From: Bacteroidales bacterium
GTDB lineage: Bacteria > Bacteroidota > Bacteroidia > Bacteroidales > UBA7960
NCBI GenBank assembly: GCA_012521995.1
Contig: JAAYLH010000015.1
Span: 1-64,000 of the forward strand
DNA: 64,000 nt
Direction of reading: 5' to 3'
In this document: piece after piece, positions 1-64,000 of the stretch
Position numbering within the stretch: the first letter of the stretch is position 1
Layout of the letters: each line of letters opens with the position of its first letter
Made by a program: the position numbers and the translations under genes
The notes under the pieces: model-generated
What the model saw: only the letters and a program-made list of their open reading frames with translations
The model's database searches: none
Told to the model about the DNA's origin: nothing

Positions 1-78
1 GGTTAAGGTTAAGGTTAAGGTTAAGGTTAAGGTTAAGGTTAAGGTTAAGGTTAAGGTTAAGGTTGAGGTTGAGGTTGA
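1..78. repeat. GGTTAA hexamer tandem repeat, cut by window edge
   Basis: Thirteen head-to-tail 6-bp units: ten perfect GGTTAA followed by three GGTTGA, then the tract stops at AAAGATTC. It begins at base 1, so the true length is unknown. It lies downstream of prmC, which is read leftwards. A 7-bp repeat of the opposite orientation (209-257) sits about 130 bp away, so the two tracts are related as complements (AAGGTT against AACCTT). Confidence 0.95.
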
Positions 79-208
79 GAAAGATTCTTTGATTTACGAA
101 TATCGATTAACCCGGCCTGCCCTCCTTCAGCGGGTAAACCGGCTGGCAGGGATTTTTGATTTAAGAAGTTAACCCAAAACCGGTCAACGTCATTTAGGCA
201 TTGACAGA

Positions 209-257
209 ACCTTAAACCTTGAACCTTATACCTTGAACCCCAAACCCCTAACCTTAA
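209..257. repeat. 7-bp tandem repeat ACCTTRA abutting prmC stop
   Basis: Seven consecutive 7-bp units: ACCTTAA, ACCTTGA, ACCTTAT, ACCTTGA, ACCCCAA, ACCCCTA, ACCTTAA. The last unit contains the prmC stop codon (254-256 on the minus strand). The unit is the reverse complement of an AAGGTT-type word with one added base, linking it to the GGTTAA hexamer tract at 1-78. Confidence 0.85.
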
Positions 258-1132
258 GCTTTCTTCCCTGGTTTCCTGCCCCTGAGCATCCGGACCCTGC
301 CATTCAAGTCTTTCTTCAGCTCAATACTTACAAAGCCTTCTTTTTCAATGCATTGTTTGGTTTCCCGGCCCAGGTTTTCATTGATCTCAAAGAAGAGAAA
401 TCCCCCGGGGTTGAGCCATTGGAATGCTTTGGAGGCGATTGTGCGGTAGAAAATAAGGGGATCGTCATCGGGGACAAAAAGGGCGGAGTGTGGTTCGTGG
501 TCCAGCACGTTGGGCTGCATGAGCCGTTTCTCCTTTTCCATCACGTAAGGGGGGTTGCTGATCACCACATCCAGATCAAGTAAGGGTGGGTTATCCTTCA
601 GGATATCAAGGAGAAAGAAGCCAACGCTAACCTGGTTTTTGCGGGCATTGTGGCTGGCGAGTTCAAGGGCCTCTGCAGACACATCGCAGGCCTGGATTGT
701 TGCTTTGGGCATTTTGCCGGCCAGGGCAATGGGGATGCAGCCGCTGCCCGAACCTATATCGAGCACCGACCATGGCGCCTCCAGGCTGCCCCGCTCCTTT
801 TGCAGGGTATCTATGACCCATTGCACAAGTTCTTCGGTCTCGGGGCGGGGGATCAGGACCCTGTGGTCCACTTCCAGTTCCAGGTCAAGGAAGTGGGCAA
901 GGCCAGTAATGTATTGCAGGGGGACGCGCTGCCGGAGCTGAGCAATCACCTTTTCGAGAATTTCAATTGATTCAGGCTGAACCGTAAGCCGGGCGTTCAA
1001 TACCCTTTCGGCTGGTCCAAGCGAAAAGAAATGACAGAATATCACTTTGGCCATGGCCTGCAATTCCTTTTCGGGATAAACACCCTGAAGGCTTGAAAGA
1101 AACCACTGCCAGGTGTCCCTTATTGTTTTCAT
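254..1132 (-). CDS. prmC: Peptide chain release factor N5-glutamine methyltransferase PrmC
   Basis: 292 residues, normal length for the PrmC/HemK family, with an ATG start. It uses S-adenosylmethionine to methylate the glutamine of the GGQ loop of release factors RF1 and RF2, raising termination efficiency. Visible features are the N-terminal helical domain (about 1-90), the IPRPETE stretch before the Rossmann fold, the SAM-binding motif VLDIGSGSGC (123-132) and the catalytic NPPY (193-196). One likely substrate, RF1, is encoded in the same window at 49619-50695. It starts only 7 bp after the DUF1343 gene and is probably co-transcribed with it. Confidence 0.95.
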   Translation of the reverse strand: MKTIRDTWQWFLSSLQGVYPEKELQAMAKVIFCHFFSLGPAERVLNARLTVQPESIEILEKVIAQLRQRVPLQYITGLAHFLDLELEVDHRVLIPRPETEELVQWVIDTLQKERGSLEAPWSVLDIGSGSGCIPIALAGKMPKATIQACDVSAEALELASHNARKNQVSVGFFLLDILKDNPPLLDLDVVISNPPYVMEKEKRLMQPNVLDHEPHSALFVPDDDPLIFYRTIASKAFQWLNPGGFLFFEINENLGRETKQCIEKEGFVSIELKKDLNGRVRMLRGRKPGKKA

Positions 1133-1139
1133 TCAATAT

Positions 1140-2387
1140 CTATTGAATGTTGTCAAAATCGGGATACAACAGATATTTTACCCTGATTTTTTTAAATTCT
1201 TCCAAGCCGGGTTTCCATGACTCCCTGATCTGGGCTTCGGTCTGCCCTGCCAGCACCTGGTTGCGCAACAAATTGTTGCCTGCCAGGCGATCAAAATAAT
1301 TGTTGAAAAACTTATCCTTTTCGGGGTAGTTGCGGAAGGCCTCCAGGAGGTAGCTTAGGTCGATTTGGCGCCCGGCCATTAAATCTTCCAAAGGCAGGTT
1401 GCGCAAGTCTTTCCCGTTACAGGTCTCACCCAGGGCAGGGGGATTTGGAGCTGCTGCGAGGCTTTGTGGGACAAAAGTGAAGGGAAATTTTTGGGCGGGA
1501 AGCCAGGGGTTTCCAAAGACCTGGAACGGCATTGGAGTACCCCTGCCGATGCTTATCACAGTCCCTTCAAAAAAACACAGGGAGGGATAAAGATATACTG
1601 CCTGCATGTTGGGCAAATTGGGTGAAGGGGCCACGGGCAGCTGGTAGAGGTCGTTGTGGGTGTAATTCTCCACAGGGATAACGGTGAGGTCACATTCCGC
1701 CTGGTATCCGAGCCAGCCTTCGCCCTTGACCATAAGGGCATATTCGCCCATCGTCATTCCATGCACCACGGGAACCGGGTGCAAGCCTACGAAAGAACCA
1801 TATTTTGGATCGAGTAATGGCCCATCGATGTAATGGCCGTGGGGATTGGGTCTGTCGAGCACCATGACCGCCTTGCCTACGCGGGCTGCGGTTTGCATGA
1901 TCATGGACATGGTGGAGATATAGGTGTAAAAGCGCATGCCTACATCCTGGAGGTCGATAAGGATCAGGTCGACATCGGCAAGCTGTTCAGGCCTGGGGCG
2001 ACGGTTAGCGCCATACAAGCTCACAACGGGAATCCCGGTCCGTTCATCCAGGCCGCTGTCGACCAATTCGCCTGCAGCCGCAGTTCCCCTGAAGCCGTGT
2101 TCAGGGCTGAAAACCTTCACCACATTGAAGCCTGCCGAGCGCAGGGTATCGACCAGGTGCACCTCCCCAATCATACTTGTGTGATTGGCGGCCACAGCCA
2201 GGCGCTTGCCCGCAAGCAGCGGAAAATATTGGTCGGTACGCTCAGCCCCGACAAGGATTTTGGGAGTTTCTGAAGCAATCATTTCTTCGCCTGCAGACCG
2301 GGTTTGATTTCTGCAGGAAGAAAACAAGGGAAAAAACAACAACAGGCCCAGGGCTATTATTCGGGTAATTGAGCGATCTATTTTCAT
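1140..2387 (-). CDS. DUF1343 lipoprotein, NamZ-like exo-beta-N-acetylmuramidase
   Basis: 415 residues. The N-terminus is a lipoprotein signal peptide: a basic start, a hydrophobic run and the lipobox LFSSC with the lipidated Cys at 25. The rest matches DUF1343, with the family stretches SPEHGFRG, DLQDVGMRFYTY, LDRPNPHG and PSPNLPN. DUF1343 includes NamZ, an exo-enzyme removing terminal N-acetylmuramic acid from peptidoglycan fragments, so a role in cell-wall recycling is likely but inferred from the family. It is the first gene of a likely two-gene unit with prmC (7 bp spacing). The lipid anchor would place it at the periplasmic face of a membrane. Confidence 0.85.
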   Translation of the reverse strand: MKIDRSITRIIALGLLLFFPLFSSCRNQTRSAGEEMIASETPKILVGAERTDQYFPLLAGKRLAVAANHTSMIGEVHLVDTLRSAGFNVVKVFSPEHGFRGTAAAGELVDSGLDERTGIPVVSLYGANRRPRPEQLADVDLILIDLQDVGMRFYTYISTMSMIMQTAARVGKAVMVLDRPNPHGHYIDGPLLDPKYGSFVGLHPVPVVHGMTMGEYALMVKGEGWLGYQAECDLTVIPVENYTHNDLYQLPVAPSPNLPNMQAVYLYPSLCFFEGTVISIGRGTPMPFQVFGNPWLPAQKFPFTFVPQSLAAAPNPPALGETCNGKDLRNLPLEDLMAGRQIDLSYLLEAFRNYPEKDKFFNNYFDRLAGNNLLRNQVLAGQTEAQIRESWKPGLEEFKKIRVKYLLYPDFDNIQ

Positions 2388-2451
2388 TGAGCAGGCTTAT
2401 TTAAGGAATGTATTATACAATTTTACAAAAATTTATTGAGCCGCAGGAAAC

Positions 2452-2476
2452 AAAAAAGGGGAATCAGCGATTCCCC
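2452..2476 (-). terminator. Rho-independent terminator of the small lipoprotein gene
   Basis: Read on the minus strand it is GGGGAATC, a 3-nt loop, GATTCCCC and then six T. The 8-bp stem is perfect. It lies 26 bp after the stop of the 47-codon gene at 2503-2646, supporting that gene as a separate short transcript. Confidence 0.8.
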
Positions 2477-2502
2477 AACAAAGCGTTAACCTGGTTAATA
2501 AC

Positions 2503-2646
2503 TCAGGTAGTTTCCTGTATGGATTCTTCCACCCCGGGCAAGTTATCGGAGGTATAGGCCGGACAAAGCTCGCGGCTCCGACAACCTGACATTCCCATTG
2601 AAAGCAGGGCAAGGGCAAAGACAAACAGGCCAATTTTTCTTTTCAT
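2503..2646 (-). CDS. Small predicted lipoprotein, 47 residues
   Basis: A 47-codon reading frame, ATG to TGA. It begins MKRKIGLFVFALALL and continues to a lipobox-like LSMGMSGC with the candidate lipidated Cys at 22; the mature part would be about 25 residues and contains a CPAY motif. Small lipoproteins of this build are common in Bacteroidota and have no known function. Support beyond the signal peptide: a TAnnTTTG promoter element about 50 bp upstream and a perfect hairpin plus T-run just downstream. A longer overlapping frame (2433-2633) lacks a signal peptide and is probably spurious. Confidence 0.7.
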   Translation of the reverse strand: MKRKIGLFVFALALLSMGMSGCRSRELCPAYTSDNLPGVEESIQETT

Positions 2647-2693
2647 AAGGCACGATTTATTGATTCAACACATTAATATCCCTTTGAAACAGG

Positions 2694-2725
2694 CAAATAT
2701 AAATAATTTTTATACCTGTAAACAA
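2694..2725 (-). promoter_or_regulatory. Bacteroidota-type promoter for the small lipoprotein gene
   Basis: On the minus strand TTTG is followed after 21 bp by TATATTTG, an exact match to the TAnnTTTG -7 element. The spacing is at the long end of the usual range. The -33 element overlaps the T-run of the terminator of the preceding gene, so the two signals are packed together. Confidence 0.5.
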
Positions 2726-2727
2726 AA

Positions 2728-2761
2728 AAACCTTTCCGGGGAGGCAACATCGGAAAGGTTT
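2728..2761 (-). terminator. Terminator after the 81-codon gene
   Basis: On the minus strand an 11-bp perfect stem, AAACCTTTCCG with CGGAAAGGTTT, a 12-nt loop, then a run of seven T (2730-2724). It lies 17 bp beyond the stop codon of the small gene at 2779-3024. Confidence 0.85.
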
Positions 2762-2778
2762 ACCACATACTCGCCAGT

Positions 2779-3024
2779 TTAATTGTTAATTAGGAACATG
2801 GCAGCGCCTGTGGCCGGCTTCAATACTTCCAATGATCTTGCGTAGTTAAGGATGTTATTAATAATCTGCGGGTCCGGGAGATCGGCCATAGCCTCTTTCC
2901 GGCTGGCAGAATGCTGGTCTACCCTTGAGGTAGGCTCGTCTGCAAACGGGGCCGGAATACTGCACCCTGGAAACGCGTGAACAAACATCGATAACTCGTT
3001 TTCTTTTGTAAAAAATTGCTTCAT
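2779..3024 (-). CDS. Small hypothetical protein, 81 residues
   Basis: 81 codons, ATG start, no signal peptide or membrane segment. The C-terminal end (PQIINNILNYARSLEV, then AAMFLINN) looks like the tail of a small Bacteroidota protein type that ends in an ILN/ILNYA-like helix and a short hydrophobic strand. I recognise the style but cannot give a function. A strong terminator immediately downstream favours a real gene. The middle (residues 25-45) is polar and probably disordered. Confidence 0.55.
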   Translation of the reverse strand: MKQFFTKENELSMFVHAFPGCSIPAPFADEPTSRVDQHSASRKEAMADLPDPQIINNILNYARSLEVLKPATGAAMFLINN

Positions 3025-3374
3025 GCAGTAGGATTTGGTGAATAACTGATTTTTATTCCAGGCCAGGAGGGCTTCCCCTGTCTGACCCGTTGAAAAATAG
3101 CTTTCGGGCTGGTTTTCAAAATTTAAACGTTGCCTTGTGATGGTTTATTTTTAATCATCAAAAAAAGAATAAAATTTTCATTGTATTAAGAGGTAAACGG
3201 TAAAGCCTGCATTAAATTATTTTCGCAAAAAAAATCAGGAGCACGGTAAAGGTAAATTTGTATTTTTGTTTTTGTTATGAGCCAACAGATAAGGCTTCAA
3301 AAGTAAAAAAAGAAGCCTGATCAAGGGCTTGGAGACTTTTTGTACAAAAACGAGAAAAACCAAAACCATAACTT
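3025..3374. other. Intergenic region with promoter-like -7 elements before sucC
   Basis: 350 bp between divergent genes, AT-rich from about 3110 onward. Two overlapping exact -7 matches face sucC, TAAATTTG (3253-3260) and TATTTTTG (3261-3268), but neither has a TTG at the expected -33 spacing. The remaining sequence shows no coding frame, RNA gene or notable repeat. Confidence 0.45.
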
Positions 3375-4568
3375 ATGAACCTTCACGAATACCAGGGAAA
3401 GAGCCTTTTGAAGAAATACGATGTCCCGGTTGCAGAGGGCATTCTTGTGGAAGACCCATCCCTGGCACGTGCTGCCGCGGAGGAGCTGGAACAACGTACA
3501 GGATTGAAGATATGGGCGGTGAAGGCCCAGATCCATGCAGGGGGTCGCGGCAAGGGAGGCGGGGTAAAAATCGCCCATTCGCTGGAAGAAGTAGAGCAGT
3601 TTGCCCATCAGATCATCGGCATGCAATTGGTGACCCCTCAAACAGGTCCTGAGGGGAAAAAAGTAAGAAAGGTTTTGGTTGAGCAAGGCATTTACTACCC
3701 GGGGCCTGCTGAACCCAAGGAATTTTACTTCAGCATTTTGCTCAACCGGGCTAGTTTGCGCAATATGATTCTGTATTCGCCCAGGGGGGGCATGAACATT
3801 GAAGAGGTTGCCGAAGAAACTCCAGACCAGATCTTCACCGAAGAAATAGACCCCAGAGTGGGTATACTGCCCTTCCAGTGCCGCCATATTGCCTTTAACC
3901 TGGGGCTTAATGGGCAGGCATACAGGAATATGGTGAAGTTTGTCCCAAAAATTTACCAGGCTTACATAGAGAGCGATGCCACCCTGCTTGAAATCAATCC
4001 CCTGTTTAAGACATCGGACGATAAGATTCTAGTAGTGGATACCAAAATGGTCATTGACAACAATGCGCTGTTCAGGCATCCTGATATCGAAGCCATGCGC
4101 GACATCCACGAGGAAGATCCCATGGAAGTGGAAGCCGGGCAGCACAACCTGAGTTACGTGAAGCTCAACGGCAATGTAGGCTGTATGGTAAATGGCGCCG
4201 GGCTGGCCATGGCTACCATGGACATTATCAAACTGAGTGGCGGCGAGCCTGCCAACTTCCTCGATGTGGGCGGCTCAGCCAACGCAAAGCGCGTGGAAGA
4301 GGCCTTCAGGATCATCCTTAAGGATCCCAATGTTAAAGCCATCCTGGTAAATATTTTTGGCGGTATAGTGCGCTGCGACAGGGTTGCAACGGGTATTGTA
4401 GATGCATATAAGAATATTGGCGAAATCGATCTTCCCATCATTGTACGCCTGCAGGGCACCAACGCAGAGGAAGCCAAGGAAATCATCGACCATTCAGGAC
4501 TGAAGGTGCATTCAGCCATCCTGTTGAAAGAAGCAGCAGACCTGATCAGAACTGTCTTGAAAGAATAG
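3375..4568 (+). CDS. sucC: Succinyl-CoA synthetase (ADP-forming) beta subunit
   Basis: 397 residues, full length, ATG start MNLHEYQGKSLL, the standard SucC beginning. With the alpha subunit it interconverts succinyl-CoA and succinate with formation of ATP in the TCA cycle. The ATP-grasp half (about 1-240) shows GGRGKGGGV and LLEINPLF; the C-terminal ligase half has the phosphate-binding NGAGLAMATMD and the FGGI segment. The alpha subunit gene sucD is not in this window; the gene appears to be transcribed alone, with a terminator at 4642-4684. In an anaerobe the enzyme may serve substrate-level phosphorylation or propionate/succinate metabolism. Confidence 0.96.
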   Translation: MNLHEYQGKSLLKKYDVPVAEGILVEDPSLARAAAEELEQRTGLKIWAVKAQIHAGGRGKGGGVKIAHSLEEVEQFAHQIIGMQLVTPQTGPEGKKVRKVLVEQGIYYPGPAEPKEFYFSILLNRASLRNMILYSPRGGMNIEEVAEETPDQIFTEEIDPRVGILPFQCRHIAFNLGLNGQAYRNMVKFVPKIYQAYIESDATLLEINPLFKTSDDKILVVDTKMVIDNNALFRHPDIEAMRDIHEEDPMEVEAGQHNLSYVKLNGNVGCMVNGAGLAMATMDIIKLSGGEPANFLDVGGSANAKRVEEAFRIILKDPNVKAILVNIFGGIVRCDRVATGIVDAYKNIGEIDLPIIVRLQGTNAEEAKEIIDHSGLKVHSAILLKEAADLIRTVLKE

Positions 4569-4641
4569 TTTGCCGACATCCAGGTTTTCTTTTCAAGGTA
4601 ATCCTCCGGAAGAGAAAAAGCCACGGACTCAATAGCATATA

Positions 4642-4684
4642 GGGAAACCAGCCTGAATGAAATACATGCGGGTTTCCCTTTTCC
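4642..4684 (+). terminator. Terminator of sucC
   Basis: Stem GGGAAACC (4642-4649) with GGTTTCCC (4671-4678), a 21-nt loop, followed by TTTTCC. It lies 74 bp after the sucC stop. Confidence 0.6.
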
Positions 4685-4748
4685 TTTGTTTTGAACATTC
4701 AAGGTGTTTTTACTCTTGAAATAATAGATCGCTTTGAATGTTATTTAC

Positions 4749-4756
4749 TAATTTTG
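4749..4756 (+). promoter_or_regulatory. -7 promoter element of gcvT
   Basis: TAATTTTG, an exact TAnnTTTG match 46 bp before the gcvT start. No TTG is found at the usual -33 distance, so only the -7 part is supported. Confidence 0.4.
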
Positions 4757-4801
4757 GGGCAATTGTCCCGGAACATTCTTTATTTCAATAAATCCATATT
4801 C

Positions 4802-5893
4802 ATGAAGACGACAGTATTTAAAGAAACGCATGAAGCCATGGGCGCCAAGATGGTTCCCTTCGCAGGCTTTTACATGCCCGTTCAATTTGAAGGCGTGAAC
4901 GCAGAACACGAAACCGTGAGGAAAGCCATAGGGGTTTTCGATGTTTCTCACATGGGCGAGTTTTGGATTGAAGGTCCAAAAGCCCTGGCACTGATTCAGC
5001 GGGTGAGTTCAAACGATGCATCGGTGCTTACCAATGGCAAGGTTCAGTATGCCTGTTTCCCGAATGATCAGGGGGGTATTGTGGATGATTTCCTGGTTTA
5101 CCGTTTCAATGAAGAGAAGTACCTGCTGGTGGTTAACGCTGCCAACATCGACAAGGACTGGGCCTGGGTCAGCAAGCAGAACGCAAGTATTGGAGCAAAA
5201 ATTTCCAACGGTTCAGATGGCATCTCGCAACTTGCAGTTCAGGGCCCTCTTGCCATGAAAGCCATGCAGAAGCTTACCGGTGAACCCATTGAAGACATGC
5301 CCTTTTACACCTTCAAAGTGCTGGAGTTTGCAGGGGTTGGCGACGTGATTCTTTCCACCACGGGATATACAGGTTCGGGTGGCTGTGAGCTTTATTTTGC
5401 CAATCAGGACGGTCTGAAGGTCTATCAGGCTGTTCTGGAAGCGGGGAAAGAATTCGGCATCAAGCCCATAGGCCTTGCAGCCCGCGACACCCTTCGCCTG
5501 GAGATGGGGTTCTGTCTTTATGGCAACGACATCAACGACACCACTTCCCCAATAGAAGCAGGCCTGGGCTGGATCACCAAATTTGCTGAAGGGAAGGATT
5601 TTATCAACCGTGAGAACCTGCTGAAGCAAAAGACTGAAGGGGTGACGCAAAAATTGGCTGGCTTCCAGATGGTTGACAAGGGAATTCCAAGGCAACACTA
5701 TCCCATCAAGGATACTGACGGCAACACCATTGGAGAGGTTACCTCAGGAACAATGGCCCCATCCCTGAAGGTAGGCATTGGAATGGGTTATGTTAAAACT
5801 GCTTTTGCCAAAGCGGGTACCGAGATCTTTATTGACGTTCGCGGGAAAGCCCTGAAAGCTGAAGTGGTTAAACTGCCTTTCTATAAAGGATAA
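4802..5893 (+). CDS. gcvT: Aminomethyltransferase, glycine cleavage T protein
   Basis: 363 residues from the ATG at 4802. The frame is open to 4691, but the family begins with this [17 protein letters not shown] segment and the extra residues would overlap the promoter. GcvT takes the aminomethyl group from the lipoyl H protein and gives methylene-tetrahydrofolate and ammonia. Recognised segments are [24 protein letters not shown] and RDTLRLEMG (folate and substrate site), then the C-terminal barrel domain. The other glycine-cleavage genes (gcvH, gcvP) are not in the window. It is followed by a clear terminator. Confidence 0.95.
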
Positions 5894-5907
5894 GGTCCAA
5901 ATCACTC

Positions 5908-5950
5908 AAAAACGGCTCCTGTTGGACAGAATCAGGGGGAGCCGTTTTTT
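5908..5950 (+). terminator. Terminator of gcvT
   Basis: 12-bp perfect stem AAAAACGGCTCC (5908-5919) with GGAGCCGTTTTT (5938-5949), 18-nt loop, ending in a T-run. It ends 15 bp before the comB start. Confidence 0.9.
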
Positions 5951-5965
5951 CATAAGATCCGAAAA

Positions 5966-6715
5966 ATGTTCAACGAAGAGGGTAAATACAGTGTAGAAGT
6001 ATGCTTCTCGCCCCTGTCATGGTCACTTTATGACCGTGACGATGCCGTAGTAGTAATCACTGATATTTTCAGGGCAAGTACTGCTATGTGTGCAGCCTTT
6101 CATAACGGTGTTAAAAGCATCATCCCTGTTGCTGAAATCAGCGAAAGCGAAGCATACAAAGAGAAGGGGTATATTGTTGCAGGAGAGCGGGATGGACAGA
6201 AACTGGACTGTGCTGACTTCGGTAATTCGCCCTTCAATTTCCTGGAGCCGTCCCTCAGGGGCCAAACCATTGTAATGAACACTACCAACGGCACGCAGGC
6301 CATCAAAAAAGTTGCCCACGGCAATAATGAAGTGGTCATTGGAGCATTCATCAACCTTAGTGCCGTGGTCCAATACATCATGGCCCTGAAACGGCCCGTG
6401 GTGGTTTTTTGTGCAGGATGGAAAAACCGCTTTAGCATGGAAGACACCCTTTTTGCAGGAGCTTTGGCAGAAAGGCTTTTGAATGACGGTCGTGGCGATT
6501 ATCATACAATCTGCGATGCGGCCATTGCCAGCGCTGATCTATGGCTGCTGGCCAAAGGAAATCCCCTTGGGTATATTGAAAAGGCGGCCCATCGCCATCG
6601 CCTGCGCAAGATGGGCCTAGACGACATCATTGAATTCTCGCTTACGGCCGATTATACCCAGGCCATACCCGTGCTCAGTGGAAAAGAGCTTGTTGACGCC
6701 CATCGATTGGAATAA
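5966..6715 (+). CDS. comB: ComB-family 2-phosphosulfolactate phosphatase
   Basis: 249 residues, ATG start. The sequence matches the ComB family, with the conserved VITDIFRAST near the start, the central AGERDG and DFGNSP, MNTTNGTQA, and CAGWKNRFSMEDTLFAG. In methanogens ComB removes phosphate from (2R)-phospho-3-sulfolactate on the way to coenzyme M. This organism is not expected to make coenzyme M, and no sulfolactate synthase or dehydrogenase gene is nearby, so the physiological substrate here is open; sulfonate (sulfolactate or sulfonolipid) metabolism is one possibility by inference. A terminator precedes the gene, so it has its own transcription start or shares one with the next gene, 70 bp downstream. 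Confidence 0.85.
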   Translation: MFNEEGKYSVEVCFSPLSWSLYDRDDAVVVITDIFRASTAMCAAFHNGVKSIIPVAEISESEAYKEKGYIVAGERDGQKLDCADFGNSPFNFLEPSLRGQTIVMNTTNGTQAIKKVAHGNNEVVIGAFINLSAVVQYIMALKRPVVVFCAGWKNRFSMEDTLFAGALAERLLNDGRGDYHTICDAAIASADLWLLAKGNPLGYIEKAAHRHRLRKMGLDDIIEFSLTADYTQAIPVLSGKELVDAHRLE

Positions 6716-6785
6716 CTAGGGAAAAATACTTGCCTTCGATTTCATAATTCCTTAAATTTAAAGGCTGAAGAAAAGAGCCGCTGAA

Positions 6786-7775
6786 ATGAAACAGGGAAGA
6801 AATATCCTTCCTGTGCTTTTCTTTGTATTGTTCAGCCTGACCCCTCCAATGGGTAGCCAGGGATTTGGGTTTGTGGCTCACCGCAAGATCAACCGCATGG
6901 CCGTCTTTACCCTTCCGCCCGAGATGCTGGGGTTTTTCAAAAAGCATATTGAATACCTTTCTGAACATGCTGTTGATCCCGATCGCAGGGCTTTTGCCAT
7001 CCGGGGCGAAGCTGAAAGGCATTATATTGACCTGGAAAGATATGGGGCCTCCCCTTTTGACTCTATCCCAAGGCGCTGGACCCAAGCCGTGGAGAAATTC
7101 ACCGAGGACACCTTGCAAGCCAATGGGGTGCTTCCCTGGCACATCAACCTGATGATGATCAGGCTAACCAATGCCTTTGGAGAACGTGACGGGGCAATGA
7201 TTCTTTATCATTCGGCCCAATTGGGGCATTATATTGCCGATGCCTGTACGCCACTGCATACAAGCATGCATTACGATGGTATCAAGCCTGAACACAAGGG
7301 TATCCACGCCCTGTGGGAAAGCAGGCTACCCGAGATTCTTTCTGAGGAGTTCAATTACCTGGTAGGCAGGGCTGAATATATTGAAGATCCTCTTGAAAAG
7401 GCCTGGGAGCTGGTGGAGATGAGCCACCAAATGGTTGATTCCATATTTTTAGCATATGAGCAGGAACTTGAAAAGTATCTTCCAGACAAGGTATATTCCT
7501 TTGAGGTCAGGGGGCAAGCCCTGTCGCAGGTATATTCCCGGGAGTTTGCACTGGGGTTGAACCAGGGCATGAATCAAATGTTGGAGCGGCAGGTGCGCAG
7601 GGCGGTAAAATGCGTAGGGGATTTTTGGTACACTGCCTGGGTCAATGCAGGGCAACCCGATCTGCAAGCGCTGGAGAGTACAAGAATCAGCCGCCGGCTG
7701 GATAGGTTGCTGAAACCAGAACAGAAAGAATGGGAAAAAGCAACGGAAGCTGTTGGCAGGCCCAATCCTGAATGA
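6786..7775 (+). CDS. Exported zinc-dependent phospholipase C / S1-P1-like protein
   Basis: 329 residues with an N-terminal signal peptide (hydrophobic 8-20, cleavage probably near 24-25). The spacing of His, Asp and Glu residues fits the zinc-dependent phospholipase C fold: AHRKIN (H32), D64, HYIDLE (H79), WHI (H119), HYIAD then PLH (H148, D152, H158) and IHALWE (H174, E178). Trinuclear zinc enzymes of this fold hydrolyse phospholipids or nucleic acids; which applies here cannot be read from sequence. The product should be periplasmic or secreted. It is convergent with the next gene, with 19 bp between stop codons. Confidence 0.7.
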   Translation: MKQGRNILPVLFFVLFSLTPPMGSQGFGFVAHRKINRMAVFTLPPEMLGFFKKHIEYLSEHAVDPDRRAFAIRGEAERHYIDLERYGASPFDSIPRRWTQAVEKFTEDTLQANGVLPWHINLMMIRLTNAFGERDGAMILYHSAQLGHYIADACTPLHTSMHYDGIKPEHKGIHALWESRLPEILSEEFNYLVGRAEYIEDPLEKAWELVEMSHQMVDSIFLAYEQELEKYLPDKVYSFEVRGQALSQVYSREFALGLNQGMNQMLERQVRRAVKCVGDFWYTAWVNAGQPDLQALESTRISRRLDRLLKPEQKEWEKATEAVGRPNPE

Positions 7776-7794
7776 GCATTTTCTTTGGGGGATG

Positions 7795-8232
7795 CTATTC
7801 CATAAACCTACGGTTGAAGTAGAACAGCATCACAAAAATGCCGGTAATGACCAAAAAGGGAGAAAGCGTCTTAAACAGCCACAGAAAAGGAACCTTGAGA
7901 AAAACAAAGGGAAGTATCAGGAACAGCAACATCGACAATGAAAACATCCAGTAGCCCACTTCCACCCTGTTCCACATTTGAATCAGGCCAACAAAAGCAG
8001 TCACCGAAAGGATAAAAGCCACTATGGAATAAATCAGCCCAGCCACAGAGACAAGGCTTTGGGGCAAAATACCGGGGCGCATAAACTCCATCAGATCATT
8101 CTGAATACCCCCAAGGATCAGAAAAAAAAGAGAGAAGACAAGGTTAAATCCTCCAAATATGAAGGCCATGACACACAAAACCTTATATTGAAGTGGCCGC
8201 TCCTGATAAGACTGGATATATTCGGGCGTCAT
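7795..8232 (-). CDS. Small four-helix integral membrane protein, unknown
   Basis: 145 residues with four hydrophobic segments at roughly 19-43, 58-82, 92-110 and 117-138 and a short polar N-terminus. I do not recognise a named family. It ends 19 bp from the phospholipase C-like gene and lies 91 bp downstream of hutH on the same strand, so it could be the last gene of a hisS-hutH transcript. A 23-bp inverted repeat directly abuts its start codon (8233-8255), which would fold the messenger right up to the AUG. Confidence 0.6.
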   Translation of the reverse strand: MTPEYIQSYQERPLQYKVLCVMAFIFGGFNLVFSLFFLILGGIQNDLMEFMRPGILPQSLVSVAGLIYSIVAFILSVTAFVGLIQMWNRVEVGYWMFSLSMLLFLILPFVFLKVPFLWLFKTLSPFLVITGIFVMLFYFNRRFME

Positions 8233-8255
8233 GATACAACAGAATTTGTTGTATC
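8233..8255 (-). promoter_or_regulatory. Inverted repeat abutting the start codon of the membrane protein gene
   Basis: GATACAACA (8233-8241), 5-nt spacer, TGTTGTATC (8247-8255): a perfect 9-bp stem. On the minus strand the stem ends at the base just before the ATG at 8232-8230, with no T-run after it, so it does not look like an ordinary terminator. It may control ribosome access or bind a protein dimer; no evidence distinguishes these. Confidence 0.55.
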
Positions 8256-8323
8256 AAAAATAAGGATTTATTGAAACCTTACCAAATAAAGCTTAGTATT
8301 TATTAAAAAATAAATTATTTAGA

Positions 8324-9826
8324 CTAAACCAGGTAATTCCAAGGATTTCGTTCACTGATAAATTGCCTTGCTTTCTCCATTTGAGGATACATGACAATGT
8401 CATCTTCAACAAAAGGAACCATTTCACGAAAATCGCCAAGCAGTTTTTTCAAAAAGTCAGAAGTCCTTCCGCTATCCCTGAAACCCATGGCCTGGCTGGC
8501 GTTCATCAATTCAATTCCAAGAAGCTTCTCGAGGTTTTCAGCAATGCGCAAAGTCTTAACGGCAGCATTGGCACCCATACTTACATGGTCTTCCTGCCCC
8601 TGGCTCGATTCAATGGAATCGACCGAAGCGGGGGTGCAGAATTGCTTATTCTGGCTAACAATGGACGCTGCAGAATACTGGGGGATCATAAAGCCTGAAT
8701 TAAGTCCCGGGTGGGCCACCAGGAACGGGGGCAGGTTGCGGGCTCCCGAGATGAGGCGATACACCCTGCGCTCAGAGATATTGCCCAGCTCAGCCAGTGC
8801 AATCCCCAGGAAGTCGAGGGTTATGGCCAGGGGCTGCCCATGGAAGTTACCGGCAGAGATGATCAGGTCATCTTCAGGAAAGAGAGTCGGGTTATCGGTA
8901 ACCGCATTGATCTCGTCCTCAAAAACGCTGCACACATAACGGATGGCATCCTTGCTTGCCCCGTGAACCTGGGGGATACAGCGGAAAGAGTATGGGTCCT
9001 GAACATGGTCTTTTTTCTGGCTGATCAGCAGGCTGCCCTCCAGAATCTTCCTGAAATTTTTTGCGGTTTCTATTTGTCCGCTGTGGTGCCTTACCTGGTG
9101 CACCTGGTCAAAGAAAGGCTCAATACGGCCGTCAAAACCTTCCAGGGAAAGCGCCCCAACCAGATCAGCCCAGAGGCTCAACTCTTTGGCCTTGATCAGG
9201 GAATAGCTTCCAATGGCAGCCATAAACTGGGTGCCATTCAACAAGGCCAGGCCTTCCTTGGAAGCCAGTTCAAAGGCCTTCCAGCCTTTTCGTTGCAGTG
9301 CTTCAGCAGCCGTCATGCGCTGCCCCGCAAAGGTTACCTCACCCAGCCCCAGCAAGGGAAGGCTCAGGTGGGCAAGAGGTGCCAGATCGCCTGAGGCACC
9401 AAGGGAACCCTGGTTGTAAACTACAGGCAAGATATCGTGATTATAGAAGTCTGTCAGCCGCTCCACTGTTTCCAGCCTTATTCCCGAATGGCCGTAAGAA
9501 AGCGACTGGATCTTCAGGATCAACATCAGCCGAATCAGTTCGGGGGATAACTCCTCTCCCATACCACAGGCATGCGACATCACCAGGTTCTTTTGCAGGA
9601 CACCCAACTCCTGACGCGAGATACTGTGGTTGCATAAAGACCCGAATCCGGTGGTAACCCCATAAATTGGGTCATCCTGATTACTGATCTTTTCATCCAG
9701 GTATTTACGGCAGGCAATGATCCTTTCACGTGAATGCTCAGATAAGGCTAATTTCTTTTTTTCTTTGAGGATGCTAATCAGGGTGTCGAGGGTTATCCTT
9801 TCAGGACTGATATAATGAACTTCCAT
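8324..9826 (-). CDS. hutH: Histidine ammonia-lyase
   Basis: 500 residues, full length, ATG start. The enzyme removes ammonia from L-histidine to give urocanate using the self-formed MIO group. The MIO-forming Ala-Ser-Gly is at 144-146 within GSLGASGDLAP, and the YGVTTGFG loop carries the catalytic Tyr56. The selectivity stretch MSHACG (S84, H85) is that of histidine rather than tyrosine or phenylalanine lyases. The other histidine-degradation genes (hutU, hutI, ftcD) are not nearby. It follows hisS by 10 bp on the same strand, so a histidine-using synthetase and a histidine-destroying lyase are probably co-transcribed. Confidence 0.93.
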   Translation of the reverse strand: MEVHYISPERITLDTLISILKEKKKLALSEHSRERIIACRKYLDEKISNQDDPIYGVTTGFGSLCNHSISRQELGVLQKNLVMSHACGMGEELSPELIRLMLILKIQSLSYGHSGIRLETVERLTDFYNHDILPVVYNQGSLGASGDLAPLAHLSLPLLGLGEVTFAGQRMTAAEALQRKGWKAFELASKEGLALLNGTQFMAAIGSYSLIKAKELSLWADLVGALSLEGFDGRIEPFFDQVHQVRHHSGQIETAKNFRKILEGSLLISQKKDHVQDPYSFRCIPQVHGASKDAIRYVCSVFEDEINAVTDNPTLFPEDDLIISAGNFHGQPLAITLDFLGIALAELGNISERRVYRLISGARNLPPFLVAHPGLNSGFMIPQYSAASIVSQNKQFCTPASVDSIESSQGQEDHVSMGANAAVKTLRIAENLEKLLGIELMNASQAMGFRDSGRTSDFLKKLLGDFREMVPFVEDDIVMYPQMEKARQFISERNPWNYLV

Positions 9827-9836
9827 TATGAATAGT

Positions 9837-11210
9837 TTACGGATGATGAGTAATAATTTTAATAAGTGATTCTGCCGGAAGCTGCTGTTGCTCGCCTGAC
9901 TTCATGTTTTTCAGGGAATACAGCCCTTGGCTTATCTCGCTGTCGCCTGCAAGCACCACAAAGGGGATTCTGTTCTTATCGGCATACTGCATTTGCTTTT
10001 TCATCTTTGCAGGCTCGGGATACATCTCGCAACTGATGCCATGCAGGCGGAGTTTCTGGAGGAGGGGAAGGCAATAATTTCTTTCACGCTCCCCGAAATT
10101 CACTGCCAGCACCTTTGAAAAGGAACCCATTCCTTCAGGAAACAGATCCAGCTCCTTCATTACATCGTAGATGCGGTCAGCGCCAAAAGAGATGCCCACT
10201 CCCGAAGTCCCGGGCAAGCCAAAGATCCCGGTCAGGTCGTCATACCTCCCGCCCCCGCATATGCTTCCCATTGAAACTTCGCATGCTTTCACCTCAATGA
10301 TGGCCCCCGTATAGTAATTCAATCCACGCGCAAGGGTAAGATCAAGTTCAAGTGCACATCCCAATGGAGTATTGGAAATGATATCAAAGACTTCTCTTAT
10401 TTCTTCAATACCCTTCAGGCCCACCTCTGAACTTTTCAACAATTCAGACAGGACCCCCAGTTTTTCCTTATCGGAACCCCGGAGCAACAACACCGGCTTC
10501 AATTTCTCTATGGCTTCAAGGCTCAGCCCCCGTTCAAGCAATTCCCCGTTTACCTTTTCCAGACCAATCTTTTCCATTTTATCAATGGCTACTGTAATAT
10601 CTGTCAGTTTTTCCTCAAAGCCAATATATTGAGCAATGCCTGCCAGGATCTTCCTGTTGTTGACCTTAATGATCACCTTGATGCCCAGGCTTGCAAAGAC
10701 CTCATCAATGATCTGCAGAAATTCAGCCTCATTGACCAGTGAATCGCTGCCCACCACATCAACATCACATTGGAAAAATTCCCGGTAACGTCCTTTCTGC
10801 GGCCTGTCGGCGCGCCAAACAGGCTGAATCTGGTACCGCTTGAAGGGAAAAGTGATTTCGTTCTGATACTGAACTACAAAACGGGCAAAAGGCACCGTCA
10901 AATCATAGCGAAGACCTTTCTCGGTGATCTGCGGAGTGAGTCGACCAGTATCACGTCCCTGCCAGATTTCCTCCTCAACTTTCGAAGCGAAATCACCCGA
11001 ATTGAGTATCCTGAAGATCAGTCGGTCGCCTTCTTCCCCGTATTTGCCCAGCAAGGTGGATAAATTTTCCATAGCGGGGGTCTCAATCGGCTTAAATCCA
11101 TGAAGTTGAAAAATCCTGCGGACGGTATTAAATATCAATTCCCTGCCTGCAATTTCCAGGGGAAGAAAATCACGGGTTCCTTTGGGAATGCCTGGTTTTT
11201 GTATTGCCAT
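9837..11210 (-). CDS. hisS: Histidyl-tRNA synthetase
   Basis: 457 residues, ATG start [17 protein letters not shown]. It charges tRNA-His. Class II motifs are visible: the N-terminal [19 protein letters not shown] (motif 2 region), the histidine-specific RGLNYYTG and the GGGRYDDL motif, then the C-terminal anticodon-binding domain (from about 360; [22 protein letters not shown]). It is the first gene of a likely unit with hutH. A 20-bp palindrome lies in its promoter (see 11234-11262). Confidence 0.96.
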
Positions 11211-11233
11211 CTATACCATTTTTATTGCTGCCA

Positions 11234-11262
11234 CAAAATTAAGCCCTTTTTCCAAAAAGGGC
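11234..11262 (-). promoter_or_regulatory. Promoter -7 element and overlapping palindrome upstream of hisS
   Basis: On the minus strand TAATTTTG (11241-11234) matches TAnnTTTG 23 bp before the hisS start. Directly upstream, where the spacer to -33 would lie, is the palindrome GCCCTTTTT-CC-AAAAAGGGC (11243-11262). A protein bound there would cover the promoter. No TTG is found at exactly 19 bp (CTG is in that place), so the promoter call rests on the -7 element. Confidence 0.45.
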
Positions 11263-11436
11263 AGGCAAAAAAAATAAATGCAGAGCTGTAAAATGATTTG
11301 AACAAATTTTTCTAAATTTGTTTAAGATTATAGTCTTTTTTAGCTATTTCTGATTCTTATTCTCGTATCAGATTTTGTTTTGTAAAATTATCCCTTTCAT
11401 TATTTTAATTATTATTCATCGTAAAATTATCTTTTC

Positions 11437-12354
11437 ATGAACAATTCCAAAAGTCCCCTGACTCGTATCGGGGTATTCTATGATGGAAATTATTTCTTAC
11501 ACGTTAGCAACTATTACAATTACGTTCATCCGCGAAAGCGCAGGTTAAGCATAGCAGGCCTGCACGAATTCATATGTCAGCAGGTGGCTGCCGAAGACGG
11601 AGGAGAGTTTAACCTTTGCCACATTGTTGATGCCCATTACTTTCGCGGGCGTATCAGTGCCCAGGAGGCCTCTCAGCGCGGAAACCAGTTGTATTACGAA
11701 CGGGTCTTTGATGACATCCTGATGTCGGAAGGGGTGGTGACGCATTACTTTCCCCTGAAGTCCTTTTACGGAAAACGCGAAGAAAAAAGCGTGGACGTGT
11801 ACCTTGCCCTGGAGGCCTATGAAGCCGCTATTGCAGGAAAAATAGATGTCCTGGTGCTGATTAGTTCTGATGGCGACTTTGTTCCCCTGATCCGCAAACT
11901 CAATGCATTGGGCGTCAGGGTGATGGTTCTGTGCTGGGATTTTGAGTTCACTAACGACGAAGGCCAGAAAATGGTGACCCGAACCTCCCAGCACCTCCTG
12001 GAAGAGGTGTCATATCCCGTACAGATGCACGAGCTCATTGACAGCCGTTTGAAAAAGAATGATCCAATGGTAAGTTCACTCTTTGTTCAGGAAGATTACA
12101 ACGCAACGACTTCTGAAGAAGATGAAGATAAATTTAACCGCATTGATCAGGAAGACGTTAAGACCAGTGAAGTCCTCAGTTTGAAAAACGGCTATGGGTT
12201 TATCAAGTATCCCAACAACAACCTGTTCTTCCACTATACCGATGTGCTGAATGTTGACTTCAATGAACTCCTTACGGGAGATGAAGTGGAGTTTACCGTG
12301 GAAAGGAAATACAATGGCCAGGATGTGGCCAAAAACGTAAGAAAGATCAACTAA
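11437..12354 (+). CDS. NYN-domain ribonuclease-like protein fused to a cold-shock domain
   Basis: 305 residues. Residues 10-200 form a NYN (PIN-like, LabA/DUF88) domain with acidic residues in the expected places: FYDGN (D16), KSVDVYLA (D120) and SSDGDF (D145, D147). After an acidic linker (about 212-243), residues 244-303 resemble a cold-shock/OB domain, with RNP1-like NGYGFIKY and RNP2-like LFFHYTD. NYN proteins are predicted metal-dependent RNases; the cold-shock part would bind single-stranded RNA. The target is unknown. An AT-rich upstream region holds TAAATTTG (11313-11320) as a weak promoter candidate. The stop codon is one base from the end of the convergent rtcB. Confidence 0.85.
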   Translation: MNNSKSPLTRIGVFYDGNYFLHVSNYYNYVHPRKRRLSIAGLHEFICQQVAAEDGGEFNLCHIVDAHYFRGRISAQEASQRGNQLYYERVFDDILMSEGVVTHYFPLKSFYGKREEKSVDVYLALEAYEAAIAGKIDVLVLISSDGDFVPLIRKLNALGVRVMVLCWDFEFTNDEGQKMVTRTSQHLLEEVSYPVQMHELIDSRLKKNDPMVSSLFVQEDYNATTSEEDEDKFNRIDQEDVKTSEVLSLKNGYGFIKYPNNNLFFHYTDVLNVDFNELLTGDEVEFTVERKYNGQDVAKNVRKIN

Positions 12355-12355
12355 A

Positions 12356-13525
12356 TCAACCCTTGATCACTGCAAGGGGTTTCAGTTCAACCAGGATGTC
12401 CACAAGGTCATCCTGGTTTTTCATAACCACCTGAATATCTTTGTATGCCCCCGGGGCTTCCTCCAAGTCTCCTGCACTTCTAAGTGCATGAAAAATGCCC
12501 TGGTCATCCAGTTTTTTGATTTCCTTTTTCAGGTCAAGCGACCGTATGGCTTCCTTGCGGCCCATTTTGCGGCCAGCCCCGTGGGAACAACTCTCAAAAC
12601 TCTGTGGGTTACCCTTGCCTTTTACAATATAACTGTTGGCGCCCTGGCTGCCGGGAATAATCCCCGTGGTATCCTTACCTGCCCGGGTGGCGCCCTTGCG
12701 ATGAACCATGACTTCTTGACCGAAATGGCTTTCCAGGGCCGCAAAGTTATGGGCGATATTGATCAAAGGGGCCGCCCTGAAGGCCCCCTTGAACTGATCC
12801 CCGAAAACCGACAGAATGTTATCCATCATCAGGCGGCGATTGGCAAGGGCAAATTCAATGCAATAATTCATTTCCGAAAGATACTGGCGGCCTTCCTTAC
12901 TGTCCACAGGCAGCCAGGCAAGCTGGGCCGAACGCGGGACATTGCTTTTCCACTGCTCATTAAGCCGTATGGCCAGGCGGTTATAATAGTCTGCCACCTG
13001 CTTGCCAATATTTCGGCTTCCCGAATGCACCATAATCCAGAACTGCCCGTCTGATCCTTTTTGAACTTCTATAAAATGATTTCCTCCACCCAAGGTGCCT
13101 ATCTGATAGGTTGCGCTTTCATATTCCCTATTCACAACAGGCATTTCAATACGGCTTTCCCTGGAAGGCATCCGCTTTTCATCCTGGGGCTTGCCGTGAT
13201 GTTTAAATCCAAGCGGCACCAATTCCCTGATCTCGGCCATCAGGCCTTTCAGGGTTTTGGGATCAATTTCGCTGAGGGAAGTCTGCACGGCGCACATCCC
13301 ACAGCCTATGTCTACGCCCACGGCATTGGGGATAATCACGTCTCTGGTGGCGAGCACCCCTCCGATGGGCATCCCAAACCCCTCGTGGCAATCGGGCATC
13401 AGGGCAATATGGCTGAAGGCAAAAGGAAGACGCGCCAGGTTTCGGGCCTGCATCAGGGCGCCGGGCTTAATGTCGTTCAGCCACATCTTTATGGGCAGGG
13501 GCTCATCTTTAATTTCACGGATCAT
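12356..13525 (-). CDS. rtcB: RNA ligase RtcB
   Basis: 389 residues, the shorter RtcB form. It joins RNA 2',3'-cyclic phosphate (or 3'-phosphate) ends to 5'-OH ends using GTP and manganese. Metal and catalytic residues visible: GVDIGCG (D72, C75), GGGNHF (H150), HSGSR (H167), IAHNF (H259) and the guanylylated histidine in CSHGAGR (H315). No archease or rtcA gene is adjacent. In bacteria RtcB is linked to RNA repair after nuclease damage; the convergent neighbour, one base away, encodes a predicted RNase, which is suggestive but not proof of a link. Confidence 0.93.
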   Translation of the reverse strand: MIREIKDEPLPIKMWLNDIKPGALMQARNLARLPFAFSHIALMPDCHEGFGMPIGGVLATRDVIIPNAVGVDIGCGMCAVQTSLSEIDPKTLKGLMAEIRELVPLGFKHHGKPQDEKRMPSRESRIEMPVVNREYESATYQIGTLGGGNHFIEVQKGSDGQFWIMVHSGSRNIGKQVADYYNRLAIRLNEQWKSNVPRSAQLAWLPVDSKEGRQYLSEMNYCIEFALANRRLMMDNILSVFGDQFKGAFRAAPLINIAHNFAALESHFGQEVMVHRKGATRAGKDTTGIIPGSQGANSYIVKGKGNPQSFESCSHGAGRKMGRKEAIRSLDLKKEIKKLDDQGIFHALRSAGDLEEAPGAYKDIQVVMKNQDDLVDILVELKPLAVIKG

Positions 13526-13629
13526 CTTTTGCCGGGCTTAAGGAGGATGAAGGTAATTATTTTCCTTAAAAAATCCCGGCACAAAGGCAGAATCAGCAGG
13601 CTTTGCTGCAATGCAAGAACCTTTATTAC

Positions 13630-13637
13630 TACCTTTG
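13630..13637 (+). promoter_or_regulatory. -7 promoter element of the YchF-type gene
   Basis: TACCTTTG, an exact -7 match 26 bp before the ATG. The nearest TTG upstream is at 13603-13605, 24 bp away, longer than normal. Confidence 0.45.
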
Positions 13638-13663
13638 CAACGAATAAACAATTCAGAAAAAAC

Positions 13664-14749
13664 ATGGCATTAAACTGTGGAATGGTGGGGATGGCCGGAA
13701 GTGGCAAGACCACCCTTTTCAATTCATTATCAAAAGGCCGCGAAGCCGATACCCAGATAGCAGGAAAGGCAAACCTCGGGCAAATTGAAGTCCCCGACCC
13801 AAGGCTAGATGCCATTGCTGCCCTTGTGAAACCCGCAAAAGTGGTACGCACCACCGTAGAAATCATCGACATCCCCGGGCTTACCAAAGGGGGGGCCACC
13901 CAGAAGGGCGCGGGGCAATTCCTGGCTGAGATCAGGCAGACCGACGCCATCATCCATGTGTTGCGCTGTTTCGATGATCCCTTGGTGCCCCATATAGAAG
14001 GCTCCGTAAACCCCTTGCGCGACAAGGAAACCATTGACCTGGAGCTGATTGCCAAGGACCTCGAAACCCTGGAGAAAAAAATACAGCGCATAGATAAACT
14101 GGCCAGGGTGGGCGAAAAAGATGCTAAGAAAAACCTGGATGTGCTCACCAAGGTGCAGGAACACTTCGAAAACGGTGAACCTGCCAGGACTTTCCCATTC
14201 AGCGATGATGAAATGGCATTGATTGACGACTGCTTTTTCCTAACCATCAAGCCCGTGATTTATGTGTGCAATGTGGATGAAGGCTCCGCTGTAAATGGAA
14301 ACAAGTATACGGAAATGGTCAAGCCCTCCATTGGAGCCGAAGGCGCTGAAATGCTTATTATCGCAGCAAAAGCTGAAGCTGAGATTGCACAGCTCGACAG
14401 TGAAGACGACCGCATGGCTTTCCTTGAGGATATGGGGCTTAAGGAACCGGGAGTAAACAAACTGATCCGCGCCGCCTATCATACCCTCAACCTCCACACC
14501 TTCTTTACTGAAGGCCCCAAAGAAGTTAGGGCATGGACCATCCACGCAGGTACCCTGGCTCCAAAAGCCGCAGGGGTCATTCATTCCGACCTGGAACGCG
14601 GATTCATCCGGGCTGAGGTCAAACGATGGGAAGACTTTGTGGAACTGGGATCAGAACACGCTTGCAAACAAGCAGGGAAATTTCACATCGAAGGCAAACA
14701 CTACCTTGTGAAGGACGGCGATATCTTTCACGTCAGGTTTAACGTTTAA
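13664..14749 (+). CDS. YchF-type P-loop NTPase with altered P-loop
   Basis: 361 residues from the ATG at 13664; the open frame reaches back to 13061 but that part overlaps rtcB on the other strand and has no homology-like content. Length and order fit YchF/Obg-like ATPases: G domain with P-loop, a helical insert (about 130-190), and a C-terminal TGS/DUF933-like domain (DUF933 end HAGTLAPKAAGVIHSDLERG). The P-loop reads GMAGSGKTT where ordinary YchF has NVGKS, and the switch region reads GLTKGGATQKGAG where the family norm is GLVKGASKGEGLG. It is therefore probably a paralogue rather than the housekeeping YchF. Role: ribosome- or stress-associated ATPase by family only. Confidence 0.75.
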   Translation: MALNCGMVGMAGSGKTTLFNSLSKGREADTQIAGKANLGQIEVPDPRLDAIAALVKPAKVVRTTVEIIDIPGLTKGGATQKGAGQFLAEIRQTDAIIHVLRCFDDPLVPHIEGSVNPLRDKETIDLELIAKDLETLEKKIQRIDKLARVGEKDAKKNLDVLTKVQEHFENGEPARTFPFSDDEMALIDDCFFLTIKPVIYVCNVDEGSAVNGNKYTEMVKPSIGAEGAEMLIIAAKAEAEIAQLDSEDDRMAFLEDMGLKEPGVNKLIRAAYHTLNLHTFFTEGPKEVRAWTIHAGTLAPKAAGVIHSDLERGFIRAEVKRWEDFVELGSEHACKQAGKFHIEGKHYLVKDGDIFHVRFNV

Positions 14750-14774
14750 GAAAAATAATCCGGGTCATTTTTCG

Positions 14775-14810
14775 AAAAGGCTGCCTCCTTAAATCGGGGC
14801 AGCCTTTTTT
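14775..14810 (+). terminator. Terminator of the YchF-type gene
   Basis: 11-bp perfect stem AAAAGGCTGCC (14775-14785) with GGCAGCCTTTT (14798-14808), 12-nt loop, T-run at the end. It is 25 bp beyond the stop codon. Confidence 0.9.
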
Positions 14811-14897
14811 GCCTTACTCAGGGTAACTGTTAAAACCAGGACCTGACACACTATTCAGAATATGCTCAGGCTGTTTCAGATTCAATGATCAAACGAA

Positions 14898-14999
14898 GTT
14901 AAAACGTGTTTTAAACGTAGTTAAGACGTGCACGCACGTTTAAACTACGTCTTAACTACGTGTTAACTACGTCTGAACTACGTCTGAACTATGACTCAC
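14898..14999. repeat. 11-bp palindromic array, element A (convergent junction)
   Basis: Left arm of three units (GTTAAAACGTG, TTTTAAACGTA, GTTAAGACGTG; 14898-14930), a CACG centre, then right arm of five (CACGTTTAAAC, TACGTCTTAAC, TACGTGTTAAC and TACGTCTGAAC twice; 14935-14989) and a decayed TATGACTCAC. The arms are reverse complements of each other, so the element can fold into one large hairpin. It lies between the convergent YchF-type and SRPBCC genes and is bracketed by each gene's own terminator. Flanks CTGTTTCAGATTC (14871-14883) and ATGACTCA (14991-14998) recur around element B. The rest of the 470-bp gap holds nothing else I recognise. Confidence 0.9.
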
Positions 15000-15130
15000 A
15001 ACTGATCCATTAAAGGTTTCGAATGAATCTTGTTTTTAAAAAGGACCCAGTACAGAGAAGTGAACCTCACTGATATAACCTTAAAGAAGAATGGCACAGC
15101 TTATTCCGGGTGAAGCAGTCAGGTATTGCA

Positions 15131-15171
15131 AAAAAAAACAGGTCGTCTTAATCATTTAAGACGGCCTGTTT
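15131..15171 (-). terminator. Terminator of the SRPBCC/glgB unit
   Basis: On the minus strand a 16-bp stem (AAACAGGCCGTCTTAA with TTAAGACGACCTGTTT, one G-T pair), a 4-nt loop, and a run of nine T. Confidence 0.88.
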
Positions 15172-15219
15172 GTCTTATGACTCCTGCCAACAGATCAAAG
15201 GGCAGGAGATTGCAAAGCC

Positions 15220-15603
15220 TCAGGCTTCGAAAAAATCCTGTAAGGCATCAAGGTAAAAGCCTTTCCAGCCTTCCACCATATTCTCGTATGCATCCTCAGG
15301 GATGCCAAGGTGTTCTACCATCATTTGCGTTCCCCCTTTCTCAGGAAAGAGCTTGATGGTTACCACCGAAGGTTCCGCTTCTCCTTCAAAATACCATTCC
15401 TGTTTCAGCATTTTTGCGGTTTCAAAGGCTATGTTTCGACCTGTGATTTCGCCGTTGAGCATGCTGAATTCTGAATCGGGTTCTTCACTCATGGTGGCCG
15501 GTTCTCCACTCCAGAGTTCAATTGTAAAGGGGTTTGTCAGCGCCCGGTATACTTCTTCGGGGGTCGCTTTGATCTTTCGGTACAATTTCAGGCTTTTCGA
15601 CAT
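15220..15603 (-). CDS. SRPBCC (AHSA1-like) domain protein
   Basis: 127 residues, the size of a single START-like AHSA1 domain: an N-terminal strand with ATPEEVYRALTNP, then FTIELWSGEP, and a long C-terminal helix around GWKGFYLDALQDFFEA. Such domains bind hydrophobic ligands or, in Aha1, stimulate Hsp90; the role here is unknown. It starts 3 bp after the glgB stop, so the two are almost certainly co-transcribed, and a strong terminator follows. Confidence 0.8.
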   Translation of the reverse strand: MSKSLKLYRKIKATPEEVYRALTNPFTIELWSGEPATMSEEPDSEFSMLNGEITGRNIAFETAKMLKQEWYFEGEAEPSVVTIKLFPEKGGTQMMVEHLGIPEDAYENMVEGWKGFYLDALQDFFEA

Positions 15604-15606
15604 GAT

Positions 15607-17595
15607 TTATTTTTTCTTTTTCAAAACAAATGAGGTAAGGGCAGGGATATACAACATCAGTCGCTGTTGGCCTTGTTCTGTGTGGGTTGAATATTCAGGT
15701 TTTTCGTCGAGGCGACCAAAGCCTCCAAACTTGAGGTTGTCGGTGTTCAGCACCACGCTGTAATCCCCGGAAGGGACATCGACAGGGTAATCTGTATAGG
15801 AATCAAAGGGATTGAAGTTGAATACAAACACCAGGTCTTTGCGGCCAATCACCAATACCTGATCGGAAACATGCTCCATCAGGCGGTTTACGGAGGAGTG
15901 CAACAAAAGTTTCTCCTTGCTCACCAGGCCAATCATCTCACGGTCAAAGGCTTTCAGGAAATGATACCTGAGCTGGTGATCCTTCATCAGGCTCCATTGC
16001 CTGCGCGCGTGATGATACGACCAGTTGTTGTGCCTGTTGGGGAAATCAATCCATTCGGGATGGCCAAATTCATTGCCCATAAAGTTCAGATAGCCGTTTC
16101 CTGCCGTGGCAATGGTAATCAGGCGGATCATTTTATGCAGGGCCATCCCGTTGTCGATTGTAAGATTTGGCTGATCCACCCGCATATTAAAATACATATC
16201 CTGATCCATAAGCCAGAAAATAATGGTCTTATCCCCTACCAGGGCCTGATCGTGAGATTCGGCATAGTGAATCGTTTTTTCGTCCCAGCGCTTGTTAGAA
16301 AGCTGATGGAACATATCGCCCACATGCCAGAACTGGATTCTTTCCTCTTTAATGGTCCTGATCCAATAGTCGGGCACGCCCATTGCAAGCCTATAGTCAA
16401 AACCAAGGCCCCCCAGGCCCTGGGGGGTGGCCAATCCGGGCATCCCGCTCATTTCCTCGGCAATGCTGAGGGCCCCGGGTTTTACTTCGTGGATAAGCTT
16501 ATTGGCCAGGTAAAGATAGGTGATGGCATCTTCATCCTGGTTGTCGTTAAAATACTGGTCATAGCCCATAAAGGCTGTTCCAAGGCCATGGTCCAGGTAA
16601 AGCATGCTGGTCACCCCATCGAAGCGGAACCCGTCAAAGCCATATTCTTCGAGCCAGAACTTGCAATTGGAAAGCAGAAAATGCAGCACCTGGTTCTTGC
16701 CATAATCAAAGCAACGGCTGTCCCAGGCAGGGTGATTGCCCCGCGGGCCATCGTGAAAGAACTGGTAATAAGTCCCGTCATAGCGGCTGATGCCTTCCAC
16801 TTCATTTTTAACGGCATGCGAATGGACAATGTCCATAATGACTTTTAAGCCCATCCCGTGTGCTTCATCAATCAGCGCTTTCAGGTCCTCAGGTGTTCCA
16901 AACCGGCTTGAGGCCGCAAAAAAAGCATTGACGTGGTATCCAAAAGAGCCATAAAACGGATGCTCCTGGACTGCCATCAATTGAATTGTATTGTAACCTA
17001 AGTCTTTAATATGAGGCAACACATTGACCCTGAATTCCTCCCAGGAGCCTACCTTGTATTCTTCCGTAGCCATGCCTGTATGGGTCTCATAAATCAGGGG
17101 GAAGAAGTTCTTATCGTTCTTCAGGGAATTTTTCCACTGATATTCCTCCTCAGGAGCCCACACCTGGGCATTCCAGAGGTGGGTGACAGGATCTTGCACC
17201 ACCCGCCTGGCCCAGGCTGGGATACGGTCGCCCGATCCGCCTTCCCAGCATATAAATAGTTTGTAATGGTCAAGATGCTTAATGGAACCGGCTGGAAGGA
17301 CAAGCTCCCAGTTGCCATTGCCAATAGGCTGAAGTTTATAGGAGTCATCCAGTTTCCATTGGGAAAAATCGCCGATCAGGAAAATAGAGTTTGCATTGGG
17401 CGCCCATTCGCGCAACACCCATCCATCCCCTGTGCGTTGAAGCCCAAAATAATGATGTCCGTTGGCAAAATCACCCAAACTGCTTTCGCCTGTCAACTCC
17501 TTTTCCTTTTCATATGCTTTGCGCAGGCGGTTTATGATCTTGTGGTTGTAGGGCTCCAGAAAAGGGTCTTTTTTTACAAAATCAGGCGTCAGCAT
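15607..17595 (-). CDS. glgB: 1,4-alpha-glucan branching enzyme
   Basis: 662 residues. It introduces alpha-1,6 branches in glycogen. An N-terminal CBM48 domain (about 50-145, with REWAPNA and GDFSQW) precedes the GH13 barrel. Catalytic residues are D326 in FRFDGVTSML, E380 in IAEEMSG and D449 in AESHDQ. The organisation and the EEMSGMPG motif resemble the eukaryote-like branching enzymes (GH13_8). No glgA, glgC or glgP gene is in the window. The opposite strand carries a long open frame (15871-16848) that is only a shadow. Confidence 0.95.
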   Translation of the reverse strand: MLTPDFVKKDPFLEPYNHKIINRLRKAYEKEKELTGESSLGDFANGHHYFGLQRTGDGWVLREWAPNANSIFLIGDFSQWKLDDSYKLQPIGNGNWELVLPAGSIKHLDHYKLFICWEGGSGDRIPAWARRVVQDPVTHLWNAQVWAPEEEYQWKNSLKNDKNFFPLIYETHTGMATEEYKVGSWEEFRVNVLPHIKDLGYNTIQLMAVQEHPFYGSFGYHVNAFFAASSRFGTPEDLKALIDEAHGMGLKVIMDIVHSHAVKNEVEGISRYDGTYYQFFHDGPRGNHPAWDSRCFDYGKNQVLHFLLSNCKFWLEEYGFDGFRFDGVTSMLYLDHGLGTAFMGYDQYFNDNQDEDAITYLYLANKLIHEVKPGALSIAEEMSGMPGLATPQGLGGLGFDYRLAMGVPDYWIRTIKEERIQFWHVGDMFHQLSNKRWDEKTIHYAESHDQALVGDKTIIFWLMDQDMYFNMRVDQPNLTIDNGMALHKMIRLITIATAGNGYLNFMGNEFGHPEWIDFPNRHNNWSYHHARRQWSLMKDHQLRYHFLKAFDREMIGLVSKEKLLLHSSVNRLMEHVSDQVLVIGRKDLVFVFNFNPFDSYTDYPVDVPSGDYSVVLNTDNLKFGGFGRLDEKPEYSTHTEQGQQRLMLYIPALTSFVLKKKK

Positions 17596-17743
17596 AGCAG
17601 GGAGGGTTATTGGTTTGAAATCAGGTAATCGCCTAAAAAATCTTTATCAAACATAAACTTTTTTATTCAACCTAAGGAATTTTATCTCAGGCTTTTTTCA
17701 ATGAAAGTTGTATTTTTTCACTTCCCCACCCCCCTTTTTCTCA

Positions 17744-17773
17744 TTGCCAGTGCGGCAAAAATACATACCTTTG
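17744..17773 (+). promoter_or_regulatory. Consensus Bacteroidota promoter of feoAB
   Basis: TTG (17744-17746), 19-bp spacer, TACCTTTG (17766-17773), exact matches for both elements. The predicted transcription start is about 40 bp before the ATG. No Fur-box-like palindrome stands out by eye. Confidence 0.75.
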
Positions 17774-17820
17774 CGTAATTTTAATTCAATCTAAATAAAG
17801 TTAATATCCTTTCGTGCACC

Positions 17821-20343
17821 ATGACCTTAAATGATCTCAAGAACGGGGAACGAGGCATCATCCTGAAAGTCAAAGGACGGGGTGCATTCCGCAAACGGAT
17901 CATTGAAATGGGATTTGTGGTGGGGAAAACCGTTGAGGTAATCAAAAAGGCCCCCTTACGCGACCCCATCGAGTATTCCATCATGGGATACAACGTGTCG
18001 TTGCGGGGAAGTGAAGCCCAGCTGATTGAGGTTGTACGCGAAAAGGATTACCAGACCAGCGAGGAGAAGGCCTTTGACGGGACCATTACCCGTGACCGCA
18101 TCAACCACCTCAGGCGCTACGGAAAGACCATCAATGTAGCGCTTGTGGGAAATCCCAACAGCGGAAAGACCACCTTCTTTAACTTTGCCTCCGGTTCCCG
18201 CGAGCGTGTTGGGAACTACAGTGGGGTGACCGTTGATGCCAAGGAGTCGCGTTTTCGCATGGGCGGGTATCAGTTCAAGATCACAGACCTTCCGGGGACT
18301 TATTCCATTTCGGCCTTCACCCCCGAGGAGGTGTTTGTCAGGAACTTCATCCAGGAAAAGCTCCCTGATGTGGTGATAAATATTGTGGATGCCTCCAGCC
18401 TGGAGCGTAATCTATACCTTACCACCCAGCTTATTGACATGGATATCCGGGTCATCATGGTGCTGAATATGTACGATGAGCTGGAATCCAAGGGCGATCA
18501 GCTCGATTACGATTGCCTGGGGAAAATGATCGGTATTCCCATTGTGCCTGCAGTAAGCTCAAAAGGCAAGGGAGTTCGCGAGACCTTCGAAAAGGTGATC
18601 GAGGTATATGAAGACCGCAACCCCGTGGTGAGGCACATCCACATCAACTACGGCAATACGATGGAGCGCTCCATCAAAGACATCCAGGACCTGATCAATG
18701 CCCCCGGGAACCAGGACCTGACGGACCGTATTTCCACCCGGTTCCTTGCCATCAAGCTCCTGGAGAATGATAAGGAGGCGGTGAAACGGATCATGGAGAA
18801 CTGCCACAACCACGAAGAGATTTTGTATTATGCGGGGCAGGAAATGACAAAGCTGGAGAAAGAATACGGGGAGCATCCTGAGACCGTCCTTACCGACCTG
18901 AAATATGGGTTTATCTCCGGCGCCCTGAAAGAAACACTGAAGCCCGCAGTCACTGAGGCACGAAAGACCAGTGAGTTGATCGACACCCTGATCACCCATA
19001 AATTATTTGGCATCCCGATATTCCTCTTTTTGATGTGGGTTATGTTCTGGGCTACATTTACCCTGGGCAATTACCCCATGGAATGGATAGAGTCAGGCGT
19101 TACTGCCCTGTCTGATTTCATGAGCGGGCAAATGGCTGACGGTCCCCTGAAGGATTTGATCATCAACGGGATCATCAGCGGTGTGGGCGGGGTCATTGTT
19201 TTCCTTCCCAATATCATGCTGCTGTTTTTCTTTATCAGCCTGATGGAAGACACGGGCTATATGTCGCGGGCAGTATTTATCATGGATAAGGTGATGCATA
19301 AGATCGGGCTCCACGGGAAATCCTTTATTCCCCTTCTGATGGGCTTTGGCTGCAATGTGCCGGCTATCCTTGCCACGCGAACCCTCTCAAACCGCAACGA
19401 CCGTCTGCTCACCATGCTCATCAATCCTTTCATGAGCTGCAGCGCCCGTTTGCCCATTTATGTCCTGCTCATCAGCGCTTTCTTCCCAGAAAACCAGGGC
19501 AGTATGCTTTTCCTGATTTACCTTATCGGGGTTATGGTAGCCGTTGGGGTGGCCCTGTTGTTCAAGAAAACCCTCTTCCGTACCCAGGAAGTGCCCTTTG
19601 TAATGGAGCTCCCACCCTACCGCATGCCCACCATGAAAGCCACAACCACCCATATGTGGAGCCGTGCCATCCAATACCTTAAGAAGATCGGGGGAATCAT
19701 CTTGGTGGCATCCATCATCATCTGGGCACTGGGCTACTTCCCCAATGGATATCATTACCAGCAAAAGATTAGCACCCAGCAAGAAGTGTTGATCAGCGAG
19801 TTTGAGAAAAAGGTTAATGCAAACCCAGCCCTTAGTGAGGAGGAAAAGAAGGTGCTTGAGGAAAAACTCGATGAACAACTGCAATACACCACTGCAGCCG
19901 GATATACAACAAGACTGGAAAACAGTTACATCGGAAGAATTGGAAAAGCCGTTCAGCCCTTGATGAATCCCCTGGGATTCGATTGGAAAATGACGATCAG
20001 CATTATCTCAGGGGTGGCAGCAAAGGAAATCGTAGTGAGCACCCTTGGAGTACTTTACCAGGCCGATGAGAATGTGCAAACACAAAGCCCATCACTTATC
20101 GAAAAACTAAAGACCCAAACATATACCAACGGGCCTTTGATTGGGCAGAATGTGTTCAACAAAAGGGTGGCGTTCAGCTTTATGCTGTTTGTACTGCTTT
20201 ATTTCCCTTGTATTGGGGTAATTGCAGCCATCAGCAAAGAAGCCGGGCACTGGAAATGGGGCGTGTTCACCATTGTTTATACCACCCTGATAGCCTGGGC
20301 TTTTTCCTTTATTTTTTATCAGGCAAGCGGTCTGTTTGTTTAA
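17821..20343 (+). CDS. feoB: Fused FeoA-FeoB ferrous iron transporter
   Basis: 840 residues. Residues 1-75 are a FeoA (SH3-like) domain, followed by the FeoB G domain from about 103 with G1 GNPNSGKTT (110-118), DLPGTYSIS (G3) and LNMYDE in place of the usual NxxD (G4), then a helical regulatory domain and the membrane part with GFGCNVPAI and the second SCSARLPIY gate region. A charged periplasmic helical insert (about 645-705) is present, as in other Bacteroidota FeoB. It imports Fe(II), which fits an anaerobic life. It is followed 14 bp later by a small FeoB partner. Confidence 0.96.
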   Translation: MTLNDLKNGERGIILKVKGRGAFRKRIIEMGFVVGKTVEVIKKAPLRDPIEYSIMGYNVSLRGSEAQLIEVVREKDYQTSEEKAFDGTITRDRINHLRRYGKTINVALVGNPNSGKTTFFNFASGSRERVGNYSGVTVDAKESRFRMGGYQFKITDLPGTYSISAFTPEEVFVRNFIQEKLPDVVINIVDASSLERNLYLTTQLIDMDIRVIMVLNMYDELESKGDQLDYDCLGKMIGIPIVPAVSSKGKGVRETFEKVIEVYEDRNPVVRHIHINYGNTMERSIKDIQDLINAPGNQDLTDRISTRFLAIKLLENDKEAVKRIMENCHNHEEILYYAGQEMTKLEKEYGEHPETVLTDLKYGFISGALKETLKPAVTEARKTSELIDTLITHKLFGIPIFLFLMWVMFWATFTLGNYPMEWIESGVTALSDFMSGQMADGPLKDLIINGIISGVGGVIVFLPNIMLLFFFISLMEDTGYMSRAVFIMDKVMHKIGLHGKSFIPLLMGFGCNVPAILATRTLSNRNDRLLTMLINPFMSCSARLPIYVLLISAFFPENQGSMLFLIYLIGVMVAVGVALLFKKTLFRTQEVPFVMELPPYRMPTMKATTTHMWSRAIQYLKKIGGIILVASIIIWALGYFPNGYHYQQKISTQQEVLISEFEKKVNANPALSEEEKKVLEEKLDEQLQYTTAAGYTTRLENSYIGRIGKAVQPLMNPLGFDWKMTISIISGVAAKEIVVSTLGVLYQADENVQTQSPSLIEKLKTQTYTNGPLIGQNVFNKRVAFSFMLFVLLYFPCIGVIAAISKEAGHWKWGVFTIVYTTLIAWAFSFIFYQASGLFV

Positions 20344-20357
20344 AAAAATTGCGAACC

Positions 20358-20549
20358 ATGACACAGTGGATCATAACCATCGGAATCTTAATCCTGGTAT
20401 TTATTTTTACAATCCTTAAACTGGTCAGAGCCTTTCGTCGGCCCAAAGGGGAAAGCACCTCTCCTTGTGGTTCCTGTTCAAGCGATTGTGCGTCCTGCCC
20501 TTTCCTTTCCAGGGTGAATTTTCCCAATAATCTGGAAGAAAAGAGTTAG
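20358..20549 (+). CDS. FeoB-associated Cys-rich membrane protein
   Basis: 63 residues from the ATG at 20358. One membrane helix (about 5-22) is followed by a basic stretch and a cysteine cluster SPCGSCSSDCASCPF (four Cys). Small proteins of this family are regularly encoded right after feoB and are thought to assist ferrous iron transport; the mechanism is not established. Position 14 bp after feoB fits this. Confidence 0.85.
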   Translation: MTQWIITIGILILVFIFTILKLVRAFRRPKGESTSPCGSCSSDCASCPFLSRVNFPNNLEEKS

Positions 20550-20575
20550 CAAAGGGCTTTTTTTATTATTTTCGG

Positions 20576-22519
20576 TTGAACATTCAATTCAATCCTAAAG
20601 CCATTAACTTGAACCTTCAGCCGGTATTATTGAAGTACTGGGGCTTCAGCACCTTCAGGCCCCTCCAGGAGGAGGTCATCCGCTCGGTGCTTGACGGCCA
20701 GGACACCCTTGCCCTGATGCCTACAGGGGGTGGAAAATCGCTGTGTTACCAGGTACCTACAATGGCCGGGGAAGGATTGTGCATTGTGGTCACCCCCCTT
20801 ATCGCCCTGATGAAGGACCAGGTGCAAAACCTTAAAAATCGCGGTATCAAGGCTATAGCTGTCCACCATGGCATGAGCCGTCTCGAAATGGACATTGCCA
20901 TCGACAATTGTGTGTATGGCGATGTCAAGTTTCTTTATCTTTCACCCGAAAGGCTAACCACCGACTTGTTGCGGGTAAGGATTCCCAAAATGAACGTCAG
21001 CCTTCTGGCCGTTGATGAGGCGCATTGCATCTCGCAGTGGGGCTATGATTTCCGCCCGCCTTACCTCAGGATTGCCGAGGTACGCGAGCTGATGCCCAAA
21101 ACCCCTGTCCTTGCACTGACGGCTACTGCTACCCCTGATGTGATTAAGGACATCCAGGAAAAGCTTGAATTTCGCAAGCCCCAGGTGTTCCGTAAAAGCT
21201 TTGAGCGCAAAAACCTGGCCTATATGGTCCTGGAGGAAGAAGACAAACTCAACCGCTTGCTGAATATCTGCAGAAAAGTCAGTGGACCCGGGATCGTTTA
21301 TGCCCGCAACCGAAAGAAGACCCGTGAGATCGCACAGTTCCTGCAAAGGTACAAGGTGTCAGCCGATTTTTATCACGCAGGTCTGACCACCCCCGATCGC
21401 GACAAGAAGCAAAAGGCCTGGATGACTGAAAAGGCAAGGGTAATGGTCGCCACCAACGCCTTCGGAATGGGCATCGACAAAGCCAATGTGCGCTTCGTGG
21501 TTCATATGGACCCACCCGATTGCCCTGAAGCCTATTTCCAGGAAGCAGGACGTGCTGGCAGGGATGGAAAGAAAGCCTTTGCCGTGCTGCTTTTTAACAA
21601 GGCGGACATTACCGACCTGCAGCAACACCACGAACAGTCCTTCCCCCCAATTGACTTTATTAAAAGGGTATATTTCGGACTGGGTAACTATTTCCAACTC
21701 GCAATCGGAACGGGAAAAGATCAGACCATGCAGTTCAACCTGAATGATTTCTCCGAAAACTATGCACTGAATCCCATTCTTACATTCAATGCCCTGAAAT
21801 TCCTCGAACGCGAAGGTTATATTGCCCTTTCGGATGCCCTTTCAAGCCCTTCAAGAGTTTTTTGCTCTATCGACAAGGAAGAACTGTACCGCTTCCAGCT
21901 CTCAACCCCTTCTTACGATTCCTTTGTCAAGATACTCCTGCGATCCTATTCGGGAATCTTTACCGAATTTGTCAAGATCAACGAAACAGACCTGGCTAAA
22001 CGATTGAAGATCAGCAGAGAAGATGTGGTAAAACGCCTCCAATGGCTGCAACAGGTCAACATCCTGCAGTACGAACCTCAAAACGAGATGCCGGGCCTGA
22101 CCTTCCTGGAAGGCAGGCTACAGGAAGACCAGTTGCGTATTTCCCCTGAAGTGTACCACGAAAGACGAAAATTCGCTAAGAAAAGGCTTGACGCAATAAT
22201 TCATTATGCTAAGCGCAAAAACAATTGCAGAAGTATCACCCTGCTGAACTACTTCGGGGAAAACATCAGGCAACGTTGTGGCCAGTGCGATGTATGCATC
22301 GAACGGAACAAAGCGGAGGTTTCCAACTACGAATTCGACCTGATCCTGAAGGAAATAAAACCCGTTCTCCAGCAAAGCCCCATTCCTCTTAAGGGACTAC
22401 TGGGAGGAATCCCTCCCTCGATGTCTGAAGAAAAAGTGATCAGGGTAGTACAGTGGCTAATTGAGAATGAGAAAGTCAGACTTCTTGAAGATGGCATAAG
22501 CATGAAATGGGCTGAATAA
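20576..22519 (+). CDS. recQ: RecQ-family ATP-dependent DNA helicase
   Basis: 647 residues. The only plausible start that keeps the N-terminal helicase element is the TTG at 20576 (a second TTG at 20606 is possible); no ATG is available before the Walker A. Motifs: FRPLQEEVI (motif 0), PTGGGKS (I), DEAHCISQWGYDFRP (II), ALTATAT (III), QEAGRAGRDG (VI). A zinc-binding region (NNCRS then RCGQCDVC, about 540-575) and a winged helix follow. The C-terminal HRDC domain of E. coli RecQ appears to be missing. It unwinds DNA 3' to 5' in repair and recombination. The gene starts 26 bp after the Feo partner gene. Confidence 0.93.
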   Translation: MNIQFNPKAINLNLQPVLLKYWGFSTFRPLQEEVIRSVLDGQDTLALMPTGGGKSLCYQVPTMAGEGLCIVVTPLIALMKDQVQNLKNRGIKAIAVHHGMSRLEMDIAIDNCVYGDVKFLYLSPERLTTDLLRVRIPKMNVSLLAVDEAHCISQWGYDFRPPYLRIAEVRELMPKTPVLALTATATPDVIKDIQEKLEFRKPQVFRKSFERKNLAYMVLEEEDKLNRLLNICRKVSGPGIVYARNRKKTREIAQFLQRYKVSADFYHAGLTTPDRDKKQKAWMTEKARVMVATNAFGMGIDKANVRFVVHMDPPDCPEAYFQEAGRAGRDGKKAFAVLLFNKADITDLQQHHEQSFPPIDFIKRVYFGLGNYFQLAIGTGKDQTMQFNLNDFSENYALNPILTFNALKFLEREGYIALSDALSSPSRVFCSIDKEELYRFQLSTPSYDSFVKILLRSYSGIFTEFVKINETDLAKRLKISREDVVKRLQWLQQVNILQYEPQNEMPGLTFLEGRLQEDQLRISPEVYHERRKFAKKRLDAIIHYAKRKNNCRSITLLNYFGENIRQRCGQCDVCIERNKAEVSNYEFDLILKEIKPVLQQSPIPLKGLLGGIPPSMSEEKVIRVVQWLIENEKVRLLEDGISMKWAE

Positions 22520-22578
22520 AAAGCCATGGCCATCAGGGCCAAATCTAAGGAACAAGCTTATTCTCCCTCTCTTTTCGC

Positions 22579-22586
22579 TAACTTTG
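22579..22586 (+). promoter_or_regulatory. -7 promoter element upstream of the YjjG-type gene
   Basis: TAACTTTG, an exact TAnnTTTG match 33 bp before the ATG at 22620. The base triplet at the normal -33 position is CTT, not TTG. Confidence 0.4.
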
Positions 22587-22619
22587 TATGTTTGAATCCA
22601 AAAAGAAAACCATCCCCAT

Positions 22620-23312
22620 ATGCAGAAATACAGGCACATTTTCTTTGATCTCGACAGAACCCTGTATGATTTCGACCGCAACAACCGAGAAACCTTATTT
22701 CAGCTATTTCAGAACTTCGAACTTCAGGAAAAAGGCATCAGCAACTTCGATGAATTTCTTCTGACCTATAAAGGCATCAACCTCGCCCTTTGGGAACGTT
22801 ACAAAAAACAGGAAATCACCAAGGAATACCTCAATATCACCCGTTTCTCGGAGACATTAAAGGCCTTCGGCCTGAACCACGGACTGGCAAGCCGGTTTGC
22901 CTACGAATACATTCGCCTGAGCCCCCTGAAGACTCATCTCGTTCCGGGCACCATGGAGATCCTTCGGTACCTCAAGCCCAGGTATCCCCTGCATATTATC
23001 ACCAATGGCTTCGATGAGATCCAGTTTCTAAAGATTGAGCGCTGTGGCTTAAATCCTTTCTTCCACCACATCATCGTCAGCGAGGATGCAGGCGCCCAAA
23101 AGCCTGACCGCAAGATCTTTGATTTCGCCTTTGAAAAAACCGGTGCACATCCAAATCAATCCATATTAATTGGCGATGATCCACAATCGGATGTCAATGG
23201 TGCAAAAATGGCTGGAATGGACCAAATTTGGCTGGCACAACCAGGCGAGGCATCAGAATACGTGCCCACTTTCAGGATCAACCATTTGCTGGAGTTAAAG
23301 GATATTCTTTAG
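22620..23312 (+). CDS. YjjG-family pyrimidine nucleotidase (HAD superfamily)
   Basis: 230 residues. HAD motif I is FFDLDRTLYDF (nucleophile D10, D12), motif II is ITNGF, motif III KPDRKIF and motif IV GDDPQSDV. The helical cap and the DRTLYDF motif match the YjjG type, which dephosphorylates non-canonical and pyrimidine nucleoside monophosphates in the cytoplasm and helps keep damaged nucleotides out of DNA. The stop is 6 bp from the convergent psd gene. Confidence 0.88.
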   Translation: MQKYRHIFFDLDRTLYDFDRNNRETLFQLFQNFELQEKGISNFDEFLLTYKGINLALWERYKKQEITKEYLNITRFSETLKAFGLNHGLASRFAYEYIRLSPLKTHLVPGTMEILRYLKPRYPLHIITNGFDEIQFLKIERCGLNPFFHHIIVSEDAGAQKPDRKIFDFAFEKTGAHPNQSILIGDDPQSDVNGAKMAGMDQIWLAQPGEASEYVPTFRINHLLELKDIL

Positions 23313-23318
23313 AAAGGC

Positions 23319-23975
23319 CTAGAAACGGGCAATGGGGTGAATTCCGCCCTTTACGGTATCTCCAATCTTTACTTCAGGCTTTACATCCAGGGGTAAATAA
23401 AGATCCACACGCGAGCCAAACTTTATGAAGCCAAGCTCTTCTCCTTGTTGTACCTGTATGTCTTCCTTGCTATAGCAAACAATCCGCCTGGCCACAAATC
23501 CCGCCACCTGATGCATAAGGATTTTCTGCCCTTCCTTGGTTTCGAAGACAATGGAGGTACGCTCGTTCAGGGTACTGGACTTGGGATTCCACGCCAAAAG
23601 GAATTTACCGTGATGATGCTTTTTATACAACACCTTGCCACCCACGGGGTAGCGGTTCTGGTGCACATTGGAAGGAGACATAAATATGGATACCTGCAAC
23701 ATTTCTTTCTTGAAGTACTCCTTTTCTATGGTTTTCTCAACTACAACTACACGTCCATCCGCAGGGCTAAGCACTATGTTAGGGTTAACCGTGATCTTGC
23801 GGCTGGGTGAGCGGAAGAACTGAAGCGAAAAAAGCAACAGGAGCAACAATGGGATATAGATCCAAAGTACCCAATTCCCTGCATCAGGAAAAAACAGTCG
23901 ATGCAAAACCCAGAAGGCAATGGGGAAAAATGCGAAAAGGCAAATGGTGGAATAACCTTCCTTGTGAATCTTCAT
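23319..23975 (-). CDS. psd: Phosphatidylserine decarboxylase proenzyme
   Basis: 218 residues, the short membrane form. It makes phosphatidylethanolamine from phosphatidylserine. Two N-terminal hydrophobic segments (about 10-28 and 35-52) anchor it. The self-cleavage site is the Gly-Ser at 187-188 in KFGSRVDL, giving a pyruvoyl group on the new alpha chain; LSPADGRV and SPSNVHQNR are family stretches. It is the last gene of the rsfS-ftsH-cdsA cluster, 8 bp after cdsA, consistent with consecutive phospholipid steps. Confidence 0.95.
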   Translation of the reverse strand: MKIHKEGYSTICLFAFFPIAFWVLHRLFFPDAGNWVLWIYIPLLLLLLFSLQFFRSPSRKITVNPNIVLSPADGRVVVVEKTIEKEYFKKEMLQVSIFMSPSNVHQNRYPVGGKVLYKKHHHGKFLLAWNPKSSTLNERTSIVFETKEGQKILMHQVAGFVARRIVCYSKEDIQVQQGEELGFIKFGSRVDLYLPLDVKPEVKIGDTVKGGIHPIARF

Positions 23976-23983
23976 ATTAGGGG

Positions 23984-24802
23984 TCAGAATACAATGATTA
24001 AATAAACAAATACAAACGGGGCAGCCATGATCACACCGTCAAACCGATCCAGTATCCCACCATGCCCGGGCAATAATCTGCCGCTATCCTTAGCATTGAT
24101 GCTACGCTTAAACATCGACTCAAAAAGATCACCATAGGAAGTGAATATGACTACAATCAGTGAAATGACCAACCAGTCGAGGGTGCCGATCTGAATAAAG
24201 TAACGCGAAATCAGCAATCCTGTCAGCATAGACAATACCCCGCCCCCCAGGGTCCCTTCCCAGGTCTTCTTGGGTGAAATACGCTCAAACAACCGGTGCT
24301 TCCCAATGGCTGAACCGACCAGGTATGCTCCTGTTTCATTCATCCATACCAGGAAAAAGAAACCCAGCAACAGTTCAGGATGATAGGTCTCCGGCATCAG
24401 GTTAGGATTGGGAAAGTAATTCAGCAGCGAAAAAGGAATAGCAATATACATGAGACCGAAAAAGGTAAACGCAATGTTGGTAAAGGGGTTAGGTAACTTT
24501 CGATATAGTTCAATAAGAAAAATCAGAAATACAAAGGCAAAGTTCAGCATCAGGATTCCCCTGTCAGTATGTCCACAGGCAATAAAAGCATTGGACAGAA
24601 ACATAAACGAGCCTGAGGCAATCCCTGCTAATTTATTGGGATAAATGCCTGCCGTTTCCACCAGGCGGTAAAATTCCCACAATCCCAGCACTGTTATAAT
24701 AAGAAAAAGTCCTGCAAAGAAATAAAAATGGGAAATAATGGACACCACCACCAACACAACAAAAACAATGCCCGTAAGCGTCCGGAGTATCAAATTATTC
24801 AC
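23984..24802 (-). CDS. cdsA: Phosphatidate cytidylyltransferase
   Basis: 272 residues, a multi-spanning membrane enzyme that makes CDP-diacylglycerol. Around seven to eight hydrophobic helices are visible, and the family signature SPKKTWEG together with the C-terminal DSGRLLPGHGGILDRFD marks CdsA. The start is GTG, whose last two bases lie in the stop of the upstream gene (GTGA, 4-bp overlap at 24799-24802), indicating translational coupling. Its product feeds phosphatidylserine synthesis and then the adjacent psd. Confidence 0.96.
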   Translation of the reverse strand: MNNLILRTLTGIVFVVLVVVSIISHFYFFAGLFLIITVLGLWEFYRLVETAGIYPNKLAGIASGSFMFLSNAFIACGHTDRGILMLNFAFVFLIFLIELYRKLPNPFTNIAFTFFGLMYIAIPFSLLNYFPNPNLMPETYHPELLLGFFFLVWMNETGAYLVGSAIGKHRLFERISPKKTWEGTLGGGVLSMLTGLLISRYFIQIGTLDWLVISLIVVIFTSYGDLFESMFKRSINAKDSGRLLPGHGGILDRFDGVIMAAPFVFVYLIIVF

Positions 24803-25002
24803 AGTCCCTCCCTGTTAATGATTTGCCTGGCTCTTAATACATTATCTTGTTCAACATACAACTCAACCTCTCCGAAATGGTAGGAAGAATCCTGTTTATT
24901 TATTACCACACTCTTAATCTCAAAATCAATCAACACAGCCTGAACCATTTCAACCTGATAAATATAAGGCGAGCTATAGACCAATTGCCAATTATCTTCC
25001 AT
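24799..25002 (-). CDS. DUF2007 domain protein
   Basis: 67 residues, the size of a single DUF2007 domain (putative signal-transducing protein, ACT-like ferredoxin fold). Family features are the VYSSPYIYQVEMVQAVLID beginning and the ELYVEQDNVLRARQII ending. No enzymatic residues are evident. It overlaps the cdsA start by 4 bp and lies 23 bp after the LUD gene. Confidence 0.8.
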   Translation of the reverse strand: MEDNWQLVYSSPYIYQVEMVQAVLIDFEIKSVVINKQDSSYHFGEVELYVEQDNVLRARQIINREGL

Positions 25003-25025
25003 ATACCTCCAGGCAAAACTGAAAT

Positions 25026-25670
25026 TTAACGGTTGTCCACCAGAAACAAATACACCTCTTTGGGCCCGTGCGCGCCATGGACAAGGGTTTTCTCAATATC
25101 TGCGGTACGGCTGGGACCCGTCACAAAAGTGATCATAGAAGGCAAAACACCGTCATATTTCTTGTTCAAAAACTGAAATGCATCCTTTATATCCCAAACC
25201 AATTGACGCGTTGAAGCAACCACAATATGCACGGGAGGATAAATAAAGCTGCGACGTCCCCCGCCCTGTATGCTGCTCATAACAATAGTTCCCAGGCGGC
25301 TGACCAATACTTCACAACTGGTGAGCGATGCCTGGCACTCCTCCATCATTTTGCAGTCCCTGATGCAGGCTATGCCTTTTTCGCCCAGGAATCCTCTAAA
25401 AAACTCTTCCCCACAAAATAGCTTGTCTATCCCCTTATCTTCCAAAAGAGCCCTGAGGTTATCACCAAATTCTTCGTAATCCGCGCAATACACAAACTTT
25501 CCGTTGACCTTTGAGAAAGCCTCGGCAAAAGAAACATCAAGGAATTCCGAATCGGGGGCAGCATGAACCGGGCTTTCCAGGTCAACGCTTTCATAGGGAG
25601 GAAGCATTTGATTCACCAGTGCATCCCTGACCTTCTTCAGTATTTTTTCCTTGGTGGTGCTTTCTTTCAT
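25026..25670 (-). CDS. LUD-domain protein (LutC/YkgG-like)
   Basis: 214 residues. The LUD domain occupies most of the protein, with CADYEEF, SRLGTIVMSS near the middle, RRSFIYPPVHIVVA and a C-terminal VTGPSRTADIEKTLVHGAHGP, the typical SRTADIE/GxHGP signature. LutC, in the same family, takes part in lactate oxidation with LutA and LutB, but those genes are absent here, so it is probably a different branch. Its ATG overlaps the ftsH stop (TAATG), so the two are translationally coupled. Confidence 0.85.
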   Translation of the reverse strand: MKESTTKEKILKKVRDALVNQMLPPYESVDLESPVHAAPDSEFLDVSFAEAFSKVNGKFVYCADYEEFGDNLRALLEDKGIDKLFCGEEFFRGFLGEKGIACIRDCKMMEECQASLTSCEVLVSRLGTIVMSSIQGGGRRSFIYPPVHIVVASTRQLVWDIKDAFQFLNKKYDGVLPSMITFVTGPSRTADIEKTLVHGAHGPKEVYLFLVDNR

Positions 25671-27778
25671 TATTCCGGGCTTGTATGAGCAGGGTCATTA
25701 CCGTCAGGTGAAACCACTGGGGGTAAAACCTCATCAGGGGGGGCGTTTTCTCCGGCCTGAGGCTCTTCAGGGGCTGGACTGGCAGTCTCTATATTCTGCT
25801 CGGCCAGGGTCTCAGCTTCAGGCTCATATGGGCGCTTTCCAAAGACATGCTCCAGGTCTTCCTTGAAGATCACTTCCTTTTCCAGCAATAAGTCACCTAA
25901 CTGAACGAGCTTGTCCTTGTTCTCGAGGATGATTTTTTTCGCACGCTCGTAGGCCAATTCCACCAGTTTGCTCACTTCCTCGTCAATAACCTGGGCCGTT
26001 TGCTCGGAGTAAGGCTTGGTAAACGAATATTCACTCTGTCCTGTACTGTCGTAGAAACTCACGTTTCCGATCCGTTTGTTAAGGCCAAAGTACACCACCA
26101 TTGCATAAGCCTGTTTGGTCACTTTCTCCAGATCGTTCAGCGCGCCTGTGGAGATCCTGTTAAAGATGACGTCTTCTGAAGCCCTTCCGCCAAGGGTGGC
26201 GGTGATCTCATCAAACATCTGATCATAAGTAGTGATTTGCCTTTCCTCTGGCAGATACCAGGCTGCACCCAGGGCTTTCCCCCTTGGAACGATGGTCACC
26301 TTCACCAGCGGATGGGCATGCTCAAGCAGCCAGCTCACCGAGGCGTGACCAGCTTCGTGATAGGCAATCACTTTTTTCTCCGATGGCGAAATGATCTTAT
26401 TGCGCTTTTCAAGTCCCCCGATAATGCGGTCCACCGCATCGAGGAAGTCCTGGCGCTCGACCATTTCCTTATTCCTTCTGGCCGCAATCAGGGCAGCCTC
26501 ATTACATACGTTGGCAATATCAGCCCCTGAAAATCCGGGGGTTTGGCGTGCAAGGAAATCAGAATCTACATCTTTCGCCAGTTTCAGAGGCTTCATATGG
26601 ACCTTGAAAATGGCCTTGCGCTCTACCAGGTCGGGCATTTCCACGTGAATCTGACGATCGAAACGTCCTGCGCGCATCAGGGCACGGTCGAGGATGTCGG
26701 CACGGTTGGTGGCGGCCAGAATGATGACTCCCTGATTTGTGCCAAAGCCATCCATCTCGGTAAGCAACTGGTTCAGGGTGTTCTCACGTTCATCGTTGGC
26801 ACCCGTCATGGGATTCTTGCCCCTGGCACGGCCTATGGCATCAATCTCGTCAATAAAAATGATACAGGGCGCTTTCTCCTTGGCCTGCTTAAACAGGTCG
26901 CGAACCCGGGAGGCCCCTACCCCAACAAACATCTCAACAAAATCAGAACCACTCAGCGAGAAAAAGGGTACCTGGGCCTGGCCGGCAACAGCCTTGGCAA
27001 GCAGGGTCTTCCCTGTTCCCGGAGGGCCTACCAGTAACGCTCCTTTGGGGATTTGCCCACCCAGATTGGTATATTTCTTTGGATTCTTCAGAAAGTCAAC
27101 AATCTCCATCAGCTCAATCTTGGCTTCCTCCAGGCCCGCTACGTCCTTAAAAGTTACACTGACGTGGGTATCCTTGTCGAAAAGCGTGGCCTTCGATTTG
27201 CCTATGTTGAAGATCTGTCCGCCTCCTGAGGCACCCGCCATCCTGCGCATAATAAACAGCCAGAACACAATCAGCAATCCTATGGGAAGCAGCCAGCCCA
27301 GGATGTCAGTACCCCAGTTTCTGCGCTGCTCATAGAAAACAGGTACCCGCTCTTCCACGGCAAGGTCCTGCTGGCCCTCACGAACCATCATTTCAAAATT
27401 ATCTACCGACCCGATCTTAAAAAAATAATGAGGGCGCAGGGCATCCACAGTGCTCGTGCCCCGGCCTTCCAAATCCTCATATTTCTCCTGGTCAAGCTTG
27501 TCCTGCTTCAGAAAAACCTCTACCATCTCGTTGTTCACTACCACCAGTTTTTCCACATCCCGGGTGGGCAGCATTTCAACTTCAAAACGCTGCTGCGAAA
27601 TCTCAACGGTGGAAGTGCCCCAATTGAAGAAGTTCAAGGCGATCAGCAAAACCGCAAGAATCCCGTAAATCCAATAAAAGTTGAATCCGGGCTTTTTTTG
27701 GCCTTTGCCCCCCTTTGGCGCACCGGTTTTGGGATCATTGGGTTTTTTGCTCGTATTGTTGTTATTATCCGTACTCAT
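25670..27778 (-). CDS. ftsH: ATP-dependent zinc metalloprotease FtsH
   Basis: 702 residues. Two membrane helices (about 31-50 and 160-180) flank a small periplasmic domain; then the AAA module has Walker A GPPGTGKT and Walker B IIFIDEID, the second region of homology, and the zinc site HEAGH. It degrades misassembled membrane proteins and short-lived regulators. N-terminal 28 residues are polar and lysine/proline rich; the C-terminal 40 residues are acidic and proline rich, probably disordered. It sits between rsfS and the LUD gene in a tightly packed cluster. Confidence 0.97.
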
Positions 27779-27811
27779 TCAGTTGCAGATGAAATTTTAA
27801 GCAATTGTAAT

Positions 27812-28186
27812 TTATTCTCCCTCTACCAGGGTGCGGGGTGCGTCGGCCCAGAGGGCTTCCAGCTTGTAAAATTGTCGAACCGGCTCCTGGAAGACATGCA
27901 CTACAACGTCCAGGTAATCAAGTAAAATCCATTCGGCATTGGAAAAGCCTTCGCGGCGGCGGGGACCATACCCTGTTGCCTTCCTGGCCTCAGCTTCTAC
28001 CGAATCGGCGATGGCCCCCACATGAGGCCTTGAACTGCCATGGCAAATAACAAAATAATCGCATACGGTTGAATTCAGCTTAGCCAAATCCAGTATTACA
28101 ATTTCAAGTCCTTTTTTTTCCTGAATTCCTTTAACTATCGAATCAACAAGGGTTTGTGCTTCGTCTTTCTTTTTGGGTTTTACCAT
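27812..28186 (-). CDS. rsfS: Ribosome silencing factor RsfS
   Basis: 124 residues when started at the ATG at 28186; an earlier ATG at 28234 would add 16 residues of no clear family similarity and reach back past the promoter-like TAAATTTG at 28217-28210, so the shorter form is preferred. RsfS binds ribosomal protein L14 and blocks subunit joining during starvation. Family stretches are ILDLAKLNSTVCDYFVICHG, RKATGYGPRRREG and WILLDYLDVVVHVF. It is the first gene of the leftward cluster and lies 33 bp before ftsH. Confidence 0.9.
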   Translation of the reverse strand: MVKPKKKDEAQTLVDSIVKGIQEKKGLEIVILDLAKLNSTVCDYFVICHGSSRPHVGAIADSVEAEARKATGYGPRRREGFSNAEWILLDYLDVVVHVFQEPVRQFYKLEALWADAPRTLVEGE

Positions 28187-28259
28187 TCCGGGGATGTTAA
28201 TATTACCTGCAAATTTAACATTATTTACGCACATAATGTTTTAACATTTTTGCGAATAA

Positions 28260-28289
28260 TTGTTAAGAGCCCATAATTGACTAATTTTG
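28260..28289 (+). promoter_or_regulatory. Consensus Bacteroidota promoter of birA
   Basis: TTG (28260-28262), 19-bp spacer, TAATTTTG (28282-28289). Both elements match exactly. The ATG follows 16 bp later, so the leader is very short. Confidence 0.72.
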
Positions 28290-28305
28290 TCCTTTCTTTT
28301 GAAAA

Positions 28306-29058
28306 ATGGCAGCTCCTGAACCCCTGATCATCCACATGGAGGCTACCGATTCAACCAATCGTGAAGCCTTTCGGTTGCTGAAGCAATTGCCTGCTGCCGA
28401 GGGAACTGTAATCCTGGCAAAGGACCAAACGGCAGGACGTGGCCAGGGACAATCAAGCTGGGAAAGCAAGCCGGGCGAGAACCTGACTTTCTCGGTCATT
28501 CTACGCCCTGTTTTCCTGCCTCCAGCAAGCCAGTTCCTCCTCAACCAAGCCCTCGCCCTCGCAGTCAGGGATGGCATCGCACTATTGCTGCCACCTGGCG
28601 AGCCCGTCCTCATCAAATGGCCCAACGACATCTTCTGTAAAAACCGAAAAGTTTCAGGAACCCTGATTGAAAACCAGATCATGGGCAGCCAGCTTAAAGT
28701 TAGCGTGGCAGGCATAGGCATCAATATCAACCAGGAGCGCTTCTCGCCTGAAGCTCCCCTGGCCATCTCACTGAAAACCATTGCTGGAAAGCCTTATGAA
28801 CTGAATACCGCTTTCCAGCTTGTTTATGACTCCATCATGAAATGGTACAGGGTTCTTCGCGAAAAAAACAACGCCCTGATCAGGGAAACCTACCTTGCCC
28901 ACCTGCTTGGACTTGAAGAAACCAGGCGCTTCTCAGACAAAAACGGGATCTTTTCCGGGGTGATAAAAGGGATTGACGAATTTGGACGTATCCTTATCCA
29001 ACTTAGCGATGGTCGGCAGATGAGGTATGATATCAAGGAAATAAGCTTTCTATTTTGA
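28306..29058 (+). CDS. birA: Biotin--[acetyl-CoA-carboxylase] ligase
   Basis: 250 residues, the monofunctional form without the DNA-binding domain that makes E. coli BirA a repressor. It attaches biotin to carboxyl carrier proteins via biotinyl-AMP. Visible motifs are DSTNREA near the start, the biotin/ATP loop AGRGQGQSSWES, IKWPNDIF and the C-terminal SH3-like domain. The last 9 bp overlap the end of the convergent SRPBCC gene. Confidence 0.92.
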   Translation: MAAPEPLIIHMEATDSTNREAFRLLKQLPAAEGTVILAKDQTAGRGQGQSSWESKPGENLTFSVILRPVFLPPASQFLLNQALALAVRDGIALLLPPGEPVLIKWPNDIFCKNRKVSGTLIENQIMGSQLKVSVAGIGININQERFSPEAPLAISLKTIAGKPYELNTAFQLVYDSIMKWYRVLREKNNALIRETYLAHLLGLEETRRFSDKNGIFSGVIKGIDEFGRILIQLSDGRQMRYDIKEISFLF

Positions 29059-29463
29059 CCCGGCCGAGAAAATCTCCTCCAGCTTATCAGCCAGCATATC
29101 GACCAGGTTCTGTAAAGGCGCCGATGCGACCATTTTAAGGAAAGGGTTCAGCTCAGCAACAAACACTATTTCCACCAGACTGCTGTTCTCCTGCCCGGGC
29201 TCCACGCTACAGTCAAGGGTATAGTCGATGGGGTTATCGCCCTCAGCAGCAATGTGGATATTTTGAAAAGGGACTTTTTCCCTTATGCGCATCGCCAGGC
29301 TGGCCATTCCCTGTATGGTAAACGAACAGCTGTCTTCATCGGCCTGCCAGTCAACGATTTGGGGCGGCATCAAATCTTTGAAGTTACGAAAATCACTCAA
29401 AAAATGATATACTTCCTGATGGGCTGCATGAACAAGCACGCGCTTACTTTGGAATTTTGTCAT
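29050..29463 (-). CDS. SRPBCC-family protein
   Basis: 137 residues, a single START-like domain: VHAAHQEVYHFLSDFRNFKDLMPP at the N-terminus, then the beta sheet and a C-terminal helix (LQNLVDMLADKLEEIF). The order resembles coenzyme-Q-binding or polyketide-cyclase-like members, but no ligand can be assigned. It follows pyrE by 27 bp on the same strand and overlaps birA at its 3' end by 9 bp. Confidence 0.78.
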   Translation of the reverse strand: MTKFQSKRVLVHAAHQEVYHFLSDFRNFKDLMPPQIVDWQADEDSCSFTIQGMASLAMRIREKVPFQNIHIAAEGDNPIDYTLDCSVEPGQENSSLVEIVFVAELNPFLKMVASAPLQNLVDMLADKLEEIFSAGSK

Positions 29464-29490
29464 AATGTTTCACAGAAAAATTGGTATAAC

Positions 29491-30132
29491 CTATTTACCC
29501 CAGGCATAGGGGTCTTCGCGCCATTTCGAAAGCAGCTCAAGCTCCTCTCTGCTGATCCTGCCCTCCTGCAGGGCAGTATCGAGCAGGCAGGTGTAATTGC
29601 TCAAAGTCATTAAATCAATGCCATGCTCCTGCATCGCTCCGGCAGCCTCAGGCAATTCATACGAAAAAATGGCCAGCATGCCATTCACTACAAAACCTGC
29701 CTCGCGCAAAGCCTTCACTGCCGCAAGGCTGCTCATGCCCGTCGAAACAAGGTCTTCAATCACCACAACCTTCTCCCCCTTCAGTAGCCTGCCTTCCACC
29801 TGGTTTCCCATACCATGGCCTTTGGCAGCGCTGCGCACATAAACAAAGGGCAAGCCCATCTCTTCAGCTACCAGGATGCCGTGGGCGATGGCACCCGTTG
29901 CAACACCAGCTATCACTGCCGCATCCGGATAGTGCTCGCGGATGAGCCTGCTGAACTGCAGGGCGATCTGCCGCCTGACCTGCGGAAAGGACAAGGTCTG
30001 ACGATTGTCGCAATATATAGGAGATTTGATCCCCGAAGCCCAGGTAAACGGCGTTTGGGCATCCAGTTTTACGGCCTTACTCTGAAGCAATAAACTGGCA
30101 ATGATACGGGCAACTTCACTGTCACATTTCAT
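29491..30132 (-). CDS. pyrE: Orotate phosphoribosyltransferase
   Basis: 213 residues. It couples orotate with PRPP to form OMP. The PRPP-binding motif VVVIEDLVSTGMSS and the orotate loop with GIKSPIYCDNR are present. The next enzyme, PyrF, is encoded 19 kb away. A promoter TTG-N21-TAGGTTTG (30168-30137) places the transcription start at or next to the ATG, so the messenger may be almost leaderless. Confidence 0.95.
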   Translation of the reverse strand: MKCDSEVARIIASLLLQSKAVKLDAQTPFTWASGIKSPIYCDNRQTLSFPQVRRQIALQFSRLIREHYPDAAVIAGVATGAIAHGILVAEEMGLPFVYVRSAAKGHGMGNQVEGRLLKGEKVVVIEDLVSTGMSSLAAVKALREAGFVVNGMLAIFSYELPEAAGAMQEHGIDLMTLSNYTCLLDTALQEGRISREELELLSKWREDPYAWGK

Positions 30133-30219
30133 ATTACAAACCTACACCAAATTTTAGTAACTTTCCAATTGCCCATTCAAATTTGAAAAAATCCTGAACA
30201 TCCTGAAAAAAAACTCCAT

Positions 30220-30843
30220 ATGAACACCATATACCTCCTTGATAAAGAAATCAGGATCACGCACTTAAATGACTCGGTTAAAGGAAGCCTTGAAATAAGC
30301 GCTGAACCCCATCAGCCACTTCCTTTCCGGGAACATTTCAGCCGTTTTGTGACAGGACCAGCAGGGACAAGAATGGTCTTAAAATCATCTGACCCCCTTT
30401 GGCTCCTCAGCCACGTGGCTTCTTTTTTTGTCCCACGGGAAGCTATGGGCGGCTTGGTCACCAATCAAAAAGGGCAGCTCCTTTTTATCTTCCGCCAGGG
30501 CAAGTGGGACCTCCCCAAAGGCCATCCCGATCACGGAGAAACGCCTGAAGAAACCGCCTTGCGCGAAGTGGAGGAAGAATGCGGAATAGACCGGCTCAGC
30601 ATCATTGCCCCCCTGCCCTGCACATTCCACGCATTCCCCTTGAAAGAAAATACCTGGGCCTTGAAGAAATCCGGCTGGTTTCTTATGACCACAACCTCCA
30701 CCAAAACACCCACCCCACAAATTCAGGAAAACATAACGAGGGCTGAGTGGGTAGATAAGGACAAGCTCCCCGGGATCTTCACCAATGTATTCGGCTCTGT
30801 AAGGGAGTTGGTCCTTACTGCCTTTCATGAAAAAATGCTTTAA
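30220..30843 (+). CDS. Nudix hydrolase
   Basis: 207 residues. The complete Nudix box is present: G-x5-E-x7-REVEEECGI around residues 103-125, where the glutamates bind the metal. About 80 residues precede the core; they are not recognised. Nudix enzymes hydrolyse nucleoside diphosphates linked to other groups; the substrate cannot be read from sequence. It has no partner on the same strand and converges on coaD across a 329-bp gap holding element C. Confidence 0.82.
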   Translation: MNTIYLLDKEIRITHLNDSVKGSLEISAEPHQPLPFREHFSRFVTGPAGTRMVLKSSDPLWLLSHVASFFVPREAMGGLVTNQKGQLLFIFRQGKWDLPKGHPDHGETPEETALREVEEECGIDRLSIIAPLPCTFHAFPLKENTWALKKSGWFLMTTTSTKTPTPQIQENITRAEWVDKDKLPGIFTNVFGSVRELVLTAFHEKML

Positions 30844-30974
30844 ACCCGCCTGCCCATCCCAGCCCGCTGGCCTTAGCATTTTTCCCTAAGGATGCATTTT
30901 CTTTTTCCCGAAAGTGGACCCACCCGGGTCATGCAACCATTCCTTGGCCGTTATCAGTAGGGACATTGTTTTTA

Positions 30975-31042
30975 GTTAAACCGTAGTTAAACCGTACTTT
31001 AACCAATTATAATTGGTTAAAGTACGGTTTAACTACGGTTAA
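30975..31042. repeat. 11-bp palindromic element C with perfect 48-bp palindrome
   Basis: Two GTTAAACCGTA units (30975-30996) run into a palindrome whose halves, 30986-31009 and 31010-31033, are exact reverse complements over 24 bp, followed by a further partial TACGGTTAA. The units are the same length and design as elements A and B but with CCGTA in place of ACGTA. It lies between the convergent Nudix and coaD genes; the rest of that 329-bp gap has no gene I can support. Confidence 0.92.
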
Positions 31043-31172
31043 TATTCAAATATGAATTTGCCCATAAACGACCTTGAATCATCCCAGGATAAGGATAAAA
31101 TTACACAACACGCTACAAATGAGCGTTTAGCGTTTAGAAAGAAAAAAAGCGGCAATGCCCGGGGATGCTGGG

Positions 31173-31631
31173 TCAAAATTTCACCTGATCGGGGACAAAC
31201 TGGGAGGCGTCGCCTCCGTTTCGGATGATGTCGCGGACGATGGAAGAGGTGATGGCGGTGTGTTCGGGCACGGTGAGCATAAATACCGTTTCGATATCGG
31301 GATGCATTTTCTTGTTCATCTGGCCGATGCTGCGCTCAAACTCAAAGTCGGCGCTGGTCCTGAGACCACGCAGGATAAACCTGACCCCAAGCTTACGGCA
31401 AAGATCAACGGTGAGCCCCTGGTATTCAATGACTTCCACCGAAGGATGATCCTTAAAGACCAGGCGGATCCACTCCATACGCTTTTCGACGGGGAACAAG
31501 CCCTGTTTTTCGGAGTTATGCCCAATGGCAATGATGATCTTCTCGAACAGGGGGATGGCCCTCACCACGATGGATTCGTGTCCTCGTGTGATGGGATCAA
31601 AGCTTCCGGGGAATAAGGCTATGGGTTTCAT
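31173..31631 (-). CDS. coaD: Phosphopantetheine adenylyltransferase
   Basis: 152 residues, typical size. It performs the fourth step of coenzyme A synthesis. The nucleotidyltransferase signature FPGSFDPITRGH (T/HxGH) lies at the N-terminus, and TSSIVRDI, the ISSTxVR-type motif, near the end. It starts 12 bp after rsmD, a common pairing in many bacteria. Confidence 0.96.
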   Translation of the reverse strand: MKPIALFPGSFDPITRGHESIVVRAIPLFEKIIIAIGHNSEKQGLFPVEKRMEWIRLVFKDHPSVEVIEYQGLTVDLCRKLGVRFILRGLRTSADFEFERSIGQMNKKMHPDIETVFMLTVPEHTAITSSIVRDIIRNGGDASQFVPDQVKF

Positions 31632-31643
31632 GGCTTGGGATTT

Positions 31644-32189
31644 TTATTCGGTGGCTGGTTTTACAAAAAAGGAGAAATGCACTTTCCCGTATTTTCTTTC
31701 TTCCTTGAACTGTGGGAAAAGAGTGAAATCCGCCCCTGCAGGATGTTCCAGGATGAGCCATCCGCCCGGCTTCAGCAGGTCACGCGAAAAAACGGCTTCG
31801 GGGATGCGTTCAATGCCTTCCATATCGTAGGGCGGGTCGGCAAAGAAGATATCAAAGCCCGGGCGGCAGTAAGAAAGGAATCGGAACACGTCGGCACGAA
31901 CGGCTTTCATATTTTCGAATTCAAATTGCCTGATGGTTTTGCTGATGAACTCATAGCACTTGAAGTTGGCATCCACCGCGATAACTTCGTTGGCGCCACG
32001 GGAAGCAAATTCGTAAGCCATGCTTCCCGTTCCTGAAAACAAATCGATGACATTGAGTCCTTCAAAATCAAAATGGTGATTCAGCACATTGAACAAAGCT
32101 TCCTTTGCCAGATCAGTAGTAGGCCTGACCGGGAGGTTGGCCGGTGGGTGAATGATCCTGCGCTGGTATTTTCCTGCAATTATCCGCAT
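31644..32189 (-). CDS. rsmD: 16S rRNA (guanine(966)-N2)-methyltransferase
   Basis: 181 residues. It methylates G966 of 16S rRNA in the assembled 30S subunit. Visible are the N-terminal RIIAGKYQRR, the SAM motif VIDLFSGTGS and the catalytic FADPPYD. It overlaps the DUF3822 gene upstream by 10 bp and precedes coaD by 12 bp. Confidence 0.94.
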   Translation of the reverse strand: MRIIAGKYQRRIIHPPANLPVRPTTDLAKEALFNVLNHHFDFEGLNVIDLFSGTGSMAYEFASRGANEVIAVDANFKCYEFISKTIRQFEFENMKAVRADVFRFLSYCRPGFDIFFADPPYDMEGIERIPEAVFSRDLLKPGGWLILEHPAGADFTLFPQFKEERKYGKVHFSFFVKPATE

Positions 32190-33049
32190 GTGTTCAGGTG
32201 AAGGAGGTTGAAAAAGGTGTGATGCGGGATGTCATCAAATTCAGGCCCGTATTTATAGACATCACTCCTGCCCACAAAGCCCGTCTTCTTAAAATACTGG
32301 GCAAGATAATCATACTCCTTGGCGTCGAGGCTGATCTCCCCTGCAAGCAAGGCTTCGAGCTTGTGGGGATCGAGCTGAAACTGCTCGAGGACAAAAAACA
32401 AGAAATACAATAAATCATCGAATGCCTTATAGGCAAAAGAGTTATAAAAAACAAGCCTGTCGCCTTCAAAAAGCAGGAACTCGAAGTGCCCCTTATGGAT
32501 ATAAAGGACCAGGTCGGTTTTATCCTCACCCAGGCGCAAGGCAGAGAGGAGGTTTTCGATTAGCACCGTGGCGGTATGCCTGACCCTGTGGGAAGGATAC
32601 AGGAACTCAATCCGCTTGCGGATCATCTCGGGAAAGGGATACAGCCCATAAGCTCCAAGGTTGTTGAGCTTATCGGTTTTCAGTTCATACCCTTGGGGGA
32701 TGTCGCCTGTGAAATGATGATAGGAATCTCTGCCCGAATGCAGGAAGAGATCGGCAGGCACCAGGGTGAATTGAGGCTGAAACCAAGCCACGCTAATCCG
32801 TTCGAAGGAGCCGAGCAGAAGGGGATAATCGCTGATGAATCGCTCGAGATGACCGGGGAAATCAGCAGCAGGTATGCCGGGCTCATATTGATACGATTCG
32901 AGCATCAAATACCGGAAGTGCCGCGGATCGAGGATTGCAAAAGAAAATCCATCGAGCGAAAGCTCGATGGATAATATTTCATTTCTTTCCGACCCTGGCA
33001 AAAATTGTTTGTCGACAATACTAACTGTCTTACGAAAAGGGCCAGACAT
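32180..33049 (-). CDS. DUF3822 family protein
   Basis: 289 residues. The pattern fits DUF3822, a Bacteroidota-restricted family found beside rsmD and coaD, with a likely actin/hexokinase-like fold. Recognisable stretches are LSIELSLDGFSFAILD near the N-terminus and the KTDLVLYIHKGHFEFLLF strand pair in the second half. No catalytic role is known. No signal peptide or membrane helix. It overlaps rsmD by 10 bp, so the pair is translationally coupled. Confidence 0.85.
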   Translation of the reverse strand: MSGPFRKTVSIVDKQFLPGSERNEILSIELSLDGFSFAILDPRHFRYLMLESYQYEPGIPAADFPGHLERFISDYPLLLGSFERISVAWFQPQFTLVPADLFLHSGRDSYHHFTGDIPQGYELKTDKLNNLGAYGLYPFPEMIRKRIEFLYPSHRVRHTATVLIENLLSALRLGEDKTDLVLYIHKGHFEFLLFEGDRLVFYNSFAYKAFDDLLYFLFFVLEQFQLDPHKLEALLAGEISLDAKEYDYLAQYFKKTGFVGRSDVYKYGPEFDDIPHHTFFNLLHLNTCG

Positions 33050-33059
33050 ACTGTTAATG

Positions 33060-33644
33060 TTACTCCCAGTTTCCGTCGGTTGAAGCTTCTACCAGAGAAC
33101 CTACCTTCAGGCCATCCAAACGGGTATAGTAAATAAGATATTGAAGGTCCTTCATGTAATCTTCGGGGAGGGTGTAAGCCTCAAAAACGGGCAATTTCAC
33201 CATGCCTCTTTCAATCATGCTGGCCGAGAGGTTAAACTTTTTCCCGCCGCTGAAAGGGACGTAAGGCAATGAATCAACAGGGTACCTGGCATGAGCCAGG
33301 AGGGTATCCCTGGCAGGCATCCAGATGGTGTCCCTTTGCACGATGCCCAGGCGAACGGCTTCGGCTTCTGTAAGGGAATCGGGTACAGTACCGGTAGCCC
33401 TAAGGATCACAATGGAGTCATGTTTGACAAACTGAACCAACGAATCGAGATCGCCAAGGAAAGTACCATATCGGGTGCGATGGGCCGTTTGCGCCGTGCG
33501 GATATCTTTCAACCGATCAATAATACGAGCTTCACGGCGCGTTGCTTCTTTTTTGAAGCGTACCGGTTCCATGATGCTGTCATAAATCAGGTATCCAAGC
33601 ACCAAAATGGCAAGGGCTAAAACAATCTGAATAACTGTTTTCAT
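33060..33644 (-). CDS. Membrane-anchored pilin-like protein, unknown function
   Basis: 194 residues. One N-terminal helix (about 4-21) anchors it, followed by a long amphipathic helix (RFKKEATRREARIIDRLKDI) and a mixed domain with TRYGTFLGDLDSLV. The long N-terminal helix and following sheet resemble the pseudopilin layout, but there is no prepilin peptidase site, so it is probably simply anchored and faces the periplasm. It starts 10 bp before the DUF3822 gene and is probably co-transcribed with it. I do not know its function. Confidence 0.68.
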   Translation of the reverse strand: MKTVIQIVLALAILVLGYLIYDSIMEPVRFKKEATRREARIIDRLKDIRTAQTAHRTRYGTFLGDLDSLVQFVKHDSIVILRATGTVPDSLTEAEAVRLGIVQRDTIWMPARDTLLAHARYPVDSLPYVPFSGGKKFNLSASMIERGMVKLPVFEAYTLPEDYMKDLQYLIYYTRLDGLKVGSLVEASTDGNWE

Positions 33645-33896
33645 ACGAGTTGATGGTTTTTTTAATGATTATGCAAATGTAAAATAAAAATCGGAATGAA
33701 AGAAGAGGAAAGAGATCCAGGTTTTTATACCTCAGGGCCTCCCTTCCTAATCAACATGCAAATATTCTAATTTTTTTTTAATCACCCGCAAGAATTTCTG
33801 AAAAACATTTCAATATTGGCATTATTTACCCAAAGGGCCCCGGGCAGGAACGCGGCTGAGCACAGGGATCGCCCGTTTCAGAGGCTTTTTTCATGG

Positions 33897-36701
33897 TCAG
33901 AAAGTCTGGAATGCATTGTCGAGGTGGTGGGTCCGCTTGGTGACTTTCAGGTCTTGCAGCATTTGTGATTTTACCCGAATGGTCAGGTTATAGCTTTTTC
34001 GGAAGCCGAAGGGAATCCAGTTAAGGGTCATCTCCCAGCAATGGAGGTCGCGGTAGAGGTCAACCGAGGTATAGGTAATTTCCTTTCGTTCAAAATCGTA
34101 TCCTGAGCGGAAGCCCAGCCTCCATTTGGGCGTAAGGTTAATTGTCCCATTGACATTCAGCGACTGAACCAGGTTTCGGTCGAAACGCTCATCACGGTAA
34201 TTATAGCGTGAGTTGTAATTAAAGGTATAGCCAAACTGAAGCGACCAGGGCACGGTATAATCGACAGCGGGGGGACCTGGCAACAAAACATCTTCGCCCT
34301 GAAACTCAGCCCCTGGTTCGACCCCGCCGCTGTCCAGGCCTTCCTGTCCCCCGGGCATTTGGCCTGCAGGTCCCCTTAGCTGGCTGCCCCCGGTGCTGCT
34401 GGGCTGAGCCTTTGAACTCAACGAATAATTAAAGCTCAGGCTCCAGTTTGTGTTGTTCAGTTTAAGCAGCTTGTTCTGTGACTCCCACAGGAAACGGTCG
34501 ATGGCTCGCCCCAACGAGTCGGTATCATAAACAGTCCAGCCGCTGGAATAGGTAATGTCAAAATTATTGAACAGCCTGGTGCGGGCAGAAACCCTGATAT
34601 CGGAGAAATTAAGGGAATCGCGTGCAATGTCGTAACCCCCGTTGATGGAGAAATTGTCGAGCAGGGCGATCTTTCGTTCTCCGCGTTCTGTGGTGTCACG
34701 GCGGTTCCTGACTTTCATTTCCAGGTTATTTCCCAGGGAAAAGTTCAGGGTGCCCGAGCGGTTGGCCTGGGGTCCCTGGTAAATCCCCTGTTCGAAGATG
34801 GAGTATTGAACATCACGGTCCTCCAGGGGATTATAATAATTCTTGTAATAGCCCCAGAATGGGCTCCCAAAATCAGGCCTGTAATTAAAGCTCAAGTTGG
34901 GAGAGAGCACGTGGCGCACGGCCAGGATGGGCCCGCGGCGAAACTGCACCATCCCGTAAAGGCGGGTGTTCAGACTGGCACTGTAGTTAAAATCGCGGGC
35001 AGCCCTGAAGCCCGGCACCGTATCGGTCACCACCCTGCCAAAGAGGGTATCGCCCCCTTGCACATACATCGCCTCAGGGTCCCAGTCGCGTTCAATGGTG
35101 GAAAAATACCAGCGCTCATTGTAATTGAAACTGTTGCTCAGGTTGAAGTGTTTCAGGACCCTGGTGGAATGGCTGATGGGAATGGCATGGCTGACCCCAT
35201 TGCGGAAGCGCGACCAGGTTTCCTTTTGAAAAAGCAGGGAATCGACCGTATGAATCTCGTTGCGGGCGTTCATAGTATAATTCATGGTGATGTTCTCATA
35301 CCACTTCGGCTCACCCCTTGAGTCCTTCCTTCTGAAGGGATGCAGGCGGTTTACGCTGAAAGCGATTTCAGGAAGGCTCAAATCGACGGATTTATTGATG
35401 GTGTTCTGACTGTGCCTGAAGTTGGCCGAGAAGTTATAACGCCCAGCCCAGTTGGCAGTATAGGAAACGTTGGATGAGAAAGTATTGGACAGGTAGTCTT
35501 GTTCGGAGGTAGGGTTAAACCTGCTGGCCTGTGAGCTCCCGGCATTGACGTTGGCCCTGAAAACACTGTTGGGTCTTGCCTTGGGGTCCTGGCTATGATT
35601 CCATACCACACGAAAATCGCGGTTGCGCGAATAATCGGGCAGACCTTCCTCCCCAAGGATGTTGATGGCATAGGTAAGGTTCAACGAGCCCGAATAGCGG
35701 TAGCGCACCCGGTAATTAGACCCTATTTTTGCGGCCCAGCTTCCGCGGGTATAAATGTCGCCCCGCAGCGAGAGATCGACATAATCATTGATACCCCAAT
35801 AGAAACCACCGTTCTCAAGGAAAAATCCCCTATTGGTGGTCTCACCATAAGAAGGCATCAGTACTCCCGAAGCTTGCCCACGCTTGTTGGGGAAAAAACC
35901 AAAAGGAACGACCAGGGGGGTAGGCACCCCTTCAATGACTAAAAAGGCAAGACTGGTAATGATTTTGTCTTCAGGAATAATCTTGGCTTTTCGGAAGCCA
36001 ATGTGAAAGTGGGGATCGGGGTCATCACAGGTGGTAAATTTCCCGTCCTGGACATGGATCACTTTCGAGGGTTGAATCTTCACCACTTCCCCGTGGAGGA
36101 AGCCGTCGGCTTCTTCAGTGAACACCTGAAAGGTCCTTCCGCGTTTGGATTCAAAATTATACCACATCTCTTTTGACTGAAAAGACTGGTCACCTTCTGT
36201 AAAGACGGGAAACTGGTGCAGCACCCCTGTTGAGTCATTTATTCCACTGGCATACAGTTCATTGCGCCTAAAATCGATCTCCACATAACCTGCCTCCAGG
36301 TGTATCTCTCCATATACCAGGTCAGCTGTGCCGTACAAATAAACCTTACGTTCACGCACGTTGAAAAACATACTGTCGACAGAGGAATAATCGACGCGTG
36401 CATCCAGGATGGTTCCCGATCCCCTGTGCCTGGGGGCTTCCTGCCCAAGCAGTGAGTCTGGCAGGGTATTTGTACCGGGAATGGTATCGGATACCAACAA
36501 AGGGTTTGCAGGATAGCCTGACCTGGCCAGGCTATCGGGCAAATCAACAGGAGCACTTGAGCGGGTACGGGCAGGTACAGTATCGGGAAGCTGCAGGGGC
36601 TGAGCACTGAGCCCGCCTGCTGTTGCCGCCTTCATTTGCCCTACCAAAACAATGAGGAAGAGCAGTAAGGCAAAAAACTTAAATCCCAGGTTTGTACCCA
36701 A
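33897..36701 (-). CDS. lptD: LptD-like outer-membrane LPS assembly protein
   Basis: 934 residues. The start is TTG at 36701; it gives a full signal peptide (about 1-27), and no earlier ATG in this frame does so. An OstA-like N-terminal domain (about 120-230) contains VDYSSVDSMFF and KVYLYGTADLVYG, followed by the long beta barrel ending in aromatic strands. The family inserts lipopolysaccharide in the outer leaflet. A proline/glycine-rich insert (about 755-800) lies between barrel strands. Its neighbours downstream are not part of the Lpt system. The divergent amidase starts 100 bp away. Confidence 0.88.
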   Translation of the reverse strand: MGTNLGFKFFALLLFLIVLVGQMKAATAGGLSAQPLQLPDTVPARTRSSAPVDLPDSLARSGYPANPLLVSDTIPGTNTLPDSLLGQEAPRHRGSGTILDARVDYSSVDSMFFNVRERKVYLYGTADLVYGEIHLEAGYVEIDFRRNELYASGINDSTGVLHQFPVFTEGDQSFQSKEMWYNFESKRGRTFQVFTEEADGFLHGEVVKIQPSKVIHVQDGKFTTCDDPDPHFHIGFRKAKIIPEDKIITSLAFLVIEGVPTPLVVPFGFFPNKRGQASGVLMPSYGETTNRGFFLENGGFYWGINDYVDLSLRGDIYTRGSWAAKIGSNYRVRYRYSGSLNLTYAINILGEEGLPDYSRNRDFRVVWNHSQDPKARPNSVFRANVNAGSSQASRFNPTSEQDYLSNTFSSNVSYTANWAGRYNFSANFRHSQNTINKSVDLSLPEIAFSVNRLHPFRRKDSRGEPKWYENITMNYTMNARNEIHTVDSLLFQKETWSRFRNGVSHAIPISHSTRVLKHFNLSNSFNYNERWYFSTIERDWDPEAMYVQGGDTLFGRVVTDTVPGFRAARDFNYSASLNTRLYGMVQFRRGPILAVRHVLSPNLSFNYRPDFGSPFWGYYKNYYNPLEDRDVQYSIFEQGIYQGPQANRSGTLNFSLGNNLEMKVRNRRDTTERGERKIALLDNFSINGGYDIARDSLNFSDIRVSARTRLFNNFDITYSSGWTVYDTDSLGRAIDRFLWESQNKLLKLNNTNWSLSFNYSLSSKAQPSSTGGSQLRGPAGQMPGGQEGLDSGGVEPGAEFQGEDVLLPGPPAVDYTVPWSLQFGYTFNYNSRYNYRDERFDRNLVQSLNVNGTINLTPKWRLGFRSGYDFERKEITYTSVDLYRDLHCWEMTLNWIPFGFRKSYNLTIRVKSQMLQDLKVTKRTHHLDNAFQTF

Positions 36702-36722
36702 TTTTATTTAATGTTACTTTTG
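36692..36722 (+). promoter_or_regulatory. Promoter of the amidase operon
   Basis: TTG (36692-36694), 20-bp spacer, TACTTTTG (36715-36722), an exact -7 match. It overlaps the start of the divergent lptD gene. The GTG start of the amidase lies 80 bp downstream. Confidence 0.55.
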
Positions 36723-36801
36723 TATAATAAGAATGGGCCTGTTGCGTATTATTACCAATGGTTAGCATGGGCAAAACTAACTAAAAAATTGCTTAATAAA
36801 G

Positions 36802-37983
36802 GTGAAACGTTTCTTAATAATTTTTGGTATCTCATTGCTGCTGGTCTCCTTGCCGGCAGAGCTTTTTGCTGACCGCCGGGGTTTTGTTCGCACGGTGGTC
36901 ATTGATGCAGGCCACGGGGGCAAGGACCCTGGTGCTGTTGGAAGCAGGACACAGGAGAAGAACATCACCCTTTCCATCGCATTAAAGCTTGGCGATTACA
37001 TCAAGCAAAACTTTTCAGACGTAAAGGTCATTTACACGCGCGATACGGATGTTTTTGTGGAATTGCACCGCAGAGCACAGATTGCCAACGAGAACCATGC
37101 CGACCTTTTCATTTCCATCCATTGTAACAGCGCGCGCAATTCCTCTGCTTATGGCTCCGAAACATTCGTGATGGGAATTGACCGCAGCCGTGCCAACCTC
37201 GAGGTGGCCAAAAAAGAAAACGCTGCCATCCTCTATGAGGAGGATTACCTGGAGACTTACGATGGCTATGATCCCAATTCTCCCGAATCGAATATTATCT
37301 TTACCCTTTTTCAGAATGAATACCTCAACCGTAGCCTCGACCTGGCCTCCCTGGTGCAGGACCAGTTCAGGGAAAGGGCCAAACGAGTAGACCGCGGCGT
37401 AAAACAGGAAGGGTTTATTGTGCTCTACCGCGCCACCATGCCTGCTATCCTGGTGGAGGCAGGCTTCCTGAGCAATGCACGTGAAGAGGCCTACCTTGCT
37501 TCGGCAGAGGGCCAGGATCATATCGCATCGGCCATTTTCAGGGCATTTCGCGATTATAAAACCCAGCAAGACCAGATTGCTGCCTCCTGGGATCAGCAAC
37601 TCCTGGCACAACATACTGAAACCCCTGAAGAATCCGGGCCTGTCAGCCCCAAACCTGCTGTTGCCGCTACCGGCCCCGCCCGGGAAACCACAGAAAACAG
37701 CCCCCAGATCATTTTCAAGGTGCAGTTTGCCTCCACGCGCGAAAAAAAACCATTGGATGCCCCGGAATTTAAAGACCTGGAGCAGGTTGATTACTATTTC
37801 CAGGATGGCCTGTACAAATATACTGTAGGCAATGTGATGACCCTCGAGGATGCTGCAGTGATCCAGGACCAGGTGCAGATGGCAGGCTTTAAGGATGCCT
37901 TTGTGGTGGCCTTTCACAACAACCAGCGGATAAGCCCCGCTGAAGCACTCCGCTTGTTGAACCAGTTTAAAACTAACCCTTAA
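36802..37983 (+). CDS. N-acetylmuramoyl-L-alanine amidase
   Basis: 393 residues from a GTG start; the signal peptide follows immediately (hydrophobic 4-18, cleavage near LFADRR). The Amidase_3 domain (about 30-250) has IDAGHGGKDPG (zinc His), FISIHCNS (second zinc His) and LVEAGFLSN (catalytic Glu). Residues about 310-390 resemble a SPOR-like domain (FKVQFAST to KDAFVVAF), which would bind denuded glycan strands at the division site. It cuts the amide bond between peptide and MurNAc. The MCE gene starts 10 bp later. Confidence 0.92.
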   Translation: MKRFLIIFGISLLLVSLPAELFADRRGFVRTVVIDAGHGGKDPGAVGSRTQEKNITLSIALKLGDYIKQNFSDVKVIYTRDTDVFVELHRRAQIANENHADLFISIHCNSARNSSAYGSETFVMGIDRSRANLEVAKKENAAILYEEDYLETYDGYDPNSPESNIIFTLFQNEYLNRSLDLASLVQDQFRERAKRVDRGVKQEGFIVLYRATMPAILVEAGFLSNAREEAYLASAEGQDHIASAIFRAFRDYKTQQDQIAASWDQQLLAQHTETPEESGPVSPKPAVAATGPARETTENSPQIIFKVQFASTREKKPLDAPEFKDLEQVDYYFQDGLYKYTVGNVMTLEDAAVIQDQVQMAGFKDAFVVAFHNNQRISPAEALRLLNQFKTNP

Positions 37984-37993
37984 TTCTCCCATT

Positions 37994-38917
37994 TTGAAAT
38001 TTTCAAGAGAAGCTAAACTCGGCCTTCTGGGAACACTGACCCTGTTCCTGTTTATTTGGGGCTTATCCTACCTTAAAGGAAAAGATCTCTTTTCCCGACA
38101 GATCACCCTGATTACTGAATATGATAATGTTTCAGGACTGGTGGAGACCAACCCCGTTGTTGTCTCCGGGGTTAAGATCGGGCAAGTACAGAAAATCACC
38201 TTTCACCCCGATGGCTCGGGCAGAATTATGGTCAGTTTGATCCTGAACAAAGATATTGCCATTCCAAAAAACTCAGTGGCCCACCTGAAAGGAGGTGATT
38301 TTATGGGGTTTCGCGAAATTGAACTCCTTCTGGGCGATGCGCCCGAAAGGGTTTCAAATGGCGACACCCTTATCTCCAAAACCTCCTCTTCCCTTATGGA
38401 AGATGTGGGGCAGCAGTTCGGCCCTCTCAAACAGCAAGCTGAAGGACTCCTGCTTAGTATTGACTCGGTTTTGACTGCCATAAATTTTGTTTTCAACGAG
38501 GACACCCGTAAGAACCTTAGCCTGAGCATTGAAAGCATGAAGAATACCATGGTGACCGTAGATCAGCAGTCAAACCGCCTTGCCGCCATTATGGCCAATG
38601 CCGAATCCATCACCGCCAACCTGAAGGATAATAACCAAACCATTACCAACATCCTCCAAAACTTCTCAACCATCAGCGATACCCTTGCCGCCCTTGAACT
38701 CGGACGCACCATGGCTGAGGTCAATTCCACTATGGAAGCCTTATCCCTGACCATAGGAAAGATCCAGCGGGGAGAAGGAAGTATGGGCTTATTGGTAAAC
38801 GACGAAGAACTTTACCGTAACCTCGAAACCACCTCAAGGAACCTGGACCTGTTGCTTGAAGATATCAGGAAGAACCCACGCCGTTACATCAACGTCTCGG
38901 TATTTGGAAAGAATTAA
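37994..38917 (+). CDS. mlaD: MCE-family lipid transport protein (MlaD-like)
   Basis: 307 residues from a TTG start 10 bp after the amidase stop. An N-terminal anchor (about 7-25) precedes the MCE domain (about 38-118, with TEYDNVSGLVETNPVVVSGVKIG and the KGGDFMGFREIEL strand). A long helical C-terminal region (about 130-290) follows, more extended than E. coli MlaD and probably able to form a multimeric needle or coiled coil. MCE proteins carry phospholipids between the membranes. The permease and ATPase genes (mlaE, mlaF) are not here. Confidence 0.9.
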   Translation: MKFSREAKLGLLGTLTLFLFIWGLSYLKGKDLFSRQITLITEYDNVSGLVETNPVVVSGVKIGQVQKITFHPDGSGRIMVSLILNKDIAIPKNSVAHLKGGDFMGFREIELLLGDAPERVSNGDTLISKTSSSLMEDVGQQFGPLKQQAEGLLLSIDSVLTAINFVFNEDTRKNLSLSIESMKNTMVTVDQQSNRLAAIMANAESITANLKDNNQTITNILQNFSTISDTLAALELGRTMAEVNSTMEALSLTIGKIQRGEGSMGLLVNDEELYRNLETTSRNLDLLLEDIRKNPRRYINVSVFGKN

Positions 38918-38965
38918 CAAGGCTCAGGAAACCATTTCCTGAGCGAACAAAAAAATAGTCTGCTG

Positions 38966-40462
38966 ATGAATAACGGAAAACCACTGCCTGTCCTTCTTTT
39001 TTTCGCGGCCTTCCTGTTTTCGTTCACTTCGTCAGAATCTTCCCGGACAGCCACTTCCCTTAAAACTGCAGTTGAGCAGTTTTCCAGAGATCCAGCACTA
39101 AAACATGCTTCCTGGGGTGTTTGCGTGGTGGATGTGGCCAGCGGGCAAACCCTGGTCTCTCATCAAGAGGATTTGGGCCTTGTTCCTGCCTCCACCCAAA
39201 AAATCCTGACCACAGCTTCCGCACTGCTGATGCTGGGGCCTGAATATCGTTATGAAACAAGCCTGGGGTATTCGGGCAAACTGGATGCCGATGGAACCCT
39301 GCATGGCGACCTGGTGATCAGGGGCAGCGGTGATCCTGCCTTTGGCTCTTCTAACCTGCATGATTCACTGAGTCTGAACAGGGTATATGCTCGCTGGTTA
39401 AAAGATATGCAGGCTGCAGGGATCAAAAGAATTTCGGGCCGTGTCATTGCAGATGCCAATGTATTTGATGATGAACTGATTCCCCGAAAATGGATATGGG
39501 AGGATATGGGCAACTATTATGGCGCCGGAGCCAGCGGCCTTACAGCCAATGATAATCTCTACACAGTCTACTTTAAGCCTGCCCAAACCGAAGGATTGCC
39601 GGCCGCAGTGCTGTTTACCGAACCCGCTGTCCCCGGCATGGAGTTGATTAACCAGGTGACAACAGGCAAAAGGGGCTCAGGCGACCAAGTGTACATTTTT
39701 GGGGGGCCTTACCAGATGCAGCGCACCCTGAAAGGTACCGTTCCATTGGGAAGCAATAATTTCCCTGTAAAAGGCAGCATTCCCGATCCCCCTTTTTTCG
39801 TAGCTGCCAGCTTCAGCGAGTTCCTCTCGAAAATTATTCCTGATTCAGAAATACTAGCTGTTTCCGTCAGAGACCTGAAGGCTGAAGAAATCACAAGGCT
39901 TAAATCGGTACAATTACTCAGCACCTGGACCTCCCCTCCCCTTGCAAGCCTTGCAGGGCATACCAACCTCAACAGCGTGAACACCTATGCCGAGAACCTG
40001 CTGAAAACAATTGGCCGCATCCTAAAAGGAGAAGGCAGCACCGATGCCGGGATCAAGGCCATGAAGGAATACTGGGATGAAAGAGGGTTGGACACGAGGG
40101 GTATGTTTCTTTATGACGGCAGTGGCCTTTCACCCTCAAACCGCCTGACAGCCAAGCAGTTGACTACAACACTCCGTATAACAGCCCAAAGCTCTGTGGG
40201 CGAAACATTCATCTCAGGCCTGCCCCTGGCCGGACGTACAGGATCCATTGCGGGAAGCTTCAAAGGGACCCCTTCAGAAAACGTACTGAGGGCCAAGAGT
40301 GGCTACCTGGCTAATGCCAGATCCTATGCAGGATATACCCGCAGCAGGGATGGAAAAACACTTGCTTTTGCCCTGATTGTGAACAATTATGAGGGCAGCC
40401 CGGCCTCCATGCGTGAAAAAATGACAAGCCTGATGGACGCCATTACAAGGTATAACCAATAA
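38966..40462 (+). CDS. dacB: D-alanyl-D-alanine carboxypeptidase/endopeptidase (PBP4-type)
   Basis: 498 residues with a signal peptide (hydrophobic 8-20). Active-site SxxK is Ser76-Lys79 in PASTQK; the second motif is the SPSN in DGSGLSPSN and the third KSGYL. It belongs to peptidase family S13. It trims or cuts peptidoglycan cross-links in the periplasm, matching the adjacent amidase. It starts 48 bp after the MCE gene and is probably in the same unit. Confidence 0.92.
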   Translation: MNNGKPLPVLLFFAAFLFSFTSSESSRTATSLKTAVEQFSRDPALKHASWGVCVVDVASGQTLVSHQEDLGLVPASTQKILTTASALLMLGPEYRYETSLGYSGKLDADGTLHGDLVIRGSGDPAFGSSNLHDSLSLNRVYARWLKDMQAAGIKRISGRVIADANVFDDELIPRKWIWEDMGNYYGAGASGLTANDNLYTVYFKPAQTEGLPAAVLFTEPAVPGMELINQVTTGKRGSGDQVYIFGGPYQMQRTLKGTVPLGSNNFPVKGSIPDPPFFVAASFSEFLSKIIPDSEILAVSVRDLKAEEITRLKSVQLLSTWTSPPLASLAGHTNLNSVNTYAENLLKTIGRILKGEGSTDAGIKAMKEYWDERGLDTRGMFLYDGSGLSPSNRLTAKQLTTTLRITAQSSVGETFISGLPLAGRTGSIAGSFKGTPSENVLRAKSGYLANARSYAGYTRSRDGKTLAFALIVNNYEGSPASMREKMTSLMDAITRYNQ

Positions 40463-40572
40463 TAGCCCTTTTTGCGAAAAAATTTAATCAGAAACCAAGG
40501 AAAGAAGAAAAATTTGTTATAATTTAGCAAGCAAAGAGTAATTATTCCTAACTTTTTAAATTATATATTGAC

Positions 40573-41592
40573 ATGCAAGACATAGACTGGGGAAAACTCC
40601 CTTTCGGGTATTTTAAGACGGACTACAATGTGCGTTGCTATTACCGTGACGGCAAATGGGGTGAAGTGGAAGTCTCCTCATCCGAGATCATTAACATCCA
40701 TATGGCAGCCACTTGTTTGCATTATGGACAGGAAGCCTTTGAAGGCATGAAAGCCTATCGTGGAAAGGATGGCAAGATTCGCTTGTTCCGCTGGCAGGAA
40801 AATGCCAAAAGGATCCGCAAATCAGCAGAAGGCGTTCTGATGGCACAGGTTCCTGAAGAACTCTTTTTCGAGATGGTCAGCAAAGCCGTAAAAATGAACG
40901 AACGCTTTGTCCCCCCCTATGGCCATGGTGCATCGCTTTATATCCGCCCCCTGCTTATCGGAACGGGCGTGCAGGTTGGCGTTAGCCCCGCTAAGGAGTA
41001 CCTGTTTATGGTGTTTGTAGGCCCCGTTGGACCATACTTCAAGGAAGGCTTCAACCCGGTAACCATGCAGATCGTTCACGATTACGACCGGGCTGCCCCG
41101 CTTGGCACTGGGCATATCAAGGTTGGCGGAAACTATGCCGGCAGCCTCGCCGCTTCCGAGCGGGCCAAAAAAGAAGGCTATGCTTCCGTAATCTTCCTGG
41201 AAGCAAAAGAAAAGAAATACATTGACGAAGCAGGCCCGGCTAACTTCTTCGCCATTAAGGACAATACCTATGTAACCCCTAAATCCCAGTCCATCCTGCC
41301 TTCCATCACCAATATGAGCCTGATGCAGCTGGCTGAAGAAATGGGCTTAAAGGTGGAACGCCGCCAAGTGGCCGTGGATGAACTGGAAGGCTTCGAGGAA
41401 GCCGGCGCTTGCGGCACCGCAGCCATCATCTCACCCATTGGAAAGATCGTAGTTCGTGAGACCGGCAAGGAATACCATTTCTCGAAAGACGGCAATGCAG
41501 GCCCCATCTCCACAAAACTTTACCAGAAGTTGCTGAATATTCAATACGGAGAAGAACCAGATACCCACGGTTGGGTCACCATCCTGGATTAA
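40573..41592 (+). CDS. ilvE: Branched-chain amino acid aminotransferase
   Basis: 339 residues. The PLP-dependent class IV fold is evident: LHYGQEAFEGMKAYRG near residue 50, YIRPLLIGTG, and the PLP Lys in HIKVGGNYAGS, with EAGACGTAAIISP near the C-terminus. It interconverts leucine, isoleucine and valine with their 2-oxoacids. These 2-oxoacids are also substrates of ferredoxin oxidoreductases like the one encoded at 58.8-61.5 kb, although this is inference. A terminator follows directly. Confidence 0.95.
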   Translation: MQDIDWGKLPFGYFKTDYNVRCYYRDGKWGEVEVSSSEIINIHMAATCLHYGQEAFEGMKAYRGKDGKIRLFRWQENAKRIRKSAEGVLMAQVPEELFFEMVSKAVKMNERFVPPYGHGASLYIRPLLIGTGVQVGVSPAKEYLFMVFVGPVGPYFKEGFNPVTMQIVHDYDRAAPLGTGHIKVGGNYAGSLAASERAKKEGYASVIFLEAKEKKYIDEAGPANFFAIKDNTYVTPKSQSILPSITNMSLMQLAEEMGLKVERRQVAVDELEGFEEAGACGTAAIISPIGKIVVRETGKEYHFSKDGNAGPISTKLYQKLLNIQYGEEPDTHGWVTILD

Positions 41593-41610
41593 TAAAACTT
41601 ACCGCCAATA

Positions 41611-41650
41611 AAAAGAGGCCGTCTCTACAGTCGAGGCGGTCTCTTTTTTT
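41611..41650 (+). terminator. Terminator of ilvE
   Basis: Stem AAAAGAGGCCGTCTC (41611-41625) with GAGGCGGTCTCTTTT (41633-41647), including two G-T pairs, followed by T-run. It begins 18 bp after the stop codon. Confidence 0.85.
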
Positions 41651-41762
41651 TATTGGTTCACTGAAATAATCGAACTTTTCGGCTTTCCTCCAAACCTTCA
41701 AGGCAGTATTTAACATTCCCAGGCAGGTAAACAGGCAGCCTTTGAACTGTTTCAAATCCTAA

Positions 41763-41876
41763 GATAAAACGTAGATAAAACGTATTTTAAACGTAGTTCA
41801 AACGTGTGAAAACGGTTAAACTACGTCTTAACTACGTGTTAACTACGTGTTAACTACGTTTGAACTACGACTCTGA
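41763..41876. repeat. 11-bp palindromic array, element B (convergent junction)
   Basis: Left arm: GATAAAACGTA twice, TTTTAAACGTA, GTTCAAACGTG (41763-41806). After a short centre, the right arm: GTTAAAC, TACGTCTTAAC, TACGTGTTAAC twice, TACGTTTGAAC (41822-41865) and a decayed TACGACTCTGA. It lies between the convergent ilvE and SLC45 genes, each with its own terminator. The flanks CTGTTTCAAATCC (41747-41759) and ATGACTCA (41878-41885) match those of element A. The remaining sequence up to 42157 (about 270 bp) has no gene or repeat I can support. Confidence 0.9.
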
Positions 41877-42157
41877 AATGACTCAGAAGAGGAGCAGGAT
41901 GGCTTGTAGCCTTAGGAAAGTTCTTAGGTGAAATATTAAATTGCCAAGTCATATTGCTTGTTTTGGCTTTCAGAAAAAATGAAGTCGCAGTGATGGAATG
42001 AATGGCGATGAAACCAGTAAAAATCGTTTAGCAGCGTTAAAAAAGTCTCACAATAATTCCGCAAAGGAATTTGATTGAAGCCAGGCCCCTGATTTTTTGA
42101 ACTAAAGACTATGTCTGGATGGCGGTGGCAGTAAAATCCGTGCCCGTCAAGGGAAAG

Positions 42158-42193
42158 AAAAAGGCTGCCCCATGGTTTGGAGGCAGCCTTTTT
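42158..42193. terminator. Bidirectional terminator before the SLC45 gene
   Basis: Perfect stem AAAAAGGCTGCC (42158-42169) with GGCAGCCTTTTT (42182-42193), with A-run and T-run on the two sides, so it can stop transcription from either side. It lies 29 bp past the stop codon of the minus-strand SLC45 gene. It shares the GGCTGCC stem with the terminator at 14775-14810. Confidence 0.85.
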
Positions 42194-42222
42194 CTTAATT
42201 TCCTAAAAGGATGATAGCTCTA

Positions 42223-43530
42223 TCAATGCTTGATTCCCTGGGGCTGGATTTCAACCTCAGGTACTGACTTTTTCTTTCCTTCGGAAACGAATATCCAGAG
42301 GAATGCCGAAATGGACAGGCTGATGCCGCTGATGATGAACACGGTGCGGGGGTCAGCAAGGGCCTTGATCACAAATCCCATCACAAAGCTGGCCACCAGC
42401 TGGGGAAGTACCACGGATAGGTTGAAGATGCCCATGAAGAAGCCCATCCGTGCCCGGTTAACTTTTTCGGACATGATGGCGAAAGGCAAGGAGACCACTG
42501 CCGCCCACCCAAAGCTCAGGAAAGCCATCAGCACGTAAAGGCTGATCTGGTTTTTTGCAAAGAAGACAATGGCAAAATAGCCGAGTGCCATCATGGCCAC
42601 AGCCATCACGTGGGTCTTTACCCTTCCAATTTTTCGGGAGATGGGCTCCAGCACAAAAATGGGCCAGATGGCACCCACGGCATTCAGCAAAAAGAACGAC
42701 CAGCCGATGATCTGCCCGGTAACCAGGTCAGTGGTGGCTACGTCTGCACCAGGAGAATAGGGATTGATTCTCTTTTCAATAAAGATGATGGCATAAATGA
42801 ACATCGTCTGGATGCCCAGCCAGCTAAAGCCGTGGGCAATATAGATCTTCCAGAGTTCGCCCCACTGGGTTTTGGTCTCCTTCACAGGCTCATCCCCTTC
42901 TTTGGCTTCCTCTTCCAGGTGGCGGGGCTCCTCGATAAAGAAAACCGGGATGATGGAGAACAGCAGGATAACAGCTACCCCCACATAGATCAGAATAAAA
43001 TTCCCAAACAAGGCGCCAACAAGATAGGCAAGGCTTCCGAAAAGGTTGGAGATGGACTGCATCCAGGTATAACCCTTGGTGCGTGGCGGGCCGTCGGGCG
43101 TAACATCGGCGATGATTGAACGGGTAGGATTGAAACTGATGTTAATGGCCAGGTCGAGCGTCAGGGCAATGGTGATGGCCACGGCCATGATGCTGCCTAT
43201 GCCCAGGAAAGAGTCAATGGCTCCGATGTGAGGCAGGGCAAAGATGGCCAGACCGGCCAGCAAGCCACCAATCAAGATGAAGGGCCTGCGCCGTCCTCCC
43301 CAAAACCATGCCTTATCGCTGATCAATCCCACAATGGGCTGCCCCAGGATCCCGGCAATGGGTCCCGCCGCCCATACGATTCCTATTTCATGGATATCGA
43401 GCCCGTACTGGGTGCGCAGGATCCAGCTCAGGGCGGCGATCTGAACAGAAAGGCCAAACCCCATGGCGGTGGCCGGCAAGCTCAGGATCGCATAGAAAAA
43501 GTTGCTCAATATTTTCTGAAAGGGTAGCAT
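42223..43530 (-). CDS. SLC45-type MFS sugar transporter
   Basis: 435 residues with about 12 hydrophobic helices. The loop GGRRRPFILIGG after helix 2-3 is the hallmark RRRP motif of the SLC45/plant sucrose transporter branch of the major facilitator superfamily, as is IVGLISDK. It probably carries a disaccharide or its product by proton symport; specificity is not readable. It lies 15 bp after rhlE on the same strand; the pairing with a helicase does not suggest function. Confidence 0.82.
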   Translation of the reverse strand: MLPFQKILSNFFYAILSLPATAMGFGLSVQIAALSWILRTQYGLDIHEIGIVWAAGPIAGILGQPIVGLISDKAWFWGGRRRPFILIGGLLAGLAIFALPHIGAIDSFLGIGSIMAVAITIALTLDLAINISFNPTRSIIADVTPDGPPRTKGYTWMQSISNLFGSLAYLVGALFGNFILIYVGVAVILLFSIIPVFFIEEPRHLEEEAKEGDEPVKETKTQWGELWKIYIAHGFSWLGIQTMFIYAIIFIEKRINPYSPGADVATTDLVTGQIIGWSFFLLNAVGAIWPIFVLEPISRKIGRVKTHVMAVAMMALGYFAIVFFAKNQISLYVLMAFLSFGWAAVVSLPFAIMSEKVNRARMGFFMGIFNLSVVLPQLVASFVMGFVIKALADPRTVFIISGISLSISAFLWIFVSEGKKKSVPEVEIQPQGIKH

Positions 43531-43545
43531 AGTTTTCAGTTTAAA

Positions 43546-44826
43546 TTAGGAAACAGGTTTATTGGATGACCGCTGGCCTTTCCCTGCTGGTCGCTGGCCC
43601 CGGCCTTGCTGTCGTTTTTGATTAAATTTTTGGTTGTGATGGGGTTTATGCCCCCGAAAAGGGGGCTGTTTTTCGGGCTGATATTCCGGGCCCTTGCCCA
43701 GTTTTTCAGGAAGTGTCACCTTCTCCACCTCCCTGCCTAAAAAACGTTCGATGGCAGCGAAACGCCGCTGCTCCTTCTCACCGATCAGGGTGCAGGCTTT
43801 CCCATCAGCCTGTGCACGGGCTGTGCGCCCGATGCGATGCACATAATCCTCGGCATCCTGTGGCACGTTGAAGTTGATTACCAGGTCAATGTCTTCCACG
43901 TCAATGCCGCGCGAGATAATGTCGGTAGCCACCAAAACCCTGGTCTGCCTACTCTTAAAGCGATTCATCACCGCTTCGCGCTCGGCCTGCTCAAGATCGG
44001 AATGGATCTCTTCCACCAAACGGATGGTTTTCTTCAGGTCGCGGCTCAGCTGCTTCACCATCGATTTGGTGTCGCAGAAAATGACGATGGTTTTCAGATC
44101 TTTATCTTTATGGACCAGTTCCCGGACCAGGGGAACCTTTTGGGTTTCGTACACCACATAAGCCTCCTGCCTGATTTTCTCGGGCGGGGTAGCCGCAGCG
44201 ATGTTGATCTCTTTGGGTTTCTGAAGAATCTTCCTGGCCATATCCCGGATCTTGGGGGGCATCGTAGCCGAAAACAACAGGCTCTGCCTTTTATTGGGGA
44301 TATAGGAAATGATTTTCATGATGTCGTCGAAGAAGCCCATGTCGAGCATGCGGTCGGCTTCATCGAGCACCAGGAACTGCAGCTTGTCCATTTTCACGTA
44401 GCCCATATTGAGATGGCTGATCATACGGCCGGGGGTGCATACTACGATGTCAACGCCCTGGCTCATGGCGCGCTTCTCATTGGAATAGGTCGCGCCATCG
44501 CCACCTCCAAAGACAGCCAGTGAACTGACATTCGAGAAATAGGAGAACCCTTCCAGTTGCTGGGAAATTTGAATGGCCAGTTCACGGGTGGGCACAATGA
44601 TAAGCCCCTTAATGTGGTCACCTACGGGGCGGGTAATAATCTTATGAAGCATCGGAAGGAGGAAGGCCGCCGTTTTGCCGGTGCCGGTCTGGGCACAGGC
44701 AATCAGGTCGCTGCCCTGAAGGATCTCAGGGATCACCTCTTGCTGGATGGGGGTCGGCGCCTTATAATTCATGGCGTCAATCCCCTCCATGATGCGTTCA
44801 TCAAAATTGAAAGCAAGAAAGTCCAA
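43546..44826 (-). CDS. rhlE: DEAD-box RNA helicase RhlE-type
   Basis: 426 residues from a TTG start at 44826, giving MDFLAFNFDERIMEGI, the Q-motif region. Motifs: AQTGTGKT (I), PTRELAIQI (Ia), LDEADRMLD (II), SAT (III), HRIGRTAR (VI). The basic, Gln/Gly-rich tail (about 375-426) is typical of RhlE. It remodels RNA during ribosome assembly and RNA decay. A -7 element TATCTTTG lies at 44893-44886, 60 bp upstream. Confidence 0.92.
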   Translation of the reverse strand: MDFLAFNFDERIMEGIDAMNYKAPTPIQQEVIPEILQGSDLIACAQTGTGKTAAFLLPMLHKIITRPVGDHIKGLIIVPTRELAIQISQQLEGFSYFSNVSSLAVFGGGDGATYSNEKRAMSQGVDIVVCTPGRMISHLNMGYVKMDKLQFLVLDEADRMLDMGFFDDIMKIISYIPNKRQSLLFSATMPPKIRDMARKILQKPKEINIAAATPPEKIRQEAYVVYETQKVPLVRELVHKDKDLKTIVIFCDTKSMVKQLSRDLKKTIRLVEEIHSDLEQAEREAVMNRFKSRQTRVLVATDIISRGIDVEDIDLVINFNVPQDAEDYVHRIGRTARAQADGKACTLIGEKEQRRFAAIERFLGREVEKVTLPEKLGKGPEYQPEKQPPFRGHKPHHNQKFNQKRQQGRGQRPAGKGQRSSNKPVS

Positions 44827-44957
44827 AATAAAAAGATTAGGATAACAGGGTTAAAACCCCTTGTATGAATGAAATATAAAACGGGCAAAGATAGGAATTT
44901 TTTCTGTGGTGGTTATCGTTGCCAGACTTATCGTTGTTGTGATTTTAAAAATAAGGG

Positions 44958-44997
44958 TTCAACCATTCAACTCTTCAACTTTTCCACCATTCAACTT
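44958..44997. repeat. 8-bp tandem repeat TTCAACNN
   Basis: Five units with period 8: TTCAACCA, TTCAACTC, TTCAACTT, TTCCACCA, TTCAACTT. It lies in the divergent gap between rhlE and the fucose-isomerase-like gene. Similar TTCAAC-based tracts occur in many Bacteroidota intergenic regions. It shares the CAACC/AACCTT character with the repeats at the window start. Confidence 0.75.
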
Positions 44998-45027
44998 AAT
45001 CCCCTATTTTTACAGAAAAGAAAAGCT

Positions 45028-46290
45028 ATGATCTTTCAGCTAGTATTGTATTCGCCCTTTGAAAAGGAAGCCCAGCTTATTTCGCGCTGGGGAAAGCCCC
45101 TTAATGGTCTATTTTCTGAATACGGAAGCAGCATCCAACTCCTGGGTTATTTCAACGATCCTAATCAGCTCGAAAAACAAATAAAATCCCTTTCGGGAAA
45201 GCCTGAAGCCCTGATCCTGGTAATAGGATCCGGAGGCACGGAACGGCTGGCGAAGCAAGCGATTGAGCTTCTCCCCTGCCCTGTGATGCTGCTTGCCAAC
45301 AACCGCAATAACTCGCTGGCAGCAGCCATTGAAATCAATGCCGTAGTGAGCCAAACAAGGCCTGTTAAGCTGGTTTATGCCCCCGCTGGAGCAAGTATCC
45401 ACGAGCAAATTAAGGCCTTCCTACGGGCGGCTCTGGCCTTTAGCCGCATTCATAGCGCCCGGCTTGGTGCTGTTGGAGAGCCCTCCCATTGGCTGCTTTC
45501 ATCTGATGGGGTCAGCGACTTTGGCCCCTTTGGCACACAGTTGGTGAAAATCCCCATCCAGGAATTGGTTGAGGAATATGAAATACTTGAAGAAGCCAGC
45601 GCCGATGAAATAAAAGAGGCCGTCAGGCAAAAGGCTGCAAAAGTGCTGATCAAAGACGAAGCCCTTGGCGATGCCTCAAGGGTTTACCTGGCTATGCAGC
45701 AAATCATTGGGCGTTACCGCCTGGACGGCATCACCATCCGGTGCTTCGACCTGCTAGAGCATCGGTTCACTGCCTGCCTGGGAATGGGACTGACCAACGA
45801 CCAGGGCATTGTGGCCTCTTGTGAGGGCGACCTCCACGCCTCATTCAGCATGCTGGTTGCCCGCTTGCTTACCGGTGAACCTGCATGGATGGCCAACCCT
45901 TCCTCCATTGATGCAGGGGAAAACCTGCTTACCCTTGCGCATTGTACAGTTCCCTTCAAAATGCTGGCGGGAGCCGAAGACACCACCCTGACAACCCATA
46001 TGGAATCGGACCTGAGTGTGGGCATTGGCGGATCGCTCAGGAAGGAGCCTGTTACCATCTTCCGGACGGGGAAGGACTTCAGAAGCCTTAATGCCATCAC
46101 CGGGCAGATCATCGAAACCAATATGGGTGATCAAGCCCTCTGCCGCACACAGGCCATCATCAAAACGGATACCAGCCTGATGGAGTGGATGCAAAAAACC
46201 CCGGGAAACCACCAGGCGCTGGTTTACGGGAATATCATTCCTGAACTCAGCGACTTCTGCCGTTTTGCCGGGGTTGAATTAATTCTTTAA
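45028..46290 (+). CDS. L-fucose/L-arabinose isomerase-like protein
   Basis: 420 residues from the ATG at 45028; the open frame extends further back but covers the TTCAAC repeat. It resembles the L-fucose/arabinose isomerase C-terminal family: an N-terminal alpha/beta part (about 1-130, with VLVIGSGGTERLAK-like layout) and a C-terminal part with SCEGDLHASFSMLVARLLTG and TLAHCTVP, where conserved Glu and His (metal ligands in the family) occur. It lacks the full isomerase N-terminal domains and has no sugar genes around it, so an enzymatic role is uncertain. Its stop touches the end of the S46 peptidase gene (0 bp gap). Confidence 0.6.
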   Translation: MIFQLVLYSPFEKEAQLISRWGKPLNGLFSEYGSSIQLLGYFNDPNQLEKQIKSLSGKPEALILVIGSGGTERLAKQAIELLPCPVMLLANNRNNSLAAAIEINAVVSQTRPVKLVYAPAGASIHEQIKAFLRAALAFSRIHSARLGAVGEPSHWLLSSDGVSDFGPFGTQLVKIPIQELVEEYEILEEASADEIKEAVRQKAAKVLIKDEALGDASRVYLAMQQIIGRYRLDGITIRCFDLLEHRFTACLGMGLTNDQGIVASCEGDLHASFSMLVARLLTGEPAWMANPSSIDAGENLLTLAHCTVPFKMLAGAEDTTLTTHMESDLSVGIGGSLRKEPVTIFRTGKDFRSLNAITGQIIETNMGDQALCRTQAIIKTDTSLMEWMQKTPGNHQALVYGNIIPELSDFCRFAGVELIL

Positions 46291-48456
46291 CTACTCTGTG
46301 ATGATCTCCATTTCATCCAGCAGGTATTTCATCCCTGCATAGCGGTCGATGACCCACAGGATGTACTGGCTGTTGGCCGTGATATTGCGGCATTGCTCAG
46401 GGTCGAACATGATATCGCTCATGGTGCTCTCCCAGGTACGGTCAAAGTTGATGCCAATAAAGGCTCCCCTCCCATCGATGACGGGGCTTCCTGAATTGCC
46501 GCCCGTTGTATGGTTGCTGGCCAGGAAGTTTATGATTAAATCGCCATCTCTGTCATAAGGTGCAAAATCTTTATTGTTTATCAACTGATTCAGCCTTGCG
46601 GGAATCCGGTAGTCGGGTATTTGCGTATTGGCAGCCTTTTCCAGAATTCCATCAGCCGTCGAACGGTACAGGTATTTAACTGCATCACGCGGGTAGGAGC
46701 CTTCCACATTCCCATAAGTAATCCTTAGGGTGCTGTTGGCATCGGGGAAGAAATTTTGCTCAGGGCGCATTTCCCTGAGACCTGCAGTGTACAGGCGGTA
46801 AAGGCTATCCAGTTTACTGTCCAGATTAGATTCTACCGGCCTGACTTGTTCTGAGTGATGGTTTGCCAGGCTCATAGCCAAAGAAAAGGCGGGGTCTTTT
46901 TCCAGCTTGCGGTAATCTGATGCTTTATAGTTATTCAGCAGATCCATTGTCTTGCTTTCGGAAGCCAGGATGGACCGCGAGAAGAGCCTGTCAGCATATT
47001 TTTGCAAGTCGCTGCCATACTGGCGGCGTATTTCCATCAGCACCGGGGGTACCAAAGGCTGTTCGGCAAGCGTCACATAACGGTCGAGCATAGCCACCAG
47101 TATACGCTGATCAGTGGGCAGGTGATAATCCTTAAAGAATGTCGATGCCGATAAGCTCAGGCGCTCAGCAATTTTGCTGATCTCCTCAGGGTCGGCATTG
47201 CGCTCCTTGCTTTTCTTCACCAGAGCTTCAAAGCTCTGGGCAAAACGGATTAACTCCACCCGTCTGCCTGCTTCATTATAAAGCGTGGTTGCATAGCGAT
47301 AAGGGTTGATTTCCTCATACAAATTTTCAAAAGCGCCCAACAGCCCGGCATAACGGCCTGCATTTTCGGGCAAGGCAGCCCAGCGAGAAAATTCTTGCTC
47401 CAGTTCCTTTTTCAGTTCAACAGCATCCAAGCGTTCCAGTCCACGGATCTCTCCCTGCCAGCGCTTCCACGAATTGGAAACGCCCGAATGTTTGGCAGTG
47501 TATTGAATCCTTACCCGGTCGCTTGCGCCCATCTCCTGGTTATAAATATCCAGGGTGCGTGACCTTAGGTCAATGGAAACGGGGTTCTGCTTTTCCAAAA
47601 CAAAGCTTACAGCATCCGAGGTCAGGTATTGTGAAGTCCTTCCGGGGAAACCATACACCAGGGTAAAATCGTTTTCTCTGACCCCCCTGTTCGATACAGG
47701 GAAGAAATGTGCCGGGCGATAAGGCATGTTCTCCGGGCTATAGTCGGCCGGCTCATTATCAGCGTTGGCATACACTCTGAATAAGGAAAAGTCGCCCGTA
47801 TGGCGTGGCCACATCCAGTTATCCTCGTCGCCACCGAAGCTGCCCATCGACTCCGGAGGGGCACCCACAAGGCGGACGTCGCGATAAACCTGGTAAACAA
47901 AGAGGAAATATTCGTTGCCATAATAGAAAGGTGCCACCTGGGTCTCGTATTTCCCATCTTCGGTGGCTGCCTGTGCAATTTCCCTGGTCAGCTGGTTTAT
48001 TGCAGAGGCACGCTCTTGCTCGGTCATCCCATCCCTAAGCTTTGGAACAACCTGCTCGGTGACATCTTCCATACGCACCAAAAGGGTGATGCTTAACCCG
48101 GGGTTGGGCAACTCCTCCTGCTTATTCTTTGCCCAGAATCCGTGCGTCAGATAATCATTTTCAACGCTGCTGTGACGCTGAATTTGCCCCAGCCCGCAAT
48201 GATGATTGGTGATCAGCAGACCCTCAGGAGAAATAAACGCCCCCGTACAACCACGGCCAAAGCGAACAATGGCATCCTTCAGGCTTGGACCATCTTCGTT
48301 GTACAGGTCCCTGGCTGTTAACTGCAAGCCCATTCGCTGCATCTCTTCAATGTTGTTGCCAATCAATACAGGCAACCACATGCCCTCGGTGGCCGATACC
48401 TGCAGGGAAAGGCTAAAAAAGACTAAAAGGGAAAAAACTCTTTTTAATTGCATCAT
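46291..48456 (-). CDS. dpp11: S46 dipeptidyl-peptidase, DPP11-type (Asp/Glu-specific)
   Basis: 721 residues with a signal peptide (hydrophobic 8-20). The serine-peptidase triad is His86 (or 85) in TNHHCG, Asp222 in HTGDFS and Ser655 in GGNSGSP. Eighteen residues after the serine is Arg673 in NFDRTW; in the well-studied Porphyromonas enzymes an Arg here gives preference for Asp/Glu (DPP11), whereas Gly gives DPP7-type specificity. It removes dipeptides from peptides in the periplasm, so it can feed amino-acid fermentation. Two ATGs lie in tandem at the start. The 275-bp gap upstream has no gene. Confidence 0.9.
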   Translation of the reverse strand: MMQLKRVFSLLVFFSLSLQVSATEGMWLPVLIGNNIEEMQRMGLQLTARDLYNEDGPSLKDAIVRFGRGCTGAFISPEGLLITNHHCGLGQIQRHSSVENDYLTHGFWAKNKQEELPNPGLSITLLVRMEDVTEQVVPKLRDGMTEQERASAINQLTREIAQAATEDGKYETQVAPFYYGNEYFLFVYQVYRDVRLVGAPPESMGSFGGDEDNWMWPRHTGDFSLFRVYANADNEPADYSPENMPYRPAHFFPVSNRGVRENDFTLVYGFPGRTSQYLTSDAVSFVLEKQNPVSIDLRSRTLDIYNQEMGASDRVRIQYTAKHSGVSNSWKRWQGEIRGLERLDAVELKKELEQEFSRWAALPENAGRYAGLLGAFENLYEEINPYRYATTLYNEAGRRVELIRFAQSFEALVKKSKERNADPEEISKIAERLSLSASTFFKDYHLPTDQRILVAMLDRYVTLAEQPLVPPVLMEIRRQYGSDLQKYADRLFSRSILASESKTMDLLNNYKASDYRKLEKDPAFSLAMSLANHHSEQVRPVESNLDSKLDSLYRLYTAGLREMRPEQNFFPDANSTLRITYGNVEGSYPRDAVKYLYRSTADGILEKAANTQIPDYRIPARLNQLINNKDFAPYDRDGDLIINFLASNHTTGGNSGSPVIDGRGAFIGINFDRTWESTMSDIMFDPEQCRNITANSQYILWVIDRYAGMKYLLDEMEIITE

Positions 48457-48731
48457 GCTTCAGTATTAAAAATTTTTGATTGATGATTATGGTTTTATTG
48501 GAAAAATGGATTGCTAATATAGTTATTCAATGCTTGTCTGAAGTTCATTACAGGAGATTTATTTCCAAATTCAAGCCAGGAAAAGCAATTGGAAAAATTT
48601 CTTTAGCTTCAGAGTCTTAAAGCTATTTTTCTTATCCCTGATCCCTAAGATGGGACCCTTTAACAACCTTGGGCGCTAAATGGCCTGGCACCATTTATTT
48701 CCGCAATCAATCATCAGCCCAATGTGTTCAA

Positions 48732-49607
48732 TCAAACCACTTTCTTTTCAGCCAAAAGTTTTTCCATCTGCTGCTGGTAAGAAAGAGCTGCTTCCCCTGC
48801 CTTTTGCGCGAAATCCCTGCCACTGGAGGCAAAAATAATATTTCTCGATACATTGACTAATATTCCACAGTCCTTGGTCATGGCCAGGCGCGAAACATCC
48901 TCCAGGCTGCCGCCCTGTGCACCTACGCCGGGTATCAGAAAAAAGTGTACAGGAGCAATTTGCCTTATGTTTTGCAGCATCTCAGGCCGCGTAGCACCTA
49001 CGACAAACATCAGATTATCAGGCGTTCCCCATTGCTGACTTTGCTCAATGATCAGCTCAAAAAAGCGCTTCCATTGCTCAGTCTTGATACCCAGTCTTTC
49101 CAGGAGCATGGGCAACTGGGGCTGCCACAACTGGAAATCATTTGCCCCGGGATTGGAGGTAAGAGCCAGCACAATGGCCCATTTCCCCTTTATGTTCAAA
49201 AAAGGCTGCAGGGTATCCTGACCCATATAAGGATTAACGGTAATGGAATCAAAGTCGAGCCGCTCAAGGAATGCCCTGGCATATTGTGTGGCCGAGTTGC
49301 CGATGTCTCCGCGCTTGGCGTCGGCAATAGAAAATACCGGCCCTGAGGGGTGGGCGGCAAGATACGCCATAGTTTTTTCAAGGCTCTGCCAGCCCTGGCT
49401 TCCCCGGCTCTCATAAAACGCCAGATTGGGCTTATAGGCCACCGCAAAGTCTATGGTAGCGTTTATTATTCCTTTGTTAAATTCAAATACGGGGTCATCA
49501 CTTTCCTCCCGAAGCCACCCGGGAATCTTTTCCAGATCGCTGTCAAGGCCTACACATAGGTAGGACCTCTTCTGACGGATAAGATGTACAAGTTCCTGTC
49601 GGGTCAT
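48732..49607 (-). CDS. pyrF: Orotidine 5'-phosphate decarboxylase (type 2)
   Basis: 291 residues. It decarboxylates OMP to UMP. The larger size and the motif DAKRGDIGNSATQYA mark type 2 PyrF. Other conserved stretches are CVGLDSD near the N-terminus and VNPYMGQD. It lies 11 bp after prfA on the same strand. Confidence 0.95.
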   Translation of the reverse strand: MTRQELVHLIRQKRSYLCVGLDSDLEKIPGWLREESDDPVFEFNKGIINATIDFAVAYKPNLAFYESRGSQGWQSLEKTMAYLAAHPSGPVFSIADAKRGDIGNSATQYARAFLERLDFDSITVNPYMGQDTLQPFLNIKGKWAIVLALTSNPGANDFQLWQPQLPMLLERLGIKTEQWKRFFELIIEQSQQWGTPDNLMFVVGATRPEMLQNIRQIAPVHFFLIPGVGAQGGSLEDVSRLAMTKDCGILVNVSRNIIFASSGRDFAQKAGEAALSYQQQMEKLLAEKKVV

Positions 49608-49618
49608 ATCTGTAGTTT

Positions 49619-50695
49619 TTAAGAAACCACGCCTTCCTTTAGTTTCTCTGCGTTTTCTGCCACCTGCAGGGCATCAATGATCTCCTGGATATCGCCATCC
49701 ATAATGGCCGAAAGGTTGTACAGGGTCATCCCGATGCGGTGATCTGTCATTCTCCCTTGCGGGTAATTGTAGGTGCGGATCTTGGCCGAACGGTCGCCTG
49801 TCGAAACCATAGTCTTGCGCTTCGACGAGATCTCGTCAAGGTATTTTTTGTACTCCAGGTCGTAAAGCCTCGTGCGCAGCACGCTCATGGCTTTTTCCAG
49901 GTTTTTGATCTGCGACTTCTGATCCTGGATGGAAACTACTATGCCTGTAGGAACATGGGTTAGCCTCACCGCGGAATAGGTGGTATTGACCGATTGCCCC
50001 CCCGGCCCGGATGAACAGAAGGTATCCTTGCGAATGTCGCTTTGCTTCAGCTCCACATCAAACTCATCGGCTTCGGGCAATACCGCGACCGTTGCGGCTG
50101 AGGTATGCACCCTGCCCTGGGTCTCGGTCTGGGGAACCCGCTGCACGCGATGTACCCCCGACTCGTATTTCAGTATACCATACACCCCTTCGCCCATCAC
50201 GTTGAAGATCACCTCCTTAAATCCGCCCGAGGTGCCTTCGTTCATATCCACAAGCTCTATCTTCCAGCCTTTCGACTCACTAAACTTCTGGTACATACGA
50301 TACAGGTCGCCTGCAAAAATGGCCGCTTCATCCCCACCGGTCCCTGCGCGAATCTCCACAATGGCATTTTTTTCGTCCTGGGGATCAGCAGGAATCAGCA
50401 GAAATCGAATCTCCTCCTCAAGCTTTTCTTCGCGCTCAAGCAGCTCATCCAATTCTAGTTTGGCCATTTCCCTAAATTCAGGATCCTTTTCCTTGTTGAG
50501 GATTTCTTTGGTCGAATCAATATTGTCCAGGATATTTTTGTACTCCCTGTAAGCCTCAATGATGGGCCCAAGGTCTTTATATTCCTTATTGAGGGCAATA
50601 TAGCGCTTCATGTCGGAAACGATGTCAGGGTCAGTGATCAGACGGCTGACTTCCTCATAGCGCTGATGTATGGCATGTAATTTTTCTAACAGCAT
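49619..50695 (-). CDS. prfA: Peptide chain release factor 1
   Basis: 358 residues. It recognises UAA and UAG. The GGQ loop is in [11 protein letters not shown] and the anticodon-like PxT motif appears as PQT in RVPQTETQG, instead of the PAT of E. coli. The glutamine of GGQ is the target of PrmC, encoded at 254-1132. It is followed by pyrF after 11 bp. Confidence 0.96.
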
Positions 50696-50748
50696 GCAGG
50701 GTTAAAATTTTAGCATGCAAAGTTACGAAAAAACACCTGCAATAAAAA

Positions 50749-51921
50749 TCAGGGATAAACAAATGAGCCTTCAGGAGTTGTTATTGTAAGCTTCTTTTGC
50801 GGGGCGGCTTCGCAGTGGCCAACTATCCGTGCATCCATATTGAATGCTCCGGCTATGGCTATGATCTCTCCAGCCCTTTCTTGCTTTACATACAACTCCA
50901 TGCGATGGCCCATATTAAACACCTGGTACATCTCTCTCAGGGAAGTTCCCGACTGCTCACGGAGCAATCTGAACAGGGTCGGCATAGGAAACAGATCGTT
51001 CTTCACCACGTGCAGTTGATCAATAAAGTGCAATACTTTGGTTTGCCCGCCCCCGCTGCAGTGTACCATACCGTGAACCTCGTCCTTTAATTGGCCGAAA
51101 ATGGCCTTGATCACAGGGGCATAGGTCCGCGTTGGCGAAAGCACCAGTTGCCCTGCGTTAAGGGGTGAACCTTCCACCCTATCGGTGAGCTTGCAGGCGC
51201 CTGTATATACTACATCCTTATCGAGTGAGGGGTCAAAACTTTCAGGATATTGTCTGGCGTATGCATGGCTGAAAACATCGTGCCTGGCCGAGGAAAGGCC
51301 GTTGCTGCCCATTCCGCCATTATAGGTGTTTTCGTATGTGGTCTGTCCAAAACTTGCCAGGCCCACGATAACATCCCCTGCTGCAATCCTTTCGTTGCTG
51401 ATCACTTCATTTCGGGGCATGCGCGCAATGACCGTTGAGTCGACGATTACAGTCCGAACCAGGTCGCCTACATCGGCTGTTTCACCCCCGGTGAGCACCA
51501 TGTGAATGCCGTGGGCACGCATGTTCTCAAGGAAAGCCTCGGTGCCATTGATAATGGCTGCAATCACTTCCCCGGGTATCAGTTTCTTGTTGCGGCCAAT
51601 AGTGGATGAAACCAGCATGTTGTCGGTGGCACCTACACAAAGCAGGTCATCAAGGTTCATCACCACTGCATCTTGGGCAATGCCAGCCCAAACAGATAGA
51701 TCGCCTGTCTCTTTCCAGTACAGGTATGCCAGTGAAGACTTGGTCCCCGCTCCATCGGCATGCATAATATTACAGTAAAGCGGATCGCCTCCAAGGTAGT
51801 CTGGCACTACCTTGCAAAAGGCTTTCGGGAAAAGGCCCTTGTCAAGCCCGCGGATGGCCTTATGGACATCCTCCTTCGATGCGGAAACGCCCCGCTTATT
51901 GTATTTATCCTGTCCGCTCAT
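50749..51921 (-). CDS. purM: Phosphoribosylformylglycinamidine cyclo-ligase (AIR synthetase)
   Basis: 390 residues, the longer Bacteroidota type. It makes aminoimidazole ribonucleotide, step five of purine synthesis. Visible are YNKRGVSASKEDVH, HADGAGTKSSLAY (substrate binding), LTGGETADVGD and MVHCSGGGQTK. It lies 53 bp before prfA in the transcription direction; co-transcription is likely but not shown. Confidence 0.92.
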   Translation of the reverse strand: MSGQDKYNKRGVSASKEDVHKAIRGLDKGLFPKAFCKVVPDYLGGDPLYCNIMHADGAGTKSSLAYLYWKETGDLSVWAGIAQDAVVMNLDDLLCVGATDNMLVSSTIGRNKKLIPGEVIAAIINGTEAFLENMRAHGIHMVLTGGETADVGDLVRTVIVDSTVIARMPRNEVISNERIAAGDVIVGLASFGQTTYENTYNGGMGSNGLSSARHDVFSHAYARQYPESFDPSLDKDVVYTGACKLTDRVEGSPLNAGQLVLSPTRTYAPVIKAIFGQLKDEVHGMVHCSGGGQTKVLHFIDQLHVVKNDLFPMPTLFRLLREQSGTSLREMYQVFNMGHRMELYVKQERAGEIIAIAGAFNMDARIVGHCEAAPQKKLTITTPEGSFVYP

Positions 51922-52002
51922 AAGTCCCTGCTATCTGAATAAAATCTTTTGGCTCTGCAGCCCCCGGCTACAGCAAACCATTCCACAACGAATAAAAACA
52001 AC

Positions 52003-54090
52003 CTAATCCTGGTCGGGCGGATCCTCGTCTGGTTCATTCATAATGTCAATCCGCACGGGCTGCCGCTGTTCAGGATTTTCAGGAGGTTTAAAGTCATCAC
52101 GCAGGATGCGGAATTCAGTACGGCGGTTCAGTGCATGGGCCGCTTCGCGCATCCGTTCGGTGGAAAGCCTGTTGATGTAATCCTCAGTAAGGGTTACCCC
52201 TGCCCTGAAGGTGGTGCCATCACGGGTGATGGAGCGGTTCAGGTTTCTTGGCCTGCGCTCCCCATACCCGCGGGCTTCCAGCCTGGCAGGGTCTATTCCC
52301 TGCTCAACAAGGTATTCAACCACCGACTGGGCACGACGCTGAGACAGGGTATCGTTGCTGGCTTCCGTACCGCGGCTGTCGGTATGCGAGGCAAGCTCGA
52401 TGACAAGCTGGGGGTTGTCGTTAAGGGTCTGCACCAGGCCGTTAAGTGAATCGCGGAATTGAGGCAGCAACTCCCAGCGGCCAAAATCGTACAAAATTTC
52501 AGGCAGCGCAATGGGCGTCACAGGCAAAGGCTCAAGGTTGATATCTACCACGAAATCATGGCTGCGGGTATATTCCTCTGTGCTGCGTTGTGCCCTAAAG
52601 GAAAAATACTTGTTTTTATTGGCCAGGATCTCATAGGAAGTAAACTCCTTCAGGTGTTCTTTCCCGAAGCGGAACATCCCCTGATCGTTGGTTTCCGTTT
52701 GAAGCAAGGTCCCGTCAGAGCCAACCAGCTGAATGGTGACCCCTTGCAGCACAGCCTGGGTGCTGTCATCTTTAACCGTACCCGCAATTGTAAATTCAAC
52801 AGGGGCCAGGTAGAAAGAATGAATATCGTAACCTCTTGAGCCCCTGCGGTTGCTGCTGAAAAAGCCCTGTTTCAGGCCAGGTTTGAACAGCATCCCGAAA
52901 TCATCCATGGGGCTGTTCACGGGGGCTCCTAAGTTCTCAGGCTTTGACCACCCTTCAGGAGTCTGCTCTGAGTGAAAGATATCGAGTCCGCCCATCCCTG
53001 CATGACCATCGGATGCAAAATACAGGCTGCCGTCTTCGTGAATAAAAGGGAACATCTCGTTTCCTGGCGTATTTATGGGTGCTCCCATATTTTGCGGAGG
53101 GCCAAATTCATCACCGGGGGCTCTGCGACGGGCAAACCAGATATCCTTTCCGCCCATTCCGCCAGGCATATCCGAAACAAAATACAGAGTCAACTCATCA
53201 TTGCTGATGGCCGGATGGCCCACCGTAACCGTGCTGTCGGTAACCAGTTTTACTTCACTGGGCTCACCCCAGTTGGCGCCCTGGCGCTGGGAAACAAAGA
53301 TCCTGCAGCCCATTTCAATATTCTCGCTGGCCAGGCAGCGCGTAAAAAACAACTCCGTCCCACTGCTGTTGGTAGAGGGGGCGCCTTCGTTGTATTCCGT
53401 ATTTACAGGACCTTCATCAAGGAGTTCAGGCGCACTCCATTTCCCTGCCCTGTCAAGGTAGGATACAAACAGGGAAGTATGCTTTCGCCCGTACCAGGGG
53501 TCATTGTCCTTGCCTACCGCCTCACTTCGGCTCGAGGCAAAAACGAGCACATTGCCCAGGTGGTCGCCCCAGGCAGAGGTAAAATCGTCCTCCCTTGAAT
53601 TGAAAACCCTGACAGCTTCCACCTCAAAAGGAGTCAGCTCCTCAGCATATTGTTTTGAGATTTCAATGGTCTCCAGCCCCCGTGGCCCGCGCCAGTCGTC
53701 AGGCAGCATTTCCATAAACTTATAGTAATTGGCAGCAGCCTCATCAAATTTCTCATTGCTCACCAGGGCATCGGCCAGATACAGATACGCATCGGGTTCC
53801 TGGTAGTTCATACGAATGGCCCGCTTAAACTGCATCTCGGCACGCCGCGGATCGTTAGTACGCATATAGGCCACCCCTGTATTGAAGCTGATCCGCCCTG
53901 CCTCCGCGCGGTTCTTACGCCTTACCTTGTTGTAGGACCTGCGATAAAGCTTGATGGCATCGACATACTGATGCTGCTCGAATGCCTGATCAGCGCGCGC
54001 TACACGGCGCTCCTGACCCTCCGCCTCAGGAACGAAGGCCACGAAGAATAGGAAAAAGGAAAGGAATAAAGTTCTTTTTATCGACACCAT
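52003..54090 (-). CDS. OmpA-family envelope protein with TPR and PD40 repeats
   Basis: 695 residues with a signal peptide (about 1-25). Order of domains: TPR repeats (about 30-135), a PD40/beta-propeller stretch (about 165-415, with repeated STNSSGTELFF-like and SDMPGGMGGKDIWFA/ASDGHAGMGGLDIFH blocks), a carboxypeptidase-regulatory-like domain (about 430-500) and a C-terminal OmpA domain (about 525-650, HTDSRGTEASNDTLSQRRA) for peptidoglycan binding. The layout is like PorE-type proteins linked to type IX secretion, but many Bacteroidota carry unrelated copies. No other T9SS gene is nearby. The protein is predicted to be periplasmic and tied to the cell wall or outer membrane. Confidence 0.88.
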   Translation of the reverse strand: MVSIKRTLFLSFFLFFVAFVPEAEGQERRVARADQAFEQHQYVDAIKLYRRSYNKVRRKNRAEAGRISFNTGVAYMRTNDPRRAEMQFKRAIRMNYQEPDAYLYLADALVSNEKFDEAAANYYKFMEMLPDDWRGPRGLETIEISKQYAEELTPFEVEAVRVFNSREDDFTSAWGDHLGNVLVFASSRSEAVGKDNDPWYGRKHTSLFVSYLDRAGKWSAPELLDEGPVNTEYNEGAPSTNSSGTELFFTRCLASENIEMGCRIFVSQRQGANWGEPSEVKLVTDSTVTVGHPAISNDELTLYFVSDMPGGMGGKDIWFARRRAPGDEFGPPQNMGAPINTPGNEMFPFIHEDGSLYFASDGHAGMGGLDIFHSEQTPEGWSKPENLGAPVNSPMDDFGMLFKPGLKQGFFSSNRRGSRGYDIHSFYLAPVEFTIAGTVKDDSTQAVLQGVTIQLVGSDGTLLQTETNDQGMFRFGKEHLKEFTSYEILANKNKYFSFRAQRSTEEYTRSHDFVVDINLEPLPVTPIALPEILYDFGRWELLPQFRDSLNGLVQTLNDNPQLVIELASHTDSRGTEASNDTLSQRRAQSVVEYLVEQGIDPARLEARGYGERRPRNLNRSITRDGTTFRAGVTLTEDYINRLSTERMREAAHALNRRTEFRILRDDFKPPENPEQRQPVRIDIMNEPDEDPPDQD

Positions 54091-54190
54091 GCTTTTGTCA
54101 AAGGCTGTTTGAAAATAATTGGTTTCTCAATCTTTAAAAACGAAAAATAATTGCTTTAATTGTCATGCAACATGCCATAAGGTCAAATCA

Positions 54191-54613
54191 TCAGGGCCCC
54201 TCACCTGTTTTCTGGTTATAGGGATAAGGAAGGTCTTCCTCCTGCTCAGCCTGCCCTCTGGCAGCATCCCCTTTTGATTCTCCTTGCTGGGATGTTCCGG
54301 AATCTGTAATGGGCGCCTGACCTGAAGGAGAACCTTCAGCAAGCCCTTCCACCGGCACCTTCATCCCCTGCTTCATTTCGTCAATACTGTCCTGAATCTT
54401 GCGTGCCTCCTGCTCCATATCGGCCGAATAACGGTGAATCTCTGTATTGATCTCGCGCTGCACCTTCTTAACCTCATTGATACCCCGGCCAAGCATACGC
54501 GCGATCTCGGGGATCTTCTTCGGACCAAAAAGAACCAGCACCGCCAGCAGGATGATCAGGATCTCCCCTCCGCTGATGCCAAACAATAAGATATGTGACG
54601 GCAGAATTCCCAT
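54191..54613 (-). CDS. tatA: Twin-arginine translocase subunit TatA/TatE family
   Basis: 140 residues, longer than E. coli TatA (89). An N-terminal membrane helix (about 16-30, after a short periplasmic start) is followed by FGPKKIPEIARMLGRG, the amphipathic helix, then a charged coiled coil and a Gln/Gly/Glu-rich disordered tail. It forms or supports the pore for folded proteins. It could also act in the TatB role. No tatC is nearby. The gap to secDF upstream is 364 bp. Confidence 0.88.
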   Translation of the reverse strand: MGILPSHILLFGISGGEILIILLAVLVLFGPKKIPEIARMLGRGINEVKKVQREINTEIHRYSADMEQEARKIQDSIDEMKQGMKVPVEGLAEGSPSGQAPITDSGTSQQGESKGDAARGQAEQEEDLPYPYNQKTGEGP

Positions 54614-54753
54614 AGGTTAAGAGGAACAAATTTAATGGTTTCTGGTCAATATTCGGGCTTTGTTTTTTATTATTCAAATGACATCCCCCCAGCCATGGTA
54701 TTGGAAAATCCTTTTGCTTTTTTACTGCCTTTCAAGCCTCCTCTTCCCAAAAA

Positions 54754-54843
54754 AAACAGGGGTGATTAAGGGGGGGGCTTAGACGGTGTTTACTCGGTTT
54801 AAACCGAATAAACACCGCCCAACCCCCTCCCTGATTCCTGTTT
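54754..54843. repeat. 90-bp imperfect inverted repeat between tatA and secDF
   Basis: The core is a 34-bp near-perfect palindrome (54784-54817; one mismatch) with halves CGGTGTTTACTCGGTTT and AAACCGAATAAACACCG. The symmetry continues outward: AAACAGG at 54754-54760 and CCTGTTT at 54837-54843, with G-rich and C-rich runs between. The rest of this 364-bp gap holds a terminator (54928-54957) and nothing else. It differs in unit from the 11-bp elements A-C, and lies between co-directional genes. Confidence 0.8.
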
Positions 54844-54927
54844 GCCAAGAAAAAACTTTATAAAAAGCAGCCCGACTTACCTTTAGCCGTGCTTGTTTAG
54901 GAACTCCCTTCCGGGGAATATAAAAAA

Positions 54928-54957
54928 GACCGCCAGAGAGCTGTTGCCCTGGCGGTC
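54928..54957 (-). terminator. Terminator of secDF
   Basis: Perfect 9-bp stem GACCGCCAG (54928-54936) with CTGGCGGTC (54949-54957) and a 12-nt loop; on the minus strand it ends in TTTTTTA. It is 20 bp beyond the secDF stop. Confidence 0.88.
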
Positions 54958-54977
54958 CTTATTATTTTCAGATCAGC

Positions 54978-57900
54978 TTAGTGCGTCTTTTTGTTCTTTT
55001 TCCTCATCAGGAAATCATAAGCAATGGGGGTTGCTGTAAACAGGGAAGAGTAAGTACCCACAGCAATACCTATCAGAAGGGCAAAGGAAAAGCCTCTGAT
55101 CACTTCACCGCCAAAGAGGAAGATGATGAGCAACACAACCAGGGTGGTAGCAGAGGTGTTGAACGTTCGCGAAAGCGTGGAATTCAGAGCAAGGTTCATA
55201 TTGGTCTTCACATCACGCTTGGGGAACAGAGTCATATTCTCACGCAACCTGTCAAAGATCACCACCGTATCGTTGATCGAGTAGCCGATTATGGTCAGGA
55301 TTGCCGCAATAAAGATCTGGTCAATTTCCATGGTCCACGGCACAATATTGTGCAGGAGTGAATAAAGAGAGATCACAATGATAGGGTCGTGTGCCAACGA
55401 AATAAGGCCACCAACACCAAACTGCCATTTGTTAAAACGGATTGCAATATAAATAAAGATAATGATAAGGGCTATGATCACACTGATCACGGCGCCAATC
55501 TTGATGTCGCGGGCAACGGTGGGACCCACCTTCTGCGAACTGAGTCGTCCGATTACCTTGGCATCGTCATCACTTGTAAATTCAGAATACGTGACAGGGC
55601 TGGTGAAAAAGTCAGCAACGGCTTCATAAATCTTCCTTTCGGCAAGGGAGTCAGCTTGTGCGCTATCGTCATCAATGAGGTAACGGGTAGTGATTTTTAC
55701 CTGTGTGTTGGGGCCAAAGGTTTTCACCTCGGGGGTCTCACCCAGGGCATTTTGGAGGGAAGCACGAATGTCGAGGGTATTGACGTCCTGGTCAAAACGA
55801 ACTACATAGCTGCGGCCCCCGCTGAAGTCAACGCCATAGCTGAAACCACGCAGGGCAATCGAGCCAAGGCCAATGATGATAATGACTGCCGACAGAATAT
55901 AGAATTTCTTACGCACCCCAATAAAGTCGAAGTTAACCTTGGTAAGGTTGTCCTTCGAAAGTTTGGTGTCAAAATGGATTGTGACATTCTTGTCAATCCA
56001 GTAGCTGAAAACCAGGCGGGAAATGAAAATAGCGGTAAACAAGGAAGAAATAATACCGATAATCAACGTGGTGGCAAAACCCTGAACGGGTCCTGACCCA
56101 AAAATATACAGTACGATACCGGTAAGCAGGGTGGTCACGTTACCGTCGATAATGGCGGAATAGGCGTTTTTATAACCATCGGAAATGGCCAGTTTTTGTC
56201 CCTTTCCTGCCCTGAGTTCTTCAAGGATACGTTCGTAGATGATCACGTTGGCGTCCACGGCCATACCCAGTGTAAGCACGATACCTGCGATACCGGGCAG
56301 GGTGAGCACGGCGCCCAGAGAAGCAAGCACCCCGAAGATAAAGAATATGTTGGCTACCAGCGCCAGGTCGGCAACAATACCTGCGCGGCTGTAATAGACG
56401 CCCATATAAATAAGAACAACAACAAAAGCAAGGATGAAACTGATCATACCTCTATTGATGGCTTCACGGCCGAGTGAGGGACCCACGATGGCTTCTTCTA
56501 CGATGTGTGCAGGAGCAGGCATAGAACCGGCCCTGAGGATGTTGGCAAGGTCTTGAGCCTCAGCAATTGAAAACTGACCCGTGATGGAGGAGCGTCCCCC
56601 TGAAATTTCGTTTTGAACCACCGGGAAGCTATAAGCATAATCATCCAGGACAATGGCGATTGCACGGCCAATATTATCAGCAGTAAGCCTGCGCCAGGTA
56701 CGGGCACCATCGCTGTTCATGGTCATAGAAATCTCAATCTGTCCTGTGGCGCTGTAATCCTGGCGGGCATCGACAATTACGTCACCTGTAAGGGGAGCCG
56801 CTCCGTCGCGTGAAGATTGCCTGATGGCTACCAGTTCATGGACGTTTTCATTGCCGCGGACGGGCTTCACATTCCAGAGCAACATCATGTTGCGGGGGAT
56901 GATACCCCTGTCGCGGGCTTGCTTGATCAGGTTATTTACCCTTGCAGTGTCCTGGATGGCGGCATAACCTACCACGGGACCCTGACCGGGGAACATCTGT
57001 CCTGACTCATCCTGCATAAAAGCAGGATTCAGATAGGCAAAGAGGGGGTTCTCGCGGGCAAACTCCTCAAAGGACTCCGAGCCCGGAACAGCTTCTTCAC
57101 CAGCCAGCAGGTCGGCAAGATCGCCCGAATCGATAGAATCAATACCAAGGGTGTCGAGCATGGCGTCCAGTTCGCTTTCAAGACCTGTTGCAGGCTGCTC
57201 TTGAGCAAGGGGTTCTGCTTGGGCAAGTTCAGTTTGGGTGGTATCTTCAGAAACAGTACCCTTCAGACGCTCGTTGGCATCCATAAAATACTGGTACACT
57301 TCAGCGAATTCATAGGTTTCCCAGAACTCAAGGCGGGCTGTCCCCTGCAACAGGCGACGAACCCGCTCGGGCTCTTTGATACCGGGCAGTTCTACCAGGA
57401 TACGCCCGGAAGTTTGCAGCTTCTGGATATTCGGCTGGGCTACCCCAAAACGGTCGATACGGGTACGGAGGATCTGGAAGGAACGGTCGACAGCCGCATC
57501 CACCTCGCTGCGGAGCACGCGCAACACCTCATCGTTGGAGGAGTTGAAACTGATTTTGTCGCGCATTTCCACGGTACTGAAAATGGCTGTCAGACTGGCG
57601 TTGGGATCCACTTCATTGAATGCCCTTCCAAAAAGGGTGACAAAATCGTCACGGCTGGTGCGTTGAGCTTCAATAGCACGCTCCATGGCCATCTGGAAGG
57701 TGGCATCACCACTATAACCAGACAAGGCCTTTACAATATCGGAAACTGAAATTTCGAGGGTCACGTTCATACCCCCTTTCAGGTCAAGACCCAGGTTCAG
57801 TTCACGTTCTTTTACCTCGCGGTAATTATATTTCGCAACACCAATGTTGTATACTGTAACGTTCATCATTGAGTCCAGGAAAAAGCGCTCCTTTGAACGG

Positions 57901-58100
57901 GTAATTGAGTCGCGCAGGTAACCAAACATGATCTCGTCACCGGCGGCCAGTTCCTGTGCCTGGGAAACAAAATGCTCACCCTGTGCATAGTTACGGGCAT
58001 CACGCTCCACCTTCCTGGTAATAAAGCTAAACGACAGCTGGTAAAGACATACCAAAGCCAAGGCAATGGCAAAAAACCGTATCAAACCTTTATTTTGCAT
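54978..58100 (-). CDS. secDF: Fused protein-export subunit SecDF
   Basis: 1040 residues; SecD (about 1-705) and SecF (about 720-1040) in one chain. It uses the proton gradient to pull translocated proteins through SecYEG. The SecD motif LNLGLDLKGG is at 101-110 and VDANVIIYERI in the membrane part; the SecF half has YGVDFSGGR and GYSINDTVVIFDR. A long acidic insert (about 285-375) in the periplasmic part of SecD is specific to Bacteroidota-type SecDF. It has a consensus-like promoter (58133-58163). Confidence 0.96.
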   Translation of the reverse strand: MQNKGLIRFFAIALALVCLYQLSFSFITRKVERDARNYAQGEHFVSQAQELAAGDEIMFGYLRDSITRSKERFFLDSMMNVTVYNIGVAKYNYREVKERELNLGLDLKGGMNVTLEISVSDIVKALSGYSGDATFQMAMERAIEAQRTSRDDFVTLFGRAFNEVDPNASLTAIFSTVEMRDKISFNSSNDEVLRVLRSEVDAAVDRSFQILRTRIDRFGVAQPNIQKLQTSGRILVELPGIKEPERVRRLLQGTARLEFWETYEFAEVYQYFMDANERLKGTVSEDTTQTELAQAEPLAQEQPATGLESELDAMLDTLGIDSIDSGDLADLLAGEEAVPGSESFEEFARENPLFAYLNPAFMQDESGQMFPGQGPVVGYAAIQDTARVNNLIKQARDRGIIPRNMMLLWNVKPVRGNENVHELVAIRQSSRDGAAPLTGDVIVDARQDYSATGQIEISMTMNSDGARTWRRLTADNIGRAIAIVLDDYAYSFPVVQNEISGGRSSITGQFSIAEAQDLANILRAGSMPAPAHIVEEAIVGPSLGREAINRGMISFILAFVVVLIYMGVYYSRAGIVADLALVANIFFIFGVLASLGAVLTLPGIAGIVLTLGMAVDANVIIYERILEELRAGKGQKLAISDGYKNAYSAIIDGNVTTLLTGIVLYIFGSGPVQGFATTLIIGIISSLFTAIFISRLVFSYWIDKNVTIHFDTKLSKDNLTKVNFDFIGVRKKFYILSAVIIIIGLGSIALRGFSYGVDFSGGRSYVVRFDQDVNTLDIRASLQNALGETPEVKTFGPNTQVKITTRYLIDDDSAQADSLAERKIYEAVADFFTSPVTYSEFTSDDDAKVIGRLSSQKVGPTVARDIKIGAVISVIIALIIIFIYIAIRFNKWQFGVGGLISLAHDPIIVISLYSLLHNIVPWTMEIDQIFIAAILTIIGYSINDTVVIFDRLRENMTLFPKRDVKTNMNLALNSTLSRTFNTSATTLVVLLIIFLFGGEVIRGFSFALLIGIAVGTYSSLFTATPIAYDFLMRKKNKKTH

Positions 58101-58132
58101 GTTTTAAGACTTTAATTGTTTTTTTGAGGGTG

Positions 58133-58163
58133 CAAATATAGAATAAGTAATGCTTTTTACCAA
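58133..58163 (-). promoter_or_regulatory. Promoter of secDF
   Basis: On the minus strand TTG (58163-58161), 20-bp spacer, TATATTTG (58140-58133), an exact -7 match 33 bp before the ATG. Confidence 0.65.
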
Positions 58164-58330
58164 TGCACTCAGGCAGAGGCATAAAAAAAAATATTCCCGC
58201 AAGGGAGCTAAACCTGTATAATTCAGCATAATTCGCTCATAACGGGCCTGTTATAAAACCGACCGCAAAGTTATGTTAATTTTTTGTTTATCGAAAAAAA
58301 ACCTTTCCTAATTCACCGCCTGCAAAAGCT

Positions 58331-58750
58331 TCAGTTTTTGAAGGTCAATTTCCTTTCTCCATAGTCGATACAGGCTCCCAACTGAAGCAAAAGGTCACTG
58401 CCCAGCACCATATCTATATGGGGCAGATCGTACAAGGCATAATTGCGGTTGATGGCGTTCAGGTCTATGGCCACCACTTCGAGATCTTCCAGGATGCTCA
58501 GCCCCAATTGCAGCCTGGGTATGCGCGTCAGATAGGAGGTGATTTGCCCCGAACCCACCCCTGCCACAGATTTGTCATAGGCGTGGGTCAAAGGATTATC
58601 CAGAAAATAATTCAGACGGTTCAGGTCTATCACTGTTCGTGAAGCTCCGCTGTCAATCAGGACATTGGCCTTAAGCTTATTGATCATGCCTTCGATGATG
58701 ACATGGTAGCCCATCTGATCGATTTCGAGAATTTTGAGGGGTATTTCCAT
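58331..58750 (-). CDS. Retropepsin-like aspartic protease domain protein
   Basis: 139 residues started at the ATG at 58750; 19 more residues upstream are open but they overlap the terminator of the preceding gene, so the shorter form is preferred. It is one clan AA domain with VLIDSGASRTVID near residue 30, where DSGAS is the active-site motif of a retropepsin-type half, and a second strand of LGSDLLLQLGA. As a single domain it would act as a homodimer if active. No signal peptide is present, so it is cytoplasmic. Bacterial proteins like this are rarely characterised; the substrate is unknown. Confidence 0.75.
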   Translation of the reverse strand: MEIPLKILEIDQMGYHVIIEGMINKLKANVLIDSGASRTVIDLNRLNYFLDNPLTHAYDKSVAGVGSGQITSYLTRIPRLQLGLSILEDLEVVAIDLNAINRNYALYDLPHIDMVLGSDLLLQLGACIDYGERKLTFKN

Positions 58751-58754
58751 AAAA

Positions 58755-58785
58755 TTAAAAAAGGAGCCCGGCAAGCCGGACTCCT
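58755..58785 (-). terminator. Terminator of the 2-oxoacid oxidoreductase operon
   Basis: Stem GGAGCCCGGC and GCCGGACTCC with one mismatch and a 2-nt loop; on the minus strand it is followed by a T-run. It lies about 25 bp after the gamma-subunit stop codon. Confidence 0.82.
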
Positions 58786-58809
58786 CAAAATTAATCAACC
58801 TTGGCAATA

Positions 58810-59361
58810 TTATACTTTATTTTCCTGTGAAATAATGCTCATTCCGCGATTGATCGCTTCCTCGTTGAGGGGAATCAGGTGATGGTAACGTTCGGGTAAC
58901 ACTTTCTCAAGCCCCTTGATGACGTTTCCCATCTCAATAATGGGCTTAATCTTCAGGAAGCCGCCCAAAACAATCATATTAAACACCTTCACGTTGTTCA
59001 TCTTGAGCGATTCGTCGTAAGCCCCGATTGCCCAAACATTGATGTCCTTGCGGCGGGGTTTACGGGTCATCCCGTTGTGTTCATATATCAGCAATCCGCC
59101 CGGCTTCACTGAGTCTTCGAATTTATCCATCGAGGGTTGGTTGAGCACAATAGCGGTATCGAATGCGTTGAGCACGGGTGAACTGATGGAATTGTCACTG
59201 ATGATGGCAGTACAGTTGGCGGTACCCCCGCGCATTTCAGGACCATAGGACGGCATCCAGCTGACTTCCTTGCCTTGCATCACCCCGCTGTAGCAGAGGA
59301 TCTGACCCATTGAAAGCACCCCTTGTCCGCCAAATCCAGCAATAATAATTTCTTCTGTCAT
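58810..59361 (-). CDS. korC: 2-oxoacid:ferredoxin oxidoreductase gamma subunit
   Basis: 183 residues, a typical gamma subunit (POR_gamma). The N-terminus EIIIAGFGGQGVLSMGQIL is the conserved start of this subunit, followed by SYGPEMRGGTANC. It is the last gene of the four-gene operon, 18 bp after the beta subunit. With the other subunits it oxidises a 2-oxoacid to acyl-CoA plus reduced ferredoxin; whether the natural acid is 2-oxoglutarate or a branched-chain 2-oxoacid cannot be decided by sequence, so the symbol is tentative. Confidence 0.88.
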   Translation of the reverse strand: MTEEIIIAGFGGQGVLSMGQILCYSGVMQGKEVSWMPSYGPEMRGGTANCTAIISDNSISSPVLNAFDTAIVLNQPSMDKFEDSVKPGGLLIYEHNGMTRKPRRKDINVWAIGAYDESLKMNNVKVFNMIVLGGFLKIKPIIEMGNVIKGLEKVLPERYHHLIPLNEEAINRGMSIISQENKV

Positions 59362-59379
59362 GATATGATTCCTTTCAAA

Positions 59380-60144
59380 TTATTCTTGTGGTACTTTAAT
59401 ATCACCCAGGGGGAAGAAAGGGAACATGTTCTCTTCCATCCATTTGTTGGCCTGTACGGGTGTCATTTTCCACCCTGAGTTGCAGTTGGAGACGATCTCG
59501 ACCAGGCAGGTTCCCTTGTTCAGTTTCTGGTATTCCATGGCCTTCTTGATGGCACGCTTGGCCTTGCGCACACTGCCAGGGGTGTGTACCGACTGGCGGG
59601 TTACGAAGTAAGAGCCGGGCAACTGGGCAACAAGTTCAGTAATTTTCAAGGGATTGCCCATGGTTTTGATGTCACGGCCACGGGGTGAGGTTGAGCTCTT
59701 CATCCCTTCGAGGGTTGTGGGAGCCATCTGGCCGCCCGTCATCCCATAAATACCATTGTTGATGAATACGATGAGGATATTCTCGCCGCGGTTGCAGGCG
59801 TGGATGGTCTCCGCGGTTCCGATGGCAGCAAGGTCACCGTCGCCCTGATAAGTAAACACATACTTCTCGGGAAAAACGCGCCTGATGCCCGTGGCCACAG
59901 CGGGTGCACGCCCGTGGGCGGCTTCTGTCATATCCACATCAAAATAATTGTAGGCCAGCACAGAACATCCCACAGGGGCCACCCCGATGGTCTCATTCTG
60001 AATGCCCATCTCGTCAATAACTTCGGCCAGAATACGATGGGCTGTGCCATGACCGCATCCGGGGCAGTAGTGCATAACCTTGTCGGTCATCACACTGGTT
60101 TTCTTGTATACCAGGTTTTCAGGTTTTATTAAGTTTTCAGCCAT
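59380..60144 (-). CDS. korB: 2-oxoacid:ferredoxin oxidoreductase beta subunit (TPP)
   Basis: 254 residues. The thiamine diphosphate motif is GDGDLAAIGTAETIHA with downstream FINNGIYGMTGGQMAP. Cysteines near the N-terminus (HYCPGCGHG) and one in VGCSVLAY belong to the beta subunits that hold an iron-sulfur cluster. It lies 2 bp after the alpha subunit gene and 18 bp before the gamma subunit gene. The absent separate CoA-transfer domain fits the four-subunit type. Confidence 0.92.
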   Translation of the reverse strand: MAENLIKPENLVYKKTSVMTDKVMHYCPGCGHGTAHRILAEVIDEMGIQNETIGVAPVGCSVLAYNYFDVDMTEAAHGRAPAVATGIRRVFPEKYVFTYQGDGDLAAIGTAETIHACNRGENILIVFINNGIYGMTGGQMAPTTLEGMKSSTSPRGRDIKTMGNPLKITELVAQLPGSYFVTRQSVHTPGSVRKAKRAIKKAMEYQKLNKGTCLVEIVSNCNSGWKMTPVQANKWMEENMFPFFPLGDIKVPQE

Positions 60145-60146
60145 GA

Positions 60147-61214
60147 TTATCCTCCAATAATTTTTTGTTCCAGTGCATTGAGAATTTCATCGGGGTTAGG
60201 GATCATTCCGCCAAAGCGGCCAAAATGTTCTACCTTAACCTTTCCGTTCACTGCAAGTCGAACGTCCTCCACCATTTGTCCGGCGTTCATCTCTACCGTA
60301 AGAATACCTTTCACCTGGTCGGCCAGTTTGTTGATGGCCTCATAGGGATAAGGGAAAAGCGTTTGTGGACGGAGCAGGCCCACCTTGATGCCCTTGGCCC
60401 TGGCCATCTCCATGGCCTTACGGGTAATACGGGCAGCAGAGCCGAATGCCACGAATAAATATTCAGCATCTTCGGTCATTATGGTTTCATAGCGAACCTC
60501 ATTTTTCTCGATCTCGCGGTACTTGGCCTGCAGGCGAAGGTTCACCTTCTCCTGTTCTTCCGACTGAAGCTGAAGAGAAGTCACAATTACATGGTCGCGG
60601 CCGGGTTTCTTGCCTACCGTAGCCCATTCGGGTTCCTCTGTCGATCGGGCTTGCTGCTCGAAAAGCTCAACCTTTTCCATCATCTGCCCGATGATGCCAT
60701 CGGAAAGGATCATCACCGGATTGCGGTACTTAAAGGCCAGGTCGAAACCAAGTTTCACATAGTCAACAGTTTCCTGAACCGTAGCAGGTGCCAGAACGAT
60801 AAGCTTATAGTCACCGTGGCCGCCACCCTTTACAGCCTGGAAATAGTCGGATTGAGAGGGCTGAATAGTTCCCAGCCCGGGACCTCCCCTAACGACATTA
60901 ACAATCAGGCAGGGCAACTCGGCCCCTGCAATATAGGAAATTCCTTCCATTTTCAGGCTGATGCCAGGACTTGAGGAAGAGGTCATGGCTTTCTTACCGC
61001 AGCCTGCTGCCCCATATACCATATTGATGGCTGCCAGCTCACTTTCGGCCTGCAGAACCACCATCCCGGTGCGCTCGGCAGGGTTCTCGGCCATAAGATA
61101 TTCAATGACCTCTGACTGCGGCGTGATGGGATAACCAAAATACGCATCAGCGCCCGCCCTGATGGCGGCTTCGGCCAATGCTTCATTGCCTTTCATTAAT
61201 CTTAGTTCTTTCAT
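60147..61214 (-). CDS. korA: 2-oxoacid:ferredoxin oxidoreductase alpha subunit
   Basis: 355 residues. The PYR-type domain is marked by GADAYFGYPITPQSEVIEYL at the start, then TSSSSPGISLKMEGISY and the C-terminal transketolase-like domain. Companion of the TPP-binding beta subunit. It begins after a 39-bp gap from the ferredoxin-like delta subunit gene, and is joined to the beta gene by a 2-bp gap, so the four genes form one operon read leftwards. Confidence 0.92.
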   Translation of the reverse strand: MKELRLMKGNEALAEAAIRAGADAYFGYPITPQSEVIEYLMAENPAERTGMVVLQAESELAAINMVYGAAGCGKKAMTSSSSPGISLKMEGISYIAGAELPCLIVNVVRGGPGLGTIQPSQSDYFQAVKGGGHGDYKLIVLAPATVQETVDYVKLGFDLAFKYRNPVMILSDGIIGQMMEKVELFEQQARSTEEPEWATVGKKPGRDHVIVTSLQLQSEEQEKVNLRLQAKYREIEKNEVRYETIMTEDAEYLFVAFGSAARITRKAMEMARAKGIKVGLLRPQTLFPYPYEAINKLADQVKGILTVEMNAGQMVEDVRLAVNGKVKVEHFGRFGGMIPNPDEILNALEQKIIGG

Positions 61215-61253
61215 CTTGATAAAGATATTTTTTCCGTTACGGCTATTGTTTGA

Positions 61254-61469
61254 TTACTTCTCGCGGTATACGGTTATTACCGCATCAGGGCATACTACCG
61301 CACAGTTTGTACATCCCGTACAGGTGTCGTTCACCTTTACCAGGTAATTGTATCCCTTACTGTTCACCTCCGGCCCCAGGGCTATCGTCTCCGTGGGACA
61401 AAAAGGCACACAAACTCCGCAGCCTTTGCAGCGTTCAATGTCGATGACAATATCACCTCTTTTTGCCAT
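61254..61469 (-). CDS. korD: 2-oxoacid:ferredoxin oxidoreductase delta subunit (2x[4Fe-4S])
   Basis: 71 residues with two cysteine clusters, CKGCGVCVPFCP and CTGCTNCAVVCP, each of the CxxCxxCxxxCP type, so it should carry two [4Fe-4S] clusters. It is the first gene of the operon (delta, alpha, beta, gamma). It passes electrons to a soluble ferredoxin, consistent with an anaerobic metabolism. Confidence 0.93.
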   Translation of the reverse strand: MAKRGDIVIDIERCKGCGVCVPFCPTETIALGPEVNSKGYNYLVKVNDTCTGCTNCAVVCPDAVITVYREK

Positions 61470-61840
61470 TGTAGTGAATTTTAAAAATTTTGAAATGTAT
61501 TGTTAAATAAGTCTCAACTCTTTCCTTTGGCAAAGCTATAATTTATTATCAAAATAACAGGGCAGTAAGAATTATATTTTTAAAGCATCATCTTTACAGA
61601 GTCCTGAATATGAATATTTTATAATATAACTTAAAACCATTCTAAATATCCGAAAAAGATGACAGGCTCCCTCGACCTTTATTTCCAATGAGTTAATCAA
61701 GGGCCATCAAAACCTGAGGGTTTTTCCCTTAAGCTGGGGTTTTTCCTTGAATATTTCCAAAAAAACATAGAATTTTGCAAAAATTCATAAGCAGGAAATT
61801 CGCTCAATATTTCATTTTTATAAAAATTAAAACCATTGAC
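61470..61840. other. Divergent control region between the oxidoreductase operon and the winged-helix gene
   Basis: 371 bp, AT-rich. On the minus strand TAGCTTTG (61538-61531) matches the -7 element for the oxidoreductase operon, with CTG at the -33 position. On the plus side the sequence GGGTTTTTCC occurs twice as a direct repeat 19 bp apart (61718-61727 and 61737-61746), a spacing close to two helical turns. No gene or RNA gene is seen. Confidence 0.5.
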
Positions 61841-62020
61841 ATGAGTACTCAGGAAAAAATTATCAAGGCATTTGAAGAGGCTAACAAGCCCCTGAAAGCA
61901 GGTGAGGTTGCTGAAATGGCCGGATTGGAAAAAAAGGAAGTAGACAAGGAGATCAAGAAACTGACTGTTTCAGGAACTTTGCATTCCCCGAAACGATGCT
62001 TCTATGAAATCAAGAAATAA
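61841..62020 (+). CDS. Small winged-helix DNA-binding-like protein, 59 residues
   Basis: 59 residues from the ATG at 61841; the frame is open to 61775 but the added residues are not like the family. The whole protein looks like a helix-turn-helix with a short wing: EKIIKAFEEANKPLKAGEVAEMAGL, then KKEVDKEIKKLTVSGTLHSPKRCFYEI. It resembles small winged-helix proteins of Bacteroidota with no assigned role. It is divergent from the ferredoxin oxidoreductase operon across a 371-bp region and followed by a strong palindromic terminator. Confidence 0.8.
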   Translation: MSTQEKIIKAFEEANKPLKAGEVAEMAGLEKKEVDKEIKKLTVSGTLHSPKRCFYEIKK

Positions 62021-62035
62021 GGATTTCAACCGTAC

Positions 62036-62065
62036 AAAAAAAGCCTGAAATTTCAGGCTTTTTTT
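62036..62065. terminator. Bidirectional palindromic terminator
   Basis: Perfect palindrome, left AAAAAAAGCCTGAAA (62036-62050) and right TTTCAGGCTTTTTTT (62051-62065), no loop. It serves the winged-helix gene and the convergent ubiE. Confidence 0.9.
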
Positions 62066-62077
62066 TTCAGACCCCGA

Positions 62078-62800
62078 TCATTTGGTGCAGGTCCAAAGTA
62101 CAGCAACTCCACCCAGGAGTTGCTGGTAATCGACCTTGGCGAACCCTGCCGTCAGCAGGATCTTTTTCATTTCTTCAGGAGTGTAAAAATCAGATGCAGA
62201 GTATGCAAGGTATTTGTAAGCTTCCTTTTCACCGGTGAGCAGGCCTCCGACAGGGGCTGTGATATAGCGCATCTGGGCGTGGTAAAGCTTGCGAATCAAA
62301 GGGTTGTCAGGTTGACTGGTTTCTACAGCAACAAACTGCCCACCCTTTCGCAACACCCTGCGAATCTCAGCAAAGAATTTATGGGCATCAGGGTCTTTAT
62401 AGGTCCGGTTGCGAAAAGCATAGGCAATACCCAAGCCATCAAAAAAGCCATCCTCATAAGGCATATCGGCCGCATCACCAAAACGGAAGTCCACCCCACT
62501 GATATTGCGGCGGGCAGCCTTCTCTCGGGCAATCTCCAACATAGGCTGGCTGAAATCAAGTGCATAGACCTCCGTTTCCACAGGTGCATTTTTACGCAGC
62601 CTCAGGGCCAGGTCGCCAGTTCCGGTACACAGGTCAAGCAAACGCTTCGGCCTGTTGTCAAGCAGCTGACGCGTGGCTTTCTTGCGCCAGCGCTCATCAA
62701 AGCGCAGGGTAAGGATGCGGTTCAGCAGGTCGTACCGGGGTGGCACCGACATGAACATCTTCTGCAAAGGCCGGTAATTATTCTTTTCTGAGGCTTCCAA
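62078..62800 (-). CDS. ubiE: Demethylmenaquinone methyltransferase
   Basis: 240 residues from a TTG start at 62800. It performs the last step of menaquinone synthesis. Conserved stretches are MFMSVPPRYDLLNRILTLRFD, the SAM motif LLDLCTGTGDLAL, GLGIAYAFRN and SASDFYTPEEM. Menaquinone would serve a fumarate- or other anaerobic respiratory chain. In E. coli the same enzyme also makes ubiquinone, but Bacteroidota use menaquinone. The gene lies 62 bp after tcdA. Confidence 0.92.
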   Translation of the reverse strand: MEASEKNNYRPLQKMFMSVPPRYDLLNRILTLRFDERWRKKATRQLLDNRPKRLLDLCTGTGDLALRLRKNAPVETEVYALDFSQPMLEIAREKAARRNISGVDFRFGDAADMPYEDGFFDGLGIAYAFRNRTYKDPDAHKFFAEIRRVLRKGGQFVAVETSQPDNPLIRKLYHAQMRYITAPVGGLLTGEKEAYKYLAYSASDFYTPEEMKKILLTAGFAKVDYQQLLGGVAVLWTCTK

Positions 62801-62862
62801 GGTTCTTTCTTTAAGGGTTTAAGATTTCAGTAGCATGCTAACAATAAAAGGAGGTATTTGGT

Positions 62863-63636
62863 TTAATTGCCCTGCATTTTACTCCCATTGCCGGGGCTGA
62901 TCGCCAGTTCTATTTCATGCCCCAACAACTCGCGGATAACAACAGAAGCGCATACACAGCCGAAAATGGCAGGCATATAGGAGATTGTGCCCACGGTTGT
63001 TTTCTTATTGGGCTCATCATCCACGGGGGTAACCGCGTCCTCGTCAACCGGTTCGGTGGAGAATACTGCCTTGAAACCTCCGTTTACTCCAAGCCTGCGA
63101 AGCCGTTTCCGCAGAATACGCGCAAGCTTGCAGTGAAATGTATTGGAGAAGTCAGCCACCATCACCTTTGAAGGATCCAGCTTCCCTCCTGCCCCCATGG
63201 AACTCACCAGGGGAAGACCCATTCTGACGGCACTATTGATCAGGAATATCTTCGGGCTTAGGGTGTCAATGGCATCCACCACATATTCGTAGGATCGCCC
63301 AAGCACCTCATCGGTTCGATCATCCCTGAGAAACTCATCAATGACCGTGAGTTTTAGGTCTGGATTAATATCCAGAAGCCTTCCGGCCATCAGGCTGGCT
63401 TTTCGTTTGCCATGAGTGGATTCGAGGGCTAATAACTGGCGGTTGCGGTTAGAGGGGGTCACCTGATCACCATCGGCTATTGTAAGCTGCCCCACTCCTG
63501 CCCTGCAGAGCATTTCGGCAGCATAGGCACCCACCCCGCCTAAGCCTGCAACAAAAACATGAGCTGCGCGCAGCTTGTCAAGGTTTTCGGTCTTGATCAA
63601 CAATTCGGTGCGCTCCTGCCAGTGCAATGCAGCCAT
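62863..63636 (-). CDS. tcdA: tRNA threonylcarbamoyladenosine dehydratase
   Basis: 257 residues of the ThiF/MoeB/E1-like fold. The nucleotide-binding loop GLGGVGAYAAEMLCRAGVG, the aspartate in DGDQVTPSNRNRQ, and the VDAIDTLSPK segment are visible. It converts t6A37 of tRNAs to its cyclic form. It lies 3 bp after the TatD gene on the same strand. Confidence 0.92.
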   Translation of the reverse strand: MAALHWQERTELLIKTENLDKLRAAHVFVAGLGGVGAYAAEMLCRAGVGQLTIADGDQVTPSNRNRQLLALESTHGKRKASLMAGRLLDINPDLKLTVIDEFLRDDRTDEVLGRSYEYVVDAIDTLSPKIFLINSAVRMGLPLVSSMGAGGKLDPSKVMVADFSNTFHCKLARILRKRLRRLGVNGGFKAVFSTEPVDEDAVTPVDDEPNKKTTVGTISYMPAIFGCVCASVVIRELLGHEIELAISPGNGSKMQGN

Positions 63637-63639
63637 GTC

Positions 63640-64000
63640 TTAAACCCCAAAAAGATTAGTAAATCGTTCGAACATCCTTGCGCGCAGCACCTCAGGTTCG
63701 GTTTGCTTTACCCGGGCAGCCCGCTCATAAATTTCTTCAATGCGTACACGGACATCATCGGTTTCGAGGAAGAAATCATCCATCCCAATGTGGAGCAGAC
63801 TGTGCAAGGCACGGTTGCTTTCCTTTAGAATGGCAGATCCAAAGGACAGCAGGCACCCTGCATCCAGACACTGCCTGGCAAGCTGGGCTGAGCCGCTGAA
63901 CCCATGAAAAATCCAGGGCCGGGAGGCTTTCATCTGTTTCCGAATCCCCAGGATTTCCTGAAAAGCGCGCACACAATGAATCACCAGGGGTTTCCCTGAG
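63640..64000 (-). CDS. TatD-family metal-dependent hydrolase (partial, C-terminal part)
   Basis: About 120 residues, cut by the window edge: the frame continues past base 64000. Present are KPLVIHCVRAF (metal-binding His region of the family), IFHGFSGS (second His) and FFLETDD (metal Asp). TatD proteins are 3'-5' exonuclease-like or deacylase-like hydrolases with two metals. The missing start must be read outside this window. It lies just upstream of tcdA. Confidence 0.85.
   Translation of the reverse strand, partial: SGKPLVIHCVRAFQEILGIRKQMKASRPWIFHGFSGSAQLARQCLDAGCLLSFGSAILKESNRALHSLLHIGMDDFFLETDDVRVRIEEIYERAARVKQTEPEVLRARMFERFTNLFGV

Follow-up and report, generated by a model that had tools for sequence, protein, structure and literature searches.

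What is the inverted array of 11-bp units that lies between two converging genes in this stretch of Bacteroidales DNA: a structure that folds, a repeat that moves, or a row of sites for a protein? The window, by which we mean the whole 64,000-nucleotide stretch that was analysed, corresponds to contig C11 of a Bacteroidales assembly of 3.26 Mb in 140 contigs (G000 below). The best bounds of the array are 14886–14990, replacing the 14898–14999 proposed earlier by a reader that had the letters alone (the sequence-only reading). Two arms of 11-bp units face each other across a 6-bp centre, and all spacing is exactly 11 bp (Table 1). In the right, or strong, arm the units are, in order, ACGTTTAAACT, ACGTCTTAACT, ACGTGTTAACT, ACGTCTGAACT and ACGTCTGAACT; the left, or weak, arm reads AGTTAAGACGT, GTTTTAAACGT, AGTTAAAACGT and TGATCAAACGA on the forward strand or, moving outwards on the reverse strand, ACGTCTTAACT, ACGTTTAAAAC, ACGTTTTAACT and TCGTTTGATCA. 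The centre and its flanking ACGTs together form a 14-bp tract of alternating purines and pyrimidines. The 11-bp period and mirrored arms described by the sequence-only reading were borne out by TRF, which detected period 11 on either side of the centre, by reading both arms, and by genome-wide pattern counts against controls.

Table 1. Coordinates of the array, its neighbours and the other repeats of the window.
Feature	Position	Strand	Remarks
YchF GTPase gene, left neighbour	13664..14749	+	transcription towards window array
Probable intrinsic terminator of YchF gene	14782..14812	+	AAGGCTGCC-12 nt-GGCAGCCTTTTTT, T run towards array
Left (weak) arm	14886..14929	-	four mirrored 11-bp units
Centre GCACGC	14930..14935	no strand	between the two arms
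Right (strong) arm	14936..14990	+	five 11-bp units ACGT-NTN-AACT
Probable intrinsic terminator of converging AHSA1-like gene	15131..15176	-	T run towards array
AHSA1/SRPBCC protein gene, right neighbour	15220..15603	-	transcription towards window array
Second array, family B, unit ACGG-TTA-AACT	30973..31042	no strand	near-perfect palindrome
Third array, family A	41762..41869	no strand	
Degenerate inverted repeat, family-C-like centre CTCGGTTTAAACCGAA	54764..54837	no strand	

In all, the window holds two arrays of family A, one of family B and one degenerate C-like repeat, which is probably a decayed relative of the arrays. All three intact arrays are flanked by convergent pairs, the second by a NUDIX-like gene (+) and a coaD-like gene (-) and the third by an aminotransferase class IV gene (+) and an MFS gene (-). 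The terminator assigned to the YchF gene was read from the sequence, its loop exceeding the length covered by the terminator scan. At its start (positions 1–76) the contig consists of (GGTTAA)12, followed at 207–257 by a degenerate tract of the 7-base unit AACCTTA; similar tracts are intergenic in related genomes.

The arrays of the window belong to a much larger set. Pattern searches, the counts of which are lower bounds, found at least 55 scattered non-coding arrays in G000; a two-unit pattern had 149 matches, as opposed to none for the reversed control, and a palindromic core occurred at 46 places (control, 0). The array types have a common skeleton, [A/C]CG[T/G]-N-T-N-A-A-C-T, and are designated A (ACGT), B (ACGG) and C (CCGT). 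A gene-orientation script retained 53 arrays (28 A, 8 B and 17 C), which is a lower bound because L059, L189, L196, L198 and L207 are among further arrays that fail the script's unit rule. We compared units 2–4 of each arm in the 28 family A copies (84 strong-arm and 84 weak-arm units) and found that ACGT at positions 1–4, T6, A8 and T11 were near-invariant in both arms. Position 7 could be T, G, A or C, while A9 and C10 were retained in the strong arms and not in the weak arms. TTAA, which the sequence-only reading had treated as a constant second dyad, is one variant of T-N-A: some units contain CTTAA or GTTAA, others CTGAA. The units are also directional, the flanks of ACGT differing (T before, N-T-N-A after), so the idea that each unit contains two dyads, with a dimer sitting on each, is not supported. 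The proposal of one site per turn along one face is well supported, in that every family A copy has the 11-bp phase and ACGT-N-T-N-A in both arms. Copies in other species, and in another, unrelated family of the order, likewise keep both phase and motif.

Each of the 53 arrays is intergenic with respect to the gene calls, which were made with a home-made codon model. Among the 51 with both neighbours known, 20 are convergent, 27 co-directional and 4 divergent, compared with 3, 47 and 27, respectively, of 77 control intergenic regions of at least 150 bp from the same loci. Convergent placement is thus in excess (20/51 vs 3/77, P=4e-7) and divergent placement is depleted (4/51 vs 27/77, P=3e-4). 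Terminator-like hairpins are frequent on either side of arrays, with the T run pointing towards the array. In G167, a genome from another family, the convergent bias was not significant (9/40 vs 2/13).

Two genomes of the same genus, KA13 (G002) and UBA4814 (G003), have array sites in common with G000. There are five such sites, corresponding to six G000 loci, because one unit, which contains a gene of the DUF6266 family (discussed below), has two paralogous copies, L038 and L046. At the shared sites array identity was 0.64–0.81 and flank identity 0.47–0.60, with a shuffled baseline of 0.43–0.49; most flanks are thus no more alike than shuffled sequence. At one site the length difference between G002 and G003 is exactly one 11-bp unit, and at one a C-type array in G000 is matched by an ACGT-type array in G003. 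Replacement at a shared site may have occurred, since any two arrays of one type look alike. The site of the window array itself is occupied in G002 by an IS-like transposase and in G003 by an 86-bp gap with no array. Two different loci of G003 (L159, 3926–4175, and L160, 189–438) share 250 bp at 94% identity, with a terminator hairpin at the start; this is a recent copy of an array plus its flank, and some arrays can therefore move.

Such movement would be expected if the arrays were REP- or MITE-like mobile repeats, selfish sequences spread by a transposase and made of sites without host function. The many copies and their subfamilies, the array-free gap in G003, the long duplicates (L146 and L155 share 165 bp at 91%, in addition to the G003 pair) and the 3′-end placement, which is typical of REPs (PMC3733652), are all consistent with this explanation. 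We nevertheless consider it rather unlikely, because copy flanks are unalignable while the arrays stay similar, and because arrays persist at shared sites across gene identities of ~75–80%. Of the features of a MITE we found a weak inverted motif common to the flanks and the 165–250 bp shared by some copies, but recognised no constant ends or target duplications. Nor do the tyrosine transposase genes (PF01797) support membership in a RAYT/REP system, which we rejected: they occur in all four genus members, including G001, which is array-free, and the eight loci that were fetched had no adjoining arrays.

A different partner for the arrays emerged from comparing the proteins encoded beside them, namely DUF6266 (Pfam PF19781). 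In G000, DUF6266 genes are found directly behind A arrays (L038 and L046), a B array (L059) and a C array (L197), and two more have array types of their own, D (L321) and E (L315). DUF6266 genes also lie directly behind arrays in G002, G003, G031, G061, G136 and G167, and a DUF6266-like ORF lies beside an array in Butyricimonas. Across Bacteroidales, a strong 11-bp self-match was present in the 350 bp upstream of 36 of 67 DUF6266 starts (a count in which a few genes were entered twice from overlapping loci) but downstream in only 2 of 57 cases (P=2e-10). The strict unit motif preceded 28 of 58 unique DUF6266 genes, whereas downstream it was found at 4 of 50 and shuffling gave 4.9; of 20 spacings between neighbouring matches, 18 were exactly 11 bp; some gut-type DUF6266 genes have one or two units only. 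Moreover, DUF6266 paralog clades bear matching array types across species. Within a genome, the scattered arrays have counterparts of matching type that precede a DUF6266 gene; in G167 the unit TACGGTTGATC makes up over 35 arrays and recurs in the array upstream of its DUF6266. In all likelihood, the scattered arrays and the array upstream of DUF6266 are one and the same element.

The distribution of the gene among genomes points in the same direction. Arrays were present in 4 of the 35 genomes of the GTDB family that were tested (G000, G002, G003 and G031), and DUF6266 in all four of these and in none of the 31 array-free genomes (P=2e-5), although the counts are not fully independent, as G000, G002 and G003 are of one genus. 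G001, of that same genus, has neither arrays nor DUF6266. G337, which was outside the array test, carries a single gut-type DUF6266; the small contig on which it sits belongs to an assembly with 9% contamination. Of 295 genomes of the order, 42 had DUF6266, 6 had a three-unit array and 4 had both (P=0.004); with the pattern used, most DUF6266-bearing genomes of the order show no dispersed arrays. Elsewhere, two divergent DUF6266 genes in G039 have a single 11-bp array between them, common to both (L347, 1252–1461), and in RUG11936 a 47-residue ORF resembling the DUF6266 N terminus (MAKVELPKGILAIHGRLGDYVYRSRK...) adjoins an 11-bp array (L132, 6688–6831).

What might DUF6266 do at these arrays? 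The protein has 210 residues and no obvious signal peptide, and purifying selection acts on it (dN/dS 0.16 in two pairs and 0.49 in one close pair). Its predicted structure begins with a beta hairpin and helices modelled poorly and with low confidence (mean pLDDT 57.5) and ends in a better-modelled Ig/FN3-like sandwich. We recognised no known DNA-binding fold in the models; a PDB sequence search returned no significant match, and a fold search returned generic Ig/FN3-like folds only, for the C-terminal part. A genus-type query found no DUF6266 in phages, plasmids or viral contigs, and two gut-type copies occur in short IMG/VR contigs. The literature searched made no mention of DUF6266 and its function, or of the 11-bp arrays.

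We propose, with about an even chance of being right, that DUF6266, or a factor strictly linked to it, binds the arrays, and that this binding serves autoregulation and forms a block between transcription units. Each arm would offer four to six directional 11-bp sites, one per helical turn, facing those of the other arm across the short centre, and the protein would bind the units head-to-tail until a one-sided filament filled the array. At a DUF6266 gene's own promoter such binding would be autoregulatory, a role suggested by the position of the array upstream of the gene. The scattered A, B and C arrays, most of which follow closely on the end of a transcription unit, would instead hold a fixed nucleoprotein block, a roadblock or insulator between neighbouring and often converging units. 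DUF6266 is the best candidate for the binder, given that array types divide along the lines of its paralogs, and that it binds the arrays itself is a reading, drawn from comparative genomics, to which we give slightly less than even weight; a separate regulator of DUF6266 genes would yield an identical genomic pattern. The block or insulator role of the dispersed arrays is more doubtful, being suggested by their placement. In a bolder version, which we regard as possible though on the unlikely side, DUF6266 proteins would form a new sequence-specific DNA-binding family that polymerises head-to-tail on paralog-specific arrays, with the scattered arrays as chromosome-wide blocks.

The binder could alternatively be a classical OmpR/PhoB-type or LytTR-type regulator, both of which bind direct repeats arranged head-to-tail, with the DUF6266 genes as its targets and the scattered copies as further targets or decoys. 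The position of the arrays at genus-type DUF6266 genes, where they end just before a TAnnTTTG-like promoter box, is what such a regulator would predict, and 11-bp head-to-tail binding is known for OmpR/PhoB proteins, PhoP among them. We think this alternative rather unlikely, however, because the array types split with the DUF6266 paralogs and the regulator would need matching paralogs of its own, and because the scattered copies are mostly behind genes, 39 of 50 dispersed arrays being without a promoter box within 80 bp.

Whether the units act as protein sites or as the two sides of a stem was judged by comparing copies. If pairing were selected in family A, the two arms of a copy should agree at positions 5 and 7, which are free to vary; they agreed in 34% of cases, compared with 40% after arms were shuffled between copies. 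With no arm co-variation beyond chance, pairing in family A decays while the motif persists, on which ground we rejected a hairpin or cruciform as the conserved feature of this family; this leaves the hairpin extrusion suggested by the sequence-only reading unsupported there, the weak arms having lost complementarity and retained the motif. We also looked for copies with the hairpin intact and the 11-bp period gone, and found none; the reverse was seen, with period and motif staying as the hairpin decays. The family A array is very probably a protein array. The arrays of families B and C remain nearly perfect palindromes, so that dyad symmetry may play a part in both, and in family C the arms agree above chance at several positions. 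A structural role, whether as a cruciform in DNA or as a hairpin in RNA where transcripts end, is nonetheless highly unlikely, for although the array strands fold better than their shuffled versions (z -3.4 to -5.7, with -3.4 for the window array) and, of the 23 family A copies whose centre is 6 bp long, 18 have an alternating purine-pyrimidine centre (in ten different sequences), no Rfam family matched at gathering score and every copy retains the 11-bp phase. The alternating centre is not general, because the centres of G002 and G003 are mostly A/T rich.

The arrays read as DUF6266-linked binding sites can be set beside three known systems, the first of which is plasmid partition. The parC site of plasmid R1, part of the ParR/ParM system, contains 11-bp repeats, and these tandem sites precede the gene of the system that binds them, much as our arrays precede DUF6266 genes. 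Unlike parC, the arrays here are chromosomal and present in many copies, no ParM or ParR is linked to them, and DUF6266 was not found in the plasmid collection. In Paenibacillus sp. Soil522, three 11-bp repeats (L114, 91–117) precede an actin-like (ParM-like) gene by 17 bp, with a small ORF after it; these repeats may be a parC centromere, a single case from which we did not generalise to the arrays as a whole. Other unit matches in viruses and outside Bacteroidales were treated as chance tandem repeats (viral count 6, vs 9 and 1 in controls). In AM-2014_bin-3998, arrays of unit TACGTATTATG (L108, L109 and L127) lie inside elements with outer inverted repeats (TCCTGCCTAC...), and a long protein without family assignment adjoins two of them.

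The second system is the OmpR/PhoB box. As described for PhoP (PMC4832192), its units are likewise directional, 11 bp long and arranged head-to-tail, with a 7-bp motif and a 4-bp spacer. Those boxes are paired at promoters, whereas the arrays here are long, inverted and mostly behind genes, and no response regulator is linked to them.

The third is the REP/BIME repeat with its RAYT (REPtrons): a 20–40 bp stem-loop with a GTAG or CGTC tag at one end, associated with a Y1 tyrosine transposase gene that is flanked by the repeats (PMC3733652). Both are short, non-coding, palindrome-like intergenic repeats in convergent or co-directional placement, and both comprise several repeat families, each with a dedicated gene (PMC3733652); in G000 the arrays are dispersed and intergenic in just this manner. 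They differ in that the arrays consist of ~100 bp of 11-bp head-to-tail sites in place of a single tagged stem-loop, that the arms of family A do not co-vary, and that the linked gene is DUF6266 and not a tyrosine transposase. An unexplained repeat is now tied to an unexplained protein family. If our proposal is right, the two would represent a new bacterial way of marking the spaces between genes, with several parallel protein–site pairs per genome, resembling REP–RAYT pairs but differing in both the protein and the design of the site.
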